Positions 1 to 64,000 of a stretch of 64,000 bases of DNA are shown piece by piece. Within the stretch, counting starts at the first letter, position 1, and every line of letters begins with the position of its first letter. The position numbers were made by a program, and so were the translations under genes. The notes under the pieces are model-generated. The model had not been told where the DNA came from. It made no database searches and was given only the letters and a program-made list of their open reading frames with translations. The DNA is from Acidimicrobiaceae bacterium (GTDB taxonomy: Bacteria > Actinomycetota > Acidimicrobiia > Acidimicrobiales > Aldehydirespiratoraceae), in NCBI GenBank assembly GCA_028819505.1, contig JAPPLH010000053.1, positions 1 through 64,000 of the forward strand, written 5' to 3'.

Positions 1-6
1 CTGACC

Positions 7-53
7 GAATTGGCAGCGTCTTGCACGGTATGCGTGCATTGTGCTGCCAATTC
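7..53. promoter_or_regulatory. Long nested dyad upstream of acpS
   Basis: Eleven-base arms GAATTGGCAGC (7-17) and GCTGCCAATTC (43-53) are perfectly complementary, and a second nested pair TGCAC/GTGCA (22-26, 34-38) continues the symmetry. The dyad ends 31 bases before the acpS -10 element. A related dyad lies at the same distance from the alr -10. It could be an operator, an RNA hairpin or the terminator of an upstream gene outside the window; the sequence does not decide. Confidence 0.6.
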
Positions 54-84
54 CGGGAACGGCGAGACCTCGCCGGGGGCTCGG

Positions 85-90
85 TATCGT
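85..90 (+). promoter_or_regulatory. -10 element of acpS
   Basis: TATCGT stands seven bases before the GTG at 98, the leaderless spacing seen at many genes in this window. Confidence 0.5.
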
Positions 91-97
91 TGTGGAC

Positions 98-505
98 GTG
101 GCGGAGGGTGCGAGCAACCCCGGGAACGCCGGAGTGGTGGGGATCGGCACCGACCTGGTCGACGTCGACCGGTTCCGAACCGTGCTCCGGCGGCGCCCAT
201 CGGTGGCCGACCGGCTGTTCACGCCCCACGAGCGAACCTACGCGCACCGGGCCGTCGACCCGGCCGCCCGGCTGGCCGCCCGCTTCGCGGCCAAGGAGGC
301 GGCCCTCAAGGCCCTCGGCTACGGGTTGGGCGGGATGCGCATGGCCGAGATCGAGGTGGTCCGCGACGACGACGGCCGGCCCGAACTGGTGCTCCACGGT
401 CAGGCCCGTTCGACCGCGGCCGGCCACGGCGTCAGCCGCTGGCTCGTCTCCCTGTCGCATACCGACCATCTCGCCCAGGCGACCGTCGTCGCGCTGGCTC
501 GATGA
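98..505 (+). CDS. acpS: Holo-[acyl-carrier-protein] synthase
   Basis: AcpS transfers 4'-phosphopantetheine from CoA to the serine of acyl carrier protein and so activates fatty acid synthesis in the cytoplasm. The 135-residue product fits the family length. The N-terminal GIGTDLVDVDRF motif carries the Mg-binding Asp, and RFAAKEAALKALG carries the conserved Glu and Lys; SLSHTD lies near the C terminus. GTG 98 was chosen because a -10 hexamer TATCGT lies seven bases upstream; an in-frame GTG at 92 is an alternative. The stop overlaps the next start in an ATGA, so acpS and the NAD(P)H-hydrate repair gene are translationally coupled, as in many actinomycetes. Confidence 0.93.
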   Translation: MAEGASNPGNAGVVGIGTDLVDVDRFRTVLRRRPSVADRLFTPHERTYAHRAVDPAARLAARFAAKEAALKALGYGLGGMRMAEIEVVRDDDGRPELVLHGQARSTAAGHGVSRWLVSLSHTDHLAQATVVALAR

Positions 506-1857
506 TTCCGGTCGTTGCGCCGGCTCGGATGGCCGAGATCGACGCCGCCGCGCCCGAACCCGTCGACGTGCTGATCGAGCGGGCCGGAGCGGCTGTGGCC
601 CGGGCCGCGGCCGAGGTGATGGGCGGACGGCTCGGACAGCGGGTCGTGGTGCTGGCCGGTCCCGGCAACAACGGCGCCGACGGCAGGGCCGCCGCCCGCC
701 GGTTGCGCCGGCGCGGGGCGCGGGTTCGCGTCTTCTCCGCCAGCGATGCTCCCGAGACGCTGCCGGCTGCGGACCTCTACATCGACGCGGCCTTCGGCAC
801 CGGTCTGTCAAGGCCCTACACCCCGCCGCGGAGAGGCCGGCCCGACGCGCCGGTGCTGGCCGTCGACATACCCAGCGGTCTCGACGGCCTGACCGGCGTG
901 TCGCTGGGCGGCCCGGTGTGGCCGGCACGGCGCACGGTCACCTTCGCGGCACTCAAGCCGGGCCTGCTGTTCGGCGAGGGTCCGGCCGCCTGCGGGGATA
1001 CGACCGTGGCCGATATCGGCCTCGCCGTCGACGATGACGATGGCGACGCGTGCGGGCTGATGACCGACGCCGACATCGGGTCGCTGCCCGCGGGCACCGG
1101 CGCCACCCACAAGTGGCACTCCGCCGCTCTGGTCGTGGCCGGCTCGCCGGGAATGGGCGGCGCCGCCGCGCTGGCGTGCGAGGCCGCCGCGCGCAGCGGG
1201 GCCCGCATGATCCACCTCAGCACCTCCGCCGAGGCAGGCACGGTCCCATTCATCGAGGCGGTGCGATCCGAGCCGCCCCTGGCGGTGGACGCCGCCCGCT
1301 TCGCAGTGTGTGCAGCCGGGCCGGGCATGGGCACCGGCGAACAGGCTGCGAAGCGTCTCGCCGACGCCTTGGCGCTCGACTTGCCCACCGTGATAGACGC
1401 CGACGGGCTGCGCCTGCTGCACGCCCCCGCGGTTGCGGCTGCCATGAATCGGTGCCGTAGCCGCTCAGTGCCCGTTGTGCTCACCCCGCACGACGCCGAG
1501 TTGGAGGCGGTGACGGGCAGCAGGCCTGGGCCGGACCGTATCGCCGCAGCCAGAGCCGCCGCGGCACAGACCCAGGCCGTCGTGCTGCTCAAGGGCGGCC
1601 CCACCGTGGTCGCCGACCCGAGCGGACGGGCCAGGATCGTGTCCAGCGGGGACTCTCGGCTGGCCTCGGCCGGCACCGGCGACATCCTTACCGGCGTCAT
1701 TGCGGGCCGCCTGGCCGCCTTCGGGCCGCGGCGTCTGCTTCACCGTGTGGCCGAGGCCGCCCACATCCACGGAAGGGCCGCAACCCAGGGCGCTGAGGAG
1801 GCCGCCCGCCTCATAGCCAGCGACCTCCTGAGCGCCCTGCGCACCGTCACGCCATGA
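502..1857 (+). CDS. nnr: Bifunctional NAD(P)H-hydrate epimerase/dehydratase
   Basis: The enzyme repairs hydrated NADH and NADPH: the N-terminal YjeF_N domain (about residues 1-190) interconverts the R and S hydrates and the C-terminal ribokinase-like domain dehydrates the S form using ADP or ATP. AGPGNNGADGRAAARRL is the YjeF_N nucleotide loop and AVDIPSGLDG is also typical. In the C-terminal half, HKWHSAALVVAGSPGMGGA, TPHDAELEAVTG, LLKGGPTVVADP and SAGTGDILTGVIAG (catalytic GTGD) are all present. The 451-residue length is slightly short for the fusion. It overlaps acpS by four bases. Confidence 0.93.
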   Translation: MIPVVAPARMAEIDAAAPEPVDVLIERAGAAVARAAAEVMGGRLGQRVVVLAGPGNNGADGRAAARRLRRRGARVRVFSASDAPETLPAADLYIDAAFGTGLSRPYTPPRRGRPDAPVLAVDIPSGLDGLTGVSLGGPVWPARRTVTFAALKPGLLFGEGPAACGDTTVADIGLAVDDDDGDACGLMTDADIGSLPAGTGATHKWHSAALVVAGSPGMGGAAALACEAAARSGARMIHLSTSAEAGTVPFIEAVRSEPPLAVDAARFAVCAAGPGMGTGEQAAKRLADALALDLPTVIDADGLRLLHAPAVAAAMNRCRSRSVPVVLTPHDAELEAVTGSRPGPDRIAAARAAAAQTQAVVLLKGGPTVVADPSGRARIVSSGDSRLASAGTGDILTGVIAGRLAAFGPRRLLHRVAEAAHIHGRAATQGAEEAARLIASDLLSALRTVTP

Positions 1858-1877
1858 GCTGGTCAGCGCTGTTTCGC

Positions 1878-1926
1878 GAGTTGGCAGCGGTGGAGGCCGG
1901 TTCGGGCGCTCAGTGCTGCCAGTTCG
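1878..1926. promoter_or_regulatory. Dyad upstream of alr, related to the acpS dyad
   Basis: TTGGCAGC (1881-1888) and GCTGCCAG (1915-1922) form arms separated by 26 bases, close to the 25-base spacing of the dyad at 7-53 and with the same core TGGCAGC/GCTGCCA. It lies just after the nnr stop and 30 bases before the putative alr -10 TACGGT (1952-1957). It may act as an operator or as a terminator. Confidence 0.5.
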
Positions 1927-1972
1927 GCGGACGGTCCGTCAGGCGGGGGCCTACGGTGAGCGTGGTCGCGGC

Positions 1973-3109
1973 GTGAGCGCATCCAGCCTGTCGGCGCGCC
2001 AGGCCAGGGTTCGGCCCGCGGCCATCGAGGCCAACGCTCGGCGCCTTGCCGACCGGGCCGGCGACGCGGCCCTGTGCGCGGTGGTCAAAGCCGACGGCTA
2101 CGGCCACGGCGCCGTCACGGCGGCCCGGGCCGCTCTGGCGGGGGGTGCGTCCTCGCTGGCAGTGTCCACGATTCCGGAGGCTCTGGAGATCACCGGGTGC
2201 ATCCAGGGCGACGTGCCCGTGCTCGTCCTGTCGGAGACCGCTCCCCGGTCGGCGGCCGACGCCGCGGAATGCGCCGACGAGCGGGTGCGGTTCACGGTGG
2301 CGTCGGTCCCCGGCATCGAGGCGCTGGCCGCCGCGGGCGGACCTGAGCGGTCGGTCCACCTCAATGTGGACACCGGCATGCACCGCATGGGCGTCCTGCC
2401 CGCCGAACTCGACTCGGTCGCCGGTGCCCTGCGAGCAGCCCGTGACCGGCTGCGCCTCGAGGGTGTGTGGACTCACCTCGCAGCAGCGGACGCTCCCGAC
2501 GATCCGTTCACAGCCGAGCAACTGGCCCGATTCGACGGGGCACTGGCCCGGTTGCGCCGGCGCGGTCTGTCCCCCAGGGTCGTCCATGCCGCCAACTCGG
2601 CGGGGCTGCTGGCCCATCCCGACGCCCGACGAGACCTGGTCCGGGCAGGGATCGCGGTCTACGGGGTCGCGCCGTCGCCGGAGCTGGACGGCGTCGTGCC
2701 CCTCGAGCCGGCAATGGAGTTGGTCTCGACGGTCGCTGCGGTGCGCGCCGTGGCGCCGGGTGAGAGCGTGTCCTACGGCCGCCGCTGGCGGGCCGCCGAG
2801 CCGACGCGGGTGGCCACCGTGGCAATCGGCTACGCCGACGGCGTACGCCGCGACAGCGGCGCGGCCGGCGTGGAGGTGCTGGTGCGGGGCCGGCGGTGCC
2901 CCATACTCGGCGTGGTGACAATGGACCAGCTGATGGTCGCGCTGGATCCGGCCGTCTCCCGGGAGGTGACGACCGGCGACGAGGTCGTCCTGATCGGCCG
3001 CCAGGGCGCGGAGGAGATCACGGCCACCGAGATCGGCGAACGGCTCGCGACCATTCCCTACGAGGTCTTGACTTCCATCTCAGCCCGCGTCCCTCGCACC
3101 ATTGCCTGA
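1973..3109 (+). CDS. alr: Alanine racemase
   Basis: Alr interconverts L- and D-alanine for peptidoglycan. The PLP lysine lies in AVVKADGYGHGA near the N terminus, the second catalytic tyrosine in AIGYADGVRRD, and DTGMHRMG, NSAG and the C-terminal GEEITATEIGE-like segment are typical; PLP fold type III barrel first, beta domain second. Translation could start further upstream, but GTG 1973 gives the usual length (378 residues) and lies 15 bases after a TACGGT -10 (1952-1957). The gene follows nnr and precedes a toxin-antitoxin pair. Cell-wall and CoA-dependent functions cluster here as in many actinomycetes (acpS, nnr, alr, tsaE). Confidence 0.93.
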   Translation: MSASSLSARQARVRPAAIEANARRLADRAGDAALCAVVKADGYGHGAVTAARAALAGGASSLAVSTIPEALEITGCIQGDVPVLVLSETAPRSAADAAECADERVRFTVASVPGIEALAAAGGPERSVHLNVDTGMHRMGVLPAELDSVAGALRAARDRLRLEGVWTHLAAADAPDDPFTAEQLARFDGALARLRRRGLSPRVVHAANSAGLLAHPDARRDLVRAGIAVYGVAPSPELDGVVPLEPAMELVSTVAAVRAVAPGESVSYGRRWRAAEPTRVATVAIGYADGVRRDSGAAGVEVLVRGRRCPILGVVTMDQLMVALDPAVSREVTTGDEVVLIGRQGAEEITATEIGERLATIPYEVLTSISARVPRTIA

Positions 3110-3129
3110 CCGGCGATGCTGCGGACGGT

Positions 3130-3135
3130 TATACT
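3130..3135 (+). promoter_or_regulatory. -10 of the AbrB/PIN pair
   Basis: TATACT lies seven bases before ATG 3143; it is the closest match to the consensus -10 in the first 10 kb. Confidence 0.6.
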
Positions 3136-3142
3136 GGTCCGT

Positions 3143-3373
3143 ATGACTCATCGAGTTGGGGCGAAGGGCCAGGTGGTCATCCCCAAGGAACTGCGCGACT
3201 GCTTCGGCATCGAGCCGGGCGACGAAGTTGCCTTGTGGAACTGTGGCGACCATGTGGCCGTCAGGCCGGTCCGCAACCCGGAGACGTTGCGGGGCCGATT
3301 CCGCGGGCTGGACCTCAGCGGCGATCTGGATGCTGAGCGAAGGGCCGAACACCGCCGCGACGCGAGCCGATGA
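3143..3373 (+). CDS. AbrB/MazE-type antitoxin
   Basis: The 76-residue protein begins with a swapped-hairpin AbrB DNA-binding domain: THRVGAKGQVVIPKELRD and IEPGDEVALW are the family's two strands and turn. A short charged C terminus (residues about 50-76, rich in Arg, Asp and Glu) would wrap the toxin. ATG 3143 fits the leaderless promoter TATACT; translation from farther upstream would add nine residues with no family match. The stop overlaps the PIN toxin start as ATGA. The protein should repress its own promoter, as other AbrB-type antitoxins do; that is inferred from the family. Confidence 0.85.
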   Translation: MTHRVGAKGQVVIPKELRDCFGIEPGDEVALWNCGDHVAVRPVRNPETLRGRFRGLDLSGDLDAERRAEHRRDASR

Positions 3374-3759
3374 GCGTGGCCCTGGACTCCTGGGCTATTC
3401 TGCGGTATCTCGAAGGCAGTGAGCCGGCTGCCTCTGAAGTCGCCGTCCTGCTCCGTTCCGAGAAGCCGGTGGTGAGTTGGATCAACCTGGGGGAGGTCTT
3501 CTACATCGTCCGCCGGCGAGCGGGCGAGGCGGAGGCCACGACGGCCTTGCGGGATCTGCGCCATGTCGTCAGGGCTGACCTGCCGACGCCGGACCGGGTT
3601 CTCGAAGCCGCCAGGATCAAGGCTGACCACCCCATGGCCTACGCCGATGCCTTCGCTGCAGCCACCGCCGCCAGCGCGGGCGCGGTCCTGTGGACCGGGC
3701 ATCCTGAAATCCTGGTCGAGGGCGCCCCCTGGTCGTGGCGTGACCTGCGCGGCCCGTGA
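3370..3759 (+). CDS. PIN-domain (VapC-like) toxin
   Basis: This 129-residue protein is a PIN ribonuclease, the toxin of the upstream AbrB antitoxin. The acidic metal site is visible: Asp6 in VALDSWAIL, Glu42 in INLGEVFYIVRR and Asp93 in AYADAFAAA. The fourth position, usually TxD, reads WTGHPEIL here (histidine where many family members have Asp), a possible weakening. The cognate target RNA cannot be told from sequence. It is translated from an ATG that overlaps the antitoxin stop. Confidence 0.85.
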   Translation: MSVALDSWAILRYLEGSEPAASEVAVLLRSEKPVVSWINLGEVFYIVRRRAGEAEATTALRDLRHVVRADLPTPDRVLEAARIKADHPMAYADAFAAATAASAGAVLWTGHPEILVEGAPWSWRDLRGP

Positions 3760-3859
3760 GGACGGCGCCGCTTCGACCAGTCAATGGACTGACGCCGGCC
3801 CGCCGGATCTGCGCGAGTCAGCTCTACTGGGCGGCCGCGGTGGAATCGGGGCAGGGAAG

Positions 3860-4747
3860 ATGGTCGCGCCGGTCGAGCTGCTGATCCCCGGGGTGGAGAT
3901 CGGTCATTGGACCGATCCGGTGGCCCGCACCGGATGCACCGTGATCGTCCTGCCGCCCGGCACGGCCGCCTCCGGCGAGGTCCGGGGCGGCGCTCCCGCC
4001 ACTCGCGACTTCGCGCTGCTGGCGCCCGAACGGCTCGTCGAGCACGTCGATGCGGTGGTGCTCGCCGGCGGCTCCGCTTTCGGGCTGGCCGCGGCCGACG
4101 GGGTGATGGAGGTGCTCGAGGCCGAGGGGCGCGGGTTCGACACACCGCAGGGACCGGTGCCCATCGTGGTGGCCATGGCTCTGTACGACCTCGGTGTGGG
4201 GGACCCGGCCGTCCGCCCCGACGCTGCCGCGGGCAGGCATGCAGCAGCGAACCGGTCCGCCAGGTCGGCGCTCGGCGCGGTTGGCGCCGGCACCGGCGCG
4301 ACGGTGTCGAAATGGCTGGGTGACGAGAATGCCGAGCCGGGCGGGCTCGGGATCGCCGCCGCGCGCCGCGACGAGCTGGTCGTCAGCGCGGTTGTGGCCC
4401 TCAACGCGGCCGGCAGCCCGCCGCCGCAGTCGCAGCAGATAATGGAGCAGGTCGAGGCCGGAACGTTCGAGCGGTGGGAGGGCCGGACCCAGCCGTTCGC
4501 CAACACGACCCTGTGCGCGGTGGTCACCAACGCGTCGCTGACCAAGCTCGACTGTTTCTGGGTGTCCCAGGGAGGCCACGACGGGCTGGCGCGGACCCTG
4601 GTGCCGGCCCACTCCCGCTCCGACGGCGATGCGGTGGTGGCCGCGGCCACGGGGGGAGTGCCGGCCGACGCCGACGACGTGCGGCTCCTGGCGGTGGCCG
4701 CCGTGGCCAAGGCGGTGCGCGGCGCTGTCGGCGCGGACGGCGGTTGA
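3860..4747 (+). CDS. P1-family (DmpA/S58) peptidase
   Basis: Members are Ntn-type hydrolases related to D-aminopeptidase DmpA and beta-aminopeptidases; they self-cleave to expose an N-terminal Ser or Thr. GVEIGHWTDPVARTGCTVIV at the start, RGGAPATRDFALL, AVVLAGGSAFGLAAADGVMEVLE, GAVGAGTGATVSKWLG and FANTTLCAVVTNA all match the family; the Thr in NTTL is the presumed processing point and nucleophile. ATG 3860 gives 295 residues, a normal length. The gene stands alone between a toxin pair and tsaE, and its substrate cannot be predicted. Confidence 0.85.
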   Translation: MVAPVELLIPGVEIGHWTDPVARTGCTVIVLPPGTAASGEVRGGAPATRDFALLAPERLVEHVDAVVLAGGSAFGLAAADGVMEVLEAEGRGFDTPQGPVPIVVAMALYDLGVGDPAVRPDAAAGRHAAANRSARSALGAVGAGTGATVSKWLGDENAEPGGLGIAAARRDELVVSAVVALNAAGSPPPQSQQIMEQVEAGTFERWEGRTQPFANTTLCAVVTNASLTKLDCFWVSQGGHDGLARTLVPAHSRSDGDAVVAAATGGVPADADDVRLLAVAAVAKAVRGAVGADGG

Positions 4748-4805
4748 CCCGCCTGGCGCCCTGTCCTGGCGGCCTGCCCCCATCCGGTCCGTCACCGGTC
4801 GTCGG

Positions 4806-4811
4806 TACGAT
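4806..4811 (+). promoter_or_regulatory. -10 of tsaE-tsaB
   Basis: TACGAT lies six bases before GTG 4818. Confidence 0.55.
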
Positions 4812-4817
4812 CCAGGG

Positions 4818-5336
4818 GTGCAGACACCCGCCCGCGAGTCCCGCCAGGCCTCGATGACCACCTGCAGCACGGCCGCAGTCGACGAGACGAGAGCCCTCGG
4901 CGGGAGCGTCGCGGCGGTGGTGGACACCGGAGACGTGGTGGTGCTCGTCGGGGACCTGGGCGCGGGCAAGACGGCCTTCGTGCAGGGCTTCGCGGCCGCC
5001 CTCGGCGTGACCGCCCCCGTCACCAGCCCCACCTTCACCCTGGCCAACCGGTACGAGGGCCGCCTGGTGGTCAACCATCTCGACGTCTATCGCTTCGACT
5101 GCCCCGAGGAGGTCGGCGACCTCGCCCTCCCCGAGCTCCTCGACGACGGAGTGACCCTCGTGGAATGGGGCGACACCATCTCGTCGGCGCTCGGCGCCGA
5201 GCACCTGTCGGTCACGATCCGCTTCGGCGCGGGCGACGACGACCGCAGCTTCGAGCTGCACAGCAACGGCGAGTCTTGGCAGCGCCGCGCCGGTCGGCTG
5301 AGCGCCGCCCTCGAGCCTTGGGCCTCTCCGTGCTGA
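4818..5336 (+). CDS. tsaE: tRNA threonylcarbamoyladenosine biosynthesis ATPase TsaE
   Basis: TsaE is the ATPase that, with TsaB and TsaD, transfers the threonylcarbamoyl group to A37 of ANN-decoding tRNAs. The Walker A loop GDLGAGKTAF is at about residues 46-55; PVTSPTFTLANRYEG, HLDVYRF and LVEWGD are conserved family motifs. The GTG start at 4818 fits a leaderless promoter (TACGAT, spacing six) and gives 172 residues. The stop overlaps the GTG of tsaB, so the pair is coupled. rimI, often between tsaB and tsaD, is absent here. Confidence 0.92.
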   Translation: MQTPARESRQASMTTCSTAAVDETRALGGSVAAVVDTGDVVVLVGDLGAGKTAFVQGFAAALGVTAPVTSPTFTLANRYEGRLVVNHLDVYRFDCPEEVGDLALPELLDDGVTLVEWGDTISSALGAEHLSVTIRFGAGDDDRSFELHSNGESWQRRAGRLSAALEPWASPC

Positions 5337-6028
5337 TACTCGGGATCGAATCGGCCACCGGCCGCGTCGGCTGCGCCATCGGAGGCCACGAAGGCGTGCG
5401 CGCCTCGGTCCAGGCCACCCGCGAGCGCCGCCATGCCGAGCTGCTCGCTCCCCAGATCGAGGCGGCATCCGCCCACGCCGGCGTCTCGCTGCGCGACCTG
5501 GGCGCGGTCGCGGTCGATGTCGGCCCGGGCCTCTACACCGGCCTCCGGGTGGGCGTCACCACCGCCATCACCATGGCGCACGCCCTGCGGGTGCCCATGG
5601 TGGCGGTCAGCAGCCTCGACCTGGTCGCCTACCCGCTGCGCCACGCCGGCCGCACCATCACGGTGATGATCGACGCCCGCCGCGGCGAGGTGTTCCACGC
5701 CCGGTACGGCTGCCTTCCCGGAGGGGTCCAGCGGCTGAGCGACCCGGAGGTCTGCGCCCCCGACCACGTCGTGTCCCAGATCCTGGCCAGCGACGACGAG
5801 ACGCTCGCTGTGGGGGACGGGGCAGTGCTCTACGCCTCCATGCTCGATCCGCTGCGCGGCGTCGAACTGGCCGACCCGGGCTTCGCCCACCCCTCGGCCG
5901 AGTCGCTGGTGCTGCTGGCCCACGCTCCGGCCGTGCGGGAGGAGTTCGTGCGGCCCGACGAGATCCGGCCCCTCTACCTGCGCCGCCCCGACGCGCAGGC
6001 CCCGAGGCCGACTCGACAGAACCGGTAG
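5330..6028 (+). CDS. tsaB: tRNA threonylcarbamoyladenosine biosynthesis protein TsaB
   Basis: TsaB is the ASKHA-fold partner that dimerises with TsaD in the t6A complex. ILGIESATGRVGCAIGG, AVDVGPGLYTGLRVGVTTA and MVAVSSLDLVAY are the diagnostic N-terminal motifs; the C-terminal part is short, as is usual. GTG 5330 overlaps the tsaE stop by seven bases and gives 232 residues. No RimI acetyltransferase domain is fused. The gene ends nine bases before tsaD, so tsaE-tsaB-tsaD is one operon. Confidence 0.92.
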   Translation: MLILGIESATGRVGCAIGGHEGVRASVQATRERRHAELLAPQIEAASAHAGVSLRDLGAVAVDVGPGLYTGLRVGVTTAITMAHALRVPMVAVSSLDLVAYPLRHAGRTITVMIDARRGEVFHARYGCLPGGVQRLSDPEVCAPDHVVSQILASDDETLAVGDGAVLYASMLDPLRGVELADPGFAHPSAESLVLLAHAPAVREEFVRPDEIRPLYLRRPDAQAPRPTRQNR

Positions 6029-6037
6029 GAAGGGACG

Positions 6038-7096
6038 ATGGAGAACGGCGCGAAGGACGCAGCGACGAACGGAGCGGGCAGCGGAGCGAGGCATCGCGGC
6101 GATGCGATTCTGGGCATCGAGACCTCCTGCGACGAGACGGCCGCGGCGGTCGTGGCCGGCGGGCGGCAGGTGCTGTCGTCGGTGGTGTCGAGCCAGGTGG
6201 ACCTGCATGCCCGCTACGGCGGCGTCGTCCCCGAGGTCGCGGGACGGGCCCACGTGGAGAGGCTGGTGCCGGTGATGTCGCAGGCGCTGGTGGAGTCGGC
6301 CCTGGAGGACTCCGACATCGCGGCGGTGGCGGCCACGGCCGGTCCGGGGCTGGTGGGGGCGCTGCTCGTCGGCGTGTCGGCGGCCAAGGCGCTGGCGCTG
6401 GTGTGGGACGTGCCCTTCGTGGCCGTCAATCATCTGGAGGCCCACCTCCACGCCGCCTTCCTCGACGAGCCGAGCCTGGAGCTGCCCGTGGTGGTGATAC
6501 TCGTGTCCGGCGGCCACACGATGCTGGTGCTGATGGAGGGCCGTCTGCGCTACCGGGTGCTCGGCGCCACTCTCGACGACGCCGCCGGGGAGGCGTTCGA
6601 CAAGGTGGCCCGCTACATGGGCCTCGGCTATCCGGGCGGCCCGGTGATCGACCGGCTCAGCGGGCGGGGGGACCGCCACGCCGTCGCCTTCCCCCGGGCG
6701 ATGCTGCACGACGGCTGGAACTTCTCCTTCAGCGGGCTGAAGACCGCGGTCATCAACCACCTGAGGCGCCATCCCGACGCTCCGACCGAGGATGTGGCCG
6801 CGTCTTTCCAGGAGGCGGTGGCGGACGTGCTGCTGGCCAAGGCCCGCCGGGCCGCGGAGGCCCACGACGCCCGGGGCCTGTGCCTGGCCGGAGGCGTGGC
6901 GGCCAACAGCCGGCTGCGCGAGATGACGCTCGACGCCTGCACGGCCGACGGGCTGGCCGCGTACCTGCCGAGCCGGGCCATGTGTACCGACAACGCCGCC
7001 ATGGTGGCGGCCGCGGGCTGGTGGCGGTTGCATGCCGACGGCCCCTCCCCGCTCACTGTCGGGGCGGACCCTTCGCTGGGCCTGCCGGAGGACTGA
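6038..7096 (+). CDS. tsaD: tRNA N6-adenosine threonylcarbamoyltransferase TsaD
   Basis: TsaD is the catalytic subunit of t6A synthesis. [16 protein letters not shown] opens the ASKHA fold, [11 protein letters not shown] (about residue 130) supplies the metal-binding histidines, and [16 protein letters not shown] and [11 protein letters not shown] follow in order; the 352-residue length is typical. About 23 N-terminal residues before ILGIE are rich in Ala, Gly and Asn and look like a dispensable extension. A GGAAGG-type Shine-Dalgarno precedes ATG 6038. Confidence 0.94.
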
Positions 7097-9163
<2,067 letters not shown>

Positions 9164-9185
9164 CCGTTCGCCCCCCGCGAATGTT

Positions 9186-9220
9186 CGCAGGAGCCCGGGC
9201 CCCAGGCCCGGGCTCCTGCG
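9186..9220 (+). terminator. groEL terminator hairpin
   Basis: A perfect 16-bp stem (9186-9201 with 9205-9220) closes on a CCA loop 22 bases after the groEL stop. A U-tract is lacking, as is common in high-GC actinomycetes. Confidence 0.8.
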
Positions 9221-9373
9221 CGTCGCGCTCGAAGCGCTGGACGCGGCCTCTCGACACTCGCGAGGATGGGTGCCTACGGTGGAGGGTCGGGCCGTCTTCG
9301 AGTGGAGGGCGGCATGCTTGCATTATGCAAGCATCAGTGGAGACACGCTACTCTCGACCCTGGACGGCGCCGG

Positions 9374-9379
9374 TAGCCT
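9374..9379 (+). promoter_or_regulatory. -10 of the small ORF and Nudix gene
   Basis: TAGCCT lies seven bases before ATG 9387. Confidence 0.5.
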
Positions 9380-9386
9380 CACTTGG

Positions 9387-9554
9387 ATGGATCGCCCGGC
9401 CCCGGACCCGCGCAAGCTGCTGGACCACTGGGAGGAGTGGGAGAGGGGCGAGACGCCGCCCGGCCGGGTGATGAGCGACCTCAAGACCGGCGGGCTGCGG
9501 GAGCTTCTCCAGGACGTGGCCGCGGCCGCGGCCGGCGACGGGGAAGGGTCCTGA
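9387..9554 (+). CDS. Small conserved hypothetical protein, 55 residues
   Basis: The start MDRPAPDPRKLLDHWEEWER is followed by a short loop (GETPPGRV), a helical stretch MSDLKTGGLRELLQDVAAA and an Ala/Gly tail. Heptad-compatible Leu and Trp spacing suggests a helical hairpin. A TAGCCT -10 seven bases before ATG 9387 supports this start. It runs to within a few codons of the Nudix gene and probably shares its transcript. I recognise no function; it might be a partner of the Nudix hydrolase, but nothing in the sequence shows this. Confidence 0.6.
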   Translation: MDRPAPDPRKLLDHWEEWERGETPPGRVMSDLKTGGLRELLQDVAAAAAGDGEGS

Positions 9555-9580
9555 CCGACTCGACCGCATCGACCGCGGCG

Positions 9581-10300
9581 GTGTTCGACCCGCCGCCGGC
9601 CCCTGCCGGCAGGGGTGGATCCCAGCAGATACCCCGCCCGGCCGACGCCCGGATGGGCGGACCGCCGCCTTGGGCCGCGCTTCCGGAGCATCGACGCCGC
9701 CTGAGCCTGGAACAGGTGCTGCAGGCGGTGGCGGACACCCCGCCCGGGTTCGTCCCCTCACCGGCGACGGTGCCGCCGGGGTCGGCGCCATCGGGCGTGC
9801 TGGTGCTGCTCTACGGGCATGAGGGCGAGCCGTGGGTGGTGCTCACCCGGCGCGCCTGGCACCTCCGGCACCACGCCGGTGAGGTCTCCTTTCCGGGCGG
9901 CAGGCGGGAGCCCGGCGATGCCGACTTGTGGGCCACCGCACTGCGGGAGGCGACTGAGGAAATCGGGCTGGACCCCGGAAACGTGTCTCGGATCGGTCGG
10001 CTCGACAGCTTCGTCACCGTCGGATCCCGGTCGCTGGTGTGCCCGTTCGTGGCGACCGTCGAACAACGCCCCGAGTTGGTGCCCGACCCGGTCGAGGTGG
10101 ATCAGGTGCTGCACGTCCGGCTGGCTGAGCTGACCGACCCCGAAGCATGGCGAGAGGAGGTCTGGTCGCTGGATGCAGCCTTCGGAGGCGAGCGCACCAT
10201 GACCTTCTTCGAGCTGCCCGGCGACACCGTCTGGGGGGCTACCGCGGCGGTTCTGCGTCGACTCCTCTCGATCACGGTCATGGGGGCGACGGCCGGGTAG
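9581..10300 (+). CDS. Nudix hydrolase, CoA pyrophosphatase-like
   Basis: The Nudix box GGRREPGDADLWATALREATEEIGL-type signature (GX5EX7REUXEEXGU) is complete, and LTRRAWHLRHHAGEVSFPGG just before it is the marker of the CoA/acyl-CoA pyrophosphatase subgroup, which splits CoA into 3',5'-ADP and phosphopantetheine. About 70 N-terminal residues before GVLVLLYG are Pro/Ala-rich and of uncertain reality: GTG 9581 (239 residues) was chosen, while ATG 9653 is equally possible. The gene follows the 55-residue ORF by 26 bases. Confidence 0.82.
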   Translation: MFDPPPAPAGRGGSQQIPRPADARMGGPPPWAALPEHRRRLSLEQVLQAVADTPPGFVPSPATVPPGSAPSGVLVLLYGHEGEPWVVLTRRAWHLRHHAGEVSFPGGRREPGDADLWATALREATEEIGLDPGNVSRIGRLDSFVTVGSRSLVCPFVATVEQRPELVPDPVEVDQVLHVRLAELTDPEAWREEVWSLDAAFGGERTMTFFELPGDTVWGATAAVLRRLLSITVMGATAG

Positions 10301-10303
10301 GCT
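10298..10303 (+). promoter_or_regulatory. -10 of an orphan start
   Basis: TAGGCT overlaps the Nudix stop codon and stands six bases before GTG 10310, yet only 20 codons follow before the end of the opposite-strand Schlafen gene is reached. Confidence 0.4.
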
Positions 10304-10309
10304 CGTCCG

Positions 10310-10369
10310 GTGCCCGGCTTCCGTCGGGTTCAACCGTCTTCGCTCGGCGGCGCGTCGGCGAGCCGGTAG
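10310..10369 (+). pseudogene. Possible decapitated gene: promoter, GTG and 19 codons only
   Basis: A TAGGCT -10 with six-base spacing and a GTG start VPGFRRVQPSSLGG are followed by a stop at 10369. The first few codons precede the 3' end (10330) of the opposite-strand Schlafen-like gene; the remainder reads its antisense. The simplest explanation is that a resident gene lost everything but its promoter and first codons when the accessory gene arrived. It could equally be a chance GTG. Confidence 0.25.
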
Positions 10370-12012
10370 CGGCGGGCGCGGGTGTTGCCCTCCGCAACGA
10401 CTCTTCCGGACGAAACCAACAGACCTATGAGCGAACGGGCCGCGCGCCCGTCCCCGTCGAGCACCTCGACGGCCTCCGCCCGCGAGAGGCTGCCTCTGCG
10501 GGCCATCTCGTCCAGCAGGGCTTGGCGGCGCCGCCGCCGCGCCTCGATGCTCGACCCCCCGGCCCTGGCCACCACCTCGGCTGAGAGTTCGTACTGAGTT
10601 CCGCCTCCCCGTCCCACCCGGACGAACAGGTCCTTCGCCAGCAGCGTCGACAGGAGACGGTCGATGTCTGCGTCCGGCAGCAGGACGGCGAGTTGCCGTC
10701 TGGCAATCTGGCCCGCCCGTCGCGCCTCTACCAATGCTCTGCGCTCCTCCACAGAGTCGGGTCCCGCGCCCAAGCGCTGAAGCCAGGCCTGATCGTCCAC
10801 GCTCACGAGAAAGTGGCTGTGAAGCGTCACGGTCAGCGAGGCCTCTCCGGCGGCGAAGGTCGGAGGCTGCATCAGACGCTGCTCCATCTCCGTGATCATG
10901 CGATCGACGCCGTCGCCGAATTCTTCGACGAGGCCGATGCTCTTGAGCGCCCGCATGATCCTGCGGTTCCGGCTGTAGTGCTCGAACCTCATGTTCGTTG
11001 TTGTGATGTGTCCGGGCAGCGGTCCTGGGCTGCGGAATTCGATGCGGTCGTCCCACACGGTGATGTCGACGGTGGCGCCCGAGAGGCCATAGTCCCGGTG
11101 GGCGAGCGCGTTCAGCAGAGCCTCGCGCACGACGAACGCCGGATACTCGGGCATCACCTCCCGCGACAGCCCGGGCAACACCTCGAACCTCGCGGTGTGG
11201 CGCTCGATGAAGGCGCCGCAGCACTCGACTGTCTTGGCCAGCGGCCCGCTGCAGCTCTGCCGATCGCTGGCCGGCCCCGGTCCGGGTCCGACGCCGGGCC
11301 TCCGGATGAGCTGGACCTCGGCGCCGGGCACGAATCTGCGAGGGTCGTGCGCAAACAGCACGGCTGCGCTCTTGAACACGACGAGGCTCGCCTCCTCCTC
11401 GTCGGGGTCGCCCGAGTATTCTGCTACCTGGAGACTCGCCAGCGCTCGGCCCAGACCGGCGAGACCGACGGGAGGCCTCCCTTGCTTTGCCAGCGCCGAG
11501 TTGACGGAGTCCAGGTCGAAGTCGGCGGGGTCGAAGCAACGGCCCAGAGGTTCCTCCTCGGCGGAAACCTGCGCGCGGTCTTTGACGAACCGCATCACGG
11601 CATCGCCTCGAAGAGGCTCCGATGCCCCGCCGACCCGCCGCAGCAGCCGCCCGTCGGGGCTGGTTGCGATGCGCCCAAGGACTTCGGGTACCTCCACGAT
11701 GGTGAGTTCGTGGCCGCCAGCCCTGACTGAGCGCAGTTCCACGTCGACGTGACACTCCTTCGCGTAGGCTGTGACCCGGTCCTGGGTGCGCTGAGTGAGC
11801 GGGCAGCCCACGATATTCCGCCCGTCGTCGACTCCTAGGATCAGCAGGCCCCCGTCCGTCATGGCCATGGCTGGAATTGCCTCTTTGAAGCTGTCGTTCG
11901 GGCCGCCTTTGAAATCGAGCCCTTCGTGCTCGACTGTGCCGAAGAGTTCCCAGAACTCATCAACTGCCATGTCGTGGGGTATTTCGTCGAGTTGAGGTCG
12001 TGTTCGAACCAT
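10330..12012 (-). CDS. AlbA_2/Schlafen-type putative ATP-binding regulator
   Basis: The 560-residue protein begins with an AlbA_2 (divergent AAA-4, Schlafen-like) domain: EHEGLDFKG, AIPAMAMTDGGLLILGVDDGRNIVG and a strand-rich segment to about residue 140. A HATPase_c_4-like region follows (FVVREALLNALAHRDYGLSG, IEFRSPGPLPGHI, RIMRALKSIGLVEEFGDGVDRMI), and the C terminus (about 430-560) looks like two winged helices (RRQALLDEMARRGSLSRAEAVEVL). Such proteins are usually annotated transcriptional regulators or RecG-like ATP-dependent helicases; the biochemical role is unknown. ATG 12012 has a TACACT -10 seven bases away and a palindrome at the -35. Confidence 0.75.
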   Translation of the reverse strand: MVRTRPQLDEIPHDMAVDEFWELFGTVEHEGLDFKGGPNDSFKEAIPAMAMTDGGLLILGVDDGRNIVGCPLTQRTQDRVTAYAKECHVDVELRSVRAGGHELTIVEVPEVLGRIATSPDGRLLRRVGGASEPLRGDAVMRFVKDRAQVSAEEEPLGRCFDPADFDLDSVNSALAKQGRPPVGLAGLGRALASLQVAEYSGDPDEEEASLVVFKSAAVLFAHDPRRFVPGAEVQLIRRPGVGPGPGPASDRQSCSGPLAKTVECCGAFIERHTARFEVLPGLSREVMPEYPAFVVREALLNALAHRDYGLSGATVDITVWDDRIEFRSPGPLPGHITTTNMRFEHYSRNRRIMRALKSIGLVEEFGDGVDRMITEMEQRLMQPPTFAAGEASLTVTLHSHFLVSVDDQAWLQRLGAGPDSVEERRALVEARRAGQIARRQLAVLLPDADIDRLLSTLLAKDLFVRVGRGGGTQYELSAEVVARAGGSSIEARRRRRQALLDEMARRGSLSRAEAVEVLDGDGRAARSLIGLLVSSGRVVAEGNTRARRYRLADAPPSEDG

Positions 12013-12019
12013 GTCGGGG

Positions 12020-12025
12020 AGTGTA
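12020..12025 (-). promoter_or_regulatory. -10 of the Schlafen-like gene
   Basis: TACACT on the minus strand is seven bases from ATG 12012. Confidence 0.6.
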
Positions 12026-12035
12026 CCTCGACAGA

Positions 12036-12053
12036 GATGATTCGCAAATCATC
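12036..12053. promoter_or_regulatory. Palindromic operator of the Schlafen-like gene
   Basis: GATGATT (12036-12042) and AATCATC (12047-12053) form a perfect 7-bp inverted repeat with a CGCA spacer. It covers the -35 position of the TACACT promoter, so a bound protein would block transcription. Further AAATCAT copies lie at 12088 and 12098. Autoregulation by the gene's own winged-helix tail is a plausible inference. Confidence 0.6.
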
Positions 12054-12303
12054 TATCTGAATATCCAAGAACAAGTCTTGCTAGGGAAATCATTGGTAAA
12101 TCATCTGCCAGGATTGGCCGCTCCACCCATTCGGATAGGGTTATTCTTCAATGATCCCGTACTCGCCAGCCACCGCCCGCGTTCTGCCGTGATGCGGGCC
12201 ATCACAGGTGATCGGTCTCGGCTAGGCTCGGGCTGCGCCCGGACTCCTCAGCGAAGCCGCGTCGGGGGACAGAGGCCCGAGTCACAACACTGGAGGCACC
12301 GCC

Positions 12304-13413
12304 GTGGCTGAAGTCGAGATCGGGCTGGGCAAGTCCGGTCGGCGCGCCTACCGGCTCGACGAGGTCGCCGTCATCCCCAGCCGGCGCACCCGCGACCTCG
12401 CCGACGTGGACATCTCCTGGCAGATCGACGCCTACCGCTTCGACATCCCGGTCCTGGCGGCCTCCACCGACAGCGTGACCAGCCCGGCCACCGCCGTGAG
12501 CATGGGCGAGCTCGGCGGAGTCGGGGTGCTCGACCTGGAAGGCGTCTGGACCCGCTGCGAGGACCCCGCCGCCGATCTGGCCGAGCTGTCCGCCGCGCCG
12601 TTGGACGCGGCCACAGCCCGCCTGCGCGAGCTGTACGCCCGGCCCGTCCAGCCCGAGCTCGTGGCCGCCCGCATCGCCGAGATCGCGGAGGCCGGGGTGC
12701 GCACCGCCGGCCGGGTGCGGCCCCAGCGGGCCGAGAGGCTCGCGCCCCACGCCATCGCCGCCGACATCAACCTGCTGGTGATCTCAGGCACGATCGTGTC
12801 GGCCGAGCACGTCTCCTCCGCGGGCGACCCGCTCAACCTCAAGACGTTCATCCGGCGCATGCAGACGCCGGTGATCGTCGGGGGCTGCGTGAGCTACCAG
12901 GCCGCCCTGCACCTGATGCGCACCGGCGCGGCGGGCGTGCTGGTGGGGGCGGGATCGGGGCACGCGGGAACCACCCGCCGCGTGCTCGGCCTCGACGCTC
13001 CGCAGGCCACCGCCATCGCCGACGCTCGGGCGGCCCGCATGCGCCACCTCGACGAGACCGGCGTGTACTGCCATGTGATCGCCGACGGCACGATGAGCAC
13101 CGGGGGCGACATCGCCAAGGCGATCGTGTGCGGCGCCGACGCGGCCATGGTCGGCCTCCCGCTGGCCTCCGCCTCGGACTCTCCGTGCCCGGGCCGCCAC
13201 TGGGACCTCTCGTCGGGCCACCCCACCCTGCCCCGGGGGCGCATCCTGGATGTCGAGCCGCGGGGCACGCTGGCGGAGATCCTCCGCGGCCCGGCGCTCG
13301 GCCCCGACGGCGCCACCAACCTGATGGGCGGGCTGCGCACCTCGATGGCCAAGTGCGGCTACACCGACGTGAAGGACTTCCAGCGGGCGGCCGTCGCCAT
13401 AGTCTCGCCGTGA
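12304..13413 (+). CDS. GuaB3 family IMP dehydrogenase-related protein
   Basis: A 369-residue TIM barrel of the IMPDH/GMP reductase family without CBS domains. The ligand loops IAASTDSVTSPATAV-like, VGGCVSYQAALHLMRTGAAGV, VIADGTMSTGGDIAKAIVCGADAAMVG and NLMGGLRTSMAKCGYTDVKDFQ are conserved, but the loop that carries the catalytic Cys in true IMPDH reads GSGHAGTTRRVLG and has no Cys. It sits directly upstream of guaA, as GuaB3 does in actinomycetes. The reaction of GuaB3 is not settled; a role in purine nucleotide balance is likely. GTG start after GGAGG. Confidence 0.85.
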   Translation: MAEVEIGLGKSGRRAYRLDEVAVIPSRRTRDLADVDISWQIDAYRFDIPVLAASTDSVTSPATAVSMGELGGVGVLDLEGVWTRCEDPAADLAELSAAPLDAATARLRELYARPVQPELVAARIAEIAEAGVRTAGRVRPQRAERLAPHAIAADINLLVISGTIVSAEHVSSAGDPLNLKTFIRRMQTPVIVGGCVSYQAALHLMRTGAAGVLVGAGSGHAGTTRRVLGLDAPQATAIADARAARMRHLDETGVYCHVIADGTMSTGGDIAKAIVCGADAAMVGLPLASASDSPCPGRHWDLSSGHPTLPRGRILDVEPRGTLAEILRGPALGPDGATNLMGGLRTSMAKCGYTDVKDFQRAAVAIVSP

Positions 13414-13500
13414 GCCGTCGGCGCGGCGGGCTGTCCGTGGGCGCTCTCCCGGCTGCTTCACGCGGAACGGGTGCAGCCCGGCGATGATCGGCCCAGCGCA

Positions 13501-15069
13501 GTGACCACTGGGGCCGGGCCGGGCCCGGGCGGCGCCTTCGACACCGTCCTGGTGGTGGACTTCGGGGCCCAGTACGCGCAGCTGATCGCCCGGCGGGTGC
13601 GCGAGTGCGAGGTGTACAGCGAGATCGTGCCAGCGGCGGTCACCGCGGCAGAGGTCGCGGCCCGCCGGCCTTCCGGCGTGATCCTCAGCGGCGGACCGGC
13701 CTCGGTGCGCGTCGAGGGCGCGCCGGACCTCGACCCCGCCGTCTACGACCTCGGCGTGCCGATCCTCGGCATCTGCTACGGCGCCCAGCTGATGGCCGAG
13801 CAGTTGGGCGGCTCGGTCGGCCCCAACGAGCGGGGCGAGTACGGCCGGGCCGAGATGACGCTGGCCGGCGGCGGCGGCGTCCTGCTGGCCGGACTGCCCT
13901 CGCCCCACCCGGTGTGGATGAGCCACTTCGACGCCATCGCCGAGCCGCCGCCGGGCGCCACGGTCACCGCGGCCACCGAGGCTTCGCCGGTGGCCGCCTT
14001 CGAGGACCCCGGACGCGGCCTCTACGGCGTGCAGTTCCACCCCGAGGTGCAGCACACGCCCCACGGGCGCCAGGTGATCGAGCGGTTCCTGCGGCGGGGC
14101 TGCGGTGCCGGGCCGAGCTGGTCGATGGACTCGATCATCGACGCGTCGGTGGCCTCCGTCCAGGACCAGGTCGGCGACGGTCGGGCCATCTGCGGCCTGT
14201 CGGGGGGCGTGGACTCGGCGGTGGCCGCCGCCCTGGTGCATCGGGCCATCGGCGACCAGCTCACCTGCGTGCTGGTGGACACCGGCCTGCTGCGCCTCGG
14301 CGAGGCCGATCAGGTGGAGGAGACCTTCAGTCGTCACTTCGGGATCGACCTGGTGCGCGTCGACGCGGCCACCGAGTTCTTCTCCGCACTGGCGGGGATC
14401 ACCGAGCCCGAGACCAAGCGCAAGATCGTGGGCGAGCAGTTCATCCGGGCCTTCGAGCGGGCCCGCAGCCGGGTTCCCGGCGCGGCGTTCCTAGTGCAGG
14501 GGACGCTGTATCCCGACGTGATCGAGTCGGGGGCCACCACCCACTCGTCCACCATCAAGAGCCACCACAACGTGGGCGGCTTGCCGGACGACCTGGACTT
14601 CGAGCTGGTGGAGCCGCTGCGGTCGCTGTTCAAGGACGAGGTGCGGGCGGTGGGCGCCGAGCTGGGCCTGCCCGAGGAGATCGTGCATCGTCAGCCCTTC
14701 CCCGGTCCCGGATTGGCGGTGCGGATCATCGGGGAGGTGACCCCCGCCGCGGCCGCCACTCTTCGCCGGGCCGACGCCATCGTGCGCTCGGAGTTGCGGG
14801 CCGCCGGTCTGGAGCGCGAGGTCTGGCAGTCGTTCGCGGTGCTGCCCGACATCCGCACCGTCGGGGTGATGGGCGACGAGCGCACCTACGGGCGCCCGGT
14901 GGTGATACGGGCGGTGACCAGCGCCGACGCCATGACCGCCGACTGGGCCCGGCTGCCCCATGATGTGCTGGAGGCCATGAGCAGCCGGGTGATAGCCGAG
15001 GTCGGTGGCGTGAACCGGGTGGTCTACGACGTCACCTCCAAGCCCCCGGCCACCATCGAATGGGAGTGA
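13501..15069 (+). CDS. guaA: GMP synthase (glutamine-hydrolysing)
   Basis: GuaA aminates XMP to GMP. The class-I amidotransferase domain comes first ([33 protein letters not shown] with the nucleophile Cys, VQFHPEV with His-Glu), then the PP-loop ATP pyrophosphatase ([33 protein letters not shown]) and the XMP-binding dimerisation domain ([46 protein letters not shown]). GTG 13501 gives 522 residues and starts close to the conserved core; GTG 13471 would add ten residues. Confidence 0.96.
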
Positions 15070-15268
15070 TCGCCGGAGGGATGGAGCCGGAAGAAACCGG
15101 CGAGGCTCGTGCCGTCGTTCACGATCTCGTAGGGCTTGTCGATAGTTCTGCGCGCTCAATCCACACAGACCGCACCGACAATCTGGCGGCGACGCCTGCA
15201 TCCGAGCTCACGTCGTGGCGAGGGTGCCGTCGATGCGGCCTGCCAGCGCGAGTCTGCGGCGTATCACA
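15070..15268. other. Gap between guaA and the RHH/MazF pair
   Basis: No gene or clear structure was recognised in these 199 bases; the last 20 lead into the RHH promoter. Confidence 0.5.
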
Positions 15269-15282
15269 TATCGCGATACACT
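15269..15282 (+). promoter_or_regulatory. RHH/MazF promoter with overlapping palindrome
   Basis: The -10 TACACT (15277-15282) is six bases from GTG 15289, and a perfect palindrome TATCGCGATA (15269-15278) overlaps its first bases. An RHH antitoxin dimer bound there would block the promoter. Confidence 0.55.
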
Positions 15283-15288
15283 GTGCCG

Positions 15289-15528
15289 GTGGCCGGCGCG
15301 ATCTCCGTTCGACTCGACGAGGAGGCCCTCCGGGCGCTGCGTCAACTGGAGGCCGGGGGGCTCACGCAGTCGGAGGCCATCCGATCGTCGCTGGTGCACG
15401 AGGCAGCACGGATGCGGGCCCGGCAAGCGCTGGCGGCCGAGGTTGCCGCCCTGGAGGCCGACGAGGCCGACCAGGCCGAGATGCGCGCCGTCGCGAGTCT
15501 CATGGAGCAGTTCCGTGCGACGGAGTGA
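15289..15528 (+). CDS. RHH (CopG-type) antitoxin
   Basis: A 79-residue protein. ISVRLDEEALRALRQLEAGGLTQSEAIRSSLVHEAARM is a ribbon-helix-helix DNA-binding domain (strand, helix, LTQSEAIR turn), and the Ala/Glu-rich C-terminal helix (about residues 45-75, three EAxEADE-type repeats) should bind the toxin. The GTG at 15289 fits a leaderless TACACT promoter. The stop overlaps a possible GTG of the toxin gene (GTGA). Presumed to neutralise the MazF-like protein encoded next. Confidence 0.82.
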   Translation: MAGAISVRLDEEALRALRQLEAGGLTQSEAIRSSLVHEAARMRARQALAAEVAALEADEADQAEMRAVASLMEQFRATE

Positions 15529-15572
15529 GCCCACCCCGGGCGACCCGGCTTCGAGTCACCGGGAACAACTCG

Positions 15573-15890
15573 ATGCGCCGAGGTGACGTCTTCGAGCTGC
15601 GGCTCCCCCGGGGCGTGGGCCATGAGCAGCAGGGGCGCCGCTTCGGCGTGGTGGTGCAGTCCGACGCGCTGCTGCCCCGGTCGGTGGTGCTGGTGGCGCC
15701 GACCTCGACCAGCGCCCGGGCGGCTTCGTTCCGGCCGGTCATCGAACTCGAGGGCCAGCCGACGACTGTGCTCGTCGAGCAGGTGGGCGCGGTCGATGTC
15801 ACCCGCCTGGGCGGCCTGGTCGGACATCTCCGCCCCGAGGACCAGTGGGGCATCGACACCGCCCTGAGCACGGTATTCGACCTGCGCTGA
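15573..15890 (+). CDS. MazF-family (PemK-like) endoribonuclease toxin
   Basis: MRRGDVFELRLPRGVGHEQQGRRFGVVVQSD is the canonical MazF/PemK start, with the catalytic-loop Arg, and VVLVAPTSTSARAASFRPVIEL and VLVEQVGAVDVTRL follow the SH3-like barrel. ATG 15573 matches the family start; a GTG at 15525 overlapping the antitoxin stop would add 16 residues and would give tight coupling. Expected to cleave single-stranded mRNA at short motifs; the motif is unknown. Confidence 0.85.
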   Translation: MRRGDVFELRLPRGVGHEQQGRRFGVVVQSDALLPRSVVLVAPTSTSARAASFRPVIELEGQPTTVLVEQVGAVDVTRLGGLVGHLRPEDQWGIDTALSTVFDLR

Positions 15891-16017
15891 CCGCGACGCG
15901 ATCCGAGCCGCCGCGGCGCGCAACCGGCGCCGATCCCTTGCGTCGGCCGGGCCGGTCGCGCGCGGTGAGGACTCCGACGACAGCGACTACGACTCACCCT
16001 GGGATCGCGAGGGGTGA

Positions 16018-16323
16018 TTTGCTGTCTGGTCGGTCGCGGCCGACGGCACCGGCACCACCAAACTCACCGACGGTACCGACGGTGAAGTCCGAGATGTGCT
16101 CTGGTCGCCCGACGGCAGCCGCCTCGCATCCGTCAGAGTTGTGTGGGGGGAGTACCCCATACAGCGGACCTTCTTTGTGGAAGTGTTCGGCGTTGGTGGA
16201 GAGAACCCCGTCACCCTGGGAGAACTGACGCTCGTCGCTTCGCAGTGCTCACTTTTCTTGACGGCTTGGCGACCGAACGGTGTTGAGCTCGGCTCGTGGT
16301 GCTCTTGGCAGACCGCGATGTAG
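16018..16323 (+). pseudogene. Remnant of a TolB/WD40-type beta-propeller gene
   Basis: The reading frame gives FAVWSVAADGTGTTKLTD and then LWSPDGSRLASV, the blade signature of TolB-like propellers, and ends with a plausible C terminus at 16323. No start codon precedes it: an in-frame TGA at 16015-16017 interrupts the same frame, which upstream reads acidic DSDDSDYDSPWDREG. The fragment is one to two blades long. It is best read as a decayed gene. No other gene was seen in 15891-16331. Confidence 0.5.
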
Positions 16324-16331
16324 GTCCGGTG

Positions 16332-17480
16332 TCAGCCAAGAGCTTGGTCGAGGTCGGCGAGGAGGTCGTCGATGGTCTCGATGCCGACGGACAGGCGGAT
16401 GAGGCCGGGATCGACGGCCAGGGGCGAGTCGGCCACCGACAGGTGGGTCATGGTGGACGGCTGCTCGATGAGCGACTCCACCGCGCCCAGCGATTCGGCC
16501 AGCCGGAAGACCCGGGTGGAGCTCACCGTGGCCACGGCCGCAGCCTCGCCGCCGGTGAGGATGCACGACACCATCCCCCCGAAGCCGCGCATCTGGCGTG
16601 CCGCCAAGGTGTGGCCCGGATGGTCCGGGAGGCCCGGGTACAGCACGCGGGCGATCCTGGGGTGGCCGGTCAGGTGCCCGGCCACCGCCTGGGCGTTGGC
16701 GCAGTGGCGGTCCATGCGTACGCCCAGCGTCTTGACGCCCCTGAGCAGCAGGTAGCAGTCGAACGGGCTGGGCACCGCGCCGGCCGCGTTCTGGACGAAG
16801 GCCAACTGCTCGGCCAGCTGGTCGTCGTTCACGGCCACGAATCCTCCGACCACATCGGAGTGGCCGCCCAGGTACTTGGTGCTGGAGTGGACCACGGCGC
16901 CGGCGCCCAACGCCAGCGGGTTCTGCAGGTAGGGGGTGGCGAAGGTGTTGTCCACGATCAGCACGGCTCCCGCGGCCCGGGCCGTCTCGGCCGCCGCGGC
17001 GATGTCGACCACGGCCAGCATGGGGTTGGTCGGCGTCTCGACCCACACCTGCCGTGTCTCGGGCCGCAGCGCGCCGGCCAGAGCCGCGGGGTCGGTCAGG
17101 TCCACCGCCGACCACTCGACGCCCCGCTCGCCGTAGACGCGGGCGATCAGCCGGAACGTCCCCCCGTAGGCGTCGAGGCCGAGCACGACGTGGTCGCCGG
17201 GGCGCAGCAGGCCCGCCAGCGCGTCCTCGGCGGCCATGCCGCTGGCGAACGCGAAACCGTGGGCGGCCCCCTCCAGGCCGGCCACGCTGCGCTCCAGCGC
17301 GGCCCGGGTCGGGTTGGAGGTGCGGGAGTACTCGTAGCCCCGGTGCCGGCCCGGCGCGGATTGCACGAAGGTGGTGGCCAGGTGGATGGGCACGGTGATG
17401 GCGCCGGTGGTCTCGTCGGGCTCCTGGCCGACGTGGACGGCCCGGGTCTCGAACCCCCAGGCATCCTCGCGGCGGCTCAC
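16332..17480 (-). CDS. Cystathionine gamma-synthase/gamma-lyase-type PLP enzyme
   Basis: A 382-residue Cys/Met metabolism PLP enzyme. The Schiff-base lysine is in SSTKYLGGHSD (about Lys202); EYSRTSNPTRAALE, ASGMAA, ETPTNP and VDNTFATPYLQNPLALGA are all canonical, and the C terminus LIRLSVGIETIDDLLADL-type segment is complete. MetB and lyase activities cannot be separated by eye. The gene overlaps the beta-synthase gene by GTGA, so the two enzymes probably act together to convert homocysteine to cystathionine and then cysteine (reverse transsulfuration); a gamma-synthase role is the alternative. Confidence 0.9.
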   Translation of the reverse strand: MSRREDAWGFETRAVHVGQEPDETTGAITVPIHLATTFVQSAPGRHRGYEYSRTSNPTRAALERSVAGLEGAAHGFAFASGMAAEDALAGLLRPGDHVVLGLDAYGGTFRLIARVYGERGVEWSAVDLTDPAALAGALRPETRQVWVETPTNPMLAVVDIAAAAETARAAGAVLIVDNTFATPYLQNPLALGAGAVVHSSTKYLGGHSDVVGGFVAVNDDQLAEQLAFVQNAAGAVPSPFDCYLLLRGVKTLGVRMDRHCANAQAVAGHLTGHPRIARVLYPGLPDHPGHTLAARQMRGFGGMVSCILTGGEAAAVATVSSTRVFRLAESLGAVESLIEQPSTMTHLSVADSPLAVDPGLIRLSVGIETIDDLLADLDQALG

Positions 17481-18868
17481 AGGCCCGCCCCCGCCGTGAG
17501 GGCGTCGCCCGAGACGGACGACAGGTAGCTGAGCACGTCGGTGCTGGAGACCACCGCCCGGGGCCGGCCGCCGTCGAGCACCAGCAGCGCCGGCGATCGC
17601 TCCAGCTTGGTCACCGCCAGCGCCACCGGCTCGCCGATGCCGATCTGCTCCAGCGGCCTGCTCATCACGCTCTCCACCGGCCGGCCGAGCAGGTCCCCGT
17701 TGAAGGCCAGAGCCATGAGCTGGAGTTCGTGGACCGATCCCATCACCTCGGCCGCGGCCAGCGGCATCTCGCCCTTGGCCACTGGAAGCTGGCTCAGCCC
17801 GTTGTCGCGCATGTGGGTCACGGCCAGGCTCACGGGGTCGTCGGGGTTGACGTACACCAGCGGCGGCAGCGCACCCTCCTTGGCGTCCAGCACGTCCTTC
17901 ACGCAGGGGTGCTCGCCGATCAGGAACCCGTGCGACGCCATCCAGTCGTCGTTGAACACCTTCGACAGGTAGCCGCGGCCGGAGTCCGGCAGCAGCAGCA
18001 CCACCACGTCGTCGGGTCCGCGGTCCCGGGCCACCTCGGCGGCCGCGCACACCGCGGTACCTCCCGAGCCTCCGATCAGGAGGCCCTCGCGGTGCGAGAC
18101 CAGCCGGGCCATGTCGAAGGAGGCCTGGTCGGACACGGCGATCACACGGTCCACCACCTCGCGGTGGTAGGTCTCGGGCCAGAAGTCCTCGCCGACGCCC
18201 TCCACCTGGTAGGGCCGGCCCGACCCGCCGCTGAAGACGGAGCCCTCCGGGTCGGCCGCGATGATCTGCACCGACGGGTTCTGCCGCTTGAGGTAGCGGC
18301 CCACCCCGCTGATGGTGCCCCCGGTGCCCGGTCCGGCCACGAAATGGGTGATGCGGCCGTCGGTCTGGCGCCAGAGCTCGGGTCCGGTCGTCTTCTCGTG
18401 GGCGAGGGGGTTCTCCTGGTTGAAGTACTGGTTGGGCTGGTAGGCGCCCGGCGTGGATGCCATGAGCCGCTCGGCGGTGGAGTAGTAGGAGTCGGGGTCC
18501 TCGGGGGCCACCGCCACCGGGCACACCACCACCTCGGCGCCGTAGGCCCGCAGCAGCTGCACCTTCTCGGGGCTCACCTTGTCGGTCATCACGAAGACGC
18601 ACCGGTAGCCCCGCTGGGCCCCGACCATGGCCAGGCCGACACCGGTGTTGCCCGAGGTGGGTTCGATGATCGTCCCGCCCGGCTCGAGCAGCCCGTCGCG
18701 CTCCGCCCCGTCGATCATCGCGATGGCGATGCGGTCCTTGACGCTGCCGCCGGGGTTGAGCATCTCGAGCTTGGCCAGAACGTCGCAGCCGGCCTCGGGA
18801 ATCGCCCGCCGCATCCGCACCAGCGGCGTGTTCCCCACGAGGTCGAGGACGGAGTCGGCGACCTCCAC
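17477..18868 (-). CDS. Cystathionine beta-synthase
   Basis: A 463-residue enzyme with a fold-II PLP domain (about residues 1-330) and two C-terminal CBS domains. The PLP lysine is in NPGGSVKDR (about Lys44); PTSGNTGVGLAMVGA, AGPGTGGTISGVGRYLK and GGSGGTAVCAAAEVA surround the cofactor. The CBS pair (VSLAVTHMRDNGLSQLPV, LLVLDGGRPRAVVSSTDVLSYL) is a regulatory adenosyl-ligand module and distinguishes this gene from plain cysteine synthase. GTG 18868 was chosen for a TAGCCT -10 seven bases upstream; a GTG at 18901 is an alternative. First gene of the two-gene operon. Confidence 0.9.
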   Translation of the reverse strand: MEVADSVLDLVGNTPLVRMRRAIPEAGCDVLAKLEMLNPGGSVKDRIAIAMIDGAERDGLLEPGGTIIEPTSGNTGVGLAMVGAQRGYRCVFVMTDKVSPEKVQLLRAYGAEVVVCPVAVAPEDPDSYYSTAERLMASTPGAYQPNQYFNQENPLAHEKTTGPELWRQTDGRITHFVAGPGTGGTISGVGRYLKRQNPSVQIIAADPEGSVFSGGSGRPYQVEGVGEDFWPETYHREVVDRVIAVSDQASFDMARLVSHREGLLIGGSGGTAVCAAAEVARDRGPDDVVVLLLPDSGRGYLSKVFNDDWMASHGFLIGEHPCVKDVLDAKEGALPPLVYVNPDDPVSLAVTHMRDNGLSQLPVAKGEMPLAAAEVMGSVHELQLMALAFNGDLLGRPVESVMSRPLEQIGIGEPVALAVTKLERSPALLVLDGGRPRAVVSSTDVLSYLSSVSGDALTAGAGL

Positions 18869-18875
18869 GCCCGGC

Positions 18876-18881
18876 AGGCTA
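18876..18881 (-). promoter_or_regulatory. -10 of the transsulfuration operon
   Basis: TAGCCT on the minus strand lies seven bases from GTG 18868. Confidence 0.5.
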
Positions 18882-18966
18882 TCGGGCTCGGGCTGGAACA
18901 CGAGTCCGGCGTTCGTCGCTCCAGCCTGGAAAGCGCCCGCAGAGCGCGACCTCGAATAGCTACCTG

Positions 18967-19030
18967 ATTCTAGTAGAGTAGCTCGCGCTAGAATAACAGT
19001 GCGGGATGGCCCGTCTTATTCCAGCGGGCT
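18967..19030. repeat. 64-bp direct repeat, copy 1, with inner inverted repeat
   Basis: Two 64-bp segments (18967-19030 and 19059-19122) match at 62 positions and are 92 bases apart. Each starts with ATTCTAG, ends its first 28 bases with CTAGAAT (a 7-bp inverted repeat with a 14-base spacer) and contains TAGAAT, a good -10. The block is AT-rich compared with its flanks. Confidence 0.85.
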
Positions 19031-19058
19031 TGAAATAGCGGACACCCATCTGCCCTTA

Positions 19059-19122
19059 ATTCTAGTAGAGTAGCTTGCGCTAGAATAACAGTGCGGGATG
19101 GCCCATCTTATTCCAGCGGGCT
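19059..19122. repeat. 64-bp direct repeat, copy 2, upstream of fic
   Basis: Second copy of the 64-bp segment, differing from the first by two substitutions. Its TAGAAT (19081-19086) is 58 bases before the fic start and is a likely promoter element; the ATTCTAG/CTAGAAT arms (19059-19065, 19080-19086) overlap it and could be an operator. Confidence 0.85.
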
Positions 19123-19144
19123 GGACCAAGAAGGGCAGAGCAGG

Positions 19145-20293
19145 ATGGATAGCGAGCGGGCTGGACACTTTCGTCGGCAGTTGACAGGGTACGAAGCGTT
19201 CGTGCCGAAGCCGCTGCCTCCAGACCCGCCGCTGCGGTGGGAGGCCAACTTGCTCAGGATGCTGTCGGAAGCCACCACGGCTTTGGGCCGGTTGGACGGG
19301 CTGGCGGGCAGCCTGCCGAATCCTGACTTGTTCGTCGCGTCCTACGTCCGGCGCGAGGCGGTGCTCAGCTCCCAGATCGAGGGCACCCAGTCGAGCCTCG
19401 ACGACGTCCTCGCGCATGAAGTCGACGCCAGGACCCACGAACTGCCGGCCGATGTTGCCGAGACGGTCAACTATGTGCGAGCCATGCGCACCGGCTTGAG
19501 CCTCCTGGACCGGCTTCCGTTGTCGGGCCGCCTCATTCGTAGGGTGCATGAGGAGCTGATGACGGGCGTGCGGGGGCAGGAGCGCAGCCCCGGGGAGTTC
19601 CGCACGACCCAGAACTGGATCGGCCCGGCGGGCTGCACTCTGGAGACCGCCGCGTTCGTGCCCCCGGCACCCGATGACCTTCCCGCCGCCGTCCGCGACT
19701 TCGAGGTCTTCCTGAACGGCAGCGACGATCCGCCGCTCGTACTGGCCGGCCTGGCTCACGCTCAGTTCGAGACGATCCATCCCTTCCTCGACGGCAACGG
19801 CCGCGTGGGCCGCCTCCTCATCACCCTGCTGCTGGTGCAGCGCCGGCTGCTAGCCCGCCCGCTGTTGTACCTGAGCCTCTTTCTCAAGCAGAACCGCAGC
19901 GAGTACTACGACCGCCTCGATGCAATCCGTACGAACGGCGACTGGGAAGGCTGGCTCAAGTTCTTCCTTTCCGGCGTTGCCATCACGGCCAATGACGCCG
20001 TGCGGGTGGCGGGCGAGTTGGTGGCACTGACCGAGGAGCATCGACGCATCGCGACCGACCAGAACTTCGGCAAGTACGGGTGGCCGCTGCTGGACCTGCT
20101 GGCCGAGCAGCCGCTCGTCACGATCAAGTACGCGTCGGCCCGGCTCGGCTCGACTCCCACTACCGTCGGTCGCCTCCTCGAGCAGATGACCTCATTGGGG
20201 ATGGTCGCCGAGCTGACGGGCCAGGAGCGGTACCGCGTCTACCGGTACTCGCCGTTCCTGGACGTGCTCGTCGACGACCCCGAGACCGCGTAA
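19145..20293 (+). CDS. Fic-family protein (AMPylator), class II
   Basis: A 382-residue Fic protein. The catalytic motif HPFLDGNGRVGR (about 212-223) is intact, and SSQIEG near residues 75-80 matches the inhibitory helix (S/T)xxxE(G/N) placed N-terminal to the Fic core, so this is a self-inhibited class II enzyme. A Fic_N domain precedes the core and a winged-helix-like C terminus (ASARLGSTPTTVGRLLEQM) follows. Such proteins AMPylate target proteins, often gyrase or topoisomerase IV; the target here is unknown. No separate antitoxin gene is adjacent. The 5' region carries a duplicated 64-bp segment. Confidence 0.88.
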   Translation: MDSERAGHFRRQLTGYEAFVPKPLPPDPPLRWEANLLRMLSEATTALGRLDGLAGSLPNPDLFVASYVRREAVLSSQIEGTQSSLDDVLAHEVDARTHELPADVAETVNYVRAMRTGLSLLDRLPLSGRLIRRVHEELMTGVRGQERSPGEFRTTQNWIGPAGCTLETAAFVPPAPDDLPAAVRDFEVFLNGSDDPPLVLAGLAHAQFETIHPFLDGNGRVGRLLITLLLVQRRLLARPLLYLSLFLKQNRSEYYDRLDAIRTNGDWEGWLKFFLSGVAITANDAVRVAGELVALTEEHRRIATDQNFGKYGWPLLDLLAEQPLVTIKYASARLGSTPTTVGRLLEQMTSLGMVAELTGQERYRVYRYSPFLDVLVDDPETA

Positions 20294-20337
20294 CGTCCCA
20301 CGGCCCAGGAGCGTCCGGCGGTGTCGGGCGGCGGCAG

Positions 20338-20343
20338 TAGGGT
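20338..20343 (+). promoter_or_regulatory. -10 of pcrA
   Basis: TAGGGT is seven bases before ATG 20351. Confidence 0.55.
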
Positions 20344-20350
20344 GGCTCTG

Positions 20351-22573
20351 ATGGCGGAGTCGGCGATTCTGGAGGGCCTCAACCCGGCCCAGTACGAGGC
20401 GGTCACCCATACCGGCGGGCCGCTCCTGGTGGTGGCCGGAGCGGGGTCGGGCAAGACCCGCGTGCTCACCCATCGCATCGCCCACCTGATCGAGGAGCAC
20501 GGCCTGTCGCCGTTCGAGATCCTGGCCATCACCTTCACCAACAAGGCCGCCGGCGAGATGCGCGACCGGGTCGGCACCCTCGTGGGTCCGGTGGCGGAGA
20601 GCATGTGGGTGTCGACGTTCCATGCCGCCTGCGTGCGCATCCTGCGTCGCGACGCCGCCTGCATCGACTACCCGAGCCGGTTCACCATCTACGACCAGGG
20701 CGACGCGGTACGCCTGTGCGGGTACGTGCTGCGCGACCTCAACCTCGACCAGAAGCGGTTCCCGCCCCGGGCGGTCCACGCCACCATCTCCGCGGCCAAG
20801 AACGACAGCATCGGCGCCGAGCAGTACGCCGAGCAGGCCTCCAACATCTTCGAGCGGCGCATCGCCGAGGTGTTCAGCCACTACCAGCGCCGTCTGGCCG
20901 CGGCTGGGGCAATGGACTTCGATGACCTGCTGCTTCGAAGCGTCGAGCTGTTCCGGAACTGCCCGGAGGTGCTGGAACGCTGGCGGCAGCGTTTCGCCCA
21001 CGTGCTCGTGGACGAGTACCAGGACACCAACCCTGTGCAGAACGAGCTGGTGATCAGCCTGGGCGCCGAGAGCCGCCAGGTGACCGCGGTGGGCGACGCC
21101 GACCAGTCGATCTACGCCTTCCGTGGCGCCGACATCCGCAACATCCTCGAGTTCGAGCGGGCCTTCGACGACGTCCGTATCGTGGTGCTGGAGCAGAACT
21201 ACCGCAGCACCCAGAACATCCTCGACGCCGCCAACTCGGTGATCGTCAACAACGCCGGCCGCAAGCCCAAGGACCTGTGGACCGACCAGGGGTCGGGGCC
21301 GGCCATCGTTCGCTACCACGCCGACGACGAGGAGGACGAGGCCCGCTACGTGGTCAGCGAGATCGTGCGCCGCTGCGACACCGAGCAGATGCGTTTCGAC
21401 GAGACGGCCGTCTTCTACCGCACCAACGCCCAGTCGCGGGCGGTGGAGGAGCAGCTCATCAAGGCCGAGATCCCCTACCGGCTGGTGGGAGGCACCCGCT
21501 TCTACGACCGCCGGGAGGTGCGCGACGCCATGGCCTACCTCAAGGCGGTCACCAACCCCGGCGACGAGGTGAGCGTGAAACGGGCGCTGGGCGTGCCCAA
21601 ACGGGGTGTGGGCGCCACCTCGGTGGCCAAGATCGACGCCTACGCGGCGGAGAACGGGCTCACGTTCTACGAGGCTCTCCGCCAGTGCTCCGAGGCCGGC
21701 GTCACCGGACGCTCGGCGGCCGGCGTCCGGCAGTTCTGCACGCTGATCGACGGCGTCGCCGGCCTGGAGGCGTCGCCGGCCGCAGTGCTGCAGGAGCTGC
21801 TGGAGCGCTCCGGCTACCTGGACGAGCTGCGCTCCGAGAAGTCGGTCGAGGCCGACGGCCGCTTGGAGAACCTGGCCGAGCTGGCGGGGGTGGCCGGCGA
21901 GCACGACACCCTCGACGAGTTGCTGGAGGCGGTGGCGCTGGTGGCCGACACCGACGAACTGGCCGACACCGGCGCCGACGAGTCCGCGGTCACGCTCATG
22001 ACCATGCATTCGGCCAAGGGCCTCGAGTACCCCGATGTCTACATGGTCGGGATGGAGGACGGCGTGTTCCCCCACATCCGGGCATTGGGCGAGCCGCACG
22101 AGCTGGAGGAGGAGCGCCGCCTCGCCTACGTCGGCATAACCCGGGCCATGCGCCGGCTCACCCTCACCCACGCCTGGAGCCGGCTGCTGTACGGCAGCCG
22201 GCAGTACAACCCGCCGAGCCGGTTCCTCAAGGAGATCCCCGACGAGCTGGTTCAGACCGTCGACGGGTCCCGAGTGGTGCGCAGCCGCTACTACAGCCGA
22301 AGCCGGCGTGAGCGCAGCCTCGACCGGCGGTCGGCCAACCGCGACGAGATCGTGCAGCGGGCCCTCGACGCCGGTCGCCGGCCCCCGCCGTCGGGGTCGG
22401 GCGCCGACCGCCTGGGCCTCCGGGTGGGAGACGACGTGCGCCACGCGCAGTGGGGCGACGGCGTGATCGTCGACGTCGCCGGCACCGGAGACGACGCGGA
22501 GGCGTCGGTGCGCTTTCCGGAGGCCGGCGAGAAGCGCCTGCTGCTGGCGTGGGCCCCGCTGGAGAAGCTCTAG
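20351..22573 (+). CDS. UvrD/PcrA-type DNA helicase
   Basis: A 740-residue superfamily 1A helicase, 3'-5', acting in repair and replication-fork restart. Motif I AGSGKTRVLTHRIAHL (about residues 31-46), VDEYQDTNPVQ (motif II), GDADQSIYAFRGADIRNI (motif III), LEQNYRST (motif IV) and LMTMHSAKGLEYPDVYMVGMEDGVFPH (motif V/VI region) are all present. The C terminus from about 690 holds a Tudor-like RNAP-binding segment (GDDVRHAQWGDGVIVDVAG). ATG 20351 fits a leaderless promoter; GTG 20321 would add ten residues. A 750-residue open frame runs antisense through it and is a composition artefact. Confidence 0.94.
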   Translation: MAESAILEGLNPAQYEAVTHTGGPLLVVAGAGSGKTRVLTHRIAHLIEEHGLSPFEILAITFTNKAAGEMRDRVGTLVGPVAESMWVSTFHAACVRILRRDAACIDYPSRFTIYDQGDAVRLCGYVLRDLNLDQKRFPPRAVHATISAAKNDSIGAEQYAEQASNIFERRIAEVFSHYQRRLAAAGAMDFDDLLLRSVELFRNCPEVLERWRQRFAHVLVDEYQDTNPVQNELVISLGAESRQVTAVGDADQSIYAFRGADIRNILEFERAFDDVRIVVLEQNYRSTQNILDAANSVIVNNAGRKPKDLWTDQGSGPAIVRYHADDEEDEARYVVSEIVRRCDTEQMRFDETAVFYRTNAQSRAVEEQLIKAEIPYRLVGGTRFYDRREVRDAMAYLKAVTNPGDEVSVKRALGVPKRGVGATSVAKIDAYAAENGLTFYEALRQCSEAGVTGRSAAGVRQFCTLIDGVAGLEASPAAVLQELLERSGYLDELRSEKSVEADGRLENLAELAGVAGEHDTLDELLEAVALVADTDELADTGADESAVTLMTMHSAKGLEYPDVYMVGMEDGVFPHIRALGEPHELEEERRLAYVGITRAMRRLTLTHAWSRLLYGSRQYNPPSRFLKEIPDELVQTVDGSRVVRSRYYSRSRRERSLDRRSANRDEIVQRALDAGRRPPPSGSGADRLGLRVGDDVRHAQWGDGVIVDVAGTGDDAEASVRFPEAGEKRLLLAWAPLEKL

Positions 22574-22583
22574 CGCCCGGCCC

Positions 22584-23312
22584 TCAGGAGTCGTGGACTG
22601 CTATGCGGAGGCGCTTGTTGGCCCTGCCCTTCGATTCGGTCTTGACCACCTCGAAGCGGCCCACCTCTCCGGTGGAGGGCAGGTGGGTGCCCCCGTCGGC
22701 CTGCCTGTCGAGCCCGACGATGTCGACCACCCGGATCTCGGTCACCGACTCCGGTATCAGGTTGACCTTGGTGCGGATCAGGTCCTCGTCTGCGAGGGCC
22801 TCGGCCCGGGGCAGGAAAGAGACCTCGATGGGTCGGTCGGCGGCGATCTCGGCGTTGACCAGTTCGGTGACCTGGGCGGCGAACCCCTCGGGCAGGGGAT
22901 CGAACTCGAAGTCCATGCGGGCCGACAGCGGGGCCATGTTGCCGCCGGTCACCGACACGCCCCAGGAGTTGTAGATCACCCCGCACAGGATGTGCAGCGC
23001 GGTGTGGGTGCGCATCAGGGCGTGGCGGCGCTCCCAGTCGAGCTCGCCGTGTACCGGCGTGCCCACCGCCGGGGCCGGGCCGTCGAGCGTGTGCCAGACC
23101 ACGTCGTGGCCCCGCACGTCGGTCACCTCGGCTAAGCCCCCGTCCCAACTCAGCGTGCCCTTGTCGTGGGGCTGGCCCCCGCTGGTGGCGTAGAAGGCGG
23201 TGGCGTCGAGGGCTGCGCGCCCGTCGCCGTCGACCGCGGCCACGGTGGCGTCGAAGGCCCGGCACTGGGCGTCTCGCAGGAATATCCGGTCGGTGGGGTC
23301 CACGTCAGCCAT
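22584..23312 (-). CDS. Alanyl-tRNA editing protein AlaX
   Basis: A free-standing editing domain (242 residues) that hydrolyses mischarged Ser- or Gly-tRNA(Ala). TSGGQPHDKGTL is the family entry motif; HTALHIL gives the first zinc histidines and GGTHLPSTGEVG the distal site. ATG 23312 has a GGAGG Shine-Dalgarno seven bases upstream. It converges on pcrA with ten bases between the stops and follows the membrane-anchored protein gene by 20 bases on the same strand. Confidence 0.88.
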   Translation of the reverse strand: MADVDPTDRIFLRDAQCRAFDATVAAVDGDGRAALDATAFYATSGGQPHDKGTLSWDGGLAEVTDVRGHDVVWHTLDGPAPAVGTPVHGELDWERRHALMRTHTALHILCGVIYNSWGVSVTGGNMAPLSARMDFEFDPLPEGFAAQVTELVNAEIAADRPIEVSFLPRAEALADEDLIRTKVNLIPESVTEIRVVDIVGLDRQADGGTHLPSTGEVGRFEVVKTESKGRANKRLRIAVHDS

Positions 23313-23332
23313 GGTTCCTCCAGTGTGCCAAG

Positions 23333-23797
23333 TCATCCCGGGTTGATGTCGATCCGGACTTCGCCGTCCACGACAGCCACGCTGAAGTGGCGCAGCCCGG
23401 TGCCGGCCGCGTCCACGACGTCGTCGGGGTCGCATGTGTTCACGAATTCGGCCTGCTCCACCTGCCACTGGAAGAAGCAGTCCCGGCTCTGGCCCGGACG
23501 GCGGGCCTCGAAGGCCAGCCATCCCGACTCGGGATCGTCCCCGAGGTGCTGCACGATGATGTCGAGTTCGCCGTCGGCCACGTCACCGAACAGGATCGGC
23601 CCCCGATCGGCGATCTCGGCGCTGATCCGGCCGGTCTCCATGTTGCGGAAGTCCCGGTCGCCGAGGCGGATCTCGACGCCGGCGCCGCCGCGGCTCAGCA
23701 GCAGCACCCCCAGCACCAGGCCCAATGCGACCGCCGCCCCCGCCAAGCCCACCACCACGACGGTTCGCAGGTCGGGACGGGATCGGGAGACGGGCAT
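23333..23797 (-). CDS. Single-pass membrane hypothetical protein
   Basis: A 154-residue protein with an N-terminal Arg-rich cytoplasmic start, one transmembrane segment (about residues 12-35, TVVVVGLAGAAVALGLVLGVLLL) and a mostly beta-strand extracytoplasmic domain containing two Cys (SRDCFFQW and FVNTCDPDD) that could form a disulfide. I recognise no family. It is probably co-transcribed with alaX, 20 bases downstream. The start codon lies inside a repeat unit at 23781. Confidence 0.6.
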   Translation of the reverse strand: MPVSRSRPDLRTVVVVGLAGAAVALGLVLGVLLLSRGGAGVEIRLGDRDFRNMETGRISAEIADRGPILFGDVADGELDIIVQHLGDDPESGWLAFEARRPGQSRDCFFQWQVEQAEFVNTCDPDDVVDAAGTGLRHFSVAVVDGEVRIDINPG

Positions 23798-23946
23798 CGC
23801 GGCCTATCGTCTCACACTGGGTGCGCCCGGCGCGCAGCGCTCGGCGCTCTCGCTCGACGAAAGCCCGTGCATCCTGGCCTGCTGTCTCACACTCGGTGCG
23901 CCGGTCCGTTGGCAGCCGGGGATCGGGAGACGGCCATCGCGGCCTA
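23781..23946. repeat. Three degenerate tandem repeat units of about 70 bp
   Basis: A 26-base block at 23781-23806 recurs at 23921-23946 with one change. A 19-base block at 23809-23827 recurs at 23884-23902 with one change, and the middle unit (23870 onward) keeps a decayed version of the first block. The CATC core recurs at 23795, 23870 and 23935 (periods 75 and 65). The first unit covers the start of the minus-strand membrane gene, the last holds the sucC -10 (TAGTAT). It resembles MIRU-type repeats in layout only. Confidence 0.6.
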
Positions 23947-23950
23947 GTAT
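23945..23950 (+). promoter_or_regulatory. -10 of sucCD
   Basis: TAGTAT is eight bases before GTG 23959 and lies at the edge of the repeat array. Confidence 0.5.
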
Positions 23951-23958
23951 CGCCGCTC

Positions 23959-25118
23959 GTGGACCTGTTCGAGCATCAGGGCAAGGAGCTCCTGGCCCGG
24001 TACGGGCTCCCTGTGCCCTCGGGAGAGGTGGCGCTGTCGCCCTCCGAGGCCGTCGCGGCGGCCGCCAGGCTCGGGCTGCCGGTTGTGGTCAAGGCCCAGG
24101 TCCACACCGGCGGTCGGGGCAAGGCCGGGGGCGTGAAACTGGCCGCCGGCCTCGACGCGGTGCGCGGCCACGCCTCCGACATCCTGGGCCTCGACATCTC
24201 GGGCCACGTCGTGCGGCGCCTGTGGATCGAGCAGGCGTCGGACATCGCCGAGGAGTACTACGCCAGCTTCACGCTGGACCGCTCCGCCCGCAAGCACCTG
24301 GGGATGCTGTCGGTCGAGGGAGGCGTGGAGATCGAGACGGTGGCCGCCCGGGACTCCGGGGCTGTCGCCCGCATCCACATCGACCCGGTGGACGGCCTGT
24401 CGCCGCGGGCGTGCCGCCAGTGGGTCCGGGCCGCCCGCATCCCCGAGGCCGCCGCCGGCGCGGTGGCCGGCGTCCTCGAGACCCTGTACCGGGCCTACGT
24501 CGACGCCGACGCCGACCTGGTGGAGGTCAACCCGCTGATAGTCACCTCCGCCGGCGAGGTCGTGCTGCTCGACTCCAAGATCACTCTGGACGGCAACAGC
24601 ACCTTCCGCCACGACGACTACGCCATCTACGACGCCACCCAGACCCGCGACGAGCGGGAGCAGGCCGCCCACGCCAAGGGGCTGCAGTACGTGGGCCTGG
24701 ACGGGTCGGTGGGGGTGATCGCCAACGGCGCGGGCCTGGCCATGAGCACCGTGGACGTGGTCAACCAGGTGGGGGGCCGTCCGGCCAACTTCCTCGACAT
24801 CGGCGGCGGGGCGAATGCCGAGGTCATGTCGAACGCGCTGGAGGTGATCAGCAACGATCCGGCGGTGCGGTCGATCCTGATCAACATCTTCGGCGGCATC
24901 ACCCGGGGCGAGGAGATCGCCAACGGCATCATCGAGGCGACCGGGCGGGTGGACATCGACTCGCCCATCGTGATCCGCCTCGACGGCACCAACGCCGCCG
25001 AGGGCAGGGATCTGCTGGAGCCCCACCTGAGCGACGCCCTGACGGTGGAGCCCACCATGCTCGACGCCGCCCGCCGGGCGGTCGAGCTGGCCGGCGCCGG
25101 CCCGGGGCGGGACCTGCC

Positions 25119-25122
<4 letters not shown>
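23959..25122 (+). CDS. sucC: Succinyl-CoA synthetase beta subunit (ADP-forming)
   Basis: SucC binds the nucleotide in an ATP-grasp domain and works with SucD to make ATP from succinyl-CoA in the citric acid cycle. FEHQGKELLARYGLPVPSG, VVKAQVHTGGRGKAGGV, EVNPLIVTSAGEVVLLDSKI and LDIGGGANAEV, INIFGGITRGEEIANGI are conserved and in order; 387 residues is normal. GTG 23959 has a leaderless -10 eight bases upstream, inside a repeat array, and its stop overlaps the GTG of sucD. Confidence 0.95.
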
Positions 25123-26003
<881 letters not shown>

Positions 26004-26148
26004 GTCGGGCCGCCTCTGCTGGATCGACTCAGAGGCAGCGCGGGTAGGCAAGATGCAGCACCGTTGTCACCAGCATTCTCAAGGGACCGGTTCACAGTCA
26101 TCCGCCTGCCCGCGCACGTTCCCAACTGGCATGTGGATTGCATGCGAG

Positions 26149-26154
26149 TATGCT
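26149..26154 (+). promoter_or_regulatory. -10 of the VapBC pair
   Basis: TATGCT is six bases before ATG 26161. Confidence 0.55.
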
Positions 26155-26160
26155 CAACGC

Positions 26161-26388
26161 ATGGCTTCGCTGCAGATTCGAAACGTTCCCGACGAGTTGC
26201 ACCGCCGTCTGAAGGCCCGAGCCGCGCTGGAGGGTCAGTCCCTGTCCGAGTATGCGCTCGGCGAGTTGCGCCGCGCCATGCAGCATCCGACGCGGCGAGA
26301 ACTGGTGGAGCGGGTGGCGGCCTTCGAGCGCCTCACCGTCGCGGAGTCGGCGAGCGACGCTGTCAGGGCCGAGCGCGACGCAAGGTGA
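26161..26388 (+). CDS. VapB-type (FitA-like RHH) antitoxin
   Basis: A 75-residue antitoxin. ASLQIRNVPDELHRRLKARAALEGQSLSEYALGELRRAM is the ribbon-helix-helix domain of FitA-type proteins (strand LQIRNVP, two helices), and the C-terminal part (RRELVERVAAFERL) should lie against the toxin. ATG 26161 follows a TATGCT -10. The stop and the toxin start overlap as GTGA. Likely represses the promoter with its toxin, as the family does. Confidence 0.85.
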   Translation: MASLQIRNVPDELHRRLKARAALEGQSLSEYALGELRRAMQHPTRRELVERVAAFERLTVAESASDAVRAERDAR

Positions 26389-26798
26389 TCGTCCTCGACT
26401 CTTCGGCTGCCGTGGAGTGGCTCCTCGGCCTCCCTCTCGCGGGCGGGGTGGCCGATCGGGTGTTGTCGGCCGACTCTCTGCACGCACCGGCGCTGCTCGA
26501 CGTCGAGGTGGCCCATGTCGTGCGCCGCTACGCGGCTTCGGGCCAGATCACGGCCCGGACCGGCGAGCGGGCTCTGAGCGCCCTTGCCGAGCTGGACGCG
26601 GTCCGCTACACGCACGAGCTGCTCCTGCCGCTGATCTGGAGGCTCCGGCACAGTCTCACCGCCTACGACGCGGCCTTCGTCGCGCTGGCGGCCGTTCTCG
26701 ACATGCCGCTCGTGACCCTCGATGCCCGCATCGCCCGCGCCCCGTGGCCCGAACTGCCCGGCCGGAGGATCGTCGTCGATCTGGTCGCCGACAGGTGA
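26385..26798 (+). CDS. VapC-type PIN ribonuclease toxin
   Basis: A 137-residue PIN domain with all four acidic positions: LDSSAAVEWLL, DVEVAHVVRR, TAYDAAFVALAAVLD and LVTLDARIARA. The C-terminal RRIVVDL strand closes the fold. It forms a VapBC pair with the overlapping antitoxin. VapC toxins commonly cut tRNA or the 23S sarcin-ricin loop; no target can be inferred. Confidence 0.87.
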   Translation: MIVLDSSAAVEWLLGLPLAGGVADRVLSADSLHAPALLDVEVAHVVRRYAASGQITARTGERALSALAELDAVRYTHELLLPLIWRLRHSLTAYDAAFVALAAVLDMPLVTLDARIARAPWPELPGRRIVVDLVADR

Positions 26799-26823
26799 GT
26801 TCGGGCTCGTCTGCCGACCTCTC

Positions 26824-26829
26824 TAGGCT
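26824..26829 (+). promoter_or_regulatory. -10 of purH
   Basis: TAGGCT is six bases before GTG 26836. Confidence 0.55.
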
Positions 26830-26835
26830 CGGGCT

Positions 26836-28374
26836 GTGGATGAATCCCGGCGGGCGCTGTTGTCCTGCCACGACAAGGCGGGCGTGGCCGATCTGGCGAT
26901 GGGTCTGGTCGACCTCGGCTGGGAGCTGATCGCCAGCGAGGGCTCGGCCCGGGTGATCGCGGCCGCGGGCCTGCCCGTCACCGACACCGCCGACTACACG
27001 GGCTCGCCGACCATGCTCGGACACCGGGTGGCGACCCTGCATCCCCGCATCCACGGCGGGATCCTGGCCGACCGCGACGACCCTGGTCACCGGGCCGACC
27101 TGGAGGCCGCCGGCATCGACCCGATCGACCTCGTGGTGGTGAACCTCTACCCGTTCGAGGAATCGCCGGGCATCGAGACGATCGACATCGGCGGCCCGAC
27201 CATGGTGCGGGCCGCGGCCAAGAACCACGCCCACGTCGGCGTGGTGGTCGACCCGGCCGACTACCAGCCGGTCCTTGACGAACTCCGCTCAGCCGGGCGG
27301 CTGTCGGCGGTCACCCGCCGCCGTCTGGCCCGCAAGGCCTTCGCCCACACCGCGTCGTACGAGGCTGCCATAGCCGGATGGTTCGACGCCGGGGACGAGT
27401 CGGACGAGTTTGTCCTGCCGTCGTCAATCCGCTTGGAACTCGAGCGGGCCGAGACGCTGCGATACGGCGAGAACCCGCACCAGCAGGGCGCCCGCTACCG
27501 AGCACGCCGAGCCTCGGGTTTCTTCGATGGCATCGTCAAGCACGGCGGCCCGGCCTTGAGCTACCTCAACCTGATGGACGCCGAGGCGGCCTGGCGGCTG
27601 GCCCACAACCTGGGCGACGGACCGGCCGCAGTGATCGTCAAGCACGCCAACCCGTGCGGGGCGGCCCTGGCGGACAGTCTGACGACGGCCTACTCGCGGG
27701 CGCTCGACTGCGACCGCCGCAGCGCCTTCGGCGGGGTCGTAGCCGTCAGCGCCGTGATCGACGAGACCACCGCCGGGGCCATGGTCGCTGCCGCCCAGGC
27801 CGATGTGGTGATCGCCCCCGGCTACGCCGGCGGCGTGATCGAGCGGCTGGCGGCCCGCCGAGCCAACACCCGCCTACTGGAAGCACCTCGGGGCGAACCC
27901 GGCGAAGCGGGCTGGGAACTGCGAACCCTCGGCGGCTCGGGAGACGACTTCCTGGTTCAGACGCCCCGCCGGCTGGCGGCCGACCCGGCCGGCTGGCAAG
28001 TGGTAACTGCCCGGAAGCCCACCGAAGCGGAGATGGCCGACGCCGTGTTCGCCTGGCGGGTATGCGCCCACACGAGCTCCAACGCGGTGGTGCTGGCCAG
28101 CAACGGCACGGCCTGGGGGATAGGCGCGGGACAACAGAACCGGGTGCAGGCCGGCGAGATCGCGGCGGCCAAGGCCGCGGGCCGGGCCGCGGGCGGCGCC
28201 TGTGCCAGCGACGCCTTCTTCCCGTTCCCCGACGGCGTCGACGCCGCAGCCCACGCGGGCGCGGCCGTCGTGGTTCAGCCCGGCGGCTCAGTCAACGACG
28301 CGGCGGTCATCGCCGCGGCCGACGAGCGCAACATCGCCATGCTCCTAACCGGAGAGCGCCAGTTCCGCCACTGA
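26836..28374 (+). CDS. purH: Bifunctional AICAR transformylase/IMP cyclohydrolase
   Basis: PurH does the last two steps of IMP synthesis. The C-terminal transformylase domain keeps RYGENPHQQGARY, VIVKHANPCGAA (catalytic Lys-His pair) and the SNAVVLASNGTAWGIGAGQQNRV segment. The N-terminal cyclohydrolase domain is less standard: STGGTA is ASEGSA, RVKTLHP is RVATLHP, and the loop before the ENIDIGGP-equivalent (ETIDIGGPTMVRAAAKNH) is short by about a dozen residues. 512 residues. GTG 26836 fits a leaderless promoter. The gene is not linked to purN here. Confidence 0.92.
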   Translation: MDESRRALLSCHDKAGVADLAMGLVDLGWELIASEGSARVIAAAGLPVTDTADYTGSPTMLGHRVATLHPRIHGGILADRDDPGHRADLEAAGIDPIDLVVVNLYPFEESPGIETIDIGGPTMVRAAAKNHAHVGVVVDPADYQPVLDELRSAGRLSAVTRRRLARKAFAHTASYEAAIAGWFDAGDESDEFVLPSSIRLELERAETLRYGENPHQQGARYRARRASGFFDGIVKHGGPALSYLNLMDAEAAWRLAHNLGDGPAAVIVKHANPCGAALADSLTTAYSRALDCDRRSAFGGVVAVSAVIDETTAGAMVAAAQADVVIAPGYAGGVIERLAARRANTRLLEAPRGEPGEAGWELRTLGGSGDDFLVQTPRRLAADPAGWQVVTARKPTEAEMADAVFAWRVCAHTSSNAVVLASNGTAWGIGAGQQNRVQAGEIAAAKAAGRAAGGACASDAFFPFPDGVDAAAHAGAAVVVQPGGSVNDAAVIAAADERNIAMLLTGERQFRH

Positions 28375-28390
28375 GAGGTGACCACGCCGA

Positions 28391-28540
28391 CTAGCGGATC
28401 ACATCCAGAGGGACGGCGGCGGGAAGCGGCTCGATGTCGGGCGGGGGCTTGTCACCCCGCAGTACCGCGGCGATCTTGGCCGTGTGGGCAGGGGTGCTGC
28501 CGCAGCAGCTACCGATCACCCTCACTCCCGCGGCCCGTTG
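28391..28540 (-). pseudogene. Duplicate 3' fragment of a homocysteine S-methyltransferase gene
   Basis: Plus-strand bases 28431-28540 align with 30028-30137, the 3' part of the intact methyltransferase gene, with few substitutions. The minus-strand frame reads VIGSCCGSTPAHTAKIAAVL and then a different tail ending at TAG 28391. The catalytic Cys pair is kept, but everything N-terminal is missing because the AAA/DUF4143 gene begins to overlap. A truncated second copy or displaced original 3' end. Confidence 0.7.
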
Positions 28541-29874
28541 CCAGTGGGTACAGATCTGCTCGCAGGACCTCTCGAAGCTCTGGAAAGTACACGCCGGCGT
28601 TGTGGCGGGTGCCAGAGGACACTCAGGGGCAGCGCCCATACACGGTCGTCCAAGCGGATCGGCCACTTCCCGGCGTAGAGCACGGCACCGAAGCGGAAGG
28701 CGTGGCCGAGCGTGTCGCGCAGCCATAGAATCGAGCGGGCGTCGGATCGCGTGACGCTCTCAGACGACTTGACCTCCAGTGCCACCACCTTTCCGGCGCG
28801 TTCGAGGACACAGTCCACCTCGCGGCCGCTGTCGTTGCGGGCGTGGAAGATGCGGGTCTCGGCCGCTGCGGCCTCCAAGTGCGCGAGCAACTCCGTCACC
28901 ACGAACGTCTCGAACATCTGGCCCACGAGCCGCTCGGTACGTGCCAGCGAGGCCGCGTCCACGCCAAGCAAGTATGCCGCCATGCCAGGATCGACGAGAT
29001 GGACCTTCGGCGAGCGGGTCAGCCGCTTCACACGCGAGGCGTGCCACGCAGGCACTCGGAGCACCACCGAGAGGTCTTCCAGCAGCGCCATGTGCAAATC
29101 GGCGGTGCGTGCATCCACACCGGCATCGCGCGCTGTCTGCTGCTTGTTGAGCAGTTGACCTGTGCGAGCTCCACACGATTCAAGTACGGCACGCAGCAGC
29201 GTCGAGCGTGCGGCCCGTCCCGACACCTGCTGAGCATCCCGTTCGGCAAGCTGCTCAACGTAGCTTGCGTACCACCTCCTGCGAGCTTCTGGATCGAGGC
29301 GCACCGCCGCGGGCAGTCGCCCGCTCACGATCCGGTCGATGTAGCCCGCTCGGTCCAAGTCGCTGGTGCCGATGGCGTCGCCGATGCCGTCGAAGAGGGT
29401 GTCGACTGGGTTGTAGTCGCTGAGGCCTGCCATCTCCGCGCAGGTGAGTCCGTACATCCGGACGCGAACCAGTCGCCCCGTTCCGGGCCAGGTGGCTGCC
29501 TGTCGGGCAGCCCGGACCGAGCCGGCGACGATGAACCGCCCCGGTGTCGCGTCAAGGTCACGGTCGACTGAGCGCTTGATGGCGCCGAGAATCTCCGGCG
29601 CCTCCTGCCACTCGTCCACAAGCACAGTGCCGCGTGTTGGCGCAAGGAGCGTGTCGGGGCTCTCGCGAGCGGCCCGGCGGGTGCCCGGTTCCGACAAGTC
29701 GAGGACCTCGTCGGCGAGCGTCGTAGCGGAGGTCGTCTTTCCGCACCCTCGCGGGCCGACGAGATGCAGGGCGGAGAATGCTGGCAGCAGCCTCTCCCGC
29801 ATGAGTCCCTCGACTATGCGCGGATATCGCCGGCGCGGCCCGAGATCGTCTGTTGCAGTGCCGGGTTTGCTCAC
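28522..29874 (-). CDS. AAA ATPase with C-terminal DUF4143 domain
   Basis: A 450-residue protein of the AAA_14 plus DUF4143 group. The Walker A loop GPRGCGKTTSATTLA lies near residue 40, GTVLVDEWQEAPEIL is Walker B, and AGSVRAAR is the sensor region. The C-terminal DUF4143 part ends in a nuclease-like fold with RIFHARNDSGREVDCVLERAGKVVALEVK (GREVD and EVK as in PD-(D/E)XK). The normal end near VWALPLS runs on about 35 residues into the methyltransferase fragment, so the native stop may be lost. GTG 29874 has a TATTGT -10 and is preceded by 23-bp-spaced repeats. Function of the group is not known. Confidence 0.8.
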   Translation of the reverse strand: MSKPGTATDDLGPRRRYPRIVEGLMRERLLPAFSALHLVGPRGCGKTTSATTLADEVLDLSEPGTRRAARESPDTLLAPTRGTVLVDEWQEAPEILGAIKRSVDRDLDATPGRFIVAGSVRAARQAATWPGTGRLVRVRMYGLTCAEMAGLSDYNPVDTLFDGIGDAIGTSDLDRAGYIDRIVSGRLPAAVRLDPEARRRWYASYVEQLAERDAQQVSGRAARSTLLRAVLESCGARTGQLLNKQQTARDAGVDARTADLHMALLEDLSVVLRVPAWHASRVKRLTRSPKVHLVDPGMAAYLLGVDAASLARTERLVGQMFETFVVTELLAHLEAAAAETRIFHARNDSGREVDCVLERAGKVVALEVKSSESVTRSDARSILWLRDTLGHAFRFGAVLYAGKWPIRLDDRVWALPLSVLWHPPQRRRVLSRASRGPASRSVPTGNGPRE

Positions 29875-29880
29875 AGCCGA

Positions 29881-29886
29881 ACAATA
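29881..29886 (-). promoter_or_regulatory. -10 of the first AAA/DUF4143 gene
   Basis: TATTGT on the minus strand stands six bases before GTG 29874; it overlaps the promoter-proximal repeat unit. Confidence 0.5.
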
Positions 29887-29922
29887 TGTATGATTTCCGC
29901 GACTTGCAATGTATGATTTCCG
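29886..29922. repeat. Two 14-bp direct repeats, 23-bp period
   Basis: ATGTATGATTTCCG occurs at 29886-29899 and 29909-29922; on the gene strand this reads CGGAAATCATACAT. The period of 23 bases puts both copies on similar faces of the helix. A third, degraded unit may follow upstream (around GCAAATTGCACAT on the gene strand). Probable binding sites controlling the AAA/DUF4143 gene. Confidence 0.75.
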
Positions 29923-29954
29923 GAGTCTTGGATGTGCAATTTGCGGCAAGACCC

Positions 29955-30944
29955 TCAGGATCTGTGGCGGCGGGTGCGGCGACGGGCCAGGCGGTCCTCT
30001 GTTGCGGGCGCGGCCGGGGGCGCTGACTCGATGTCGGGCGGGGGCTCGTCGCCTCGCAGTACCGCGGCGATCTTGGCGGTGTGGGCAGGGGTGCTGCCGC
30101 AGCAACTGCCGATGACGGCCACGCCCGCGGTCCGGGCCCGGTGGGCGTGTGCGGCCAGCACCTCGGGGGTGCCGTCGTAGACCAGGCTGTCGCCGCTCCA
30201 CACCGGCACGCCCGCGTTGGGCTTGGAGATCACCGGCGTTCCCGCGGAGGCAGCCGCGATGGCAGTGACCGCGGCCTCGGTGTCAGCGACGTTGTTGCCG
30301 CAGTTGGCCCCCATCGCGGCCAGGCCCAGCCCGCCCAGCCGATCGGCCAGCTCGGAGCCGGTGACGCCCATCATGGTGCGCCCGGCGGTGTCGAAGCTCA
30401 TGGTGGCGGCGACGGGCAGGTCGCACGCCGACCGGGCGCCCCGCACCGCGGCCTCCACCTCGTCGAGGTCGCTCATGGTCTCGATCCACAGCAGATCCGC
30501 GCCGCCCCCGGCCAGACCCGAGGCCTGCTCGGCGAAAGCGGCTTCGCAGGCAGCCGCCGACATGTTGCCCATCGGCTCCAACAGTTCGCCGGTCGGGCCC
30601 ATCGAGCCGGCCACCAGCCTCGGCCGACCCGTCCGCTCGGCTTCGGCGCCGGCCTCGATCCGGGCGTTGCGGGCCGCAGCCTCGTTCAACTCGACCACCC
30701 GGTCATCGAAGCCGTGCAGGGCCAGGCGGAAGCTCGTCCCGCCGAAGCTGTTGGTGACCACCAGGTCGGCGCCCGCCCGCAGGTAGGCCCGATGTATGGC
30801 CCTCACCTCCTCGGCGTGATGCACATTCCAGGCCTCGGGAGGGTCGCCGGCGCTGAGGCCGACGGCGAAGAGCTGGGTGCCCATCGCCCCGTCGGCCACG
30901 ACGTGTCCCTTGGCCTGCAGGAGTTCACCGACGGTGGCGGTCAT
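29955..30944 (-). CDS. Homocysteine S-methyltransferase family protein
   Basis: A 329-residue pterin-independent methyltransferase of the BHMT/MmuM group that methylates homocysteine to methionine from S-methylmethionine, betaine or another donor. ADGAMGTQLFAVGL opens the TIM barrel; the zinc site is GANCGNN plus GSCCGSTPAHTAKI (Cys in CG and the Cys-Cys pair). Substrate binding residues around TNSFGGTSFRL and GSMGPTGELL are in place. The 40 residues after GDEPPPDIE are Ala/Arg-rich and may not be native. Its 3' end is duplicated at 28391-28540 across the AAA/DUF4143 gene. Confidence 0.88.
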   Translation of the reverse strand: MTATVGELLQAKGHVVADGAMGTQLFAVGLSAGDPPEAWNVHHAEEVRAIHRAYLRAGADLVVTNSFGGTSFRLALHGFDDRVVELNEAAARNARIEAGAEAERTGRPRLVAGSMGPTGELLEPMGNMSAAACEAAFAEQASGLAGGGADLLWIETMSDLDEVEAAVRGARSACDLPVAATMSFDTAGRTMMGVTGSELADRLGGLGLAAMGANCGNNVADTEAAVTAIAAASAGTPVISKPNAGVPVWSGDSLVYDGTPEVLAAHAHRARTAGVAVIGSCCGSTPAHTAKIAAVLRGDEPPPDIESAPPAAPATEDRLARRRTRRHRS

Positions 30945-31054
30945 GGACTCCGGCCGGGCATGTCGCAAGTCCCCTCGTCGTGCAGCGTTCCAGGGTTGGT
31001 GACCGCCTGCCACGGTAGCGCCCCCTCCCGTCGGCTCGGACGCAGTGCCAGCGG

Positions 31055-31060
31055 TACCCT
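31055..31060 (+). promoter_or_regulatory. -10 of the TauD-like gene
   Basis: TACCCT is seven bases before ATG 31068. Confidence 0.5.
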
Positions 31061-31067
31061 GACCGCC

Positions 31068-31967
31068 ATGACCCTCGCCCCCGCCCGTCCGGTCGGCCCT
31101 CAATCCGCCCTGGAACTCGACATCGAGCCCATCGCCGGAGCGCTGGGCGCCGAGGTGAGAGGCCTCGATCCCGACCGCCTCGACGAGCGGGCCGCAGCCG
31201 CGCTGCGCGACGCTCTCGACACCCACCTGGTGATCTTCCTGCCCGGGCTGGGCCCCAGCGTCGAGCAGCTGCGAGACATCGGCGCGCTGTTCGGCGAGCT
31301 GGAGGTCCACCCGTACATCGAGAAGGTCGCCGAGAACACCCCCGAGGTGTGCGTGCTCGACACGTCGGCCACTCCCAAGGCCGACATCTGGCACACCGAC
31401 GTCACCTACAGCCGGCACCCCCCGATCGCTGCGCTGCTGCACATGGTGCAATGCCCGCCCGCGGGCGGCGACACCATGTGGATCAACTGCTACGAGGTGT
31501 ACGACTCGCTGTCGGCGCCCATGCAGGACTTCCTGGCCGGTCTCACCTGCATCCACGACGACGGCAAGCAGGGGTCGCTGCGGGCCGAGCATCCGGTGGT
31601 GAGGGTGCATCCCGGCACCGGGCGGCTCAGCCTGTACGTCAACAAGCAGCACGGGCGGCGCATCCCCCAGCTGTCCCGGCCCGAGAGCCAGGCCCTGCTG
31701 GGCTTCCTGTACCGCTGGCAGGAGCAGGTCAAGTTCAGCTGCCGCTGGCGCTGGTCGCCCGGCGATGTGGCCCTGTGGGACGAGCGGGTCACGCTGCACT
31801 CGATAGTCGACGACATCGGTGAAGCGGACAGGATTCGGATCCTGCACCGGGTGACGGTGATGGGCGACGATCCGCAACCGCCCGCCGACGTCCCGTCCTG
31901 GGACCGCCACCGCAGCGACAAGACGGCGGCCAGCGGCTACTTCGGCATGGCCGGCTTCGAGTTCTGA
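31068..31967 (+). CDS. TauD/TfdA-family 2-oxoglutarate dioxygenase
   Basis: A 299-residue Fe(II)/2-oxoglutarate oxygenase. The facial triad is IWHTDVTYS (His, Asp) and, near the C terminus, a His in WDERVTLHSIVDD-type context; the Arg of RIRILHRVTVMG binds the oxo-acid. GALGAEVRGLD is the TauD N-terminal motif. Substrates in the family include taurine, 2,4-D and alkyl sulfates; none can be assigned. Good leaderless promoter. Adjacent to LLM and citrate-synthase-like genes on the same strand. Confidence 0.88.
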   Translation: MTLAPARPVGPQSALELDIEPIAGALGAEVRGLDPDRLDERAAAALRDALDTHLVIFLPGLGPSVEQLRDIGALFGELEVHPYIEKVAENTPEVCVLDTSATPKADIWHTDVTYSRHPPIAALLHMVQCPPAGGDTMWINCYEVYDSLSAPMQDFLAGLTCIHDDGKQGSLRAEHPVVRVHPGTGRLSLYVNKQHGRRIPQLSRPESQALLGFLYRWQEQVKFSCRWRWSPGDVALWDERVTLHSIVDDIGEADRIRILHRVTVMGDDPQPPADVPSWDRHRSDKTAASGYFGMAGFEF

Positions 31968-31999
31968 ACCACGACTTCTGGCCCCGAAGGGCCGCCAGT

Positions 32000-32005
32000 T
32001 AGGTT
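32000..32005 (+). promoter_or_regulatory. -10 of the LLM gene
   Basis: TAGGTT is eight bases before GTG 32014. Confidence 0.5.
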
Positions 32006-32013
32006 GAGCGTCC

Positions 32014-33261
32014 GTGCGATTCGGCGTCTTCTACGAGTTGCAGGTGCCCCGGCCCTGGGCCCCGGACTCTGAGCAGCGGCTGCTGGCCGAGGCGATCGAG
32101 CAGGTCGAGGTCGCCGACGAGGTCGGCATAGATGTGGCCTGGGCGGTCGAGCACCACTTCCTGGAGGAGTACTCGCACTGCTCGGCGCCGGAGGTTTTCC
32201 TGGCGGCCTGCGCGGCCCGCACCAAGCGCATCCGCCTCGGCCACGGCATCCGCCAGGCGCCGCCTCCCTACAACCACCCCGCCCGCACCGCCGAGTGCAT
32301 CGCCACCCTCGACCTGATCTCCGGGGGCCGGGTGGAGTACGGCATCGGCGAGGGAGCCACCCGCCTGGAACTGGGCGGCTTCGGCATACCGGCCAAGCAG
32401 AAGCGGGCCATGAGCCTCGAGGCGGGCGAGCAGATCGCCAACATGATGGCCATGTCGCCCTATCCCGGCTTCGAGGGCGAGTTCTTCTCGATGCCGTGCC
32501 GCGACGTGATACCCAAGCCGGTGCAGAAGCCCCATCCGCCCATGTGGATCGCCTGCACCAACCGCACCACCATCGAGTTGGCCGCTCGCCGGGGTCTCGG
32601 TGCCCTGGCCTTCGCTTTCGTGGACCCGGCCGAGGCCCGCCACTGGGCCGAGGTGTACTACGACATCATCCGCAGCGACGAGTGCGTGCCGCTCGGCCAC
32701 AGCGTCAACGCCAACATCGCGGTGGTCACCGGCTTCTCGCTGCACTCCGAGCGGGCCGAGGCCATCCGGCGTGGCTTCGACGGGTTCCACTTCTTCGCCT
32801 ACGCCTTGCGGCAGCTGGTGGTGCACCACACCATTCCGGGCCACTCCGACATCTGGGACCGCTACGAGGCCCAGCGGGGCTCGGCGCTGGACGACGCGGT
32901 GGCTGCCGCGCTGGAGGCCGGCGACGACTACGCCGACACCATCGGCACCCCCGCCGACGCCGTCCGATGGCTCAAGCAGGCCGAGGACGCCGGGATCGAC
33001 CACGTGATCTTCCTGCAGCAGGGCGGCAAGAACCTCCATAGCGACATCTGCGCGAGCCTGCGCCTGTTCGGATCGGATGTGCTGGGCGAGTTCGCCCCGG
33101 GCCGGGCCGCGCGCGAGGCGGCCAAGGCCGAGGAGCTGGCGCCCTACATCGAGAAAGCCCTGGCTCGCAAGGAGCGTATGCGCCCCCTGGACCGCCACGA
33201 GATCCCGGTAGTGGAGGCGTCGGTCGTCCAGGCCGCCGTGCCCGCCAGCAACATCAGCTGA
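32014..33261 (+). CDS. LLM class flavin-dependent oxidoreductase
   Basis: A 415-residue bacterial luciferase-like monooxygenase, using FMNH2 or F420. MRFGVFYELQVPRPW, AWAVEHHFLEEYSHCSAPEVFLAACAARTKRIRLG and NHPARTAECIATLDLISGGRVEYGIGEG are the standard barrel motifs; GGKNLHSDI is near the end. Usually these act on alkanals, alkanesulfonates or, with F420, on steroids and mycolates. It follows the TauD-like gene by 46 bases with its own promoter. Confidence 0.87.
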   Translation: MRFGVFYELQVPRPWAPDSEQRLLAEAIEQVEVADEVGIDVAWAVEHHFLEEYSHCSAPEVFLAACAARTKRIRLGHGIRQAPPPYNHPARTAECIATLDLISGGRVEYGIGEGATRLELGGFGIPAKQKRAMSLEAGEQIANMMAMSPYPGFEGEFFSMPCRDVIPKPVQKPHPPMWIACTNRTTIELAARRGLGALAFAFVDPAEARHWAEVYYDIIRSDECVPLGHSVNANIAVVTGFSLHSERAEAIRRGFDGFHFFAYALRQLVVHHTIPGHSDIWDRYEAQRGSALDDAVAAALEAGDDYADTIGTPADAVRWLKQAEDAGIDHVIFLQQGGKNLHSDICASLRLFGSDVLGEFAPGRAAREAAKAEELAPYIEKALARKERMRPLDRHEIPVVEASVVQAAVPASNIS

Positions 33262-33276
33262 CTCAAATCGCGGCAC

Positions 33277-33295
33277 TGTTGCCGGAATCGCAACA
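33277..33295. promoter_or_regulatory. TGTTGC-N7-GCAACA inverted repeat
   Basis: TGTTGC (33277-33282) and GCAACA (33290-33295) form an interrupted palindrome 93 bases before the citrate-synthase-like start. It could be the operator of that gene or a weak terminator of the LLM gene. Confidence 0.35.
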
Positions 33296-33326
33296 ATGAC
33301 CCGATTTTCTGCCGGACGATGTTTCA

Positions 33327-33342
33327 GCGCCTGAACAGGCGC
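33327..33342. promoter_or_regulatory. GC-rich palindrome upstream of the citrate synthase
   Basis: GCGCCTG (33327-33333), a two-base loop and CAGGCGC (33336-33342) form a near-perfect palindrome 46 bases before GTG 33389; too short a loop for a hairpin, more likely a protein site. Confidence 0.35.
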
Positions 33343-33388
33343 GTCGATCTTGGTAGGCGGGAACTCGCCAGAAGAAAGAGCAGCAGCC

Positions 33389-34495
33389 GTGCAGATCGCA
33401 CCTCCGGGACTGAAGGGCCTGGCCGTCGCCGACACGGAGCTCGGCGCGGTGCGGGGCGAGGAGGGCTTCTACCACTACCGCCAGCACAACGCGGCCGAGT
33501 TGGCCCGCACCCGCACGCTGGAGGACGTCTGGACCCTGCAGATAGACGGCGCGCTGCCGCCTGACGCTGCCGCCATCGACGCGGGCCCCGACCGGACGCT
33601 GCCCGAGGAGGCCGCGGAGATCGTGGACGGGGCCGCCACCCGGCTGCCCGATCCCATGGCGGTGCTGCGGGTGGGCCTGCTCGCGGTGGCGGCCCTCGAG
33701 GACAGGGGCCCGTTGCTGGACCGCACCGCCTCGCAGCGCCGTGACGACGCCCTGCGACTGGCCGCCGTCGTGCCCACGGTGCTGGCCCGCCATCATCGCC
33801 GCCGGCAGGGTCTGGACCCGGTGGATCCCGACGCCGGGCTCTCGCACTGCGAGGACTACTTGCGCATGACCACCGGCGTCCGGCCCGACCCGGCGGCCGC
33901 CCGAGCGGTGGAGCAGTACCTGGTGGCCACCCTGGATCACGGCTTCAACGCATCGACGTTCACGAGCCGGGTGGTGGCCAGCACCGGGGCCGACATGGCC
34001 GGCTCGCTCGTGGCCGGGGTGGGGGCGCTCAGCGGACCGCTCCACGGCGGGGCCCCGAGCCGGGCCATGGAGATGATCGAGGAGATCGGCGCGCCCGGGC
34101 GGGCCGCCGCCTGGGTGCGGTCCCGGCTGGAGGCGGGTCACAAGATCATGGGCTTCGGCCATGCGGTCTACCGGGCCGCCGACCCCAGGGGCGTGGTGCT
34201 GCGGGCTGCGGCCGAGTCCCTCGGCGGCGAGCTCGTCTGCCGGGCGGCCGCGATCGAGGCGGAAGTCCTGCGAGTGCTGGCCGAGTGGCGACCCGGCCAT
34301 CGCATCGTCACCAACGTCGAGTACTGGGCCGCGGTGGTGCTGGAACTGGCCGGCCTGCCCCGCGCCATGTTCACGCCGACGTTCGCAGTGAGCAGGACGA
34401 TCGGCTGGAGCGCCCATGTGCTCGAGCAGATCGAAGCCGGCAAGATCCTGCGCCCCAGCGCCCGCTACGTCGGCCCGGAACCGTCGCGGTCCTGA
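33389..34495 (+). CDS. Citrate synthase-family protein
   Basis: A 368-residue member of the citrate/methylcitrate synthase family. The catalytic histidines are in SGPLHGGAPSRAMEM and GFGHAVYRAADPRG, and the C-terminal FTPTFAVSRTIGWSAHVLEQI holds the conserved Asp-region context. The N-terminal domain (GVAVADTELGAVRG-type lid) is present. Whether it uses acetyl-CoA or propionyl-CoA (2-methylcitrate cycle) cannot be read from the sequence. GTG 33389 has a weak purine-rich Shine-Dalgarno (GAAAGAG); a longer form from TTG 33350 is possible. Confidence 0.85.
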   Translation: MQIAPPGLKGLAVADTELGAVRGEEGFYHYRQHNAAELARTRTLEDVWTLQIDGALPPDAAAIDAGPDRTLPEEAAEIVDGAATRLPDPMAVLRVGLLAVAALEDRGPLLDRTASQRRDDALRLAAVVPTVLARHHRRRQGLDPVDPDAGLSHCEDYLRMTTGVRPDPAAARAVEQYLVATLDHGFNASTFTSRVVASTGADMAGSLVAGVGALSGPLHGGAPSRAMEMIEEIGAPGRAAAWVRSRLEAGHKIMGFGHAVYRAADPRGVVLRAAAESLGGELVCRAAAIEAEVLRVLAEWRPGHRIVTNVEYWAAVVLELAGLPRAMFTPTFAVSRTIGWSAHVLEQIEAGKILRPSARYVGPEPSRS

Positions 34496-34518
34496 CCGCT
34501 TGCAAGTAGCCTCACCGT

Positions 34519-34553
34519 AAGGTATCTTCCGAGGAAGGTAACTTCCTAGGAAG
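34519..34553. promoter_or_regulatory. Compound operator upstream of the first P450
   Basis: AAGGTATCTTCC (34519-34530) and AAGGTAACTTCC (34535-34546) are direct repeats with a 16-base period, and CTTCCTAGGAAG (34542-34553) is a perfect 12-bp palindrome with a weaker copy CTTCCGAGGAAG at 34526-34537. The block lies 70-110 bases before the P450 start. The form suits a TetR-like repressor; none is encoded nearby. Confidence 0.6.
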
Positions 34554-34625
34554 CTGGACGGCCCGCCGGACGTGCGAGCCACGGCCGGTGCGAGGTCCGG
34601 AGACTCCGAGAGCGAGGTGAGCAAC

Positions 34626-36005
34626 ATGACGGTCACCGAGGAGCGAGCGACAGCCTGTCCCGTAGAGCACGGAGCGGCGCTCTGCCCGGCCGCGGATATC
34701 GACCTGTGGGACTTCGACCTGTTCCAGCGCCAGGACCATCACGAGACCCTGGCCCGGCTGCGCGAGACCGACCCCGGCATCCACTGGGTGGACGAGGGCG
34801 ACAAGGGCTCCGGCTACTGGGCCGTCACCCGCCACGCCCACCTCAAGGAGGTGAACCGGCGGGCCGACGTGTTCTCGTCCAGCCACAGCGGCACGCAGAT
34901 GCGCGACCCCGACAAGAGAATCCACGATACGGGCATTGCGAGCGACCTCACGCTGATCGACATGGACCCGCCCCGCCACACCCGCTACCGCAAGCTCGTC
35001 AACCGGGGCTTCACCCCACGCATGATCAACCTGCTCGAGGACTACCTCCAGAACCGCACCGACATAATCCTCGACCGGGTGGTGGAGAAGGGCCGCTGCG
35101 ACTTCGTGCGCGACGTCTCGGCCGAGTTGCCCCTCCAGGCCATCGCCGAGATGATGGGCATCCCCGTCGAGGACCGCTCCAGGGTCTTCGACTGGACCAA
35201 CGCCATGGTCGGCGGCGAGGACCCCGAGTTCGTGAAGAGCCGCGACGACATCCTCCAGGCCGCGGCCGAGCTGTTCGGCTACTCCCACCAGCTCCAGATG
35301 GATCGCCGCGGCACGCCCTCCGACGACATCGTCACCACGCTGCTGTCGGCCGACATCGACGGCGAGGCCCTGTCCGAGCTCGAGTTCGACATGTTCTTCC
35401 TGATCCTGTGCGTGGCCGGCAACGAGACCACCCGCAACTCGATCACCCGGGGGATGATGGCCTTCCTCGACTTCGGTGACCAGTGGGAGAAGTTCACCTC
35501 CGACCCCGACCGCCACATGGAGACCGCGGTGGAGGAGATCGTGCGCTGGGCCACCCCGGTCATGTACTTCCGCCGCCAGGCCCTGTCCGACCACGAGATC
35601 GGCGGGGTGAGGATCGCGGCGGGCGACAAGGTGCTCATGTGGCACGTGGCCGCCAACCGAGACCCGCGGGCCTTCGAGGACCCGTGGCGCTTCGACATCG
35701 AGCGCACGCCCAACGACCATGTCGGTTTCGGCGGGGGCGGACCGCACTACTGCCTGGGCGCCAGCCTGGCCCGCATGGAGATCCGCCTGATGTTCCGCGA
35801 GATCGCCCGGCGCATGCCCGACATCCGCTTGGACGGCGAGCCCGACTACCTGCGCTCCAACTTCATCGGCGGCGTCAAGCGCCTGCCGGTGGCCTACACC
35901 CCGTCGCCGTCGTACGACACCGTGCCGCTGCACCGCCTCGGCTCGGCGGCCGGCGTGTCCGGCACCGTCGGCTTCGGCGGCCACGTGGAGCGCACCGCGT
36001 CCTGA
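34626..36005 (+). CDS. Cytochrome P450 (CYP125/CYP142-like)
   Basis: A 459-residue soluble P450. Heme ligand motif FGGGGPHYCLGASLARME puts the Cys at about 376; the I-helix oxygen-binding segment is VAGNETTRNSITRG and the ExxR motif is VEEIVRWATPVM. LIDMDPPRHTRYRKLVNRGFTPRMI and NEVNRRADVFSS-like segments are typical of the CYP125/142/123 group, which often oxidises sterol or terpenoid side chains. The C-terminal 45 residues are a family-atypical extension. A GAGGTGAG-type Shine-Dalgarno precedes ATG 34626; a compound operator lies upstream. Redox partners are not seen nearby. Confidence 0.88.
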   Translation: MTVTEERATACPVEHGAALCPAADIDLWDFDLFQRQDHHETLARLRETDPGIHWVDEGDKGSGYWAVTRHAHLKEVNRRADVFSSSHSGTQMRDPDKRIHDTGIASDLTLIDMDPPRHTRYRKLVNRGFTPRMINLLEDYLQNRTDIILDRVVEKGRCDFVRDVSAELPLQAIAEMMGIPVEDRSRVFDWTNAMVGGEDPEFVKSRDDILQAAAELFGYSHQLQMDRRGTPSDDIVTTLLSADIDGEALSELEFDMFFLILCVAGNETTRNSITRGMMAFLDFGDQWEKFTSDPDRHMETAVEEIVRWATPVMYFRRQALSDHEIGGVRIAAGDKVLMWHVAANRDPRAFEDPWRFDIERTPNDHVGFGGGGPHYCLGASLARMEIRLMFREIARRMPDIRLDGEPDYLRSNFIGGVKRLPVAYTPSPSYDTVPLHRLGSAAGVSGTVGFGGHVERTAS

Positions 36006-36044
36006 CGCCGGGGGTGCTAGACATTGTCGCATCCCCGTGATATC

Positions 36045-36063
36045 TTTACCTACATGGTAAAGT
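36045..36063. promoter_or_regulatory. HigBA operator
   Basis: CTTTACC (36045-36051) and GGTAAAG (36057-36063) form a perfect 7-bp inverted repeat with a 5-base spacer, seven bases upstream of the GTG. TATCTT (36042-36047) is a plausible -10 inside it, so binding of HigA-type HTH would repress. Confidence 0.65.
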
Positions 36064-36069
36064 TACGGG

Positions 36070-36405
36070 GTGCAGATCTGGTTTCGAGATCAACGGCTTG
36101 CGAAGCTCTGCGAGAGCGACAGGTCGTTGACCCGAAGATTCGGGTCTGACGGAGCAAAGCGGCTAAAGCAGCGGTTGGTGGACTTGGAGGCTGTCTCCAA
36201 CGCAAGCCAGCTTCTCGACTTGCCGGGGCGGTGGCATCCGCTCCGCGCCAATCGAGCAAGGCAGATGAGCGGCGACCTGGATCATCCCAGACGGCTCATC
36301 ATCGAGCCAGCAGACCTGGAAGGAGTTCGACGCTCCGACGGAAGCGTTGACTGGACAAGGGTGACCGGAGTGGTGGTAGCCGAGATCTCCGACACCCACG
36401 ACTAG
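36070..36405 (+). CDS. HigB/RelE-like toxin
   Basis: A 111-residue RelE-superfamily ribosome-dependent mRNA endonuclease of the HigB (plasmid killer) type. QIWFRDQRLAKLCESDRSLTRRFG is the N-terminal strand-helix, LPGRWHPLRANRARQMSGDLDHPRRLIIEP the core with the conserved Arg, and GVVVAEISDTHD the C-terminal strand. Toxin precedes antitoxin, the order typical of higBA. The DNA here is visibly less GC-rich than its surroundings, suggesting horizontal arrival. Confidence 0.8.
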   Translation: MQIWFRDQRLAKLCESDRSLTRRFGSDGAKRLKQRLVDLEAVSNASQLLDLPGRWHPLRANRARQMSGDLDHPRRLIIEPADLEGVRRSDGSVDWTRVTGVVVAEISDTHD

Positions 36406-36479
36406 AGAAGACTCGGAGGCGATTGGCTTGGTGGTCGCCAGTGCCTCTGACCGAGACAGACATCAGGGTGGACAGACCA

Positions 36480-37589
36480 ATGACCGGTGGACTGATCAGC
36501 TATGAGCCCGACTACGCGGTGCCTCCGGGCGCCACGCTTATTGAGGCATTGGAGGAGGCTGGCCTGACCCAGGCCGAGCTGGCCTGCCGCGCCGAGTTGA
36601 GCCCCAAGCACGTCAACCGGCTTGCGAAGGGTCATGCGGCTCTTACTCCGGCTGTTGCTGTGAAGCTCGAAAGGGTGCTCGGGATCCCGTCGCAGTTCTG
36701 GAACGCTCGCGAGGCCAACTATCAGGCTCGGCTTGCCAGACTTGCCGAGCGACAGGCGACCGCTGAGGACCTGGGGTGGCTGCAGTGTCTGCCTTGGCGT
36801 GAACTGCGGAAACGTGGTCACCTGCCCGACACCGACGACAAAGCGGCTCTTGTCTCCGCGGCGAAGCGCTTCTTCGGGGTCGCTACCGCCGCCGCCTGGA
36901 ACGCAATCTGGAGCGAACCAGCCGCGTCGTTCCGCCATGCCAGCGCCTATGAGGTCGATGCGGGAGCCTTGGCGTCCTGGGTGCGAATCACTGAAGTGCA
37001 TGCTACCGAAGTTCAACACGACGAATACAACGAATCGAGGTTCCGCAGGGTCCTAACGGACATTCGTTCGGCCACTGCTGATCCTCCTGACGATGTTGGA
37101 GCCTGGCTCCAGCGCATCTGCGGCGCCGTAGGAGTGGCCGTAGTATTCGAACCCGAGATCAAGGGAGCGCGCGTCAGTGGGGCGGCCTACTGGTTGGCTG
37201 GCCAGCCGGTGATTGCCTTGAGCCTCCGGTATCGCAGTGATGACCAGTTCTGGTTCTCGCTCTTTCACGAAGCTGGTCATATCCTACTTCATCCCCGCAG
37301 AGAGCGCTTCATCGACGCGGGAGCAGTCCCGCACCTCGGTGATGAGGGGGCAGGACCAGTGGATGGCGCTGAACGAGAGCTTGAAGCGGATCGCTTTGCG
37401 GCCACAACCTTGATTCCTGAGAGCTACGAGGAACAGTTGATGGAGTTGAAGACACTGGCGGAGATTGAATCCTTTGCCGCAGGACTGGGGATCGCGGCAG
37501 GCATCGTCGTAGGTCGGCTGCAGTTTGAAGGCCGACTACCCTACAAGATAGGCAACCGTCTGAAGCGACGTATCGTATTCGCCGACTAG
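36480..37589 (+). CDS. HigA-type HTH antitoxin fused to an ImmA/IrrE peptidase
   Basis: A 369-residue fusion. Residues about 12-80 are an HTH_3 domain (PPGATLIEALEEAGLTQAELACRAELSPKHVNRLAKG) as in HigA; the C-terminal half is an IrrE/ImmA-like metallopeptidase with HEAGHILLH at about 263-271 and a downstream Glu/Asp in ELEADRFAATTLIP. ATG 36480 matches the conserved family start; TTG 36423 and GTG 36441 are alternatives, the region 36411-36420 holding a GGAGG. Co-expressed with the HigB toxin. A peptidase domain could degrade the antitoxin or another regulator; this is an inference from ImmA. Confidence 0.82.
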   Translation: MTGGLISYEPDYAVPPGATLIEALEEAGLTQAELACRAELSPKHVNRLAKGHAALTPAVAVKLERVLGIPSQFWNAREANYQARLARLAERQATAEDLGWLQCLPWRELRKRGHLPDTDDKAALVSAAKRFFGVATAAAWNAIWSEPAASFRHASAYEVDAGALASWVRITEVHATEVQHDEYNESRFRRVLTDIRSATADPPDDVGAWLQRICGAVGVAVVFEPEIKGARVSGAAYWLAGQPVIALSLRYRSDDQFWFSLFHEAGHILLHPRRERFIDAGAVPHLGDEGAGPVDGAERELEADRFAATTLIPESYEEQLMELKTLAEIESFAAGLGIAAGIVVGRLQFEGRLPYKIGNRLKRRIVFAD

Positions 37590-37681
37590 CTTGGCACACC
37601 ACGCGAGAACCCAGAGCCATATCCATCAAGCTAGGTATATGAGACTCATCGAGAAGCCTCAGGACCCTCGACCTGAAGCCC

Positions 37682-38389
37682 TTAGCCCGAGGCCGCCTTC
37701 ACCAGCCAGTCGAAGACGGGGTCGCGGTCGCGGGAGTCCATCAGCTCGGGGTGCCACTGGACGCCAAGCCACGGCCGGCGGTGGGCCTCGATGACCTCGA
37801 TGGCGCCGTCGTCGCTGCGGCCGGTCACCTCATAGCCGCCGGCGAGCCCGTCGATGACCTGGTGGTGCAGCGAGTTGACCTCGATCGACGGCCCGTACAG
37901 CGACGCGGCCAGCGAGCCCTCGACGAGGTCGACCCGATGAACGATCGAGTTGGGGGGCCGGTCGTGGCAGGCGTGGGGCGGGACGTGCTGGTGCAGCGTG
38001 CCTCCGCCATGCACGTTGAGCACCTGGATGCCCCGGCAGATGCCGAGCACCGGCCTCCCGGTGGCGAGGGCCCCGTCGAGCAGGGCCAACTCGAAGGCGT
38101 CGCGGTCGGGCTCGCGGGTGTAGAGCTCGGGGCTCGGCGCCTGGCCGTAGCGCTCCGGCTCGATGTCGGTCCCGCCGGTGAGCAGCAGCCCGTCGAGGCG
38201 GTCGGCGTAGTCGGCGGGATCGGCGCTGCCGGGCAGGAAGACGGGCAGCCCGCCCGCGGCGATCACCGCTCGGGCGTAGTCGCAGTAGTACACGTCCAAG
38301 TCCAGGTCCCGGAACGACTCGGGCTTCATGTTGAGTTCGCCCGCGGTCTTGGTCCGACCCGTGATGCCGATCAACGGTCGGTTCGCCAC
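37682..38389 (-). CDS. PuuD-like gamma-glutamyl hydrolase (class I GATase fold)
   Basis: A 235-residue member of peptidase family C26. ANRPLIGITGRTK, LLLTGGTDIEPERYG, GRPVLGICRGIQVLNV (nucleophile Cys about 118), EVNSLHHQVID and GVQWHPEL (His 213, Glu 215) are the PuuD/gamma-glutamyl-GABA hydrolase hallmarks. In Escherichia coli PuuD frees GABA from gamma-glutamyl-GABA after PuuA has attached glutamate. A glutamine-synthetase-like ligase (41282) and another GATase-fold protein are nearby. Its GTG start faces the alpha/beta hydrolase start across only 23 bases. Confidence 0.85.
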   Translation of the reverse strand: MANRPLIGITGRTKTAGELNMKPESFRDLDLDVYYCDYARAVIAAGGLPVFLPGSADPADYADRLDGLLLTGGTDIEPERYGQAPSPELYTREPDRDAFELALLDGALATGRPVLGICRGIQVLNVHGGGTLHQHVPPHACHDRPPNSIVHRVDLVEGSLAASLYGPSIEVNSLHHQVIDGLAGGYEVTGRSDDGAIEVIEAHRRPWLGVQWHPELMDSRDRDPVFDWLVKAASG

Positions 38390-38396
38390 GGCCGAG

Positions 38397-38406
38397 AGTG
38401 TACGTT
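38397..38406. promoter_or_regulatory. Overlapping divergent -10 elements
   Basis: On the minus strand TACACT occupies 38402-38397, seven bases from GTG 38389; on the plus strand TACGTT occupies 38401-38406, six bases from GTG 38413. The two hexamers share the central TA at 38401-38402. Both genes could be transcribed leaderless from one 10-bp bidirectional promoter. Confidence 0.65.
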
Positions 38407-38412
38407 CCGGGC

Positions 38413-39300
38413 GTGCCCGAGCCGCCAGCCGCGAGCGACCGGCCGCATCCGCCCGCCGCCATGAGCATGCCCGGCCCAGCCGCTGGGTCGGAGCACGCCG
38501 TCGTCGACATCGACGGTCCGCTGGCATGGCGCGAACAGGGACAGGGCGATGCTGTGGTGTTCCTGCACGGCCTCGGCGGCTCACGCACCTCTTGGGAACC
38601 GCAACTCTCAGACCTGAGCGACAGCTTCCGCTGCATCGCCTGGGACATGCCCGGCTACGGCGCCTCGCAGCCGGTGGCACCCCTGACCTTCGCAGCCGTC
38701 GCCGACGCGGTGGCCAGGCTGCTCGATGCGGCCGGGGTGCATCGGGCTGATCTGGTGGGGGAGTCCTTCGGCGGGATGCACGCCCTTCATGCCGCGCTGG
38801 CCCATCCCGACCGGGTCGGCCGGCTCGTGCTGGCCAACACCAGCCCTGCTTTCGGCCTCGACGGCACCGACGCCTCCGAGTGGCGAACAGCCCGCCTCAC
38901 CCCGCTCGACGCGGGGATGACCCCCGCCGACATCGCTGAGGACGTTCTGACTGCCATAGCCGGGCCCGGCCTCAGCTCCGGGATGCTGGCGATGCGGGTG
39001 GCCGGCTTCGCTCGGATCCCCGCCGACGGTCTGCGAGCCGCCGTTGAGTGCCTGCCAACCCACGACGTGCGCGACAGGCTGCGTGGCATCTCGGCGCCCG
39101 CGCTGGTGGTGGCTGGGGAACTCGACGCCGAGACTCCCGTCACCTATTCCCGTATCCTCGCCGACGGGCTGCAGGACTCCGAGCTGGTGGTCCTGAACGG
39201 TGTGGGCCATCTGGCCGTCTCAGAGGCCCCCCGGACCTTCAACGGTCTCATGCGGCGCTTCCTCGAGCCGAGGACATTACATCATGTTGGCCGGAAGTGA
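38413..39300 (+). CDS. Alpha/beta-fold hydrolase
   Basis: A 295-residue hydrolase. The oxyanion loop HGLGGSRTSWEP, nucleophile elbow VGESFGGMHAL (Ser about 118), the acidic GELDAETP and the histidine GVGHLAVSEAP complete the triad. The closest group by eye is the 3-oxoadipate enol-lactonase/C-C hydrolase set, suggesting an ester or ring-fission product, but the substrate is open. GTG 38413 belongs to the divergent promoter with the PuuD-like gene. The RHH/PIN pair follows; its -10 overlaps this gene's stop codon. Confidence 0.82.
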   Translation: MPEPPAASDRPHPPAAMSMPGPAAGSEHAVVDIDGPLAWREQGQGDAVVFLHGLGGSRTSWEPQLSDLSDSFRCIAWDMPGYGASQPVAPLTFAAVADAVARLLDAAGVHRADLVGESFGGMHALHAALAHPDRVGRLVLANTSPAFGLDGTDASEWRTARLTPLDAGMTPADIAEDVLTAIAGPGLSSGMLAMRVAGFARIPADGLRAAVECLPTHDVRDRLRGISAPALVVAGELDAETPVTYSRILADGLQDSELVVLNGVGHLAVSEAPRTFNGLMRRFLEPRTLHHVGRK

Positions 39301-39306
39301 TATCAT
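39298..39306 (+). promoter_or_regulatory. RHH/PIN promoter with TGATATCA palindrome
   Basis: TATCAT (39301-39306) is six bases before ATG 39313; the preceding TGA is the stop codon of the hydrolase gene, and TGATATCA (39298-39305) is a perfect palindrome over the -10. Confidence 0.5.
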
Positions 39307-39312
39307 CTTGTC

Positions 39313-39552
39313 ATGGTCAGAACACAGATCTCAATAACCGACGAGCAGGCTGAACGCCTCCGAGCGGAGGCGGCTGCCAGGGGAGTCTCGCAGGCTGCCA
39401 TCGTGCGTCAAGCGCTCGACGACCATATGGCTCGGGAGTCACTGGCGGCTCGCGTCGAAAGGGCCCGATCGTCGCTTGGCGCCTTCCGTTCGGGTTGTGG
39501 AGACCTGGCTGAGAATCATGACGCGTACCTGGAGGACGCCTACGCCTCGTGA
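39313..39552 (+). CDS. RHH (CopG-type) antitoxin
   Basis: A 79-residue antitoxin: VRTQISITDEQAERLRAEAAARGVSQAAIVRQALDDHM is a ribbon-helix-helix domain, with a charged C-terminal helix and an acidic tail. Leaderless -10 six bases upstream. The stop overlaps the PIN toxin start as GTGA. It interrupts the alpha/beta hydrolase-acyl-CoA dehydrogenase series. Confidence 0.85.
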   Translation: MVRTQISITDEQAERLRAEAAARGVSQAAIVRQALDDHMARESLAARVERARSSLGAFRSGCGDLAENHDAYLEDAYAS

Positions 39553-39962
39553 CGAGGATCCTCGTCGACACCTCCGCCCTGGTGGCCGCCTTGAATGTTG
39601 GCGACGAGCACCATGAGCGCGCCGTCATGGCCTGGACACGGCTACTTGAGGGCATCAAGTCCCGTGAGTACAGCGGAGTCACCCACTACGGGGTTGTCAT
39701 GGAGGCGAATGCGCTGGTGCAGCGACGCTTGGGCATGGATGCGGTGCGGGAACTGCATGACGGGCTGCTCGCCGCCCTCGATCTCGAATGGGTTGACAGG
39801 ACTCTTCACCGGGCCGCCGTGTCGGCGATGCTCGCCGCTGGTCACCGCCGTGTCTCGCTGGTGGACTGGACATCGTTCGAGTTGATGAGAGCCAAGCGCA
39901 TTCGGTACGCGTTGGCGTTCGACTCGGACTTCGAGCGGCGGGGGTTTCGTCTCCCGTGGTAG
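39549..39962 (+). CDS. PIN-domain toxin
   Basis: A 137-residue PIN protein with TRILVDTSALVAAL, a Glu in VVMEANALVQRR, SLVDWTSFELM and ALAFDSDFERRGF as the four acidic sites. Long active-site loops and the FDSDFERRGF ending resemble the MNT3/VapC subgroup. Its last codons overlap the possible GTG start of the acyl-CoA dehydrogenase gene by seven bases, so the pair sits in an operon or has shifted the neighbour's start. Confidence 0.85.
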   Translation: MTRILVDTSALVAALNVGDEHHERAVMAWTRLLEGIKSREYSGVTHYGVVMEANALVQRRLGMDAVRELHDGLLAALDLEWVDRTLHRAAVSAMLAAGHRRVSLVDWTSFELMRAKRIRYALAFDSDFERRGFRLPW

Positions 39963-41167
39963 CGGCCGACATTGTGACACCGGAGCGGGCTGAACTCGTG
40001 GAGCGGATGGCGTCCCTGGGGCCGCGCTTCGCCGAGCGGTCGGAGGCCCACGACCGCGACGCCACCTTCCCCACCCAGAACTGGGCCGACCTGGGCGACG
40101 CCGGGCTGCTCGGCCTGTGCATACCGGTCGCCGACGGCGGGCTCGGCGGAGACTTCGTGGCCTACGCCCTGGTCGCCGAGGAACTGGGCCGACACTGCGC
40201 CACCACCGCGCTCACGTTCAACATGCACACCGCCACGACCATCCTGGTGGGCCAGATCGCCGACGACCTGGACCTGACGGCCGCGGAGCGGTCGCTGCTG
40301 GCCGAGCGGCGGGCCGAGCTGCGGCGCGGCATCGTCGAGGACGGCACGATCCACAGCCAGCCCTTCTCGGAGGGAGCGGCTGCGGGCGCCACCGCGGGCT
40401 ACTCCACCCGGGCCGTGCCCGTAGAGGGCGCCGGCGGCGAGGGGGGCTACCGGGTGACGGGACGCAAGATCTTCGCCTCGCTCTCGGGCGCGGCCCACGT
40501 CCACAACGTGGTCTGCCTGGTGCCCGGCGACGACCGGATCCGCTTCATGGGGGTCCCCGCCGCCGCGGCTGGGGCGACCATCGAAGGGGACTGGGACCCT
40601 CTCGGAATGCGGGGCACCGACTCGCGCACCCTGGTACTCGACGGCGCGCTGGTCCCGGCCGGCAACGAGTGGCTCCCGCCCGGCGCCTTCGACCAGGCCG
40701 CCGCCCGCTGGCCCTACTTCTACATGACGCTGTCGTTCGCCTACCTGGGCCTTATGCGGGGCATCATGGACGCCACCGGCGCCTACCTGCGGGGTGACGG
40801 CGGCGGCGGCCCGGCCCGTCGGGACCATCCCATCAAGCAGCAGGGCTGGGCCCAGATGAACCTGACCTACGACCGGGCCCAGTCGCTCACCTACCGGGTG
40901 CTGGGCGAGTGCGGCGTCGACCCGGGCGCCGACCAGGTGCGGCGGGCGTGGTCGTCGGTGGTGACCGTGATGGAGGGCGCTCCCGCGGTGGCGTCGCTGG
41001 CGCTGCGGGTGTGCGGCGGCCGCAGCATGCTGCGCCCGTCCTACCTGGAGCAGGCCTACCGCGACGCCCGCTGCGGCGCGGCGATGCTGCCTTGGAGCGT
41101 CGAGGTGTGCCTGGAGCGTCTGGGCCGCACCGGCCTCTACCCGGAGCAGGACGAAGCGCCGGTCTGA
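39956..41167 (+). CDS. Acyl-CoA dehydrogenase
   Basis: A 403-residue flavoprotein of the ACAD family that desaturates acyl-CoA at C2-C3. LGDAGLLGLCIPVADGGLGGDFVAYALVAEELGRHCATTAL is the N-terminal helical domain, GYRVTGRKIFASLSG and GDWDPLGMRGTDSRTLVLDG the beta domain; the C-terminal four-helix bundle contains EGAPAVASLALRVCGG. The catalytic Glu position is not certain by eye. Start GTG 39956 overlaps the PIN gene; GTG 39974 is equally likely. Confidence 0.85.
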   Translation: MVAADIVTPERAELVERMASLGPRFAERSEAHDRDATFPTQNWADLGDAGLLGLCIPVADGGLGGDFVAYALVAEELGRHCATTALTFNMHTATTILVGQIADDLDLTAAERSLLAERRAELRRGIVEDGTIHSQPFSEGAAAGATAGYSTRAVPVEGAGGEGGYRVTGRKIFASLSGAAHVHNVVCLVPGDDRIRFMGVPAAAAGATIEGDWDPLGMRGTDSRTLVLDGALVPAGNEWLPPGAFDQAAARWPYFYMTLSFAYLGLMRGIMDATGAYLRGDGGGGPARRDHPIKQQGWAQMNLTYDRAQSLTYRVLGECGVDPGADQVRRAWSSVVTVMEGAPAVASLALRVCGGRSMLRPSYLEQAYRDARCGAAMLPWSVEVCLERLGRTGLYPEQDEAPV

Positions 41168-41281
41168 CTCCCCGGCGGTCCTGATGTCGCAGGGATCGGT
41201 TGCGCCGGCATGAACTGCGACCCCGGCGCGGGCTACCTTCCGGCTCGAAACGTCCACTGTCCCGCTACGGGGGGAGTTGCC

Positions 41282-42640
41282 ATGACCGACTGGGACCGCG
41301 TGAGGGTCCTCTGGCCCGATCACTACGGGCTGGCCCGGGGCAAGTATGTGCCGATGCGTCTCGCCCATCAGGGCGCCAACCACTGTGTGTGCGTGTTCGC
41401 TCTGGGCTACGACCGCAGCATGGCCCCCGCGCCCGGCGCCTACATGCTGGAAGGACTGCCCGACACCCACGTCAGCTTCGACACCGCCGGCATCCGCCAG
41501 GGCTGGGACGACGACGCCACCGGTGTCGTCATCGGCGACCTGACCATGCACGGCGAGCCGCTGCCGGTGTCGCCCCGGGAGGCGCTGCGCCGGGCGGCGG
41601 CCGGCTGGGAGGCCCTCGGCTACAGACCCAAAGTGGGCCTCGAGTTCGAGGCCTACGTGTTCAGCGGCGGCATGGAGACCCCCCGGCCCTACGACACGCC
41701 GCACTCCATGGTCTACGGCACCGGCCCCGGCTCGGATCCCGCCGGGGTGATCACCTCGCTGGTCCGCCGGGCCGAGGCGGTGGACATGGCGGTGGAGTCG
41801 GTCAACGCCGAGTTCGACGAGGGCCAGTTCGAGCTGACCCTCGAGTACGGCGACGCCCTGGCGGCCGTCGACGACGCCTTCCTGTTCCGGCTGCTGGCCC
41901 GGGAGAGCGTCCTCACCGCCACCGACTCGGCCGGCCGCCCCCTCGGCCTCGACCTCACGTTCCTGGGCAAGCCCTTCCCCGGCGTATCCGGCAGCGGTAT
42001 CCACGTGAACCTCTCGCTGGCCGACGCCCGGGGCGGCAACGCCTTCTCGGACGTGAGCGGCGCCCACGGCATGTCGGACCTGGCCCGGGGCTGCCTCGCC
42101 GGTCTGATCCGCCATCACCGGGGGATGACAGCGCTGGCCGCGCCCACCGTCAACGCCTACCGGCGTCTGCGTCCGGGTGAGATCAACGGCTACTGGGCGA
42201 ATTGGGGTGTGGAGCACCGCTGTGCCGGGAACCGGGTGCCCTCCGGCGCCGGCCCGGGCATGCGCATCGAGAGCCGCATCGGCGACGGTGCCGCCAACCC
42301 GTACCTCCTGGTAGCCGCCGTGCTGCAGGCGGCCCGCCTCGGGGTGGCCGGCGGTCTTGAGTGCCCCGATCCCTTGACCGCCGACGGCTTCGACGAGATC
42401 AACACCGACGTCCGCTGCGCCCACTCCCTGAGTGAGGCCCTCGACGACATGGAGGCCGACAAGGCGTTGTGCGAGGCGATCGGTTCGGAGGTGTGCGCCA
42501 ACTTCGTGTTCAACAAGCGGGAGGAGTGGGGCCGCTACACCGCCGAGGCGGGCGACGAGGTCGTGGCCGACTGGGACGCCATCACCGGCACCGAGCCCCT
42601 CTCGCAGTGGGAGCTGAAGCAGTACCTGCCCTACCACTGA
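41282..42640 (+). CDS. Glutamine-synthetase-like gamma-glutamyl ligase
   Basis: A 452-residue glutamine-synthetase-fold enzyme. The beta-grasp start VRVLWPDHYGLARGKYVP, metal/ATP motifs GLEFEAY, VNAEFDEGQFELTLEYGDAL, GSGIHVNLSLAD and the C-terminal RIESRIGDGAANPYLLVAAVLQAA are conserved, but the nucleotide loop residues differ from true GlnA. This subgroup (PuuA, GlnA3/4, IpuC, AtdA1 type) joins glutamate to amines such as polyamines, isopropylamine or anilines. GGGGGAG precedes ATG 41282. Convergent with a GATase-fold gene. Which amine it uses is unknown. Confidence 0.85.
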   Translation: MTDWDRVRVLWPDHYGLARGKYVPMRLAHQGANHCVCVFALGYDRSMAPAPGAYMLEGLPDTHVSFDTAGIRQGWDDDATGVVIGDLTMHGEPLPVSPREALRRAAAGWEALGYRPKVGLEFEAYVFSGGMETPRPYDTPHSMVYGTGPGSDPAGVITSLVRRAEAVDMAVESVNAEFDEGQFELTLEYGDALAAVDDAFLFRLLARESVLTATDSAGRPLGLDLTFLGKPFPGVSGSGIHVNLSLADARGGNAFSDVSGAHGMSDLARGCLAGLIRHHRGMTALAAPTVNAYRRLRPGEINGYWANWGVEHRCAGNRVPSGAGPGMRIESRIGDGAANPYLLVAAVLQAARLGVAGGLECPDPLTADGFDEINTDVRCAHSLSEALDDMEADKALCEAIGSEVCANFVFNKREEWGRYTAEAGDEVVADWDAITGTEPLSQWELKQYLPYH

Positions 42641-42685
42641 GCACCGGGCAGAGCGACCCGGCCGGCTCCCGCAGCTCCGCCGGAC

Positions 42686-43414
42686 TCAGGACTGGGCCAC
42701 GTCGTCGAGGAACCAGTCGACCAGAGCGGCGCACTGCCGGGCGTTGCGGTCCTCGTGCTGGCGCAGGCTCTCCAGGAGTTCCGCCGCGCTCAAGCCGTGC
42801 TCGGCCAGGTAGTCCTCGTCCGAACCCGTCAGGAAGTCCTCGACGTGGGCGCGGGTCACCTCGGGATGGAACTGCGTGCCCAGGCAGCGTCCCAGCCGGA
42901 ACATCTGCACCGCGTTCTCGTTGACGGCCAGCACCTCGGCGCCTGGGGGAGGGGTGAAGCGGTCGTGGTGCCACTGGAACCACGGCCCCGGCCCCGGCGG
43001 GATGTGGGCCCCGTTGGGCGAGCCCCCCGGCTCGTGGATCTCGTACCACCCGATCTCGGGTACCGGCGCCTGCTCCACCGACCCGCCGAGGGCCGCGGCC
43101 AGCAGCTGCCCTCCGAAACAGACGCCCAGCATCGGCACGTCCCTCGCGTGGGCGGCCCGCACCATCTCGATCTCTTCGAATATCCAGCTGTCGATCTCGT
43201 CGGTGTTGGTGAGCGAGCGGATCGAGCCCATCGGCACGAGCATGTCGTACTCGGCGAGGTCGGGGAAGGGGACTGCGTGGTTGGGCCGGTCCAGATCCTC
43301 GGTCACCACGTGCTCGTGCACGTCGAAGCCCCGCTGTGACAGGCGTTCACCGACCAGCGCGCTCGTGCCCTGCGGCTCGTGGGCCAACACCAGTGCTCGC
43401 TGCGGCCTGTTCAC
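42686..43414 (-). CDS. Class I glutamine amidotransferase-fold protein
   Basis: A 242-residue GATase-1 protein like GuaA's amidotransferase domain but free-standing. PMLGVCFGGQLLAAALGG has the nucleophile Cys (about 99), and GTQFHPEVTRAHV the His-Glu pair (183, 185). AtdA2/TdnT-type proteins of aniline catabolism belong to this fold and are encoded beside a GS-like ligase, as here; PuuD-like hydrolysis of a gamma-glutamyl amide is the alternative. The GTG start overlaps the dioxygenase stop by GTGA, making it the last gene of the four-gene operon. Confidence 0.82.
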   Translation of the reverse strand: MNRPQRALVLAHEPQGTSALVGERLSQRGFDVHEHVVTEDLDRPNHAVPFPDLAEYDMLVPMGSIRSLTNTDEIDSWIFEEIEMVRAAHARDVPMLGVCFGGQLLAAALGGSVEQAPVPEIGWYEIHEPGGSPNGAHIPPGPGPWFQWHHDRFTPPPGAEVLAVNENAVQMFRLGRCLGTQFHPEVTRAHVEDFLTGSDEDYLAEHGLSAAELLESLRQHEDRNARQCAALVDWFLDDVAQS

Positions 43415-44271
43415 AGGTCGAACCATACGTGGGCCTGGCCCGTCCCCGACACCGACTCGTACTGGCCGAACTGGACGCCCCGGGCGGTGCAGGCCCGGCC
43501 GCCCAGCGCGCCCACCATCACCAGGTAGTGGCCGAAGTATCCCTCGGGGGCGTGGCGGGCGTAGTCAGGCATGAAGTCGATGACGGCGGCGTGGTCGCCG
43601 GCGGCCATCCACGCCAGCACCGCTCGATCGGCCGCGGCCGCTTCGGGGGTGCGGATGTGGACGTCGGGGTCGGCGCCCTCATGGTCGCGGAACTGGCGAA
43701 GCGGCCAGAACCGGTGGCTGAGCCCGCCGCTGGCCAGGACCACCACCCGCCGGTCGAGCCCTGCCACCGCCTCGGCCAAGAGCTCGCCGGCCAGCAGGAA
43801 GTCGTAGGGCTCGGCGGTCTGGCACACGCCCATCGACACCCAGCGCTCGTCGCCCTGCAGGAAGCCGAGCAGGTTCACAGTGGGGTAGTGCACCGGCAGG
43901 TGCGGGTCGTCCACGGCGGTCACCCAGGTGTCGTCGCGGGCGGCCGCCGCGGTGGCGAAGGCATGGGCCAACTCGGGGTCTCCCGGCATGTCGTAGGGCA
44001 CGGCGCTCATTCCCCGGGGCAGCTCGTCGGATGTGAACAGGCCCTCGCGCCGTTCATGGGCCGTCACGATGTGCTCGACGGTGGTGAACCAGTGGGTGTC
44101 GACCACCACCACGGTGTCGGCCGCCGCGGGGGCGAGTCGCTCTGCCCGCAGCGCGTGCAGGCCCGCGAACAGGGAGGTGTCCTCGCCGTCGTTGAGGGCC
44201 CGGCGCTCGTGCTCGGGCATCACCAGCGGCGGGACGTGCGACACCAGCGCGGCCCCCACGATCGATCCCAT
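43411..44271 (-). CDS. Class III extradiol ring-cleavage dioxygenase (LigB-like)
   Basis: A 286-residue catalytic subunit of the LigB/HpcB/CarBb fold that opens catechols next to a hydroxyl with Fe(II). IVGAALVSHVPPLVMPEHE supplies the first His ligand, VVVVDTHWFTTVEHIVTA the second, and VVVLASGGLSHRFWP contains the catalytic His; YFGHYLVMVGALGG is near the end. It may act on homoprotocatechuate or a substituted catechol. GGAGG Shine-Dalgarno seven bases before ATG 44271. Third gene of the operon under the palindromic operator at 46408. Confidence 0.88.
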   Translation of the reverse strand: MGSIVGAALVSHVPPLVMPEHERRALNDGEDTSLFAGLHALRAERLAPAAADTVVVVDTHWFTTVEHIVTAHERREGLFTSDELPRGMSAVPYDMPGDPELAHAFATAAAARDDTWVTAVDDPHLPVHYPTVNLLGFLQGDERWVSMGVCQTAEPYDFLLAGELLAEAVAGLDRRVVVLASGGLSHRFWPLRQFRDHEGADPDVHIRTPEAAAADRAVLAWMAAGDHAAVIDFMPDYARHAPEGYFGHYLVMVGALGGRACTARGVQFGQYESVSGTGQAHVWFDL

Positions 44272-44302
44272 CGTCAGACCTCCCTATCGTCGGCCGCGGG
44301 CA

Positions 44303-45583
44303 TCATGCCACCACCCGGACGGGCAGGTGCTTGATGCCGGCTATGAAGTTGGAGCGCATGTAATCGGGCTCGCCGTCGGGTTCGAGGCGCTCGACCCGTT
44401 TCATCAGCTCCTCGTAGACCAGCCGGGCCTCCATGCGGGCCAGCCAGGCGCCCAGGCACAGGTGCGGTCCGTTGCGCCCGAAGGCCATGTGGTCGTTGGG
44501 ATCGCGGGCCAGATCGAACCGCCAGGGGTTCGGGAAGCCGTCGCTGTCGTGGTTGGCGGAGCAGAACCACATCACCACCTTGTCGCCCGCGGCGATGTTC
44601 TTTCCGCCGAGGGTGACCTCGCGGGTGGCGGTGCGGCGGAAGTGCATGGTCACCGCGCTGGTGCGCAGGACCTCCTCCACCGCTGTCCCGGTGAGCGACG
44701 GGTCGGCCCGCCAGGCCCGCCACAGGCTCGGGTGGAGCATCATCGTGCGCAGGCCGTGGGTCATGGTGTAGCGGGTGGTGTCGTTGCCCGCCGCGATGAG
44801 CAGGGTGAAGAAGTTCTTGAACTCCAGGCCGGTCAGCGGCTCACCGTCGCGGGTGGGGGCCAGCAGCTGGGTGATCACGTCGTCGCGCGGGCAGGCGCGG
44901 CGCTCGGCCGCCTGGTGCTCGGCGTACTCGAAAACCTCGGCCGCGGCCGGGCTGCGGAACGGCATCAGCCGGAACTCCTCAGTGTCGGCCGTGTCGATCA
45001 CGTGGGTGGTGAACTCGGGGTCGCTGTTGCCCAGGAAGGCGTCGCCCCACTCCACCAGCTGGTGGCCGTCGGCGTCGCTGGTGCCCAGCAGCCGGCCCAG
45101 CATCCGCATGGGCAGCTTGGCCGCCACCTCGGTGACGAAGTCGAAGGCGTCGGCGGCGAGGGCCTCGTCGAGCACTTCGGCGGCCAGGGCGCGGATGGAG
45201 CCCTCGTAGGACTCGACGGTGCGGCGGGTGAACCCCCGGTTGACGAGGCGCCGCAGCCGGGTGTGCTCGGGCGGGTCGAGCTCCATCATCGTGCGGCGGG
45301 CGTCGAGCTCGTCGTCGTCCATCTCCTCGAGGCGGATGCCCCGGCTGGAGGTGAACGTCTCGACGTCGCGGCTCACGGCCAGGGCGTCGTGGTAGCGGGT
45401 GACCGACCAGAACCCGGCGCCGTCGGCCTCCGGGGTCCAGTGCACCGGGTCTTCGCGGCGCAGCCGGGTGAAGGTGGCGTGGGGCACCCCGGAGGTGAAC
45501 GAGTCGTGCGAGGACAGGTCGGCGTCGTCGTCGCCGTGGTCGGGAAGGTAGCCGTCCACGTAGGTGGCTGTGAGCGTGCTCAC
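44303..45583 (-). CDS. Cytochrome P450
   Basis: A 426-residue P450. The heme loop AFGRNGPHLCLGAWLARMEAR puts Cys at about 376, IAAGNDTTRYTMTHGLR is the I helix and VEEVLRTSAVTMHFRR the ExxR helix. MELDPPEHTRLRRLVNRGFTRRTV follows the CYP125-like pattern. GTG 45583 overlaps the stop of the acetoacetate-decarboxylase-fold gene as GTGA. Positioned before an extradiol dioxygenase gene, so ring or side-chain hydroxylation of an aromatic substrate is a reasonable inference; no dedicated ferredoxin is seen. Confidence 0.88.
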   Translation of the reverse strand: MSTLTATYVDGYLPDHGDDDADLSSHDSFTSGVPHATFTRLRREDPVHWTPEADGAGFWSVTRYHDALAVSRDVETFTSSRGIRLEEMDDDELDARRTMMELDPPEHTRLRRLVNRGFTRRTVESYEGSIRALAAEVLDEALAADAFDFVTEVAAKLPMRMLGRLLGTSDADGHQLVEWGDAFLGNSDPEFTTHVIDTADTEEFRLMPFRSPAAAEVFEYAEHQAAERRACPRDDVITQLLAPTRDGEPLTGLEFKNFFTLLIAAGNDTTRYTMTHGLRTMMLHPSLWRAWRADPSLTGTAVEEVLRTSAVTMHFRRTATREVTLGGKNIAAGDKVVMWFCSANHDSDGFPNPWRFDLARDPNDHMAFGRNGPHLCLGAWLARMEARLVYEELMKRVERLEPDGEPDYMRSNFIAGIKHLPVRVVA

Positions 45584-46395
45584 GGGTCGGCCTTGGGGTT
45601 GGGGGCGGCCCACAGGGTGGCGCCGCCGGCCATGGACGTGCCGACCCGGCGGTAGTAGCCGCCGATCATCTCGATCGGTTGCAGGTGGTGCAGCTCCTCG
45701 GTGGGGCAGGTGGGCAGCACCAGTTCGGCGTCGCCCGAGTACACCGGTCCGAGGTCGGCGTCGTAGCCCCGCATGGTGACCAGCTCGTCGAGCGAGTCGT
45801 CCCCGTCGGCCTCCATGGCCGGCATCTGGCGGCTGTGCAGCATCGGGTGGCCGTTGACGAAGCCGGGCGCGTCGGCGGTGCCGGTGATGGTGAAGCGGGC
45901 CTCGGCGACGCGCCGGCCCCAGGTGCTCAGGGTCGCTCCGAAGCGGCCGCCCGGCGCCAGCCGCGGCCCGGCCCGGCCCACGGTCACCGGCCTGGTCATG
46001 GCGATCTCGGCCATCTTCTTGGGGTAGCCCTGGAAGTGGCCCCTGGCCATGGCGAAGTCCTTGTCCACCCAGATGTAGGCCGCCCGGCTGTAGGTCTCGC
46101 CCCGGAACCTGCATCGCACCACGGCGAACACCTCCCGGTACTGGGCCCGCACCGGGTCGAGCAGCTCCTCGAAGGCGTCGCCGCAGCTCTGCCACTCGGC
46201 CCAGACCAGGGCCACCGCTCCGGGATCGTCCGGGGCCGGCTCCATGGGGTCGGGGAGGAGTTCGGCCACCCGGTCCGGGTCGGTGCGGTACTCGACGGTG
46301 AGCATGTCGCCGGAGTAGTGCCAGGGGGGAGCCGGCACGATCCCGGCGATCCCGGCGGGCGTCCGCGGATACATGAACCCCTGGAGCTCGGCCAC
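45580..46395 (-). CDS. Acetoacetate decarboxylase-fold protein
   Basis: A 271-residue member of the ADC superfamily. The Schiff-base lysine pair is in GHFQGYPKKMAEIAM (about 126-127), and HYSGDMLTVEYRTDPDRVAELLP and PAPPWHYSGD at the N terminus match the family. Besides acetoacetate decarboxylases the family includes aldolase-dehydratases, so the reaction is uncertain. First gene of the operon; GTG 46395 has a TATGCT -10 six bases upstream with a 20-bp palindrome at the -12 to -35 position. Confidence 0.8.
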   Translation of the reverse strand: MAELQGFMYPRTPAGIAGIVPAPPWHYSGDMLTVEYRTDPDRVAELLPDPMEPAPDDPGAVALVWAEWQSCGDAFEELLDPVRAQYREVFAVVRCRFRGETYSRAAYIWVDKDFAMARGHFQGYPKKMAEIAMTRPVTVGRAGPRLAPGGRFGATLSTWGRRVAEARFTITGTADAPGFVNGHPMLHSRQMPAMEADGDDSLDELVTMRGYDADLGPVYSGDAELVLPTCPTEELHHLQPIEMIGGYYRRVGTSMAGGATLWAAPNPKADP

Positions 46396-46401
46396 CCCAA
46401 G

Positions 46402-46407
46402 AGCATA
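46402..46407 (-). promoter_or_regulatory. -10 of the ADC-P450-dioxygenase-GATase operon
   Basis: TATGCT on the minus strand, six bases before GTG 46395. Confidence 0.6.
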
Positions 46408-46427
46408 ATCGTTTGGCACCGAACGAT
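46408..46427. promoter_or_regulatory. Candidate MarR operator of the catabolic operon
   Basis: Nine-base arms ATCGTTTGG and CCGAACGAT around a CA centre, one mismatch, directly abutting the -10. A related sequence at 50531-50548 lies at the 5' end of marR and matches at 14 of 18 positions. Both positions fit a repressor that closes the promoter until a ligand binds. Confidence 0.6.
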
Positions 46428-46620
46428 CAAGGCCGCCCGTGCCGTTACGTCCCGCCCAGCAAGAGGCCCCGCGGATAGCCGAGCGAACCCGTTCCATACG
46501 GGGCGGGGCCGTGGCCCGAGCGGCCCTCAGGTCGCAGCGAACAAGAGCGGGAATGACACCGCTGCGGCGCGACCGGCTTGCATCAATCCGCGCACGCTCT
46601 AATGCGGTCAACGGCAGCCG
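46428..46620. other. Gap between the catabolic operon and the iterons
   Basis: No gene or RNA was recognised in this stretch between the operator and the GCTGCAA repeats; it contains a few GC-rich inverted repeats of no clear form. Confidence 0.4.
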
Positions 46621-46689
46621 GCTGCAAATATCAAGACGATAGTGCTGCAAACTCTCAGATGATTTAGCTGCAATTTATCAGATAGAGTG
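46621..46689. repeat. Three direct repeats with a 23-bp period
   Basis: GCTGCAA begins at 46621, 46644 and 46667, each followed by an AT-rich half unit ending in TATCA or CTCAGAT. The last unit runs into TAGAGT (46683-46688), a likely -10. Same period as the repeats before the first AAA/DUF4143 gene. Confidence 0.75.
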
Positions 46690-46730
46690 AACGCAAGCAC
46701 TCGGCCACCCCTAGTTGCGCCTGAGGTTCC

Positions 46731-48017
46731 ATGAGCATTCTGCCCGATCGTTTCGACTACCGGCCGCGGGTCGTGGACTCCGAGGTCGCTCGGCGCCTGC
46801 GACTGTTGCCGACGGTGTTGATCGAGGGCCCCCGCGGCTGCGGGAAGACCACCACGGCACGGCGCTTGGCCAATCGAGAGCTCCTGTTGGACCTGGACGC
46901 CAATGCCCGGAGCCACGCCGCCCACGGCACTCTGCCCCTCGATCGAGGCCCCTTTCCGCTGCTGATAGACGAGTGGCAACTCGCGCCGCAAGTCTGGAAC
47001 CGGGTGCGGCGGGCCGGCGACGCCCTGCAGAGCTCGGGGCGGTACCTGCTCACCGGGTCGGCCAACCCCACCGACGACATCACCCGGCACTCCGGCGCGG
47101 GCCGGGTGGCCCGGGTGAGGATGCGGCCGATGTCGCTGTACGAGTCGGGCGCATCGACCGGGGCGGTGAGCGTGGCCTCGCTGCTCGACGGCGGCGTCTG
47201 CTCGGCCTGGCCGGAGGGCGACGGGCGGACCGACGCGGAACTTCGGTACGTGATCGAGGCTCTGTGCCGCGGCGGGTGGCCTGCCTGCCGCGCCATGTCG
47301 GTGGGCGAGGCCCAGGAGTTCCTGCGCCTGTATCTTGACGAGACCTGCCGCGTGGATGTGCCACGGGTCAACGGCGTCCGACACGACCCGGCCGCAGTGA
47401 GGCGCACGATCGTCTCGTTGGCGCGCCACAGCGCGGCGTCGCCCTCCGGCTCGACGCTGGCCTCCGACATCGGCGGGGGGAAGCCGATCGCTCATGAGAC
47501 CCTTGCCGGATACCTGGATGCTCTCGAGCGCATCTTCGTTGCGGAAGATCAGCCTGCCTGGTCGCCTCACCTCGCCTCGCGCTCGCGCCTGCGCAAGGCC
47601 TCCAAGCGCCACCTCGCCGATCCGGCTCTGGCCGTGGCGGCGCTGGGCGCCGGCCCGCAGCGGCTCTTCGACGACCGCGAGATGCTGGGGCATCTGTTCG
47701 AGTCGATGGTCGTGAGAGACCTGCGCGTCTACGCCCAGGCGGGTGGCGCCGAAGTGTTCCACTTCTTGGACAGCAACCGCCTTGAGGCCGATGCCATCGT
47801 TCAGCGGACCGACGGATCATGGCTGGCGGTGGAGGTCAAGCTCGGAGAGGCCACCTCTGTGGACGGTGCCGCCGAAGCGTTGCTGAGGCTCCGAGAACGG
47901 GTCGATACCCGGCGGATGGGAGAGCCGGCCAAGCTGCTGGTGGTCACCGCCACCGGCTACGCGCACGAGCGCTCCGACAGCGTGGCTGTGGCTCCGCTGA
48001 CTCTTCTAGGCCCCTAA
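46731..48017 (+). CDS. AAA ATPase with C-terminal DUF4143 domain
   Basis: A 428-residue protein of the same class as the gene at 28522. Walker A is in LLPTVLIEGPRGCGKTTTARRLA, Walker B LLIDEWQLAPQVWN, and the AGSANPTDD-like sensor follows. The C-terminal half contains RHLADPALAVAALG, LFESMVVRDLRVYAQ and a nuclease-like end VFHFLDSNRLEADAIVQRTDGSWLAVEVKLG. ATG 46731 lies 42 bases after the -10 TAGAGT. Its 3' end abuts a 21-codon remnant of a gene cut at the methyltransferase stop. Function of the family is not known. Confidence 0.82.
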   Translation: MSILPDRFDYRPRVVDSEVARRLRLLPTVLIEGPRGCGKTTTARRLANRELLLDLDANARSHAAHGTLPLDRGPFPLLIDEWQLAPQVWNRVRRAGDALQSSGRYLLTGSANPTDDITRHSGAGRVARVRMRPMSLYESGASTGAVSVASLLDGGVCSAWPEGDGRTDAELRYVIEALCRGGWPACRAMSVGEAQEFLRLYLDETCRVDVPRVNGVRHDPAAVRRTIVSLARHSAASPSGSTLASDIGGGKPIAHETLAGYLDALERIFVAEDQPAWSPHLASRSRLRKASKRHLADPALAVAALGAGPQRLFDDREMLGHLFESMVVRDLRVYAQAGGAEVFHFLDSNRLEADAIVQRTDGSWLAVEVKLGEATSVDGAAEALLRLRERVDTRRMGEPAKLLVVTATGYAHERSDSVAVAPLTLLGP

Positions 48018-48023
48018 CCCGGA

Positions 48024-48089
48024 CTACCTGGCCGTGATCTGTTCGTCGAGTTCGTCTTCGTTCCAGCGAGGCGGATCGATCAGGCTCAC
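48024..48089 (-). pseudogene. Truncated partner gene of the DNA methyltransferase
   Basis: GTG 48089 overlaps the methyltransferase stop (GTGA), then VSLIDPPRWNEDELDEQITAR ends at a TAG at 48024, seven bases from the AAA/DUF4143 stop. The overlap architecture looks like a coupled restriction or specificity gene, of which only 21 codons survive. The remainder is either lost or was replaced by the AAA/DUF4143 gene. Confidence 0.4.
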
Positions 48090-49750
48090 GCGGCGAACTC
48101 TTCCAGCATCCTGGGTTCTGGCACAGGGATCCGGCCCATCTCCGACGGCTCGAACTTCATGAGGCCGCCGGCGTATGTTCGTCCTACCGCAGATGGTGCT
48201 GCGGCGCGCAGCGCTGCTGCCAGTGCATCGAGGGCAGCAGCGGACATGGCCTCTCGGGGATAGATGCCATGAACGACGTTCACATTGCGGGCCGTCGAGA
48301 GATTGCGGACGAACGCTGGCGGACGCCTTGCCATATAGGTCGCGAGGATGGGAGCAGGATCCCGCAGGCCCACAGTCCACCAGGGGTTGCGATTGCGAGC
48401 GATGTAACCAGAAAGGACCCCGCGTCGCTCGGCAGACCGAAGGAACCGGTCGATGAGGAGGCGGTCAGCGTCGTCGAACACTTCGAGGTCGGCCGGTAAG
48501 TCGATCACGGCCCGTAGGCCACGTGTGCTTGCCAGAACACCGTCCGAAGCGTTGAAGAGTTCGGCTGCCCGGGTGACCGACGGACGGAGCACCTCCTGTG
48601 GCAGGGCCGGGTTGTCGGCGTCGGTGATCCATATGGAGTTTGCGCCGGTCACTGCGCCACGATGCACGCGACAGATCTCGCCCAGTTCTACGTAGCCCTC
48701 AGGCGGCTTGTTTGAGCCATTGAGCAGCGCAGACCATCTTGGGGCGGCACGCAACTGTTGTCGCCTGAAGGGCTGCCCGCCGTCCAGCACGCCCAGGTCG
48801 GACGTGCTCGGGATTCGCTCCATGCGAATCGACGCACCAGGCTCACCTACCTCAAAGCAGGTGACGGCTGCAGTTGTTGCTGTGTCGGCGAAGGGTGTCG
48901 CATGTGGATCGACTAGGTGGATTGAGACTCCGCCTAGCTGGGTCGCGAACAGCATCCTCGGCAGGTGGCCGTAGTTCACGTCAAGCCACTCTGACGAAGT
49001 CACGAACGCGCCGAGGTCGCCAGGCCGGACATGCAGGGCGGTGGCCAGCATGAAGTGGACGTGCATCCCGGCCAGGCCGCTGGCCTTCAACCCGAGGGCG
49101 GCCGAGCTGGCAGCTAGCCATTCCTTCCATTCCGGCTCGATCTGGTGGTGGCGGACGTAGGGCGGATTCCCGATGTAGGCGGTGGGGCCATCGAACTCGC
49201 CGAAGTCAGCGTCGCGATAATCTCGCACCAGGATCTGCGCCCGATGGTCAAGACCCGCCGCGGTGAGGTTGGCCCGGGCCAGTAGTGCGGCGAGTGGGTC
49301 GATCTCCACTCCGACCAGCAGGGCTTCCGGCAGCACGCGACCAGCTTCCAGCAGGAACCGGGCCGAGCCTGTCCCAGGATCGACAACGCGGGCTGGCCTT
49401 GACCGTGCCGCAACCCAGGCGACGATCGAGGACACGATCTCGGAAGGTGTGTAGGTCGCGCCGAGCGGCCTGCGCTGGTCAGGCGGGCGCAAGCGCATGA
49501 GGGCGTCGCCTAGAGGATCCTTGCCCGAGCGGATCAGGTCGATCAGTCCGCTGTGGTCGGCAGCGTGGTCGGGCGCCTCTAGGGCCTGCACGAGGCGGTA
49601 CTCGGGCGCCGACAGCCCGGCAAGCTGGCCATGCCGGACGATCGACCAAGCAGCCCTGGCGAGGTCCTGCTCGCCGCACAGCCCGCCTATAGCGATGGCC
49701 AGTGAACTTGTCTCGCAGCCGATCAGCGTCACTTGGTTGCAGTCTGACAT
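48086..49750 (-). CDS. N6-adenine DNA methyltransferase (Eco57I/TaqI-like)
   Basis: A 554-residue class of m6A methyltransferase with specificity domain. LGATYTPSEIVSSIVAWVA, VVDPGTGSARFLLEAGR (AdoMet site), and IGNPPYVRHHQIEPEWKEWL (catalytic NPPY) come first; a C-terminal target-recognition part (about 330-554) contains NSIWITDADNPALPQEVL and RNRNPWWTVG. The start ATG 49750 is preceded by no good Shine-Dalgarno. With its restriction partner truncated (48024-48089), it would act as an orphan methylase. An inverted repeat TTTTACA-N8-TGTAAAA is 120 bases upstream. Confidence 0.82.
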   Translation of the reverse strand: MSDCNQVTLIGCETSSLAIAIGGLCGEQDLARAAWSIVRHGQLAGLSAPEYRLVQALEAPDHAADHSGLIDLIRSGKDPLGDALMRLRPPDQRRPLGATYTPSEIVSSIVAWVAARSRPARVVDPGTGSARFLLEAGRVLPEALLVGVEIDPLAALLARANLTAAGLDHRAQILVRDYRDADFGEFDGPTAYIGNPPYVRHHQIEPEWKEWLAASSAALGLKASGLAGMHVHFMLATALHVRPGDLGAFVTSSEWLDVNYGHLPRMLFATQLGGVSIHLVDPHATPFADTATTAAVTCFEVGEPGASIRMERIPSTSDLGVLDGGQPFRRQQLRAAPRWSALLNGSNKPPEGYVELGEICRVHRGAVTGANSIWITDADNPALPQEVLRPSVTRAAELFNASDGVLASTRGLRAVIDLPADLEVFDDADRLLIDRFLRSAERRGVLSGYIARNRNPWWTVGLRDPAPILATYMARRPPAFVRNLSTARNVNVVHGIYPREAMSAAALDALAAALRAAAPSAVGRTYAGGLMKFEPSEMGRIPVPEPRMLEEFAA

Positions 49751-49871
49751 CGCGCCGCCCTGCGTGTGGGGATACCTCGCACGAAAACGTATGTTCGCAT
49801 CCGGGTGCGACACGCCGGAGCCCGACAGCGGTGAGAGTCGATGAGGGACGTATCTAGAGAAGTGTTGGCTC

Positions 49872-49893
49872 TTTTACATATATAACTGTAAAA
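49872..49893. promoter_or_regulatory. TTTTACA-N8-TGTAAAA inverted repeat
   Basis: Perfect 7-bp arms in an AT-rich island upstream of the methyltransferase gene. A C-protein-like operator is one possibility, but no controller gene is seen here. Confidence 0.45.
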
Positions 49894-49910
49894 TGTGTCA
49901 ATGCTCGGAG

Positions 49911-50014
49911 CCTTCGACAACCTCCAACGCTGAGATCAGACGCCGGCGACTGTGGGCGCCGCTGGCGGAGCAGTGGCCCTCGGGCCCTTCGGCAACCTCG
50001 AGCGCTGAGATCAG
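49911..50014. repeat. Two imperfect 29-bp direct repeats, 75-bp period, at the marR stop
   Basis: A 29-base block at 49911-49939 (starting CCTTCGACAACCTCC) recurs at 49986-50014 with four changes; the second copy contains the marR stop codon. Fifteen of its bases, GCTGAGATCAG plus flank, are unchanged. It may be a unit of a dispersed repeat family. Confidence 0.65.
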
Positions 50015-50514
50015 GCTTGGCCGGCGGCGACGATCACCCGGCGCAGCAGCCCGGCCAATGCTTGCTTCTCGTCGGTCGAGAGCTCGCGCACCATCTCGCC
50101 CTCGTAGCGGTTGAAACGGGGGAAGAGCCTCTCGATGGTGTCCAGGCCGGCGCCGGTGAGCGCGACCGTCACCCGGCGGCGGTCCGACTCGACCTGCCTG
50201 CGTTCCACGAAACCCCGCTTCTCCAGAGTCTTGACCACCCCGGTGAGCGTCGCTTTCGACAGGTCGCATTCCTCGGCCAGGTCCGCGGTCCGCATCTCGC
50301 CCCACACCCACAGCACCCACAGGGTGGTGAAGCCGCCCCAGGACAGGCCGAACTGCGCCAGCACGCCACGCTCGGCCCGTCGACGCACCGCGGTCGCTGC
50401 CCGGTAGATGTTCGACACCGCGAGCATCGAGTCGAAGTCCAGCGGTCGTCCGCCGAGGCGCGCCTGGATGAGGCGCTCTGCATCGAGTAGGCGCGGGCTC
50501 GCTCGGTCTTCCAC
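50011..50514 (-). CDS. MarR-family transcriptional regulator
   Basis: A 167-residue winged-helix protein: WGGFTTLWVLWVWGEMRTADLAEECDLSKATLTGVVKTLEKRGFVERRQVESDRRRVTVALTGAG is a complete MarR domain with the DRRR wing. GTG 50514 was chosen; a longer frame starts at TTG 50559 with the candidate operator within its first codons. Homologues such as HpaR/HpcR repress aromatic catabolic genes and themselves. A near-palindrome related to the operator at 46408 covers 50531-50548. Divergent from livF. Confidence 0.87.
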   Translation of the reverse strand: MEDRASPRLLDAERLIQARLGGRPLDFDSMLAVSNIYRAATAVRRRAERGVLAQFGLSWGGFTTLWVLWVWGEMRTADLAEECDLSKATLTGVVKTLEKRGFVERRQVESDRRRVTVALTGAGLDTIERLFPRFNRYEGEMVRELSTDEKQALAGLLRRVIVAAGQA

Positions 50515-50530
50515 GTCGGCGTCTCCGGTT

Positions 50531-50548
50531 TTGTTTGCTACCGAACGG
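50531..50548. promoter_or_regulatory. Candidate MarR operator at marR
   Basis: The sequence shares GTTTGNNACCGAACG with the operator at 46408 and lies 17 bases upstream of the chosen marR start, in the marR-livF intergenic region. Confidence 0.5.
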
Positions 50549-50631
50549 AGTCGGCGCAAGACTAGGCGGCTGATCGCTCCCAGTCATCTGCAAGGCAAGC
50601 CGGCCCAACGTCGGGGGTGAGGGGCCTCAGA

Positions 50632-50637
50632 TAGGGT
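50632..50637 (+). promoter_or_regulatory. -10 of the livF-like gene
   Basis: TAGGGT is six bases before GTG 50644. Confidence 0.55.
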
Positions 50638-50643
50638 TTCGTC

Positions 50644-51381
50644 GTGCTTGAGGTGTCCGGGCTGACCACTCGATACGGGTCGATCTCGGCGCTGCGCCGG
50701 GTGAGCCTCTCCGTCGCGGCCAATGAGGTCGTCGGCCTCATCGGCCCCAACGGCGCTGGCAAGACCACCCTGCTCAACACCGTAGCGGGGCTGCTGCGCC
50801 CCGCCGAGGGAGAGGTGCACCTCGAAGGCCGGCCCGTGACCGGCGACAGCCCCGACCGGATGCTCAAGGCGGGCCTGGCCCTCGTGCCCGAGAGGCGGAG
50901 GCTGTTCGCTGAGATGACGGTGGTCGAGAACCTCCGCGTCGGGGGCGTGACTGTCAGTGCCGACCAGCGGGCCGAGCGGCTCGACGAGGTGGTGGAGCTG
51001 TTCCCGGTGCTCAAGGACAAGTGGTCCACCGCGGCCGGCTACCTCTCCGGGGGCGAGGCCCAGCAGCTCGCGATCGCTCGGGCGCTGATGAGCAGCCCGC
51101 GCGTCGTGCTGATGGACGAGCCGTCGCTGGGCCTGGCGCCGGTGCTGGTCGACTTCGTGTTCGAGCTGATCGGCCGCATGCGGGCCGAGGGCCGCACGAT
51201 GCTGGTCGTCGAGCAGAACGCCACCCGCCTGCTTGAGGTGGCCGACCGGGCCTACGTGCTGCGCACCGGCGAGATCGCAGCCGAGGGCGCGGCCTCGGAC
51301 CTCCTCACCAGGGAAGACCTGTTCGACACGTTCGTGGGCGCCGCCCGCGACTCCGACACGTCGGAGTCCGCGCAGGAATGA
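50644..51381 (+). CDS. LivF-like ABC transporter ATPase
   Basis: A 245-residue ABC ATPase of the branched-chain amino acid type. GLIGPNGAGKTTLLNTVAGLLRP (Walker A), YLSGGEAQQLAIARALMSSPRVVLMDEPSLGL (signature and Walker B) and LVVEQNATRLLEVADRAYVL (H-loop region lacking a His, as in LivF) are present. No permease, LivG or binding protein is nearby, so it is orphaned in the window. In catabolic clusters such transporters import aromatic acids; the fumarylacetoacetase-like and dehydrogenase genes follow on the same strand. Confidence 0.88.
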   Translation: MLEVSGLTTRYGSISALRRVSLSVAANEVVGLIGPNGAGKTTLLNTVAGLLRPAEGEVHLEGRPVTGDSPDRMLKAGLALVPERRRLFAEMTVVENLRVGGVTVSADQRAERLDEVVELFPVLKDKWSTAAGYLSGGEAQQLAIARALMSSPRVVLMDEPSLGLAPVLVDFVFELIGRMRAEGRTMLVVEQNATRLLEVADRAYVLRTGEIAAEGAASDLLTREDLFDTFVGAARDSDTSESAQE

Positions 51382-51469
51382 GCGCGGCGCACCGTGTTCC
51401 GGCTACCGACCGGCGCCGGTGGCCGGCGGCGCCCCGGGGCGGGGCCCGCACGGCAACGCCGCGGGAAAC

Positions 51470-52366
51470 ATGACTGTGACCGAGTACCGGCGCATCCTGC
51501 TGGACGGGTATCCGGTGCTCGTCCAGCGCGACGGCGATGCTCTCCTGGCGCGGGACGGCCGGCGACTGGCCGCCTCCGACGCCGTCCACCTCCCGCCGTG
51601 CGAGCCGACCAAGATCATCTGCGTCCACCTGAACTACGCCAGCCGGGTAGCCGAGTTCATGACCAGGCTGCCTCCTGCCCCGACCTACTTCCACAAGCCG
51701 ATCACCGCCCTGAGCGCCCACGGCGCCGACGTGGTGCGGCCCGAGCCGTGCCGGTGGCTCAACTACGAGGGCGAGATCGGCATCGTCGTCGGCCGGACCT
51801 GCCGCAACGTGTCGCCTGACGAAGCGGGCGACTTCATCGCGGGCTACACCGTGGCCAACGACTACGGGCTGCACGACTTCCGCGACACCGACGCGGGCTC
51901 GATGCTGCGGGTCAAGGGCAGCGACACGCTGTGTCCGGTCGGGCCGGCGCTGGTGACCGGCTGGGACTTCCGCCACAAGCGGATCCGCACCCTCGTGAAC
52001 GGCGAGGTCCGCCAGGACGGCGGCACCGGCGAGATGGAGTGGGACATGCACTACCTGGTGGCCGACCTGGCCCGCACCATCACCCTGGTGCCCGGCGACC
52101 TGGTGCTGTCGGGTACTCCGGCCGGATCCCGCCCGGTCGTGCCCGGCGATGTGGTCACCGTCGAGGTGGATGGCCTGGGCGCGCTGACCAACACCATCGT
52201 CGCCGGACCGGCGCCGGTGCGCTCCGACGTCGGCGCCCAGCCGTCGGACAGCGAGGAGGTCGTGTCCACGGCAATGGGCGGCGACTGGGAGCACCGCGGC
52301 AAGCGTGCCCCGCGCGGTCCCGGCGCCCGCCACTACCAGTCCACGGTGGAGGACGAGGACAGCTGA
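51470..52366 (+). CDS. Fumarylacetoacetate hydrolase (FAH)-family protein
   Basis: A 298-residue C-C hydrolase/isomerase of the HpcE/MhpD type. KIICVHLNYASRVAEF, NYEGEIGIVVGRTCRNV (the two metal Glu), VANDYGLHDFRDTD (Asp ligand) and GSDTLCPVGPALV, LVLSGTPAGSRPVVPGDVV are all present. Such enzymes isomerise or decarboxylate extradiol ring-fission products, so it fits with LigB and the aldehyde dehydrogenase. ATG 51470 has a GCGGGAAAC spacer but no strong Shine-Dalgarno. A 33-residue C-terminal tail is not family-typical. Confidence 0.87.
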   Translation: MTVTEYRRILLDGYPVLVQRDGDALLARDGRRLAASDAVHLPPCEPTKIICVHLNYASRVAEFMTRLPPAPTYFHKPITALSAHGADVVRPEPCRWLNYEGEIGIVVGRTCRNVSPDEAGDFIAGYTVANDYGLHDFRDTDAGSMLRVKGSDTLCPVGPALVTGWDFRHKRIRTLVNGEVRQDGGTGEMEWDMHYLVADLARTITLVPGDLVLSGTPAGSRPVVPGDVVTVEVDGLGALTNTIVAGPAPVRSDVGAQPSDSEEVVSTAMGGDWEHRGKRAPRGPGARHYQSTVEDEDS

Positions 52367-52438
52367 TGGCACCGAGGGATTCTGTGCGCAACGAATCCGC
52401 TCTGGGCGGCATATCTGCTCACAGAACCGGGCGGGCGG

Positions 52439-53902
52439 ATGGCTGAGTCGGCCCGGACTGCCGTGGGCGGGGTGGAGGTCAGCGTCGACCATCTGATCGG
52501 CGGCGAGCGGGTCGCGTCCGATCGCACGTTCGAGTGCCGCTCGCCACTGGACTGGGACCACAAACTGGCCGAGGTCGCCCGCGGTGACGCGTCCACCGCC
52601 GAGAGGGCCGTGGGCGCGGCGGTGGACGGCTTCCGCGAGTGGAGCGCGCTGCCCGTGGGCGAGCGGGCTGCCGCTATGCGCCGGGTAGCAGACTTGATCG
52701 AGGCCCGCAACGACGACATCGCCCTGGCGGAGACGCTCGACATGGGGTTCCTGCACCGCTCCATGCGGGAGCGTCTCGTGGCGCGGGGCGCGCTCAATTT
52801 CCGGTTCTACGCGGACATGGCCGAGGCCCATGACGAGCCCCGCTGGCCGGCGCGGGGCACCGCCCACACCGTGCAGCGCATGCCGGCCGGTCCCGCGGTG
52901 GTGATCACACCCTGGAACGCTCCGTTCATGCTGGCCACCTGGAAGGTGGCGCCCGCGCTGGCCGCGGGCAACAGCGTGGTGCTAAAGCCGGCCGAGTGGT
53001 CGCCGCTGTCGGCTTCGTTGCTGGCCGACCTGACGGTGGAGGCCGGGCTGCCGCCCGGTGCCTTCAACCTGGTGCAGGGATTCGGCGCCGAGGTCGGGGC
53101 GGCGCTGACCGCCGATCCGCGGGTGCGCCGCATCAGCTTCACCGGCTCGCCGGAGACGGCCCGGCTCATCGGCGCGGCCGCGGCGGCCAGCATCGTGCCG
53201 TTCACGGCCGAGCTGGGCGGCAAGGGCCCGCTCATCGTGTTCGCCGACTGCGACCTGGAGGCGGCATCCGGGCAGGCCGCGGCCCAGTACGAGGACTCGG
53301 GCCAGGTGTGCCTGGCCGGGACCCGCCTGCTGGTGGAGGCCGCGGTGCGTGACGAGTTCCTGGAAGCACTGAGGGTCCGCACCGAGGCCCATGTGCTGGG
53401 CGACAGCCGTGACGACGCCATTTCCATCGCCCCGATGGTCCATCCCGACCACCTGGCCCGGGTGGAGGCCTTCGTGCAGCGGGCCCGGGCCGCGGGCGAC
53501 ACCGTGGTGTGGGGCGGCCGGCGACGGGCCGGCTCCCTGCACTACGAGCCCACCCTCATCGAGCCCGCCTCCAACGACTCCGAGATCGTCCAGCGCGAGA
53601 TCTTCGGCCCGGTACTCACGCTCCAGGCCTTCTCTACCGAGGCCGAGGCGGTGGACTTGGCCAACTCCACCCTCTACGGCCTTTCCGCCATCGTCTACAC
53701 CGGATCAGCCGACCGGGCCCAGCGGGTGGGCCGGGCGGTGCGGGCAGGGATCGTGTGGACCAACACCTTCCTGGTGCGAGACCTGGCCGCCCCCTTCGGC
53801 GGCTGCGGCCTGTCCGGAATAGGCCGCGAGGGCGGTGACCACGCCCTCGATTTCCACAGCGACCTGAAGACCCTCATCCTCGCCGACAGCCCGACGAGTT
53901 GA
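52439..53902 (+). CDS. Aldehyde dehydrogenase (NAD(P)-dependent)
   Basis: A 487-residue ALDH. AVVITPWNAPFMLATWKVAPALAAGNSVVLKPAEW is the nucleotide region, FTAELGGKGPLIVFADCDLEAA holds Glu258, and SGQVCLAGTRLLV the catalytic Cys291; NTFLVRDLAAPFGGCGLSGIGREGG closes. HpcC/semialdehyde dehydrogenase assignment is suggested by the neighbouring FAH protein and dioxygenase. Its 3' 160 bases reappear, decayed, at 54005-54162. Confidence 0.88.
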   Translation: MAESARTAVGGVEVSVDHLIGGERVASDRTFECRSPLDWDHKLAEVARGDASTAERAVGAAVDGFREWSALPVGERAAAMRRVADLIEARNDDIALAETLDMGFLHRSMRERLVARGALNFRFYADMAEAHDEPRWPARGTAHTVQRMPAGPAVVITPWNAPFMLATWKVAPALAAGNSVVLKPAEWSPLSASLLADLTVEAGLPPGAFNLVQGFGAEVGAALTADPRVRRISFTGSPETARLIGAAAAASIVPFTAELGGKGPLIVFADCDLEAASGQAAAQYEDSGQVCLAGTRLLVEAAVRDEFLEALRVRTEAHVLGDSRDDAISIAPMVHPDHLARVEAFVQRARAAGDTVVWGGRRRAGSLHYEPTLIEPASNDSEIVQREIFGPVLTLQAFSTEAEAVDLANSTLYGLSAIVYTGSADRAQRVGRAVRAGIVWTNTFLVRDLAAPFGGCGLSGIGREGGDHALDFHSDLKTLILADSPTS

Positions 53903-54004
53903 GAACTGCCATGTGGTGCGTCGGTGCGTCGGGCCGAGCCGAACGCCGCGCGAGAACGGACAGCATCACGGCTCCCCGGACGCCGCCGAGCCGGGTCGGA
54001 AGCA

Positions 54005-54162
54005 CGGTGCGGACCAAGGATCGCGTAGGCCAGCACCTTCCTGGTGCGCGATTTGGCGACTTCCTTCGGCGGCTGCCAACAGTCTGACATAGAGAGCGTC
54101 GGCGGCGACTACGCCCTCGACTTCCACAGTGCTCTGGAGACCCTTGACTCTCGCGGACTAGA
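54005..54162 (+). pseudogene. Degenerate duplicate of the aldehyde dehydrogenase 3' end
   Basis: From CGGTGCGG onward the bases follow 53736-53900 with substitutions and small indels (CAGCACCTTCCTGGTGCG, CTTCGGCGGCTGC, CCTCGACTTCCACAG). The frame is broken and no start exists. A remnant of a duplicated gene end. Confidence 0.65.
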
Positions 54163-54313
54163 GGAGTTCGGATATCCACTCAGGCGACACGGCAGCGCCC
54201 CTTGGCGACCGGGTCGTCGTTGAGATCGTTCGGCCCAGTCGTGCTAGCGATTCTGATAGCTATTGCATTCTCGCCGCTGAAGCGACTTCCTGCTGGCGAT
54301 GGGCACGGAGCAT
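54163..54313. other. Gap before the VapC45-like gene
   Basis: No gene or clear signal was recognised in this stretch. Confidence 0.4.
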
Positions 54314-54730
54314 CTAGGACGCGCTCAACGTCAGAGGCTCGATTCTGTTGTGATGCACTGCGTAAATGAAGGGGCCGTCCTCTTGGCATACCCGGGTGAT
54401 CGCGTCGAGGTTGCGGAGGTATCGCCGAGCCATCTCTTCGCCTGTGAGCCGTTGGCTTGACAAGCAGAAGCAGCGGACGCCGTGGGTTCTTACAACGTCA
54501 CGCTCTCGCCGGTTGTAGCGGATCCTCTTGTCCTTCATCAGCACGGCCCAACCGCGTAGGCCGGCCAACTTCAGCCATTCTTCGTCTGGCACCACCTCGT
54601 CGGCGGGCATTCCGTAGTGTTCCGAAAGAGTGAGCAGTCTCAAGCCTGCGTCTCGCAGCAGGCGGGGGACCACGATCCTTCCCAGGCTGCGATCGAGGAA
54701 GAGATCAGGCAGCCCGGCGGGATGTGACAC
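54314..54730 (-). CDS. VapC45-like PIN-type toxin
   Basis: A 138-residue PIN-like protein (DUF5615/VapC45 group): LFLDRSLGRIVVPRLLRDAGLRLLTLSEHYG supplies the first Asp and the strand, VPDEEWLKLAGLRGWAVLMKDKRIRYN the next acidic segment and RERDVVRTHGVRCFCLSSQRLTGEEMA the rest. The GTG at 54730 lies inside the antitoxin's last 26 bases, so the genes overlap. Rv2019/Rv2018 (VapC45/VapB45) of Mycobacterium show the same DUF pair. Confidence 0.7.
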   Translation of the reverse strand: MSHPAGLPDLFLDRSLGRIVVPRLLRDAGLRLLTLSEHYGMPADEVVPDEEWLKLAGLRGWAVLMKDKRIRYNRRERDVVRTHGVRCFCLSSQRLTGEEMARRYLRNLDAITRVCQEDGPFIYAVHHNRIEPLTLSAS

Positions 54731-55457
54731 GGACGACGTCTTCGAGCTGGTCGGCCGGGACGCCGAATTCTTCGGCCAGGTCGCTGAGTGTCTCGCCCGC
54801 CCAGAACCGGTCGAGCACGTCGGCCACCCGAGCGGCGCCTCGCTCGAAGATCGGTGCACCGAAGGATCGCGTGGGGTCGGCCACTACCTCTGCATGGTCG
54901 TAGGCCGGCACGTGGATGACCGACGCGTAGCCGTCCGGGCCGTACTCGATGCGTCGAAGGTACCTGTCGAGCACATCTACGAACACTCTCCGATTACTGC
55001 GCACGACAACCAGATCGGTCGGCTCGCGACCGGAGCCGGCAGCACGGCAAGCCTCGTCGTAGTCGTACAGCAACTCTGCGCCGTCCGTATAGAGCCGACG
55101 TGACGCGAGCGCGTGCGCGATGCCCATCTGACGCTGGAGTTCATCGAGTGCCGGCCTTACTCGCTGCATCGGCACCCCGCTCCTGCGGGCGGCGGCCAGC
55201 ACTAGCGCCTCTGCCAAGCCGACGAACGGGAGCGAGGGTTCCTGATGTGTTCGCTGCGGAAAGCATGTGATCACAGGCCTTCCGATCACGTCTGGTCGAT
55301 CCGGGAAGTGCCGCACGTATCCCCGAGCCCAACTCGCGAGCGTCGAGGGGGGTACATCCACGATGCGCGCCGCCTCGCCCACGGTGTAGAGCGGAACCGA
55401 GAACCGAAAGTCATCTTCGTGCGTCAGGTGGCACCTCCCTTCGATGTATCCATTCAA
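54705..55457 (-). CDS. VapB45-like antitoxin (DUF433, winged helix)
   Basis: A 250-residue DNA-binding protein: VPLYTVGEAARIVDVPPSTLASWARGYV is a MerR/winged-helix start, LPFVGLAEALVLAAARRSGVPMQRVRPAL a helical core, and the C-terminal DUF433 segment SFGAPIFERGAARVADVLDRFWAGETLSDLAEEFGVPADQLEDVV the antitoxin tail. Start is uncertain: TTG 55457 was taken; a GGGAGG motif lies about 20 bases downstream of it. Forms a pair with the overlapping VapC45-like gene. Confidence 0.65.
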   Translation of the reverse strand: MNGYIEGRCHLTHEDDFRFSVPLYTVGEAARIVDVPPSTLASWARGYVRHFPDRPDVIGRPVITCFPQRTHQEPSLPFVGLAEALVLAAARRSGVPMQRVRPALDELQRQMGIAHALASRRLYTDGAELLYDYDEACRAAGSGREPTDLVVVRSNRRVFVDVLDRYLRRIEYGPDGYASVIHVPAYDHAEVVADPTRSFGAPIFERGAARVADVLDRFWAGETLSDLAEEFGVPADQLEDVVRVTSRRAA

Positions 55458-55521
55458 GCAGCCAGACGACTCGACTGTGCTGCGGCCAGAGGTTGTCGTC
55501 GCCGACAACCGGCGAAGGGGT

Positions 55522-56175
55522 CTAGAACATGCGGCCCTCTATGCGGCTGGCGGCCAGCCACAGTTCGATGTCGCGGATCGCTTCGGCCATGGCCTGGCCG
55601 ATGAGGTCGAGCTTGCGGACCTGCTCGATGCGGTCGCGGACGCCGGCCAACTCCCGCTTCGGCAGGAGCAGGTGCAGGATGCCGCAGGCGTCCGCCAGGC
55701 AGATGATCACGATGTCGCGGGGGTCGGGGATCTCGTCGCTGAGGAGCACGCCCAGGATGCGCAGCTTCACCTCGCGCTCCTCGGTCCCGTCGACCACCGG
55801 GTAGCGGCGGGACCGGAACACCCACAGGAACCGCTCGTCGTGCTGCTCGAGGATGCCGCGCTCGACCAGGCGGGCCAGCGCCTCGTCCCGGATCTGGTCG
55901 GCATCCCTGGCCGTCTGCTCCACCCAGTAGCGGGCGTCGTGCTGCTCGCCGGCCGCGATCTTCTCCAGCGTCGGGTCGAGCAGGCTGTCGCCCACCGGCG
56001 TGGCGTCGATCAGGACGAGGTTCTCGGGATCGGTGTCGATCCGGTTCTCCAGGGCCAGGTCCATCAGCACGGCCGCGGCCAGCGCGTGCTGCATCGACAT
56101 GACCGGCACCGGCTCGAACTTGCCGTCGTCGTCCCGCAGTGTCAGCAGGACGATCTCCTCTGCGAATCTCAGCAT
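55522..56175 (-). CDS. GOLPH3/VPS74-family (GPP34) protein
   Basis: A 217-residue protein. MLRFAEEIVLLTLRDDDGKF is the GPP34 N-terminal helix; the helical repeats up to LAASRIEGRMF follow the GOLPH3 pattern, with DEALARLVERGILEQHDERFLWVFRSRRYPVVD in the middle. Eukaryotic members bind PI4P and retain Golgi enzymes; bacterial ones have no assigned role. The start ATG 56175 has no clear Shine-Dalgarno, and TACACA (56187-56182) is a weak -10. Next to nrdB but not in one operon. Confidence 0.8.
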   Translation of the reverse strand: MLRFAEEIVLLTLRDDDGKFEPVPVMSMQHALAAAVLMDLALENRIDTDPENLVLIDATPVGDSLLDPTLEKIAAGEQHDARYWVEQTARDADQIRDEALARLVERGILEQHDERFLWVFRSRRYPVVDGTEEREVKLRILGVLLSDEIPDPRDIVIICLADACGILHLLLPKRELAGVRDRIEQVRKLDLIGQAMAEAIRDIELWLAASRIEGRMF

Positions 56176-56263
56176 GGGGCCTTGTGTATCACATGGCGGG
56201 CCGTCTCGGACAGTCCCGGCCGGCGCCAAGAGCCGCAATCCCCCGCAGCCGGCCCGACGAGCC

Positions 56264-57403
56264 TCAGAAGTCCTCGTCGAAGGAGACCTCGCCCTCCACG
56301 CCCACCTGGTAGGCGGACACGGTGCGCTCGAAGAAGTTGGAGAGCTCCTGCACGTCCTGCAGCTCCATGAACGAGAACGGGTTGCGGCTGCCGAAGCGCC
56401 TCCGCAGGCCGAGCTGCATCAGGCGCTGGTCGGCCACGTACTCGAGGTAGGAGCGGGTGTCGGCCACCGACATGCCGGGCACGCCCTCGCCCAGCAGGTC
56501 CGCCGCGAACTGGAGCTCGGCGTCCACCGCCTCGGCCAGCATGTCGCTGATCCGGCGGCCCAGATCCTCGTCGAACAGTTCGGGCTCCTCGGCGCGCACG
56601 GTGCGGATCACCTCGAAGGCGAAGTTCATGTGCATGGATTCGTCGCGGAACACCCAGTTCGTGCCGGCCGCCAGCCCGTTGAGCAGGCCCTTGGACCGCA
56701 GGAAGTACACGTAGGCGAACGCGGCGAAGAAGAACAGGCCCTCGATGCAGGCCGCGAAGCAGACCAGGTTCATCAGGAAGCGGCGCCGGTCCTCCGCGGT
56801 GCGCAGCGGCCCGTCGCCGACCGAGTCCATCCACTTGAAGCAGAACTCGGCCTTGGCCCTGATCGACGGGATGTTCTCGATGGCGGCGAACGCCTCGGCC
56901 CGCTCGTCGTGCTCGGGAATGTAGTTGTCGAGCAGGTTCAGGTAGAACTGCACGTGCAGCGCCTCCTCGAAGAGCTGGCGCGACAGGTACATGCGGGCCT
57001 CGGGCGCGTTGATGTGCTCGTAGAGGTTCAGGACGAGGTTGTTGGCCACGATCGAGTCGCCGGTGGCGAAGAAGGCCACCAGCCGGCGTATCAGGTGCTT
57101 CTCGGCCGGCATGAGCTTGCGGTCCAGGTCGACCAGGTCGTCGGAGAAGTCGATCTCGTCGACCGTCCAGGTGTTCTTGATCGCGTCGCGGTACATCTCG
57201 AAGAACTGCGGGTAGCGCATCGGGCGCAGGGTCAGGTCGAAGCCCGGGTCCAGGATGTTGGGCCGGCCGGCGGCGTCCGGCGTGGGCTGCCCGGGCCGGG
57301 GCTCGGCCTCCGGTTCAGGCTGGAAGCCTGCGGGAGGGGCGGGGACGGCCGAGTCCCGGCCCGGGAGATCCGGATGATCGACGGAGATGTCGGTGATGGC
57401 CAT
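56264..57403 (-). CDS. nrdB: Ribonucleoside-diphosphate reductase beta subunit
   Basis: A 379-residue class I R2 protein. RQLFEEALHVQFYLNLLDNY holds the Glu and His ligands and the radical Tyr (ExxHxxxY), FFATGDSIVANN the Asp ligand, FRDESMHMNFAFEV the second ExxH. A roughly 60-residue Pro-rich N-terminal segment precedes the core. ATG 57403 overlaps the nrdA stop by one base (TGATG), so the pair is translationally coupled. Confidence 0.93.
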   Translation of the reverse strand: MAITDISVDHPDLPGRDSAVPAPPAGFQPEPEAEPRPGQPTPDAAGRPNILDPGFDLTLRPMRYPQFFEMYRDAIKNTWTVDEIDFSDDLVDLDRKLMPAEKHLIRRLVAFFATGDSIVANNLVLNLYEHINAPEARMYLSRQLFEEALHVQFYLNLLDNYIPEHDERAEAFAAIENIPSIRAKAEFCFKWMDSVGDGPLRTAEDRRRFLMNLVCFAACIEGLFFFAAFAYVYFLRSKGLLNGLAAGTNWVFRDESMHMNFAFEVIRTVRAEEPELFDEDLGRRISDMLAEAVDAELQFAADLLGEGVPGMSVADTRSYLEYVADQRLMQLGLRRRFGSRNPFSFMELQDVQELSNFFERTVSAYQVGVEGEVSFDEDF

Positions 57404-59838
57404 CAGTCGCACGCCTCGCAGGTCTCGGGGTTCTCCAGGGAGCAGGCCGCAGCGGCCTCGGCGCCGGTGGGCGCAGAGCCGTTGGTGGTGGTCTGGTTGA
57501 TCCGCGTCTTCGGCCTCGAGCGCAGGTAGTAGGTGGTCTTGAGGCCCTGCTTCCAGGCGTGCATGTACATCGACGACAGCTTGCCGATGGTCGGGGCCTC
57601 CATGAAGAGGTTGAGCGACTGGCTCTGGTCGATGAAGGCGCCCCGGTCCGCGGCCATCTCGATGAGGGAGCGCTGCGGTATCTCCCACGCGGTGCGGTAG
57701 ACGGCCCGCAGGTCCTCCGGTATGCGCTCGATCTGCTGGATGGAGCCCTCGGCCTTCTTGACGTCGGCGATCATCCTGTCGTCCCACAGGCCCCGTGCCT
57801 TCAGCTCGGCCACCAGGTACCGGTTCACCTGCATGAATTCGCCCGAGAGGGTCTCGCGCTTGAACAGGTTCGACACTTGGGGCTCGATGCACTCGTAGCA
57901 GCCGGCGATGGCCGCGATGGTGGCGGTCGGGGCGATCGCGACGAGCAGCGAGTTGCGAAGCCCGTGGGTGGCGATCCGCTCGCGCAGCGGACCCCAGCGG
58001 TCCGGGTCGGACGGCTCGGCGCTCCAGAGGTCGAACTGGAGCTCTCCGGCCGAGGCCCGTGTGTCGGCGAAGCCGGGATGGGGCCCGCCGGCCTCGGCCA
58101 GGTCGGTGGACGCCCACAGGGCGTTGAAGTAGATCTCCTCGGAGATGCGGCGGCTGAGGCTGCGGGCCTCGGCGGAGTCGAAGGCCAGGCCCAGCTTGAA
58201 GAACACGTCTTGCAGGCCCATGAGGCCCAGGCCCACCGGTCGCCAGCGCCGGTTGGAGGCCTCCGACTCGCCAGTCGGGTAGTAGTTGATGTCGATGACG
58301 CGGTCGAGGAAGCCGACCACCAGCCGCACCACCTCGCCGAGCCGCTCGAAGTCGAAGCGCGCCGGAGCGCTGCCGTTGGAGGCCGTCGCCCGCTGGACGA
58401 AGGCGCCGAGGTTGACCGATCCCAGGTTGCACACCGCGGTCTCGTCGGCGCTGGTCACCTCGATGATCTCGGTGCACAGGTTCGACAGATGCACGACCCG
58501 GTCGCGGGCGTTGGCGTCGCCGCCGGGACCGGGGCCCGTCTGGTTGCACTTGGCGTTGGCGGCATCCTTGAACGTCATCCAGCCGTTGCCGGTCTCGGCC
58601 AGGGTCCGCATCATCCGGGTGTAGAGCTGGCGGGCCGAGACCTGCTGCTCGTAGAGCCCGTCGGCCTCGGCCTGCTCGTAGATGGCCCGGAACTCCTCTC
58701 CGTAGGTGTCGGTGAGTTCAGGCACCTTCTTGGGGTCGAACAGGCTCCACCGCCAGTCCAGCTCCACGCGCTCCATGAACAGGTCCGGCACCCAGTTGGC
58801 GAGGTTGATGTTGTGGGTGCGGCGGGCGTGGTCGCCGGTGTTGTCGCGCAGCTCCAGGAACTGCTCGACGTCGGCGTGCCAGGTCTCGAGGTAGACGCAG
58901 GCCGCGCCCTTGCGCCGGCCGCCCTGGTTGACGGCGGCCACCGAGGAGTCGAGGGTCTTGAGCCACGGCACGATGCCGTTGGACAGCCCGTTGGTCCCCC
59001 GGATCAGCGATCCCTTGGAGCGGACCCGGTGCCAGCCGACCCCGATGCCCCCCGCGTACTTCGAGAGGCGGGCGATGTCGGTGTAGCGCCGGTAGATGCC
59101 CTCCAGGGAGTCGGTGGGGGAGTCGAGCAGGTAGCAGCTCGACATCTGCGGGTGCATCGTGCCCGAGTTGAACAGGGTGGGGCTCGACGGCAGGTAGGCC
59201 AGCGACGAGATCAGGTCGTAGAACGCGACGGCCTCGTCGGGGCTCGTGCTCAGCCCGCATGCCACGCGGAGCATGAAGTACTGCGGGGTCTCGATCACCA
59301 GCCGGGTGTCGGGATGGCGCAGCAGGTAGCGGTCGTAGACGGTGCGCAGCCCGAAGAACTCGAAGTTGCGGTCCCGGCCGGAGTCGATGGCAGCGTTCAG
59401 CGCCGGGGAGTGCGCCCGCACGAACTCCGCGGTCTCGTCGCCGATCAGCCCGAGCCGGTGTCCGGTCTCCGTGGCCTCGGAGAACCACGGGATGTTCTGG
59501 TTGCGGACTTCCTTGTCGATGTAGGTGGCCAGCATGCGGGCCGCGAGCTTCGAGTAGTTGGGCTCCTCCACGATGAGACCGGCCGCGGTGCGGATGCTCA
59601 GCTCGTCGAGCTCGCGGCTGGTGGCCCCGTCGGCGAGGGCGGCGATCGTGCGGGTGCTGACCGTCAGCGGATCGACGCCGAGCAGGCCCTCGGCCGCCCG
59701 GGCCACCGCGTTGACGATCTTGTTCACGTCGACGGGCTCGAGGTTGCCGTTGCGCTTGCGGACCTGCATCGTGGTGGGCGCCGGGACAGCCGGTGGCGCG
59801 TCGGCGACCGAGGTCAGCCGGTCCTGGGTCATAGTCAC
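57403..59838 (-). CDS. nrdA: Ribonucleoside-diphosphate reductase alpha subunit
   Basis: An 811-residue class I R1 protein. An ATP-cone (MQVRKRNGNLEPVDVNKIVNAV) starts at about residue 24; catalytic motifs are SSCYLLD, HLSNLCTEI with the radical Cys, ETAVCNLGSVNLGAF and the C-terminal redox pair NPETCEACD. It reduces NDPs to dNDPs with NrdB. GTG 59838 has a GGAGG Shine-Dalgarno eight bases upstream. Confidence 0.95.
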   Translation of the reverse strand: MTMTQDRLTSVADAPPAVPAPTTMQVRKRNGNLEPVDVNKIVNAVARAAEGLLGVDPLTVSTRTIAALADGATSRELDELSIRTAAGLIVEEPNYSKLAARMLATYIDKEVRNQNIPWFSEATETGHRLGLIGDETAEFVRAHSPALNAAIDSGRDRNFEFFGLRTVYDRYLLRHPDTRLVIETPQYFMLRVACGLSTSPDEAVAFYDLISSLAYLPSSPTLFNSGTMHPQMSSCYLLDSPTDSLEGIYRRYTDIARLSKYAGGIGVGWHRVRSKGSLIRGTNGLSNGIVPWLKTLDSSVAAVNQGGRRKGAACVYLETWHADVEQFLELRDNTGDHARRTHNINLANWVPDLFMERVELDWRWSLFDPKKVPELTDTYGEEFRAIYEQAEADGLYEQQVSARQLYTRMMRTLAETGNGWMTFKDAANAKCNQTGPGPGGDANARDRVVHLSNLCTEIIEVTSADETAVCNLGSVNLGAFVQRATASNGSAPARFDFERLGEVVRLVVGFLDRVIDINYYPTGESEASNRRWRPVGLGLMGLQDVFFKLGLAFDSAEARSLSRRISEEIYFNALWASTDLAEAGGPHPGFADTRASAGELQFDLWSAEPSDPDRWGPLRERIATHGLRNSLLVAIAPTATIAAIAGCYECIEPQVSNLFKRETLSGEFMQVNRYLVAELKARGLWDDRMIADVKKAEGSIQQIERIPEDLRAVYRTAWEIPQRSLIEMAADRGAFIDQSQSLNLFMEAPTIGKLSSMYMHAWKQGLKTTYYLRSRPKTRINQTTTNGSAPTGAEAAAACSLENPETCEACD

Positions 59839-59921
59839 GTCGGTGCCCTCCTCTTGCCCGTCGTCAAGTGCCCCGCCAGTTGCGAACCCCGCTCAAGACC
59901 GGTCACAACTTCGGAACACAG

Positions 59922-59951
59922 ATTACAGCATCGTAACTACACGCGTGTCAA
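59922..59951 (-). promoter_or_regulatory. nrdAB promoter
   Basis: TTGACA (59951-59946) is a consensus -35 followed by TGTAAT (about 18 bases further on) as the likely -10, with ACACGCGTGT (a perfect palindrome, 59939-59948) across its -35. No AT-rich NrdR box pair was recognised. Confidence 0.45.
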
Positions 59952-60004
59952 ATCGCTCCGGTGGCACCCCCTCTGAGCAGGACTTCTTGATCGCGGCAGG
60001 CGGC

Positions 60005-60010
60005 TAGCGT
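60005..60010 (+). promoter_or_regulatory. -10 of the 2OG oxygenase gene
   Basis: TAGCGT is six bases before ATG 60017. Confidence 0.5.
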
Positions 60011-60016
60011 GGCCGC

Positions 60017-60988
60017 ATGGACATTCTCGACGTCGATCTGGCGGCCTTCGAGCGGGGCGGCGGGGCCGAGCGGGCCGCGGTGGTGGAGGGCGTGATGCGC
60101 AGCCTGGCCACCGGCTTCGTCTACGTGGCCCACGACCTGGGCCCGGGCGTGATCGACGAGGCCTACGGGCAGCTGGAGGCATTCTTCGGCCTTCCCCAGG
60201 AGCGCAAGGACCGCTACATCGTGGCCGGGTCCCGCGGCCAGACCGGCTACACGCCGATGATGACCGAGACGGCCGCCGTCTCCGACATCCCCGACCTCAA
60301 GGAGATGCTCAACTGGGGCGAGCCGGCGCCGCCGGGCCATCCGCTGCGCCAGCGGTATCCCCACCGCTACGGGCCGCCCACCCTGCCCGAGGACGACCTG
60401 CCGGGCGTCACCGAGCTGCTGCTCTCATTCCACGCCTCCGTGCTCGACGTCCAGCGCAGGGTGCTGCGGGTGATCGCGGTCGGTCTGGGCATCCACGAGG
60501 AGTTCTTCGACGTCATGCTCGAGCACGGCGCGACCCTGACCCGGGCGATCCACTACCCGCGCATGGAGACCGCGCCGTCAGACGGCTTCATGTGGGCGGC
60601 CGAGCACGGCGACATCAACCTCGTCACCATGCTTCCGAGGGCCACCGCGCCCGGCCTTCAGGTGCGCACCGGCGACGGCTGGGTCGACGCCGTCCCGCCG
60701 GAGGGAAGCGCCATCATCAACACCGGCATGATGCTGGAGCACCTCACCAACGGCGTGATCGGCGCCGGGATCCACCGGGTGGTAGCCGCCGAGGGCCAGA
60801 CCGGCGACCGCTACTCGGTGGTGCAGTTCGCCCACCCCACGCCGTGGACGATCCTGTCGCCGCTGCCAACCTGCGTGACCGACGAGCATCCGTTGCGCTT
60901 CCCCACCATCACCTCGGCCGACGCCCTCGACAAGGTGATATGGGAGATCAACCTGGTAGAGGGCGGCCGCCGCCTAGAAGGCAGCTGA
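60017..60988 (+). CDS. 2-oxoglutarate/Fe(II) oxygenase (isopenicillin N synthase-like)
   Basis: A 323-residue cytoplasmic oxygenase. N-terminal DILDVDLAAFERGG and GFVYVAHDLGPGVID match DIOX_N; AEHGDINLVTML and GAGIHRVVAAE supply the HxD...H iron triad, with the Arg of RYSVVQFA binding the oxo-acid. EMLNWGEPAPPGHPLRQRYPHRYGPP is typical of the gibberellin-oxidase-like bacterial subgroup. Substrate unknown. It stands alone next to an RHH/MazF pair. Confidence 0.87.
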   Translation: MDILDVDLAAFERGGGAERAAVVEGVMRSLATGFVYVAHDLGPGVIDEAYGQLEAFFGLPQERKDRYIVAGSRGQTGYTPMMTETAAVSDIPDLKEMLNWGEPAPPGHPLRQRYPHRYGPPTLPEDDLPGVTELLLSFHASVLDVQRRVLRVIAVGLGIHEEFFDVMLEHGATLTRAIHYPRMETAPSDGFMWAAEHGDINLVTMLPRATAPGLQVRTGDGWVDAVPPEGSAIINTGMMLEHLTNGVIGAGIHRVVAAEGQTGDRYSVVQFAHPTPWTILSPLPTCVTDEHPLRFPTITSADALDKVIWEINLVEGGRRLEGS

Positions 60989-60989
60989 G

Positions 60990-61298
60990 TCAGCAGCCTG
61001 TCGCGGCCCTCAGCGCTTGGCACGCCTCTTCCAATCGCGCCTCGCTCAGCTGGGTGACGCGTCGCCGGAAGACGCCGCGGTCCACTGTGAGAATGGTGTC
61101 GAAGTTGACCACGCTGTCGGAGGGGACGCCGTCGCGGCACGCGGTGAGCGGCAGCTCTGAGACCAAGCCTCGGCGCGTGCGCGTCAGCGCGGCGACGACC
61201 ACCGAATCGATGCGGTCGGCCACAGGATCGCGTGTGAGCACGAGCACCGGCCTGTCGCCGCCCGGCACCGCCGCGAACCAAATCTCACCCCGACGCAT
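60990..61298 (-). CDS. MazF-family toxin
   Basis: A 102-residue MazF/PemK ribonuclease: MRRGEIWFAAVPGGDRPVLVLTRDPVADRIDSVVVAALT is the full signature, and the C-terminal QLSEARLEEACQALRAATG helix closes the barrel. It overlaps the antitoxin gene by 14 bases, antitoxin first, in one transcription unit. Substrate motif unknown. Confidence 0.88.
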   Translation of the reverse strand: MRRGEIWFAAVPGGDRPVLVLTRDPVADRIDSVVVAALTRTRRGLVSELPLTACRDGVPSDSVVNFDTILTVDRGVFRRRVTQLSEARLEEACQALRAATGC

Positions 61299-61536
61299 CG
61301 GCCCAGTCGGACCAGTCCTCAGCGGCCGGGAAGCTCTGAATGGCCATGAGCTCGAGTTCGTCGGGACGGAGCGGCGACCTCGCGTACACCTCCGCGTCGC
61401 GCTCGGCCGCCACGGCGTTTAGATACCGCCGCAGCGCCTCGCGGATCATGTGCGACACCGAGACTCCTAACGCGTCGGCCTCTTCCCGCACCCGGCTGGC
61501 TTCAGCGTCTGCCATTCTGCAGGTCAACATCGTCAT
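61285..61536 (-). CDS. RHH antitoxin (MazE-like role)
   Basis: An 83-residue ribbon-helix-helix protein: TCRMADAEASRVREEADALGVSVSHMIREALRRYL, then an acidic C terminus (RPDELELMAIQ and SFPAAEDWSDWADASG) that would bind MazF. ATG 61536 has a TATAGT -10 six bases upstream on the minus strand. A GACT..AGTC inverted repeat overlaps it. Confidence 0.85.
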   Translation of the reverse strand: MTMLTCRMADAEASRVREEADALGVSVSHMIREALRRYLNAVAAERDAEVYARSPLRPDELELMAIQSFPAAEDWSDWADASG

Positions 61537-61542
61537 ACAGTG

Positions 61543-61548
61543 ACTATA
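61543..61548 (-). promoter_or_regulatory. -10 of the RHH/MazF pair
   Basis: TATAGT on the minus strand is six bases from ATG 61536. Confidence 0.6.
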
Positions 61549-61630
61549 CCCAGTCTTACAACGCTGCCGGTCCCGGACGCCGGGGCGGCTACGGGTAGGG
61601 GACTAGCTGCTAGGCGGAAGCCCATCAGGG

Positions 61631-61742
61631 GGCACCGTCCACAAGGATCCAAGACGACCCGTAGAGCGCGTCGAGGCGATCCTGCGTGGTGGGGCCCAGC
61701 AGCACGGCACCGTCCACAAGGATCCAAGACGACCCGTAGAGC
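61631..61742. repeat. Two identical 37-bp repeats with a 38-bp interval (CRISPR-like)
   Basis: Bases 61631-61667 and 61706-61742 are identical over 37 positions (begin GGCACCGTCCACAAGGATCC), 75 bases apart. Repeat and spacer sizes fit a CRISPR of one spacer, but there is no leader, cas gene or terminal GAAA, and only two units are present. A tandem duplication or MIRU-like unit is equally possible. No protein gene was recognised in 61549-61854. Confidence 0.6.
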
Positions 61743-61854
61743 CCTCAAGCGCATCGTCAGCTTCGCGAGGGCTGCTGGCGATTTCGTGATGCACATGCGC
61801 TCGACCTGAGTTGGTTGCTCCTGTAGCAGAGAGCGCCGGCGACCCTGTCGGAGT

Positions 61855-64000
61855 TCAGCGTTGGCGGGTGCTGTCGCCGGGTTGACGCGCCTTGGTAGAA
61901 CTGGGAGCCAGGTCGCAGCGGGCCTGCTGGCCGTCGATGGTGACGTCATGGGCGACGAAGCCCGCCAGCCAGCGGCTCGTCGCGGTTGACCCGGCTGCTC
62001 CGGCCGCGTCGCCTTCACCGAGCGCGGCGACCTCGAAGTCGGTGGCCAGCACCTGCTCGGCCACGTAGTCGCGCCACTGCTCGACCGCCGCGGCCTGCTC
62101 GGCCGTGGCCAGTGCCAGCGACACCTGGATGCGGTCGGTCACCACGTAGCCGTCGATGCGCCGGCAGTCCTGGATGACCCGCACCGCGTCGCGGGCCCAG
62201 CCCTCGGCCTCCAGCTCAGGGGTGACCGCGGTGTCGAGCACGACCACCGCGTCACCGGACTGCAGCCCGGCGGCCGCGCCGCCCTCCGACGCCTCTACGG
62301 CCAACTCGAAGCTGCCCGCCTCCAGCTCGTGGCCGGCCGCGGTCACGGTGCCGTCGTCGTTGCGGGTCCAGTCGCCGGAGCGGGCCGCCCTGAAAACCTC
62401 CTGCACGGAACCTCCGAGACGGGGCCCGAGCACGGCGCCGTTGGGCCGCAGCGCCAGGGAGGCGTGCGCCGCGAGGTCGTCGGTCAGCACCACCGACTTG
62501 ACGTTGATTTCGTCGGCCAGCAGGTCGGCCAGCGGGGCCAGGTCCTCGGCACCGTCACCGGCCACAGTGGCTCGGGCCAGGGGCAGGCGCACCCGCAGCC
62601 CGGCGTCCTCGCGCACCCGCAGCGCAGCTGAGGCCGCGTCGCGCAGCCGCTCCATGCGAGCAACCAGCGCGTCGTCGGCGGGCAGCCCCTCGGCGTCGGG
62701 GTCGGGCCAGTCGGCCAGATGCACCGAGGCGCCGCCGGCGAGCCCGCCGTGGATCTCCTCGGCGACCATGGGCAGGAAAGGCGCGGCCACCCTGGTCAGG
62801 GTGGTGAGCACCACATGGAGGGTGTCGAAGGCGGCCCGGTCGGTGTCGGCGCCGCCCGCGTTCCAGAAGCGGTCCCGGGACCGGCGGATGTACCAGTTGT
62901 TCAGGGCATCGATGAAGGCCGCGATCTCGGCTGCGCCCCCGGGCAGGTCGTAGGCGTCCATCCGCTCGGCGACCCGTTCCACCAGCGTGCGGGTGCGGGC
63001 CAGGACATACCGGTCGAGCACGTCGCCGCTGCCGGTGCTCCGCTGGGCGGTGTAGCCCTCGGCGTTGGCGTACATCGTGAAGAACGAATATGCGTTCCAG
63101 ACGGGCAGCAGGATCTGGCGGGTGACCTCGTCGATGCCGTCGTCGTTGATGCGCAGGTCGCCGCCCCGCACGATGTTGGCCGCCATCAGGTACCAGCGCA
63201 GCGCGTCGGCGCCCTGGTTCTCGAAGATGTCGGTGGGCTCGGTGTAGTTGCGCAGCTTCTTGGAGAGCTTGGCGCCGTCGGCGGCCAGCAGGATGCCGTG
63301 GCAGATCACGTTGGAGAAGGCGGGCCGGTCGAACAGCGCCCCGGCCAGCACGTGCAGCGTGTAGAACCAGCCCCGGGTCTGGTTGATGTACTCCACGATG
63401 AAGTCGGCCGGGAAGTGGCTCTCGAACCACTCGGTGTTCTCGAAGGGGTAGTGCACCTGCGCGAAGGGCATCGACCCCGACTCGAACCAGCAGTCGAGCA
63501 CCTCGGGCACCCGCCGCATAGTCGACCGTCCGGTGGGGTCGTCGGGGTTGGGGCGGGTCAGCGCGTCGATGAAGGGCCGGTGCAGGTCGTCGGGGCGCAC
63601 CCCGAAGTCGCGCTCGAGCTCGTCGAGCGAGCCGTACACGTCGATCCGCGGGTATGCGGGGTCGTCGCTGCGCCACACCGGGATGGGCGAGCCCCAGAAA
63701 CGGTTGCGGCTGATCGACCAGTCGCGGGCGCCTTCGAGCCACATGCCGAACCGGCCGTCGCGCACGTGGTCCGGCACCCAGTTGATCTGCCGGTTGAGCT
63801 CCACCAGCCGGTCCCGGATGGCGGTCACCTCCACGTACCAGCTGTTGATGGCCCGGTAGATGACGGGGGTGTCGGTGCGCCAGCAGTACGGGTAGTTGTG
63901 CTCGTAGCTGTCGTGGCGGACGATGCGGCCCGCGTCCTTGAGACGGCGGATGATCCCGGCGTTGGCCTCGAACACGTTGACGCCGGCCCAGTCCGACACC
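61855..64000 (-). CDS. ileS: Isoleucyl-tRNA synthetase, C-terminal part
   Basis: The window edge cuts the N terminus, so about 715 residues are seen. VIYRAINSWYVEVTAIRDRLVELNRQINWVPDHVRDGRFGMWLEGARDWSISRNRFWGSPIPVWR belongs to the catalytic domain; the ATP loop reads DGAKLSKKLRNY, a KMSKS variant in the eukaryote-like (type 2) arrangement. The anticodon-binding helical domain follows (LNNWYIRRSRDRFWNAG, FLPMVAEEIHGGL). The C-terminal region (about 600-715) is type-2-like. Ends with a stop at 61855. Type 2 enzymes are usually less sensitive to mupirocin; this is family knowledge. Confidence 0.93.
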   Translation of the reverse strand, partial: VSDWAGVNVFEANAGIIRRLKDAGRIVRHDSYEHNYPYCWRTDTPVIYRAINSWYVEVTAIRDRLVELNRQINWVPDHVRDGRFGMWLEGARDWSISRNRFWGSPIPVWRSDDPAYPRIDVYGSLDELERDFGVRPDDLHRPFIDALTRPNPDDPTGRSTMRRVPEVLDCWFESGSMPFAQVHYPFENTEWFESHFPADFIVEYINQTRGWFYTLHVLAGALFDRPAFSNVICHGILLAADGAKLSKKLRNYTEPTDIFENQGADALRWYLMAANIVRGGDLRINDDGIDEVTRQILLPVWNAYSFFTMYANAEGYTAQRSTGSGDVLDRYVLARTRTLVERVAERMDAYDLPGGAAEIAAFIDALNNWYIRRSRDRFWNAGGADTDRAAFDTLHVVLTTLTRVAAPFLPMVAEEIHGGLAGGASVHLADWPDPDAEGLPADDALVARMERLRDAASAALRVREDAGLRVRLPLARATVAGDGAEDLAPLADLLADEINVKSVVLTDDLAAHASLALRPNGAVLGPRLGGSVQEVFRAARSGDWTRNDDGTVTAAGHELEAGSFELAVEASEGGAAAGLQSGDAVVVLDTAVTPELEAEGWARDAVRVIQDCRRIDGYVVTDRIQVSLALATAEQAAAVEQWRDYVAEQVLATDFEVAALGEGDAAGAAGSTATSRWLAGFVAHDVTIDGQQARCDLAPSSTKARQPGDSTRQR

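Follow-up and report, generated by a model that had tools for sequence, protein, structure and literature searches.

23-bp promoter repeats as putative self-operators of AAA_14-DUF4143 genes

PDC-S01, a PADLOC candidate defence system in which an ATPase is fused with a domain of the PD-(D/E)XK type, is reported to rank fourth in abundance among prokaryotic defence systems. One survey counted 29,494 instances in bacteria and 9,986 in archaea, and most such candidates still await validation (PMC12988326). The sections of that paper bearing on PDC-S01 contain no promoter array, operator, self-recognition or mechanism. Two proteins encoded in the window, i.e., the whole 64,000-nucleotide stretch of Acidimicrobiaceae DNA analyzed here, matched the PDC-S01 models (PADLOC profile PDLC04790; E values, 5.5e-63 and 8.3e-109). 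Both also contain PF13173 (AAA_14) followed by PF13635 (DUF4143) above the curated cut-offs. AAA_14-DUF4143 is a very common yet uncharacterised bacterial gene. No description of promoter repeats was found in the open-access literature on DUF4143, COG1373 and PDC-S01, an absence that is only weak evidence of novelty because subscription papers and preprints were outside the scope of this search.

Upstream of the first of these genes, referred to as the window gene, GCTGCAA begins at 46621, 46644 and 46667, in exact 23-bp steps, and the last unit abuts TAGAGT at 46683-46688. The features of this region are as follows.

46621 to 46689, plus strand: putative self-operator array of three 23-bp units (46621-46643, 46644-46666 and 46667-46689), based on sequence and periodicity
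46622 to 46635, plus strand: unit 1, 14-bp predicted recognised core CTGCAAATATCAAG (model columns 19-22 and 0-9), based on phase alignment
46645 to 46658, plus strand: unit 2, predicted core CTGCAAACTCTCAG
46668 to 46681, plus strand: unit 3, predicted core CTGCAATTTATCAG, between the -35 and -10 positions
46683 to 46688, plus strand: probable -10 element TAGAGT, immediately following core 3, based on sequence and consensus only

The best period in the region upstream of the window gene was 23 bp with a score of 16, compared to a maximum of 11 in 200 dinucleotide shuffles (p = 0.005). GCTGCAA is not wholly locus-specific, as a YTGCAAA half is common to much of the family; the locus-specific letters of the window array are mainly those after GCTGCAA, plus its first two. 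The leader of approximately 40 nt with a GAGG-like ribosome site makes the window gene an exception to the leaderless look of the family. To the left of the module, a sequence of approximately 39 bp (window 46462-46500) was found at dozens of sites in the same genome and related genomes, and it resembles a dispersed repeat or a terminator.

The second gene is on the minus strand, with a GTG at 29872-29874 as its likely start, and has an array of its own.

28522 to 29874, minus strand: second AAA_14-DUF4143 gene
29886 to 29930, minus strand: its own array with a 23-bp period and a sequence unlike that of the window array, detected by Tandem Repeats Finder
29881 to 29886, minus strand: TATTGT, a box resembling a -10 element whose end is 6 nt from the GTG start, as in leaderless genes, based on sequence

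A leaderless appearance is common to the second gene and much of the family. The two arrays have the 23-bp period and the promoter-proximal position in common, but not their sequence. The initial annotation had described 23-bp GCTGCAA repeats meeting TAGAGT, and this held with exact positions. It had also placed an array before a gene at 28522; the period and position of that array held, but 28522 is the stop end of the minus-strand gene. Its statement that the two arrays share architecture and not sequence was confirmed.

The check proposed in the initial annotation, in which upstream regions are scanned for a 22–24-bp periodicity and set against shuffled and unrelated promoters, was performed on 318 unique AAA_14-DUF4143 genes from the window's genome and its relatives, other phyla and plasmids. 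These genes were sampled by homology and are not independent, though their array sequences differ. The best period was exactly 23 bp in 205 of the 318 genes, 22 bp in 23 and 45 bp in 10, the last of which could be read as 22 plus 23; in the close family, the 23-bp period was the best in 181 of 213 genes. The window's genome has 36 DUF4143 matches, and among 30 DUF4143 genes with a usable upstream region in this genome, 25 showed a significant period, which was exactly 23 bp in 21. A wide GTDB sample spanning Acidimicrobiia, Gammaproteobacteria, Gemmatimonadota, Chloroflexi, Myxococcales and others gave 66 of 71 genes at 23 bp, and plasmid-borne copies were significant at 22 or 23 bp in 12 of 14 cases. 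The 23-bp period was enriched relative to both controls, being the best period in 5 of 503 windows slid along the 64-kb stretch and in none of 25 ABC-transporter genes of the same genome. These results support the earlier suggestion that the repeats are a system-level feature of AAA/DUF4143 modules, but the feature is not universal. The mid-distance branch mixes 22 and 23 bp, no upstream direct repeat was found at several distant-branch genes (L001, L015 and L031), and significant inverted repeats were present at 22 of 50 distant genes versus 2 of 50 close ones.

Several individual loci deviate from the common form. L235, L236, L245, L361 and L364 belong to the mid-distance branch with 22-bp arrays, and strong upstream palindromes replace direct repeats at L070, L083, L126, L375 and other distant DUF4143 genes. 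The AAA/DUF4143 gene L030 (G000:C138) has several near-identical upstream units with a 19-bp period, which may represent a fresh expansion or a different spacing. The array of L025 (G000:C62), with approximately six units, is open in the frame of the gene, and an upstream ORF translates the repeat several times.

Circular alignment of 114 arrays, performed blind to the proteins, resolved the repeat into a common half, YTRCAAA, and a variable half. The information content was 6.5 bits versus 3.7–3.8 with shuffled columns. Arrays had a median of 2.8 units (up to 6.9) and ended a median of 23 nt from the start codon. TAnnnT peaked 6 nt before the start codon, where it was found in 38 genes versus approximately 4 at most other distances, as in leaderless genes. 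The -10 box had no fixed phase against the repeat, with only weak preferences. Outside the arrays, no repeat copies were found in 121 loci, except for three units at array edges, and the repeat of L012, searched with up to three mismatches, was found in its own array alone in a 3.7 Mb genome. Each array is locus-specific on this evidence, of which the genome-wide part rests on the one array tested.

The protein encoded by the window gene has the following features.

46731 to 48017, plus strand: AAA_14-DUF4143 gene, 428 aa, with an AAA+ ATPase, a winged helix and a PD-(D/E)XK nuclease-like domain (Pfam, PADLOC PDC-S01, AlphaFold2 model)
46827 to 46850, plus strand: Walker A motif, aa 33-40, with G33, G38 and K39 in 192 of 192 proteins
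47490 to 47531, plus strand: winged-helix recognition helix, aa 254-267, of which 254-256 covary with repeat columns 5, 6 and 8 (AlphaFold2 model, covariation)
47772 to 47777, plus strand: hairpin residues aa 348-349, which covary with repeat columns 20 and 19, respectively (AlphaFold2 model, covariation)
47784 to 47840, plus strand: nuclease motif E352-x-D354 ... E368-x-K370, in 184-191 of 192 proteins

E352, D354, E368 and K370, together with the Walker motifs, are nearly invariant across the family. In the AlphaFold2 model (mean pLDDT, 93), the recognition helix (255-267) begins at residues 254-256, and residues 348-349 lie in the turn of the hairpin that bears the predicted catalytic E352. 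A sequence search for relatives with solved structures returned none that was credible (best E value, 0.03).

Covariation between residues and repeat columns was calculated as background-corrected mutual information over 191 arrays (effective number, 154) with 200 global permutations. The five strongest pairs were aa348 with column 20 (0.269), aa255 with column 5 (0.211), aa256 with column 6 (0.188), aa256 with column 8 (0.167) and aa349 with column 19 (0.164), and all of them exceeded the maximum of the 200 permutations (0.150). When arrays were swapped between close relatives (mean identity, 0.55), the pointwise means of the five pairs were approximately 0.03 or less. The pairings are chemically sensible, joining Arg or Lys to G, Asp or Glu to C, and Asn to T: at position 348, Asn occurred with T in 99% and Asp with C in 84%, and at position 255, Arg occurred with G in 71% and Lys with G in 85%. 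Among protein pairs at 45–60% identity, the similarity of the columns assigned as contacted rose from 0.27 to 0.74 as the number of common specificity residues rose from 0 to 5, and repeat columns 10-18 remained flat at 0.29–0.34 in the same pairs. The similarity of the variable half tracked most closely with the protein segment that contains the putative recognition helix. Its correlation with full-length protein identity was only rho 0.04, and whole-protein similarity was therefore rejected as the source of repeat similarity. Because residues 254-256 and 348-349 covary with single repeat positions, it is very likely that the protein reads its own repeats, although there are no binding data.

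A residue-base code was trained only on proteins less than 60% identical, with the residue pairs chosen on the full data. In the window's genome, the own array had a mean rank of 5.25 of 20 (expected, 10.5; p = 0.0002), with poor ranks for L006 (15 of 20) and L023 (17 of 20). The code placed the own array of the window gene at the 95th percentile of 188 others and that of the second gene at the 99.5th. An earlier set of 174 arrays gave an AUC of 0.80, versus 0.52 for random variable residues; when pairs were chosen on training clusters only, the mean held-out AUC was 0.64 (chance, 0.5). Copies with the same specificity were found in none of 420 pairs within genomes versus 74 of 17,725 pairs between genomes. 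This absence fits insulation but is too weak as proof, as approximately 1.8 pairs were expected and the difference is not significant. No two array-bearing copies in one genome exceeded a protein identity of 0.68. Overall, most main-branch copies have private promoter repeats, and each copy appears to recognise its own promoter because the DNA-reading residues of the protein change in step with the repeats. The initial idea of locus-specific self-recognition is thus supported by covariation and own-array rank in the absence of binding data. Its purpose is not shown; most likely, it means that the copies regulate themselves and that paralogues are insulated from one another.

In many homologous copies with unrelated flanks (e.g., L262/L263 and L121/L124), the common sequence begins near the start of the array and runs to the stop codon, so the array and the gene travel as one compact unit. 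In the relative G282, the neighbours of the window gene are present without the module, and 413 bp of other sequence is found there. The gene is solo in the window and in annotated plasmid neighbourhoods, with no recurrent partner. A pattern search of IMG/VR gave one relative, and more distant ones are not excluded. The right neighbour in the window (48024-49813) encodes an N6 DNA methylase, and a short remnant beside it suggests possible displacement or truncation of a companion gene by the module.

These analyses show the arrays with their period and position, the covariation of residues with bases, and the conservation of the catalytic motifs. The explanation that we favour as a whole, a self-repressing protein on a private array, is likely, with binding, repression, oligomer stacking, trigger and effector role all inferred. 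The module would consist of one gene and its own operator array, and the protein would bind the approximately 14-bp core of every 23-bp unit. The winged-helix recognition helix would read columns 5-8, and the hairpin beside the nuclease motif would read columns 19-20; the two sites are approximately 9 bp apart, near one helical turn by an inferred geometric reading, and the A-rich stretch between them would probably be met by the wing. Several protomers would line up on the array with the 23-bp spacing of approximately two turns. Because the array runs into the promoter, these protomers would block RNA polymerase, and the gene would repress itself. With its own recognition residues and its own repeat, each copy would avoid cross-regulation among the many copies. 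On a trigger, which might be infection, the protein would be released or re-assembled, setting the ATPase-nuclease free. A defence role is inferred and is suggested only by the PDC-S01 label. The protein is thus likely to be an autoregulated AAA+/winged-helix/PD-(D/E)XK protein with orthogonal self-operators, in which binding and repression remain inferences.

Repeats touching a promoter could also activate instead of repress, and it remains possible that the protein activates transcription from the array or assembles on it as a platform, like initiators on origin repeats. The top Foldseek match was Cdc6/Orc1 on origin DNA (E value, 7e-6), an AAA+ and winged-helix protein with adjacent cognate direct repeats resembles Orc1/Cdc6 genes located by origin boxes, and the location of the array immediately before the -10 box would suit an activator. 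However, a role as origins is hard to reconcile with up to 36 copies per chromosome, the location of the window's third core inside the promoter spacer favours occlusion, and the low Foldseek TM-scores (0.20) limit the resemblance to one of arrangement. It is less likely that the array is the target of the nuclease itself, with the activated protein cutting or nicking repeat-bearing DNA and thereby making copies of equal specificity incompatible or keeping out incoming DNA that carries the same module. Residues 348-349, assigned to base reading, lie 3-6 positions before the catalytic E352/D354, the catalytic motif is kept in 184-191 of 192 proteins, and near-identical arrays were absent from all 420 within-genome pairs. 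Against this, an enzyme that was always active would cleave the promoter of its own gene, the depletion within genomes falls short of significance (approximately 1.8 pairs expected), and there are no cleavage data.

Two further explanations are very unlikely. The repeats could be by-products of slippage or a structural or transcription-level DNA feature unbound by the encoded protein; tandem duplication can create repeats, and L030, with near-identical copies at 19 bp, looks freshly expanded. However, the 23-bp period is fixed across phyla, the units diverge yet keep the common half, and the covariation is concentrated in DNA-facing residues and vanishes on neighbour swaps. The module could also be a transposable element with the array as its left-end recognition site, as in the ends of Tn7, which contain repeated 22-bp sites. 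Modules in unrelated flanks that share sequence from array to stop codon, and the lack of the module at the window's site in G282, would be consistent with this. The combination of PD-(D/E)XK and AAA+ also recalls TnsA and TnsC. However, no array copies were found at the 3′ side or elsewhere in 121 loci, there is no integrase, and conservation stops at the stop codon of the single gene or close to it. In addition, near-identical copies are absent within a genome (maximum protein identity, 0.68), and the 413 bp at the G282 site is not a clean empty target. The promoter repeats were rejected as transposon ends in the absence of right-end copies in the 121 loci.

Compared to the favoured self-repression model, a bolder and wholly inferred reading is conceivable, in which the private array is an identity tag, the repeat being the lock and the recognition helix with the active-site hairpin being the key. 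The match of lock and key might decide whether the ATPase-nuclease is parked or attacking. The family would then serve to tell self from non-self or to enforce incompatibility, by means of a protein-DNA code that can be read. If each copy does read its own promoter, each would have a defined DNA ligand and the family a residue-base code, offering a way into what switches the gene on. It would then be unusual in two respects, in that a nuclease-like domain would contribute base readout at its own promoter and that dozens of paralogues in one genome would be kept apart by orthogonal operators.

Other known systems resemble parts of this arrangement. MJ-type archaeal ATPases and STAND NTPases (CED-4, NLRs) gave the best structural matches for the AAA+ and winged-helix part, namely PABY2304 (2qen; Z, 15.3; rmsd, 4.5; 256 aligned) and SSO1545 (2fna; Z, 14.0; rmsd, 4.7; 258 aligned). 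However, the sequence identity of these matches is 16-17%, the nuclease-like domain is barely covered, and Pfam assigns AAA_14 rather than the archaeal ATPase model to the window proteins. Iteron-binding plasmid replication proteins have direct repeats of approximately 22 bp and autoregulation by the product of the adjacent gene, but no replication function is indicated for the window family and its domain architecture is unrelated. Type II toxin-antitoxin operons are likewise small, occur many times in a genome and have autoregulated operators specific to each locus; the module described here differs in being a single gene, with no two-gene operon in the window or in annotated plasmid neighbourhoods. 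Orc1/Cdc6 initiators, the top Foldseek match, combine AAA+ with a winged helix and are encoded by genes located by cognate repeats. Both domains appear in the AlphaFold2 model, but the resemblance is tentative, as the match has low TM-scores. Unlike Orc1/Cdc6, the window family has a nuclease-like domain, dozens of copies per chromosome and repeats that overlap its own promoter.
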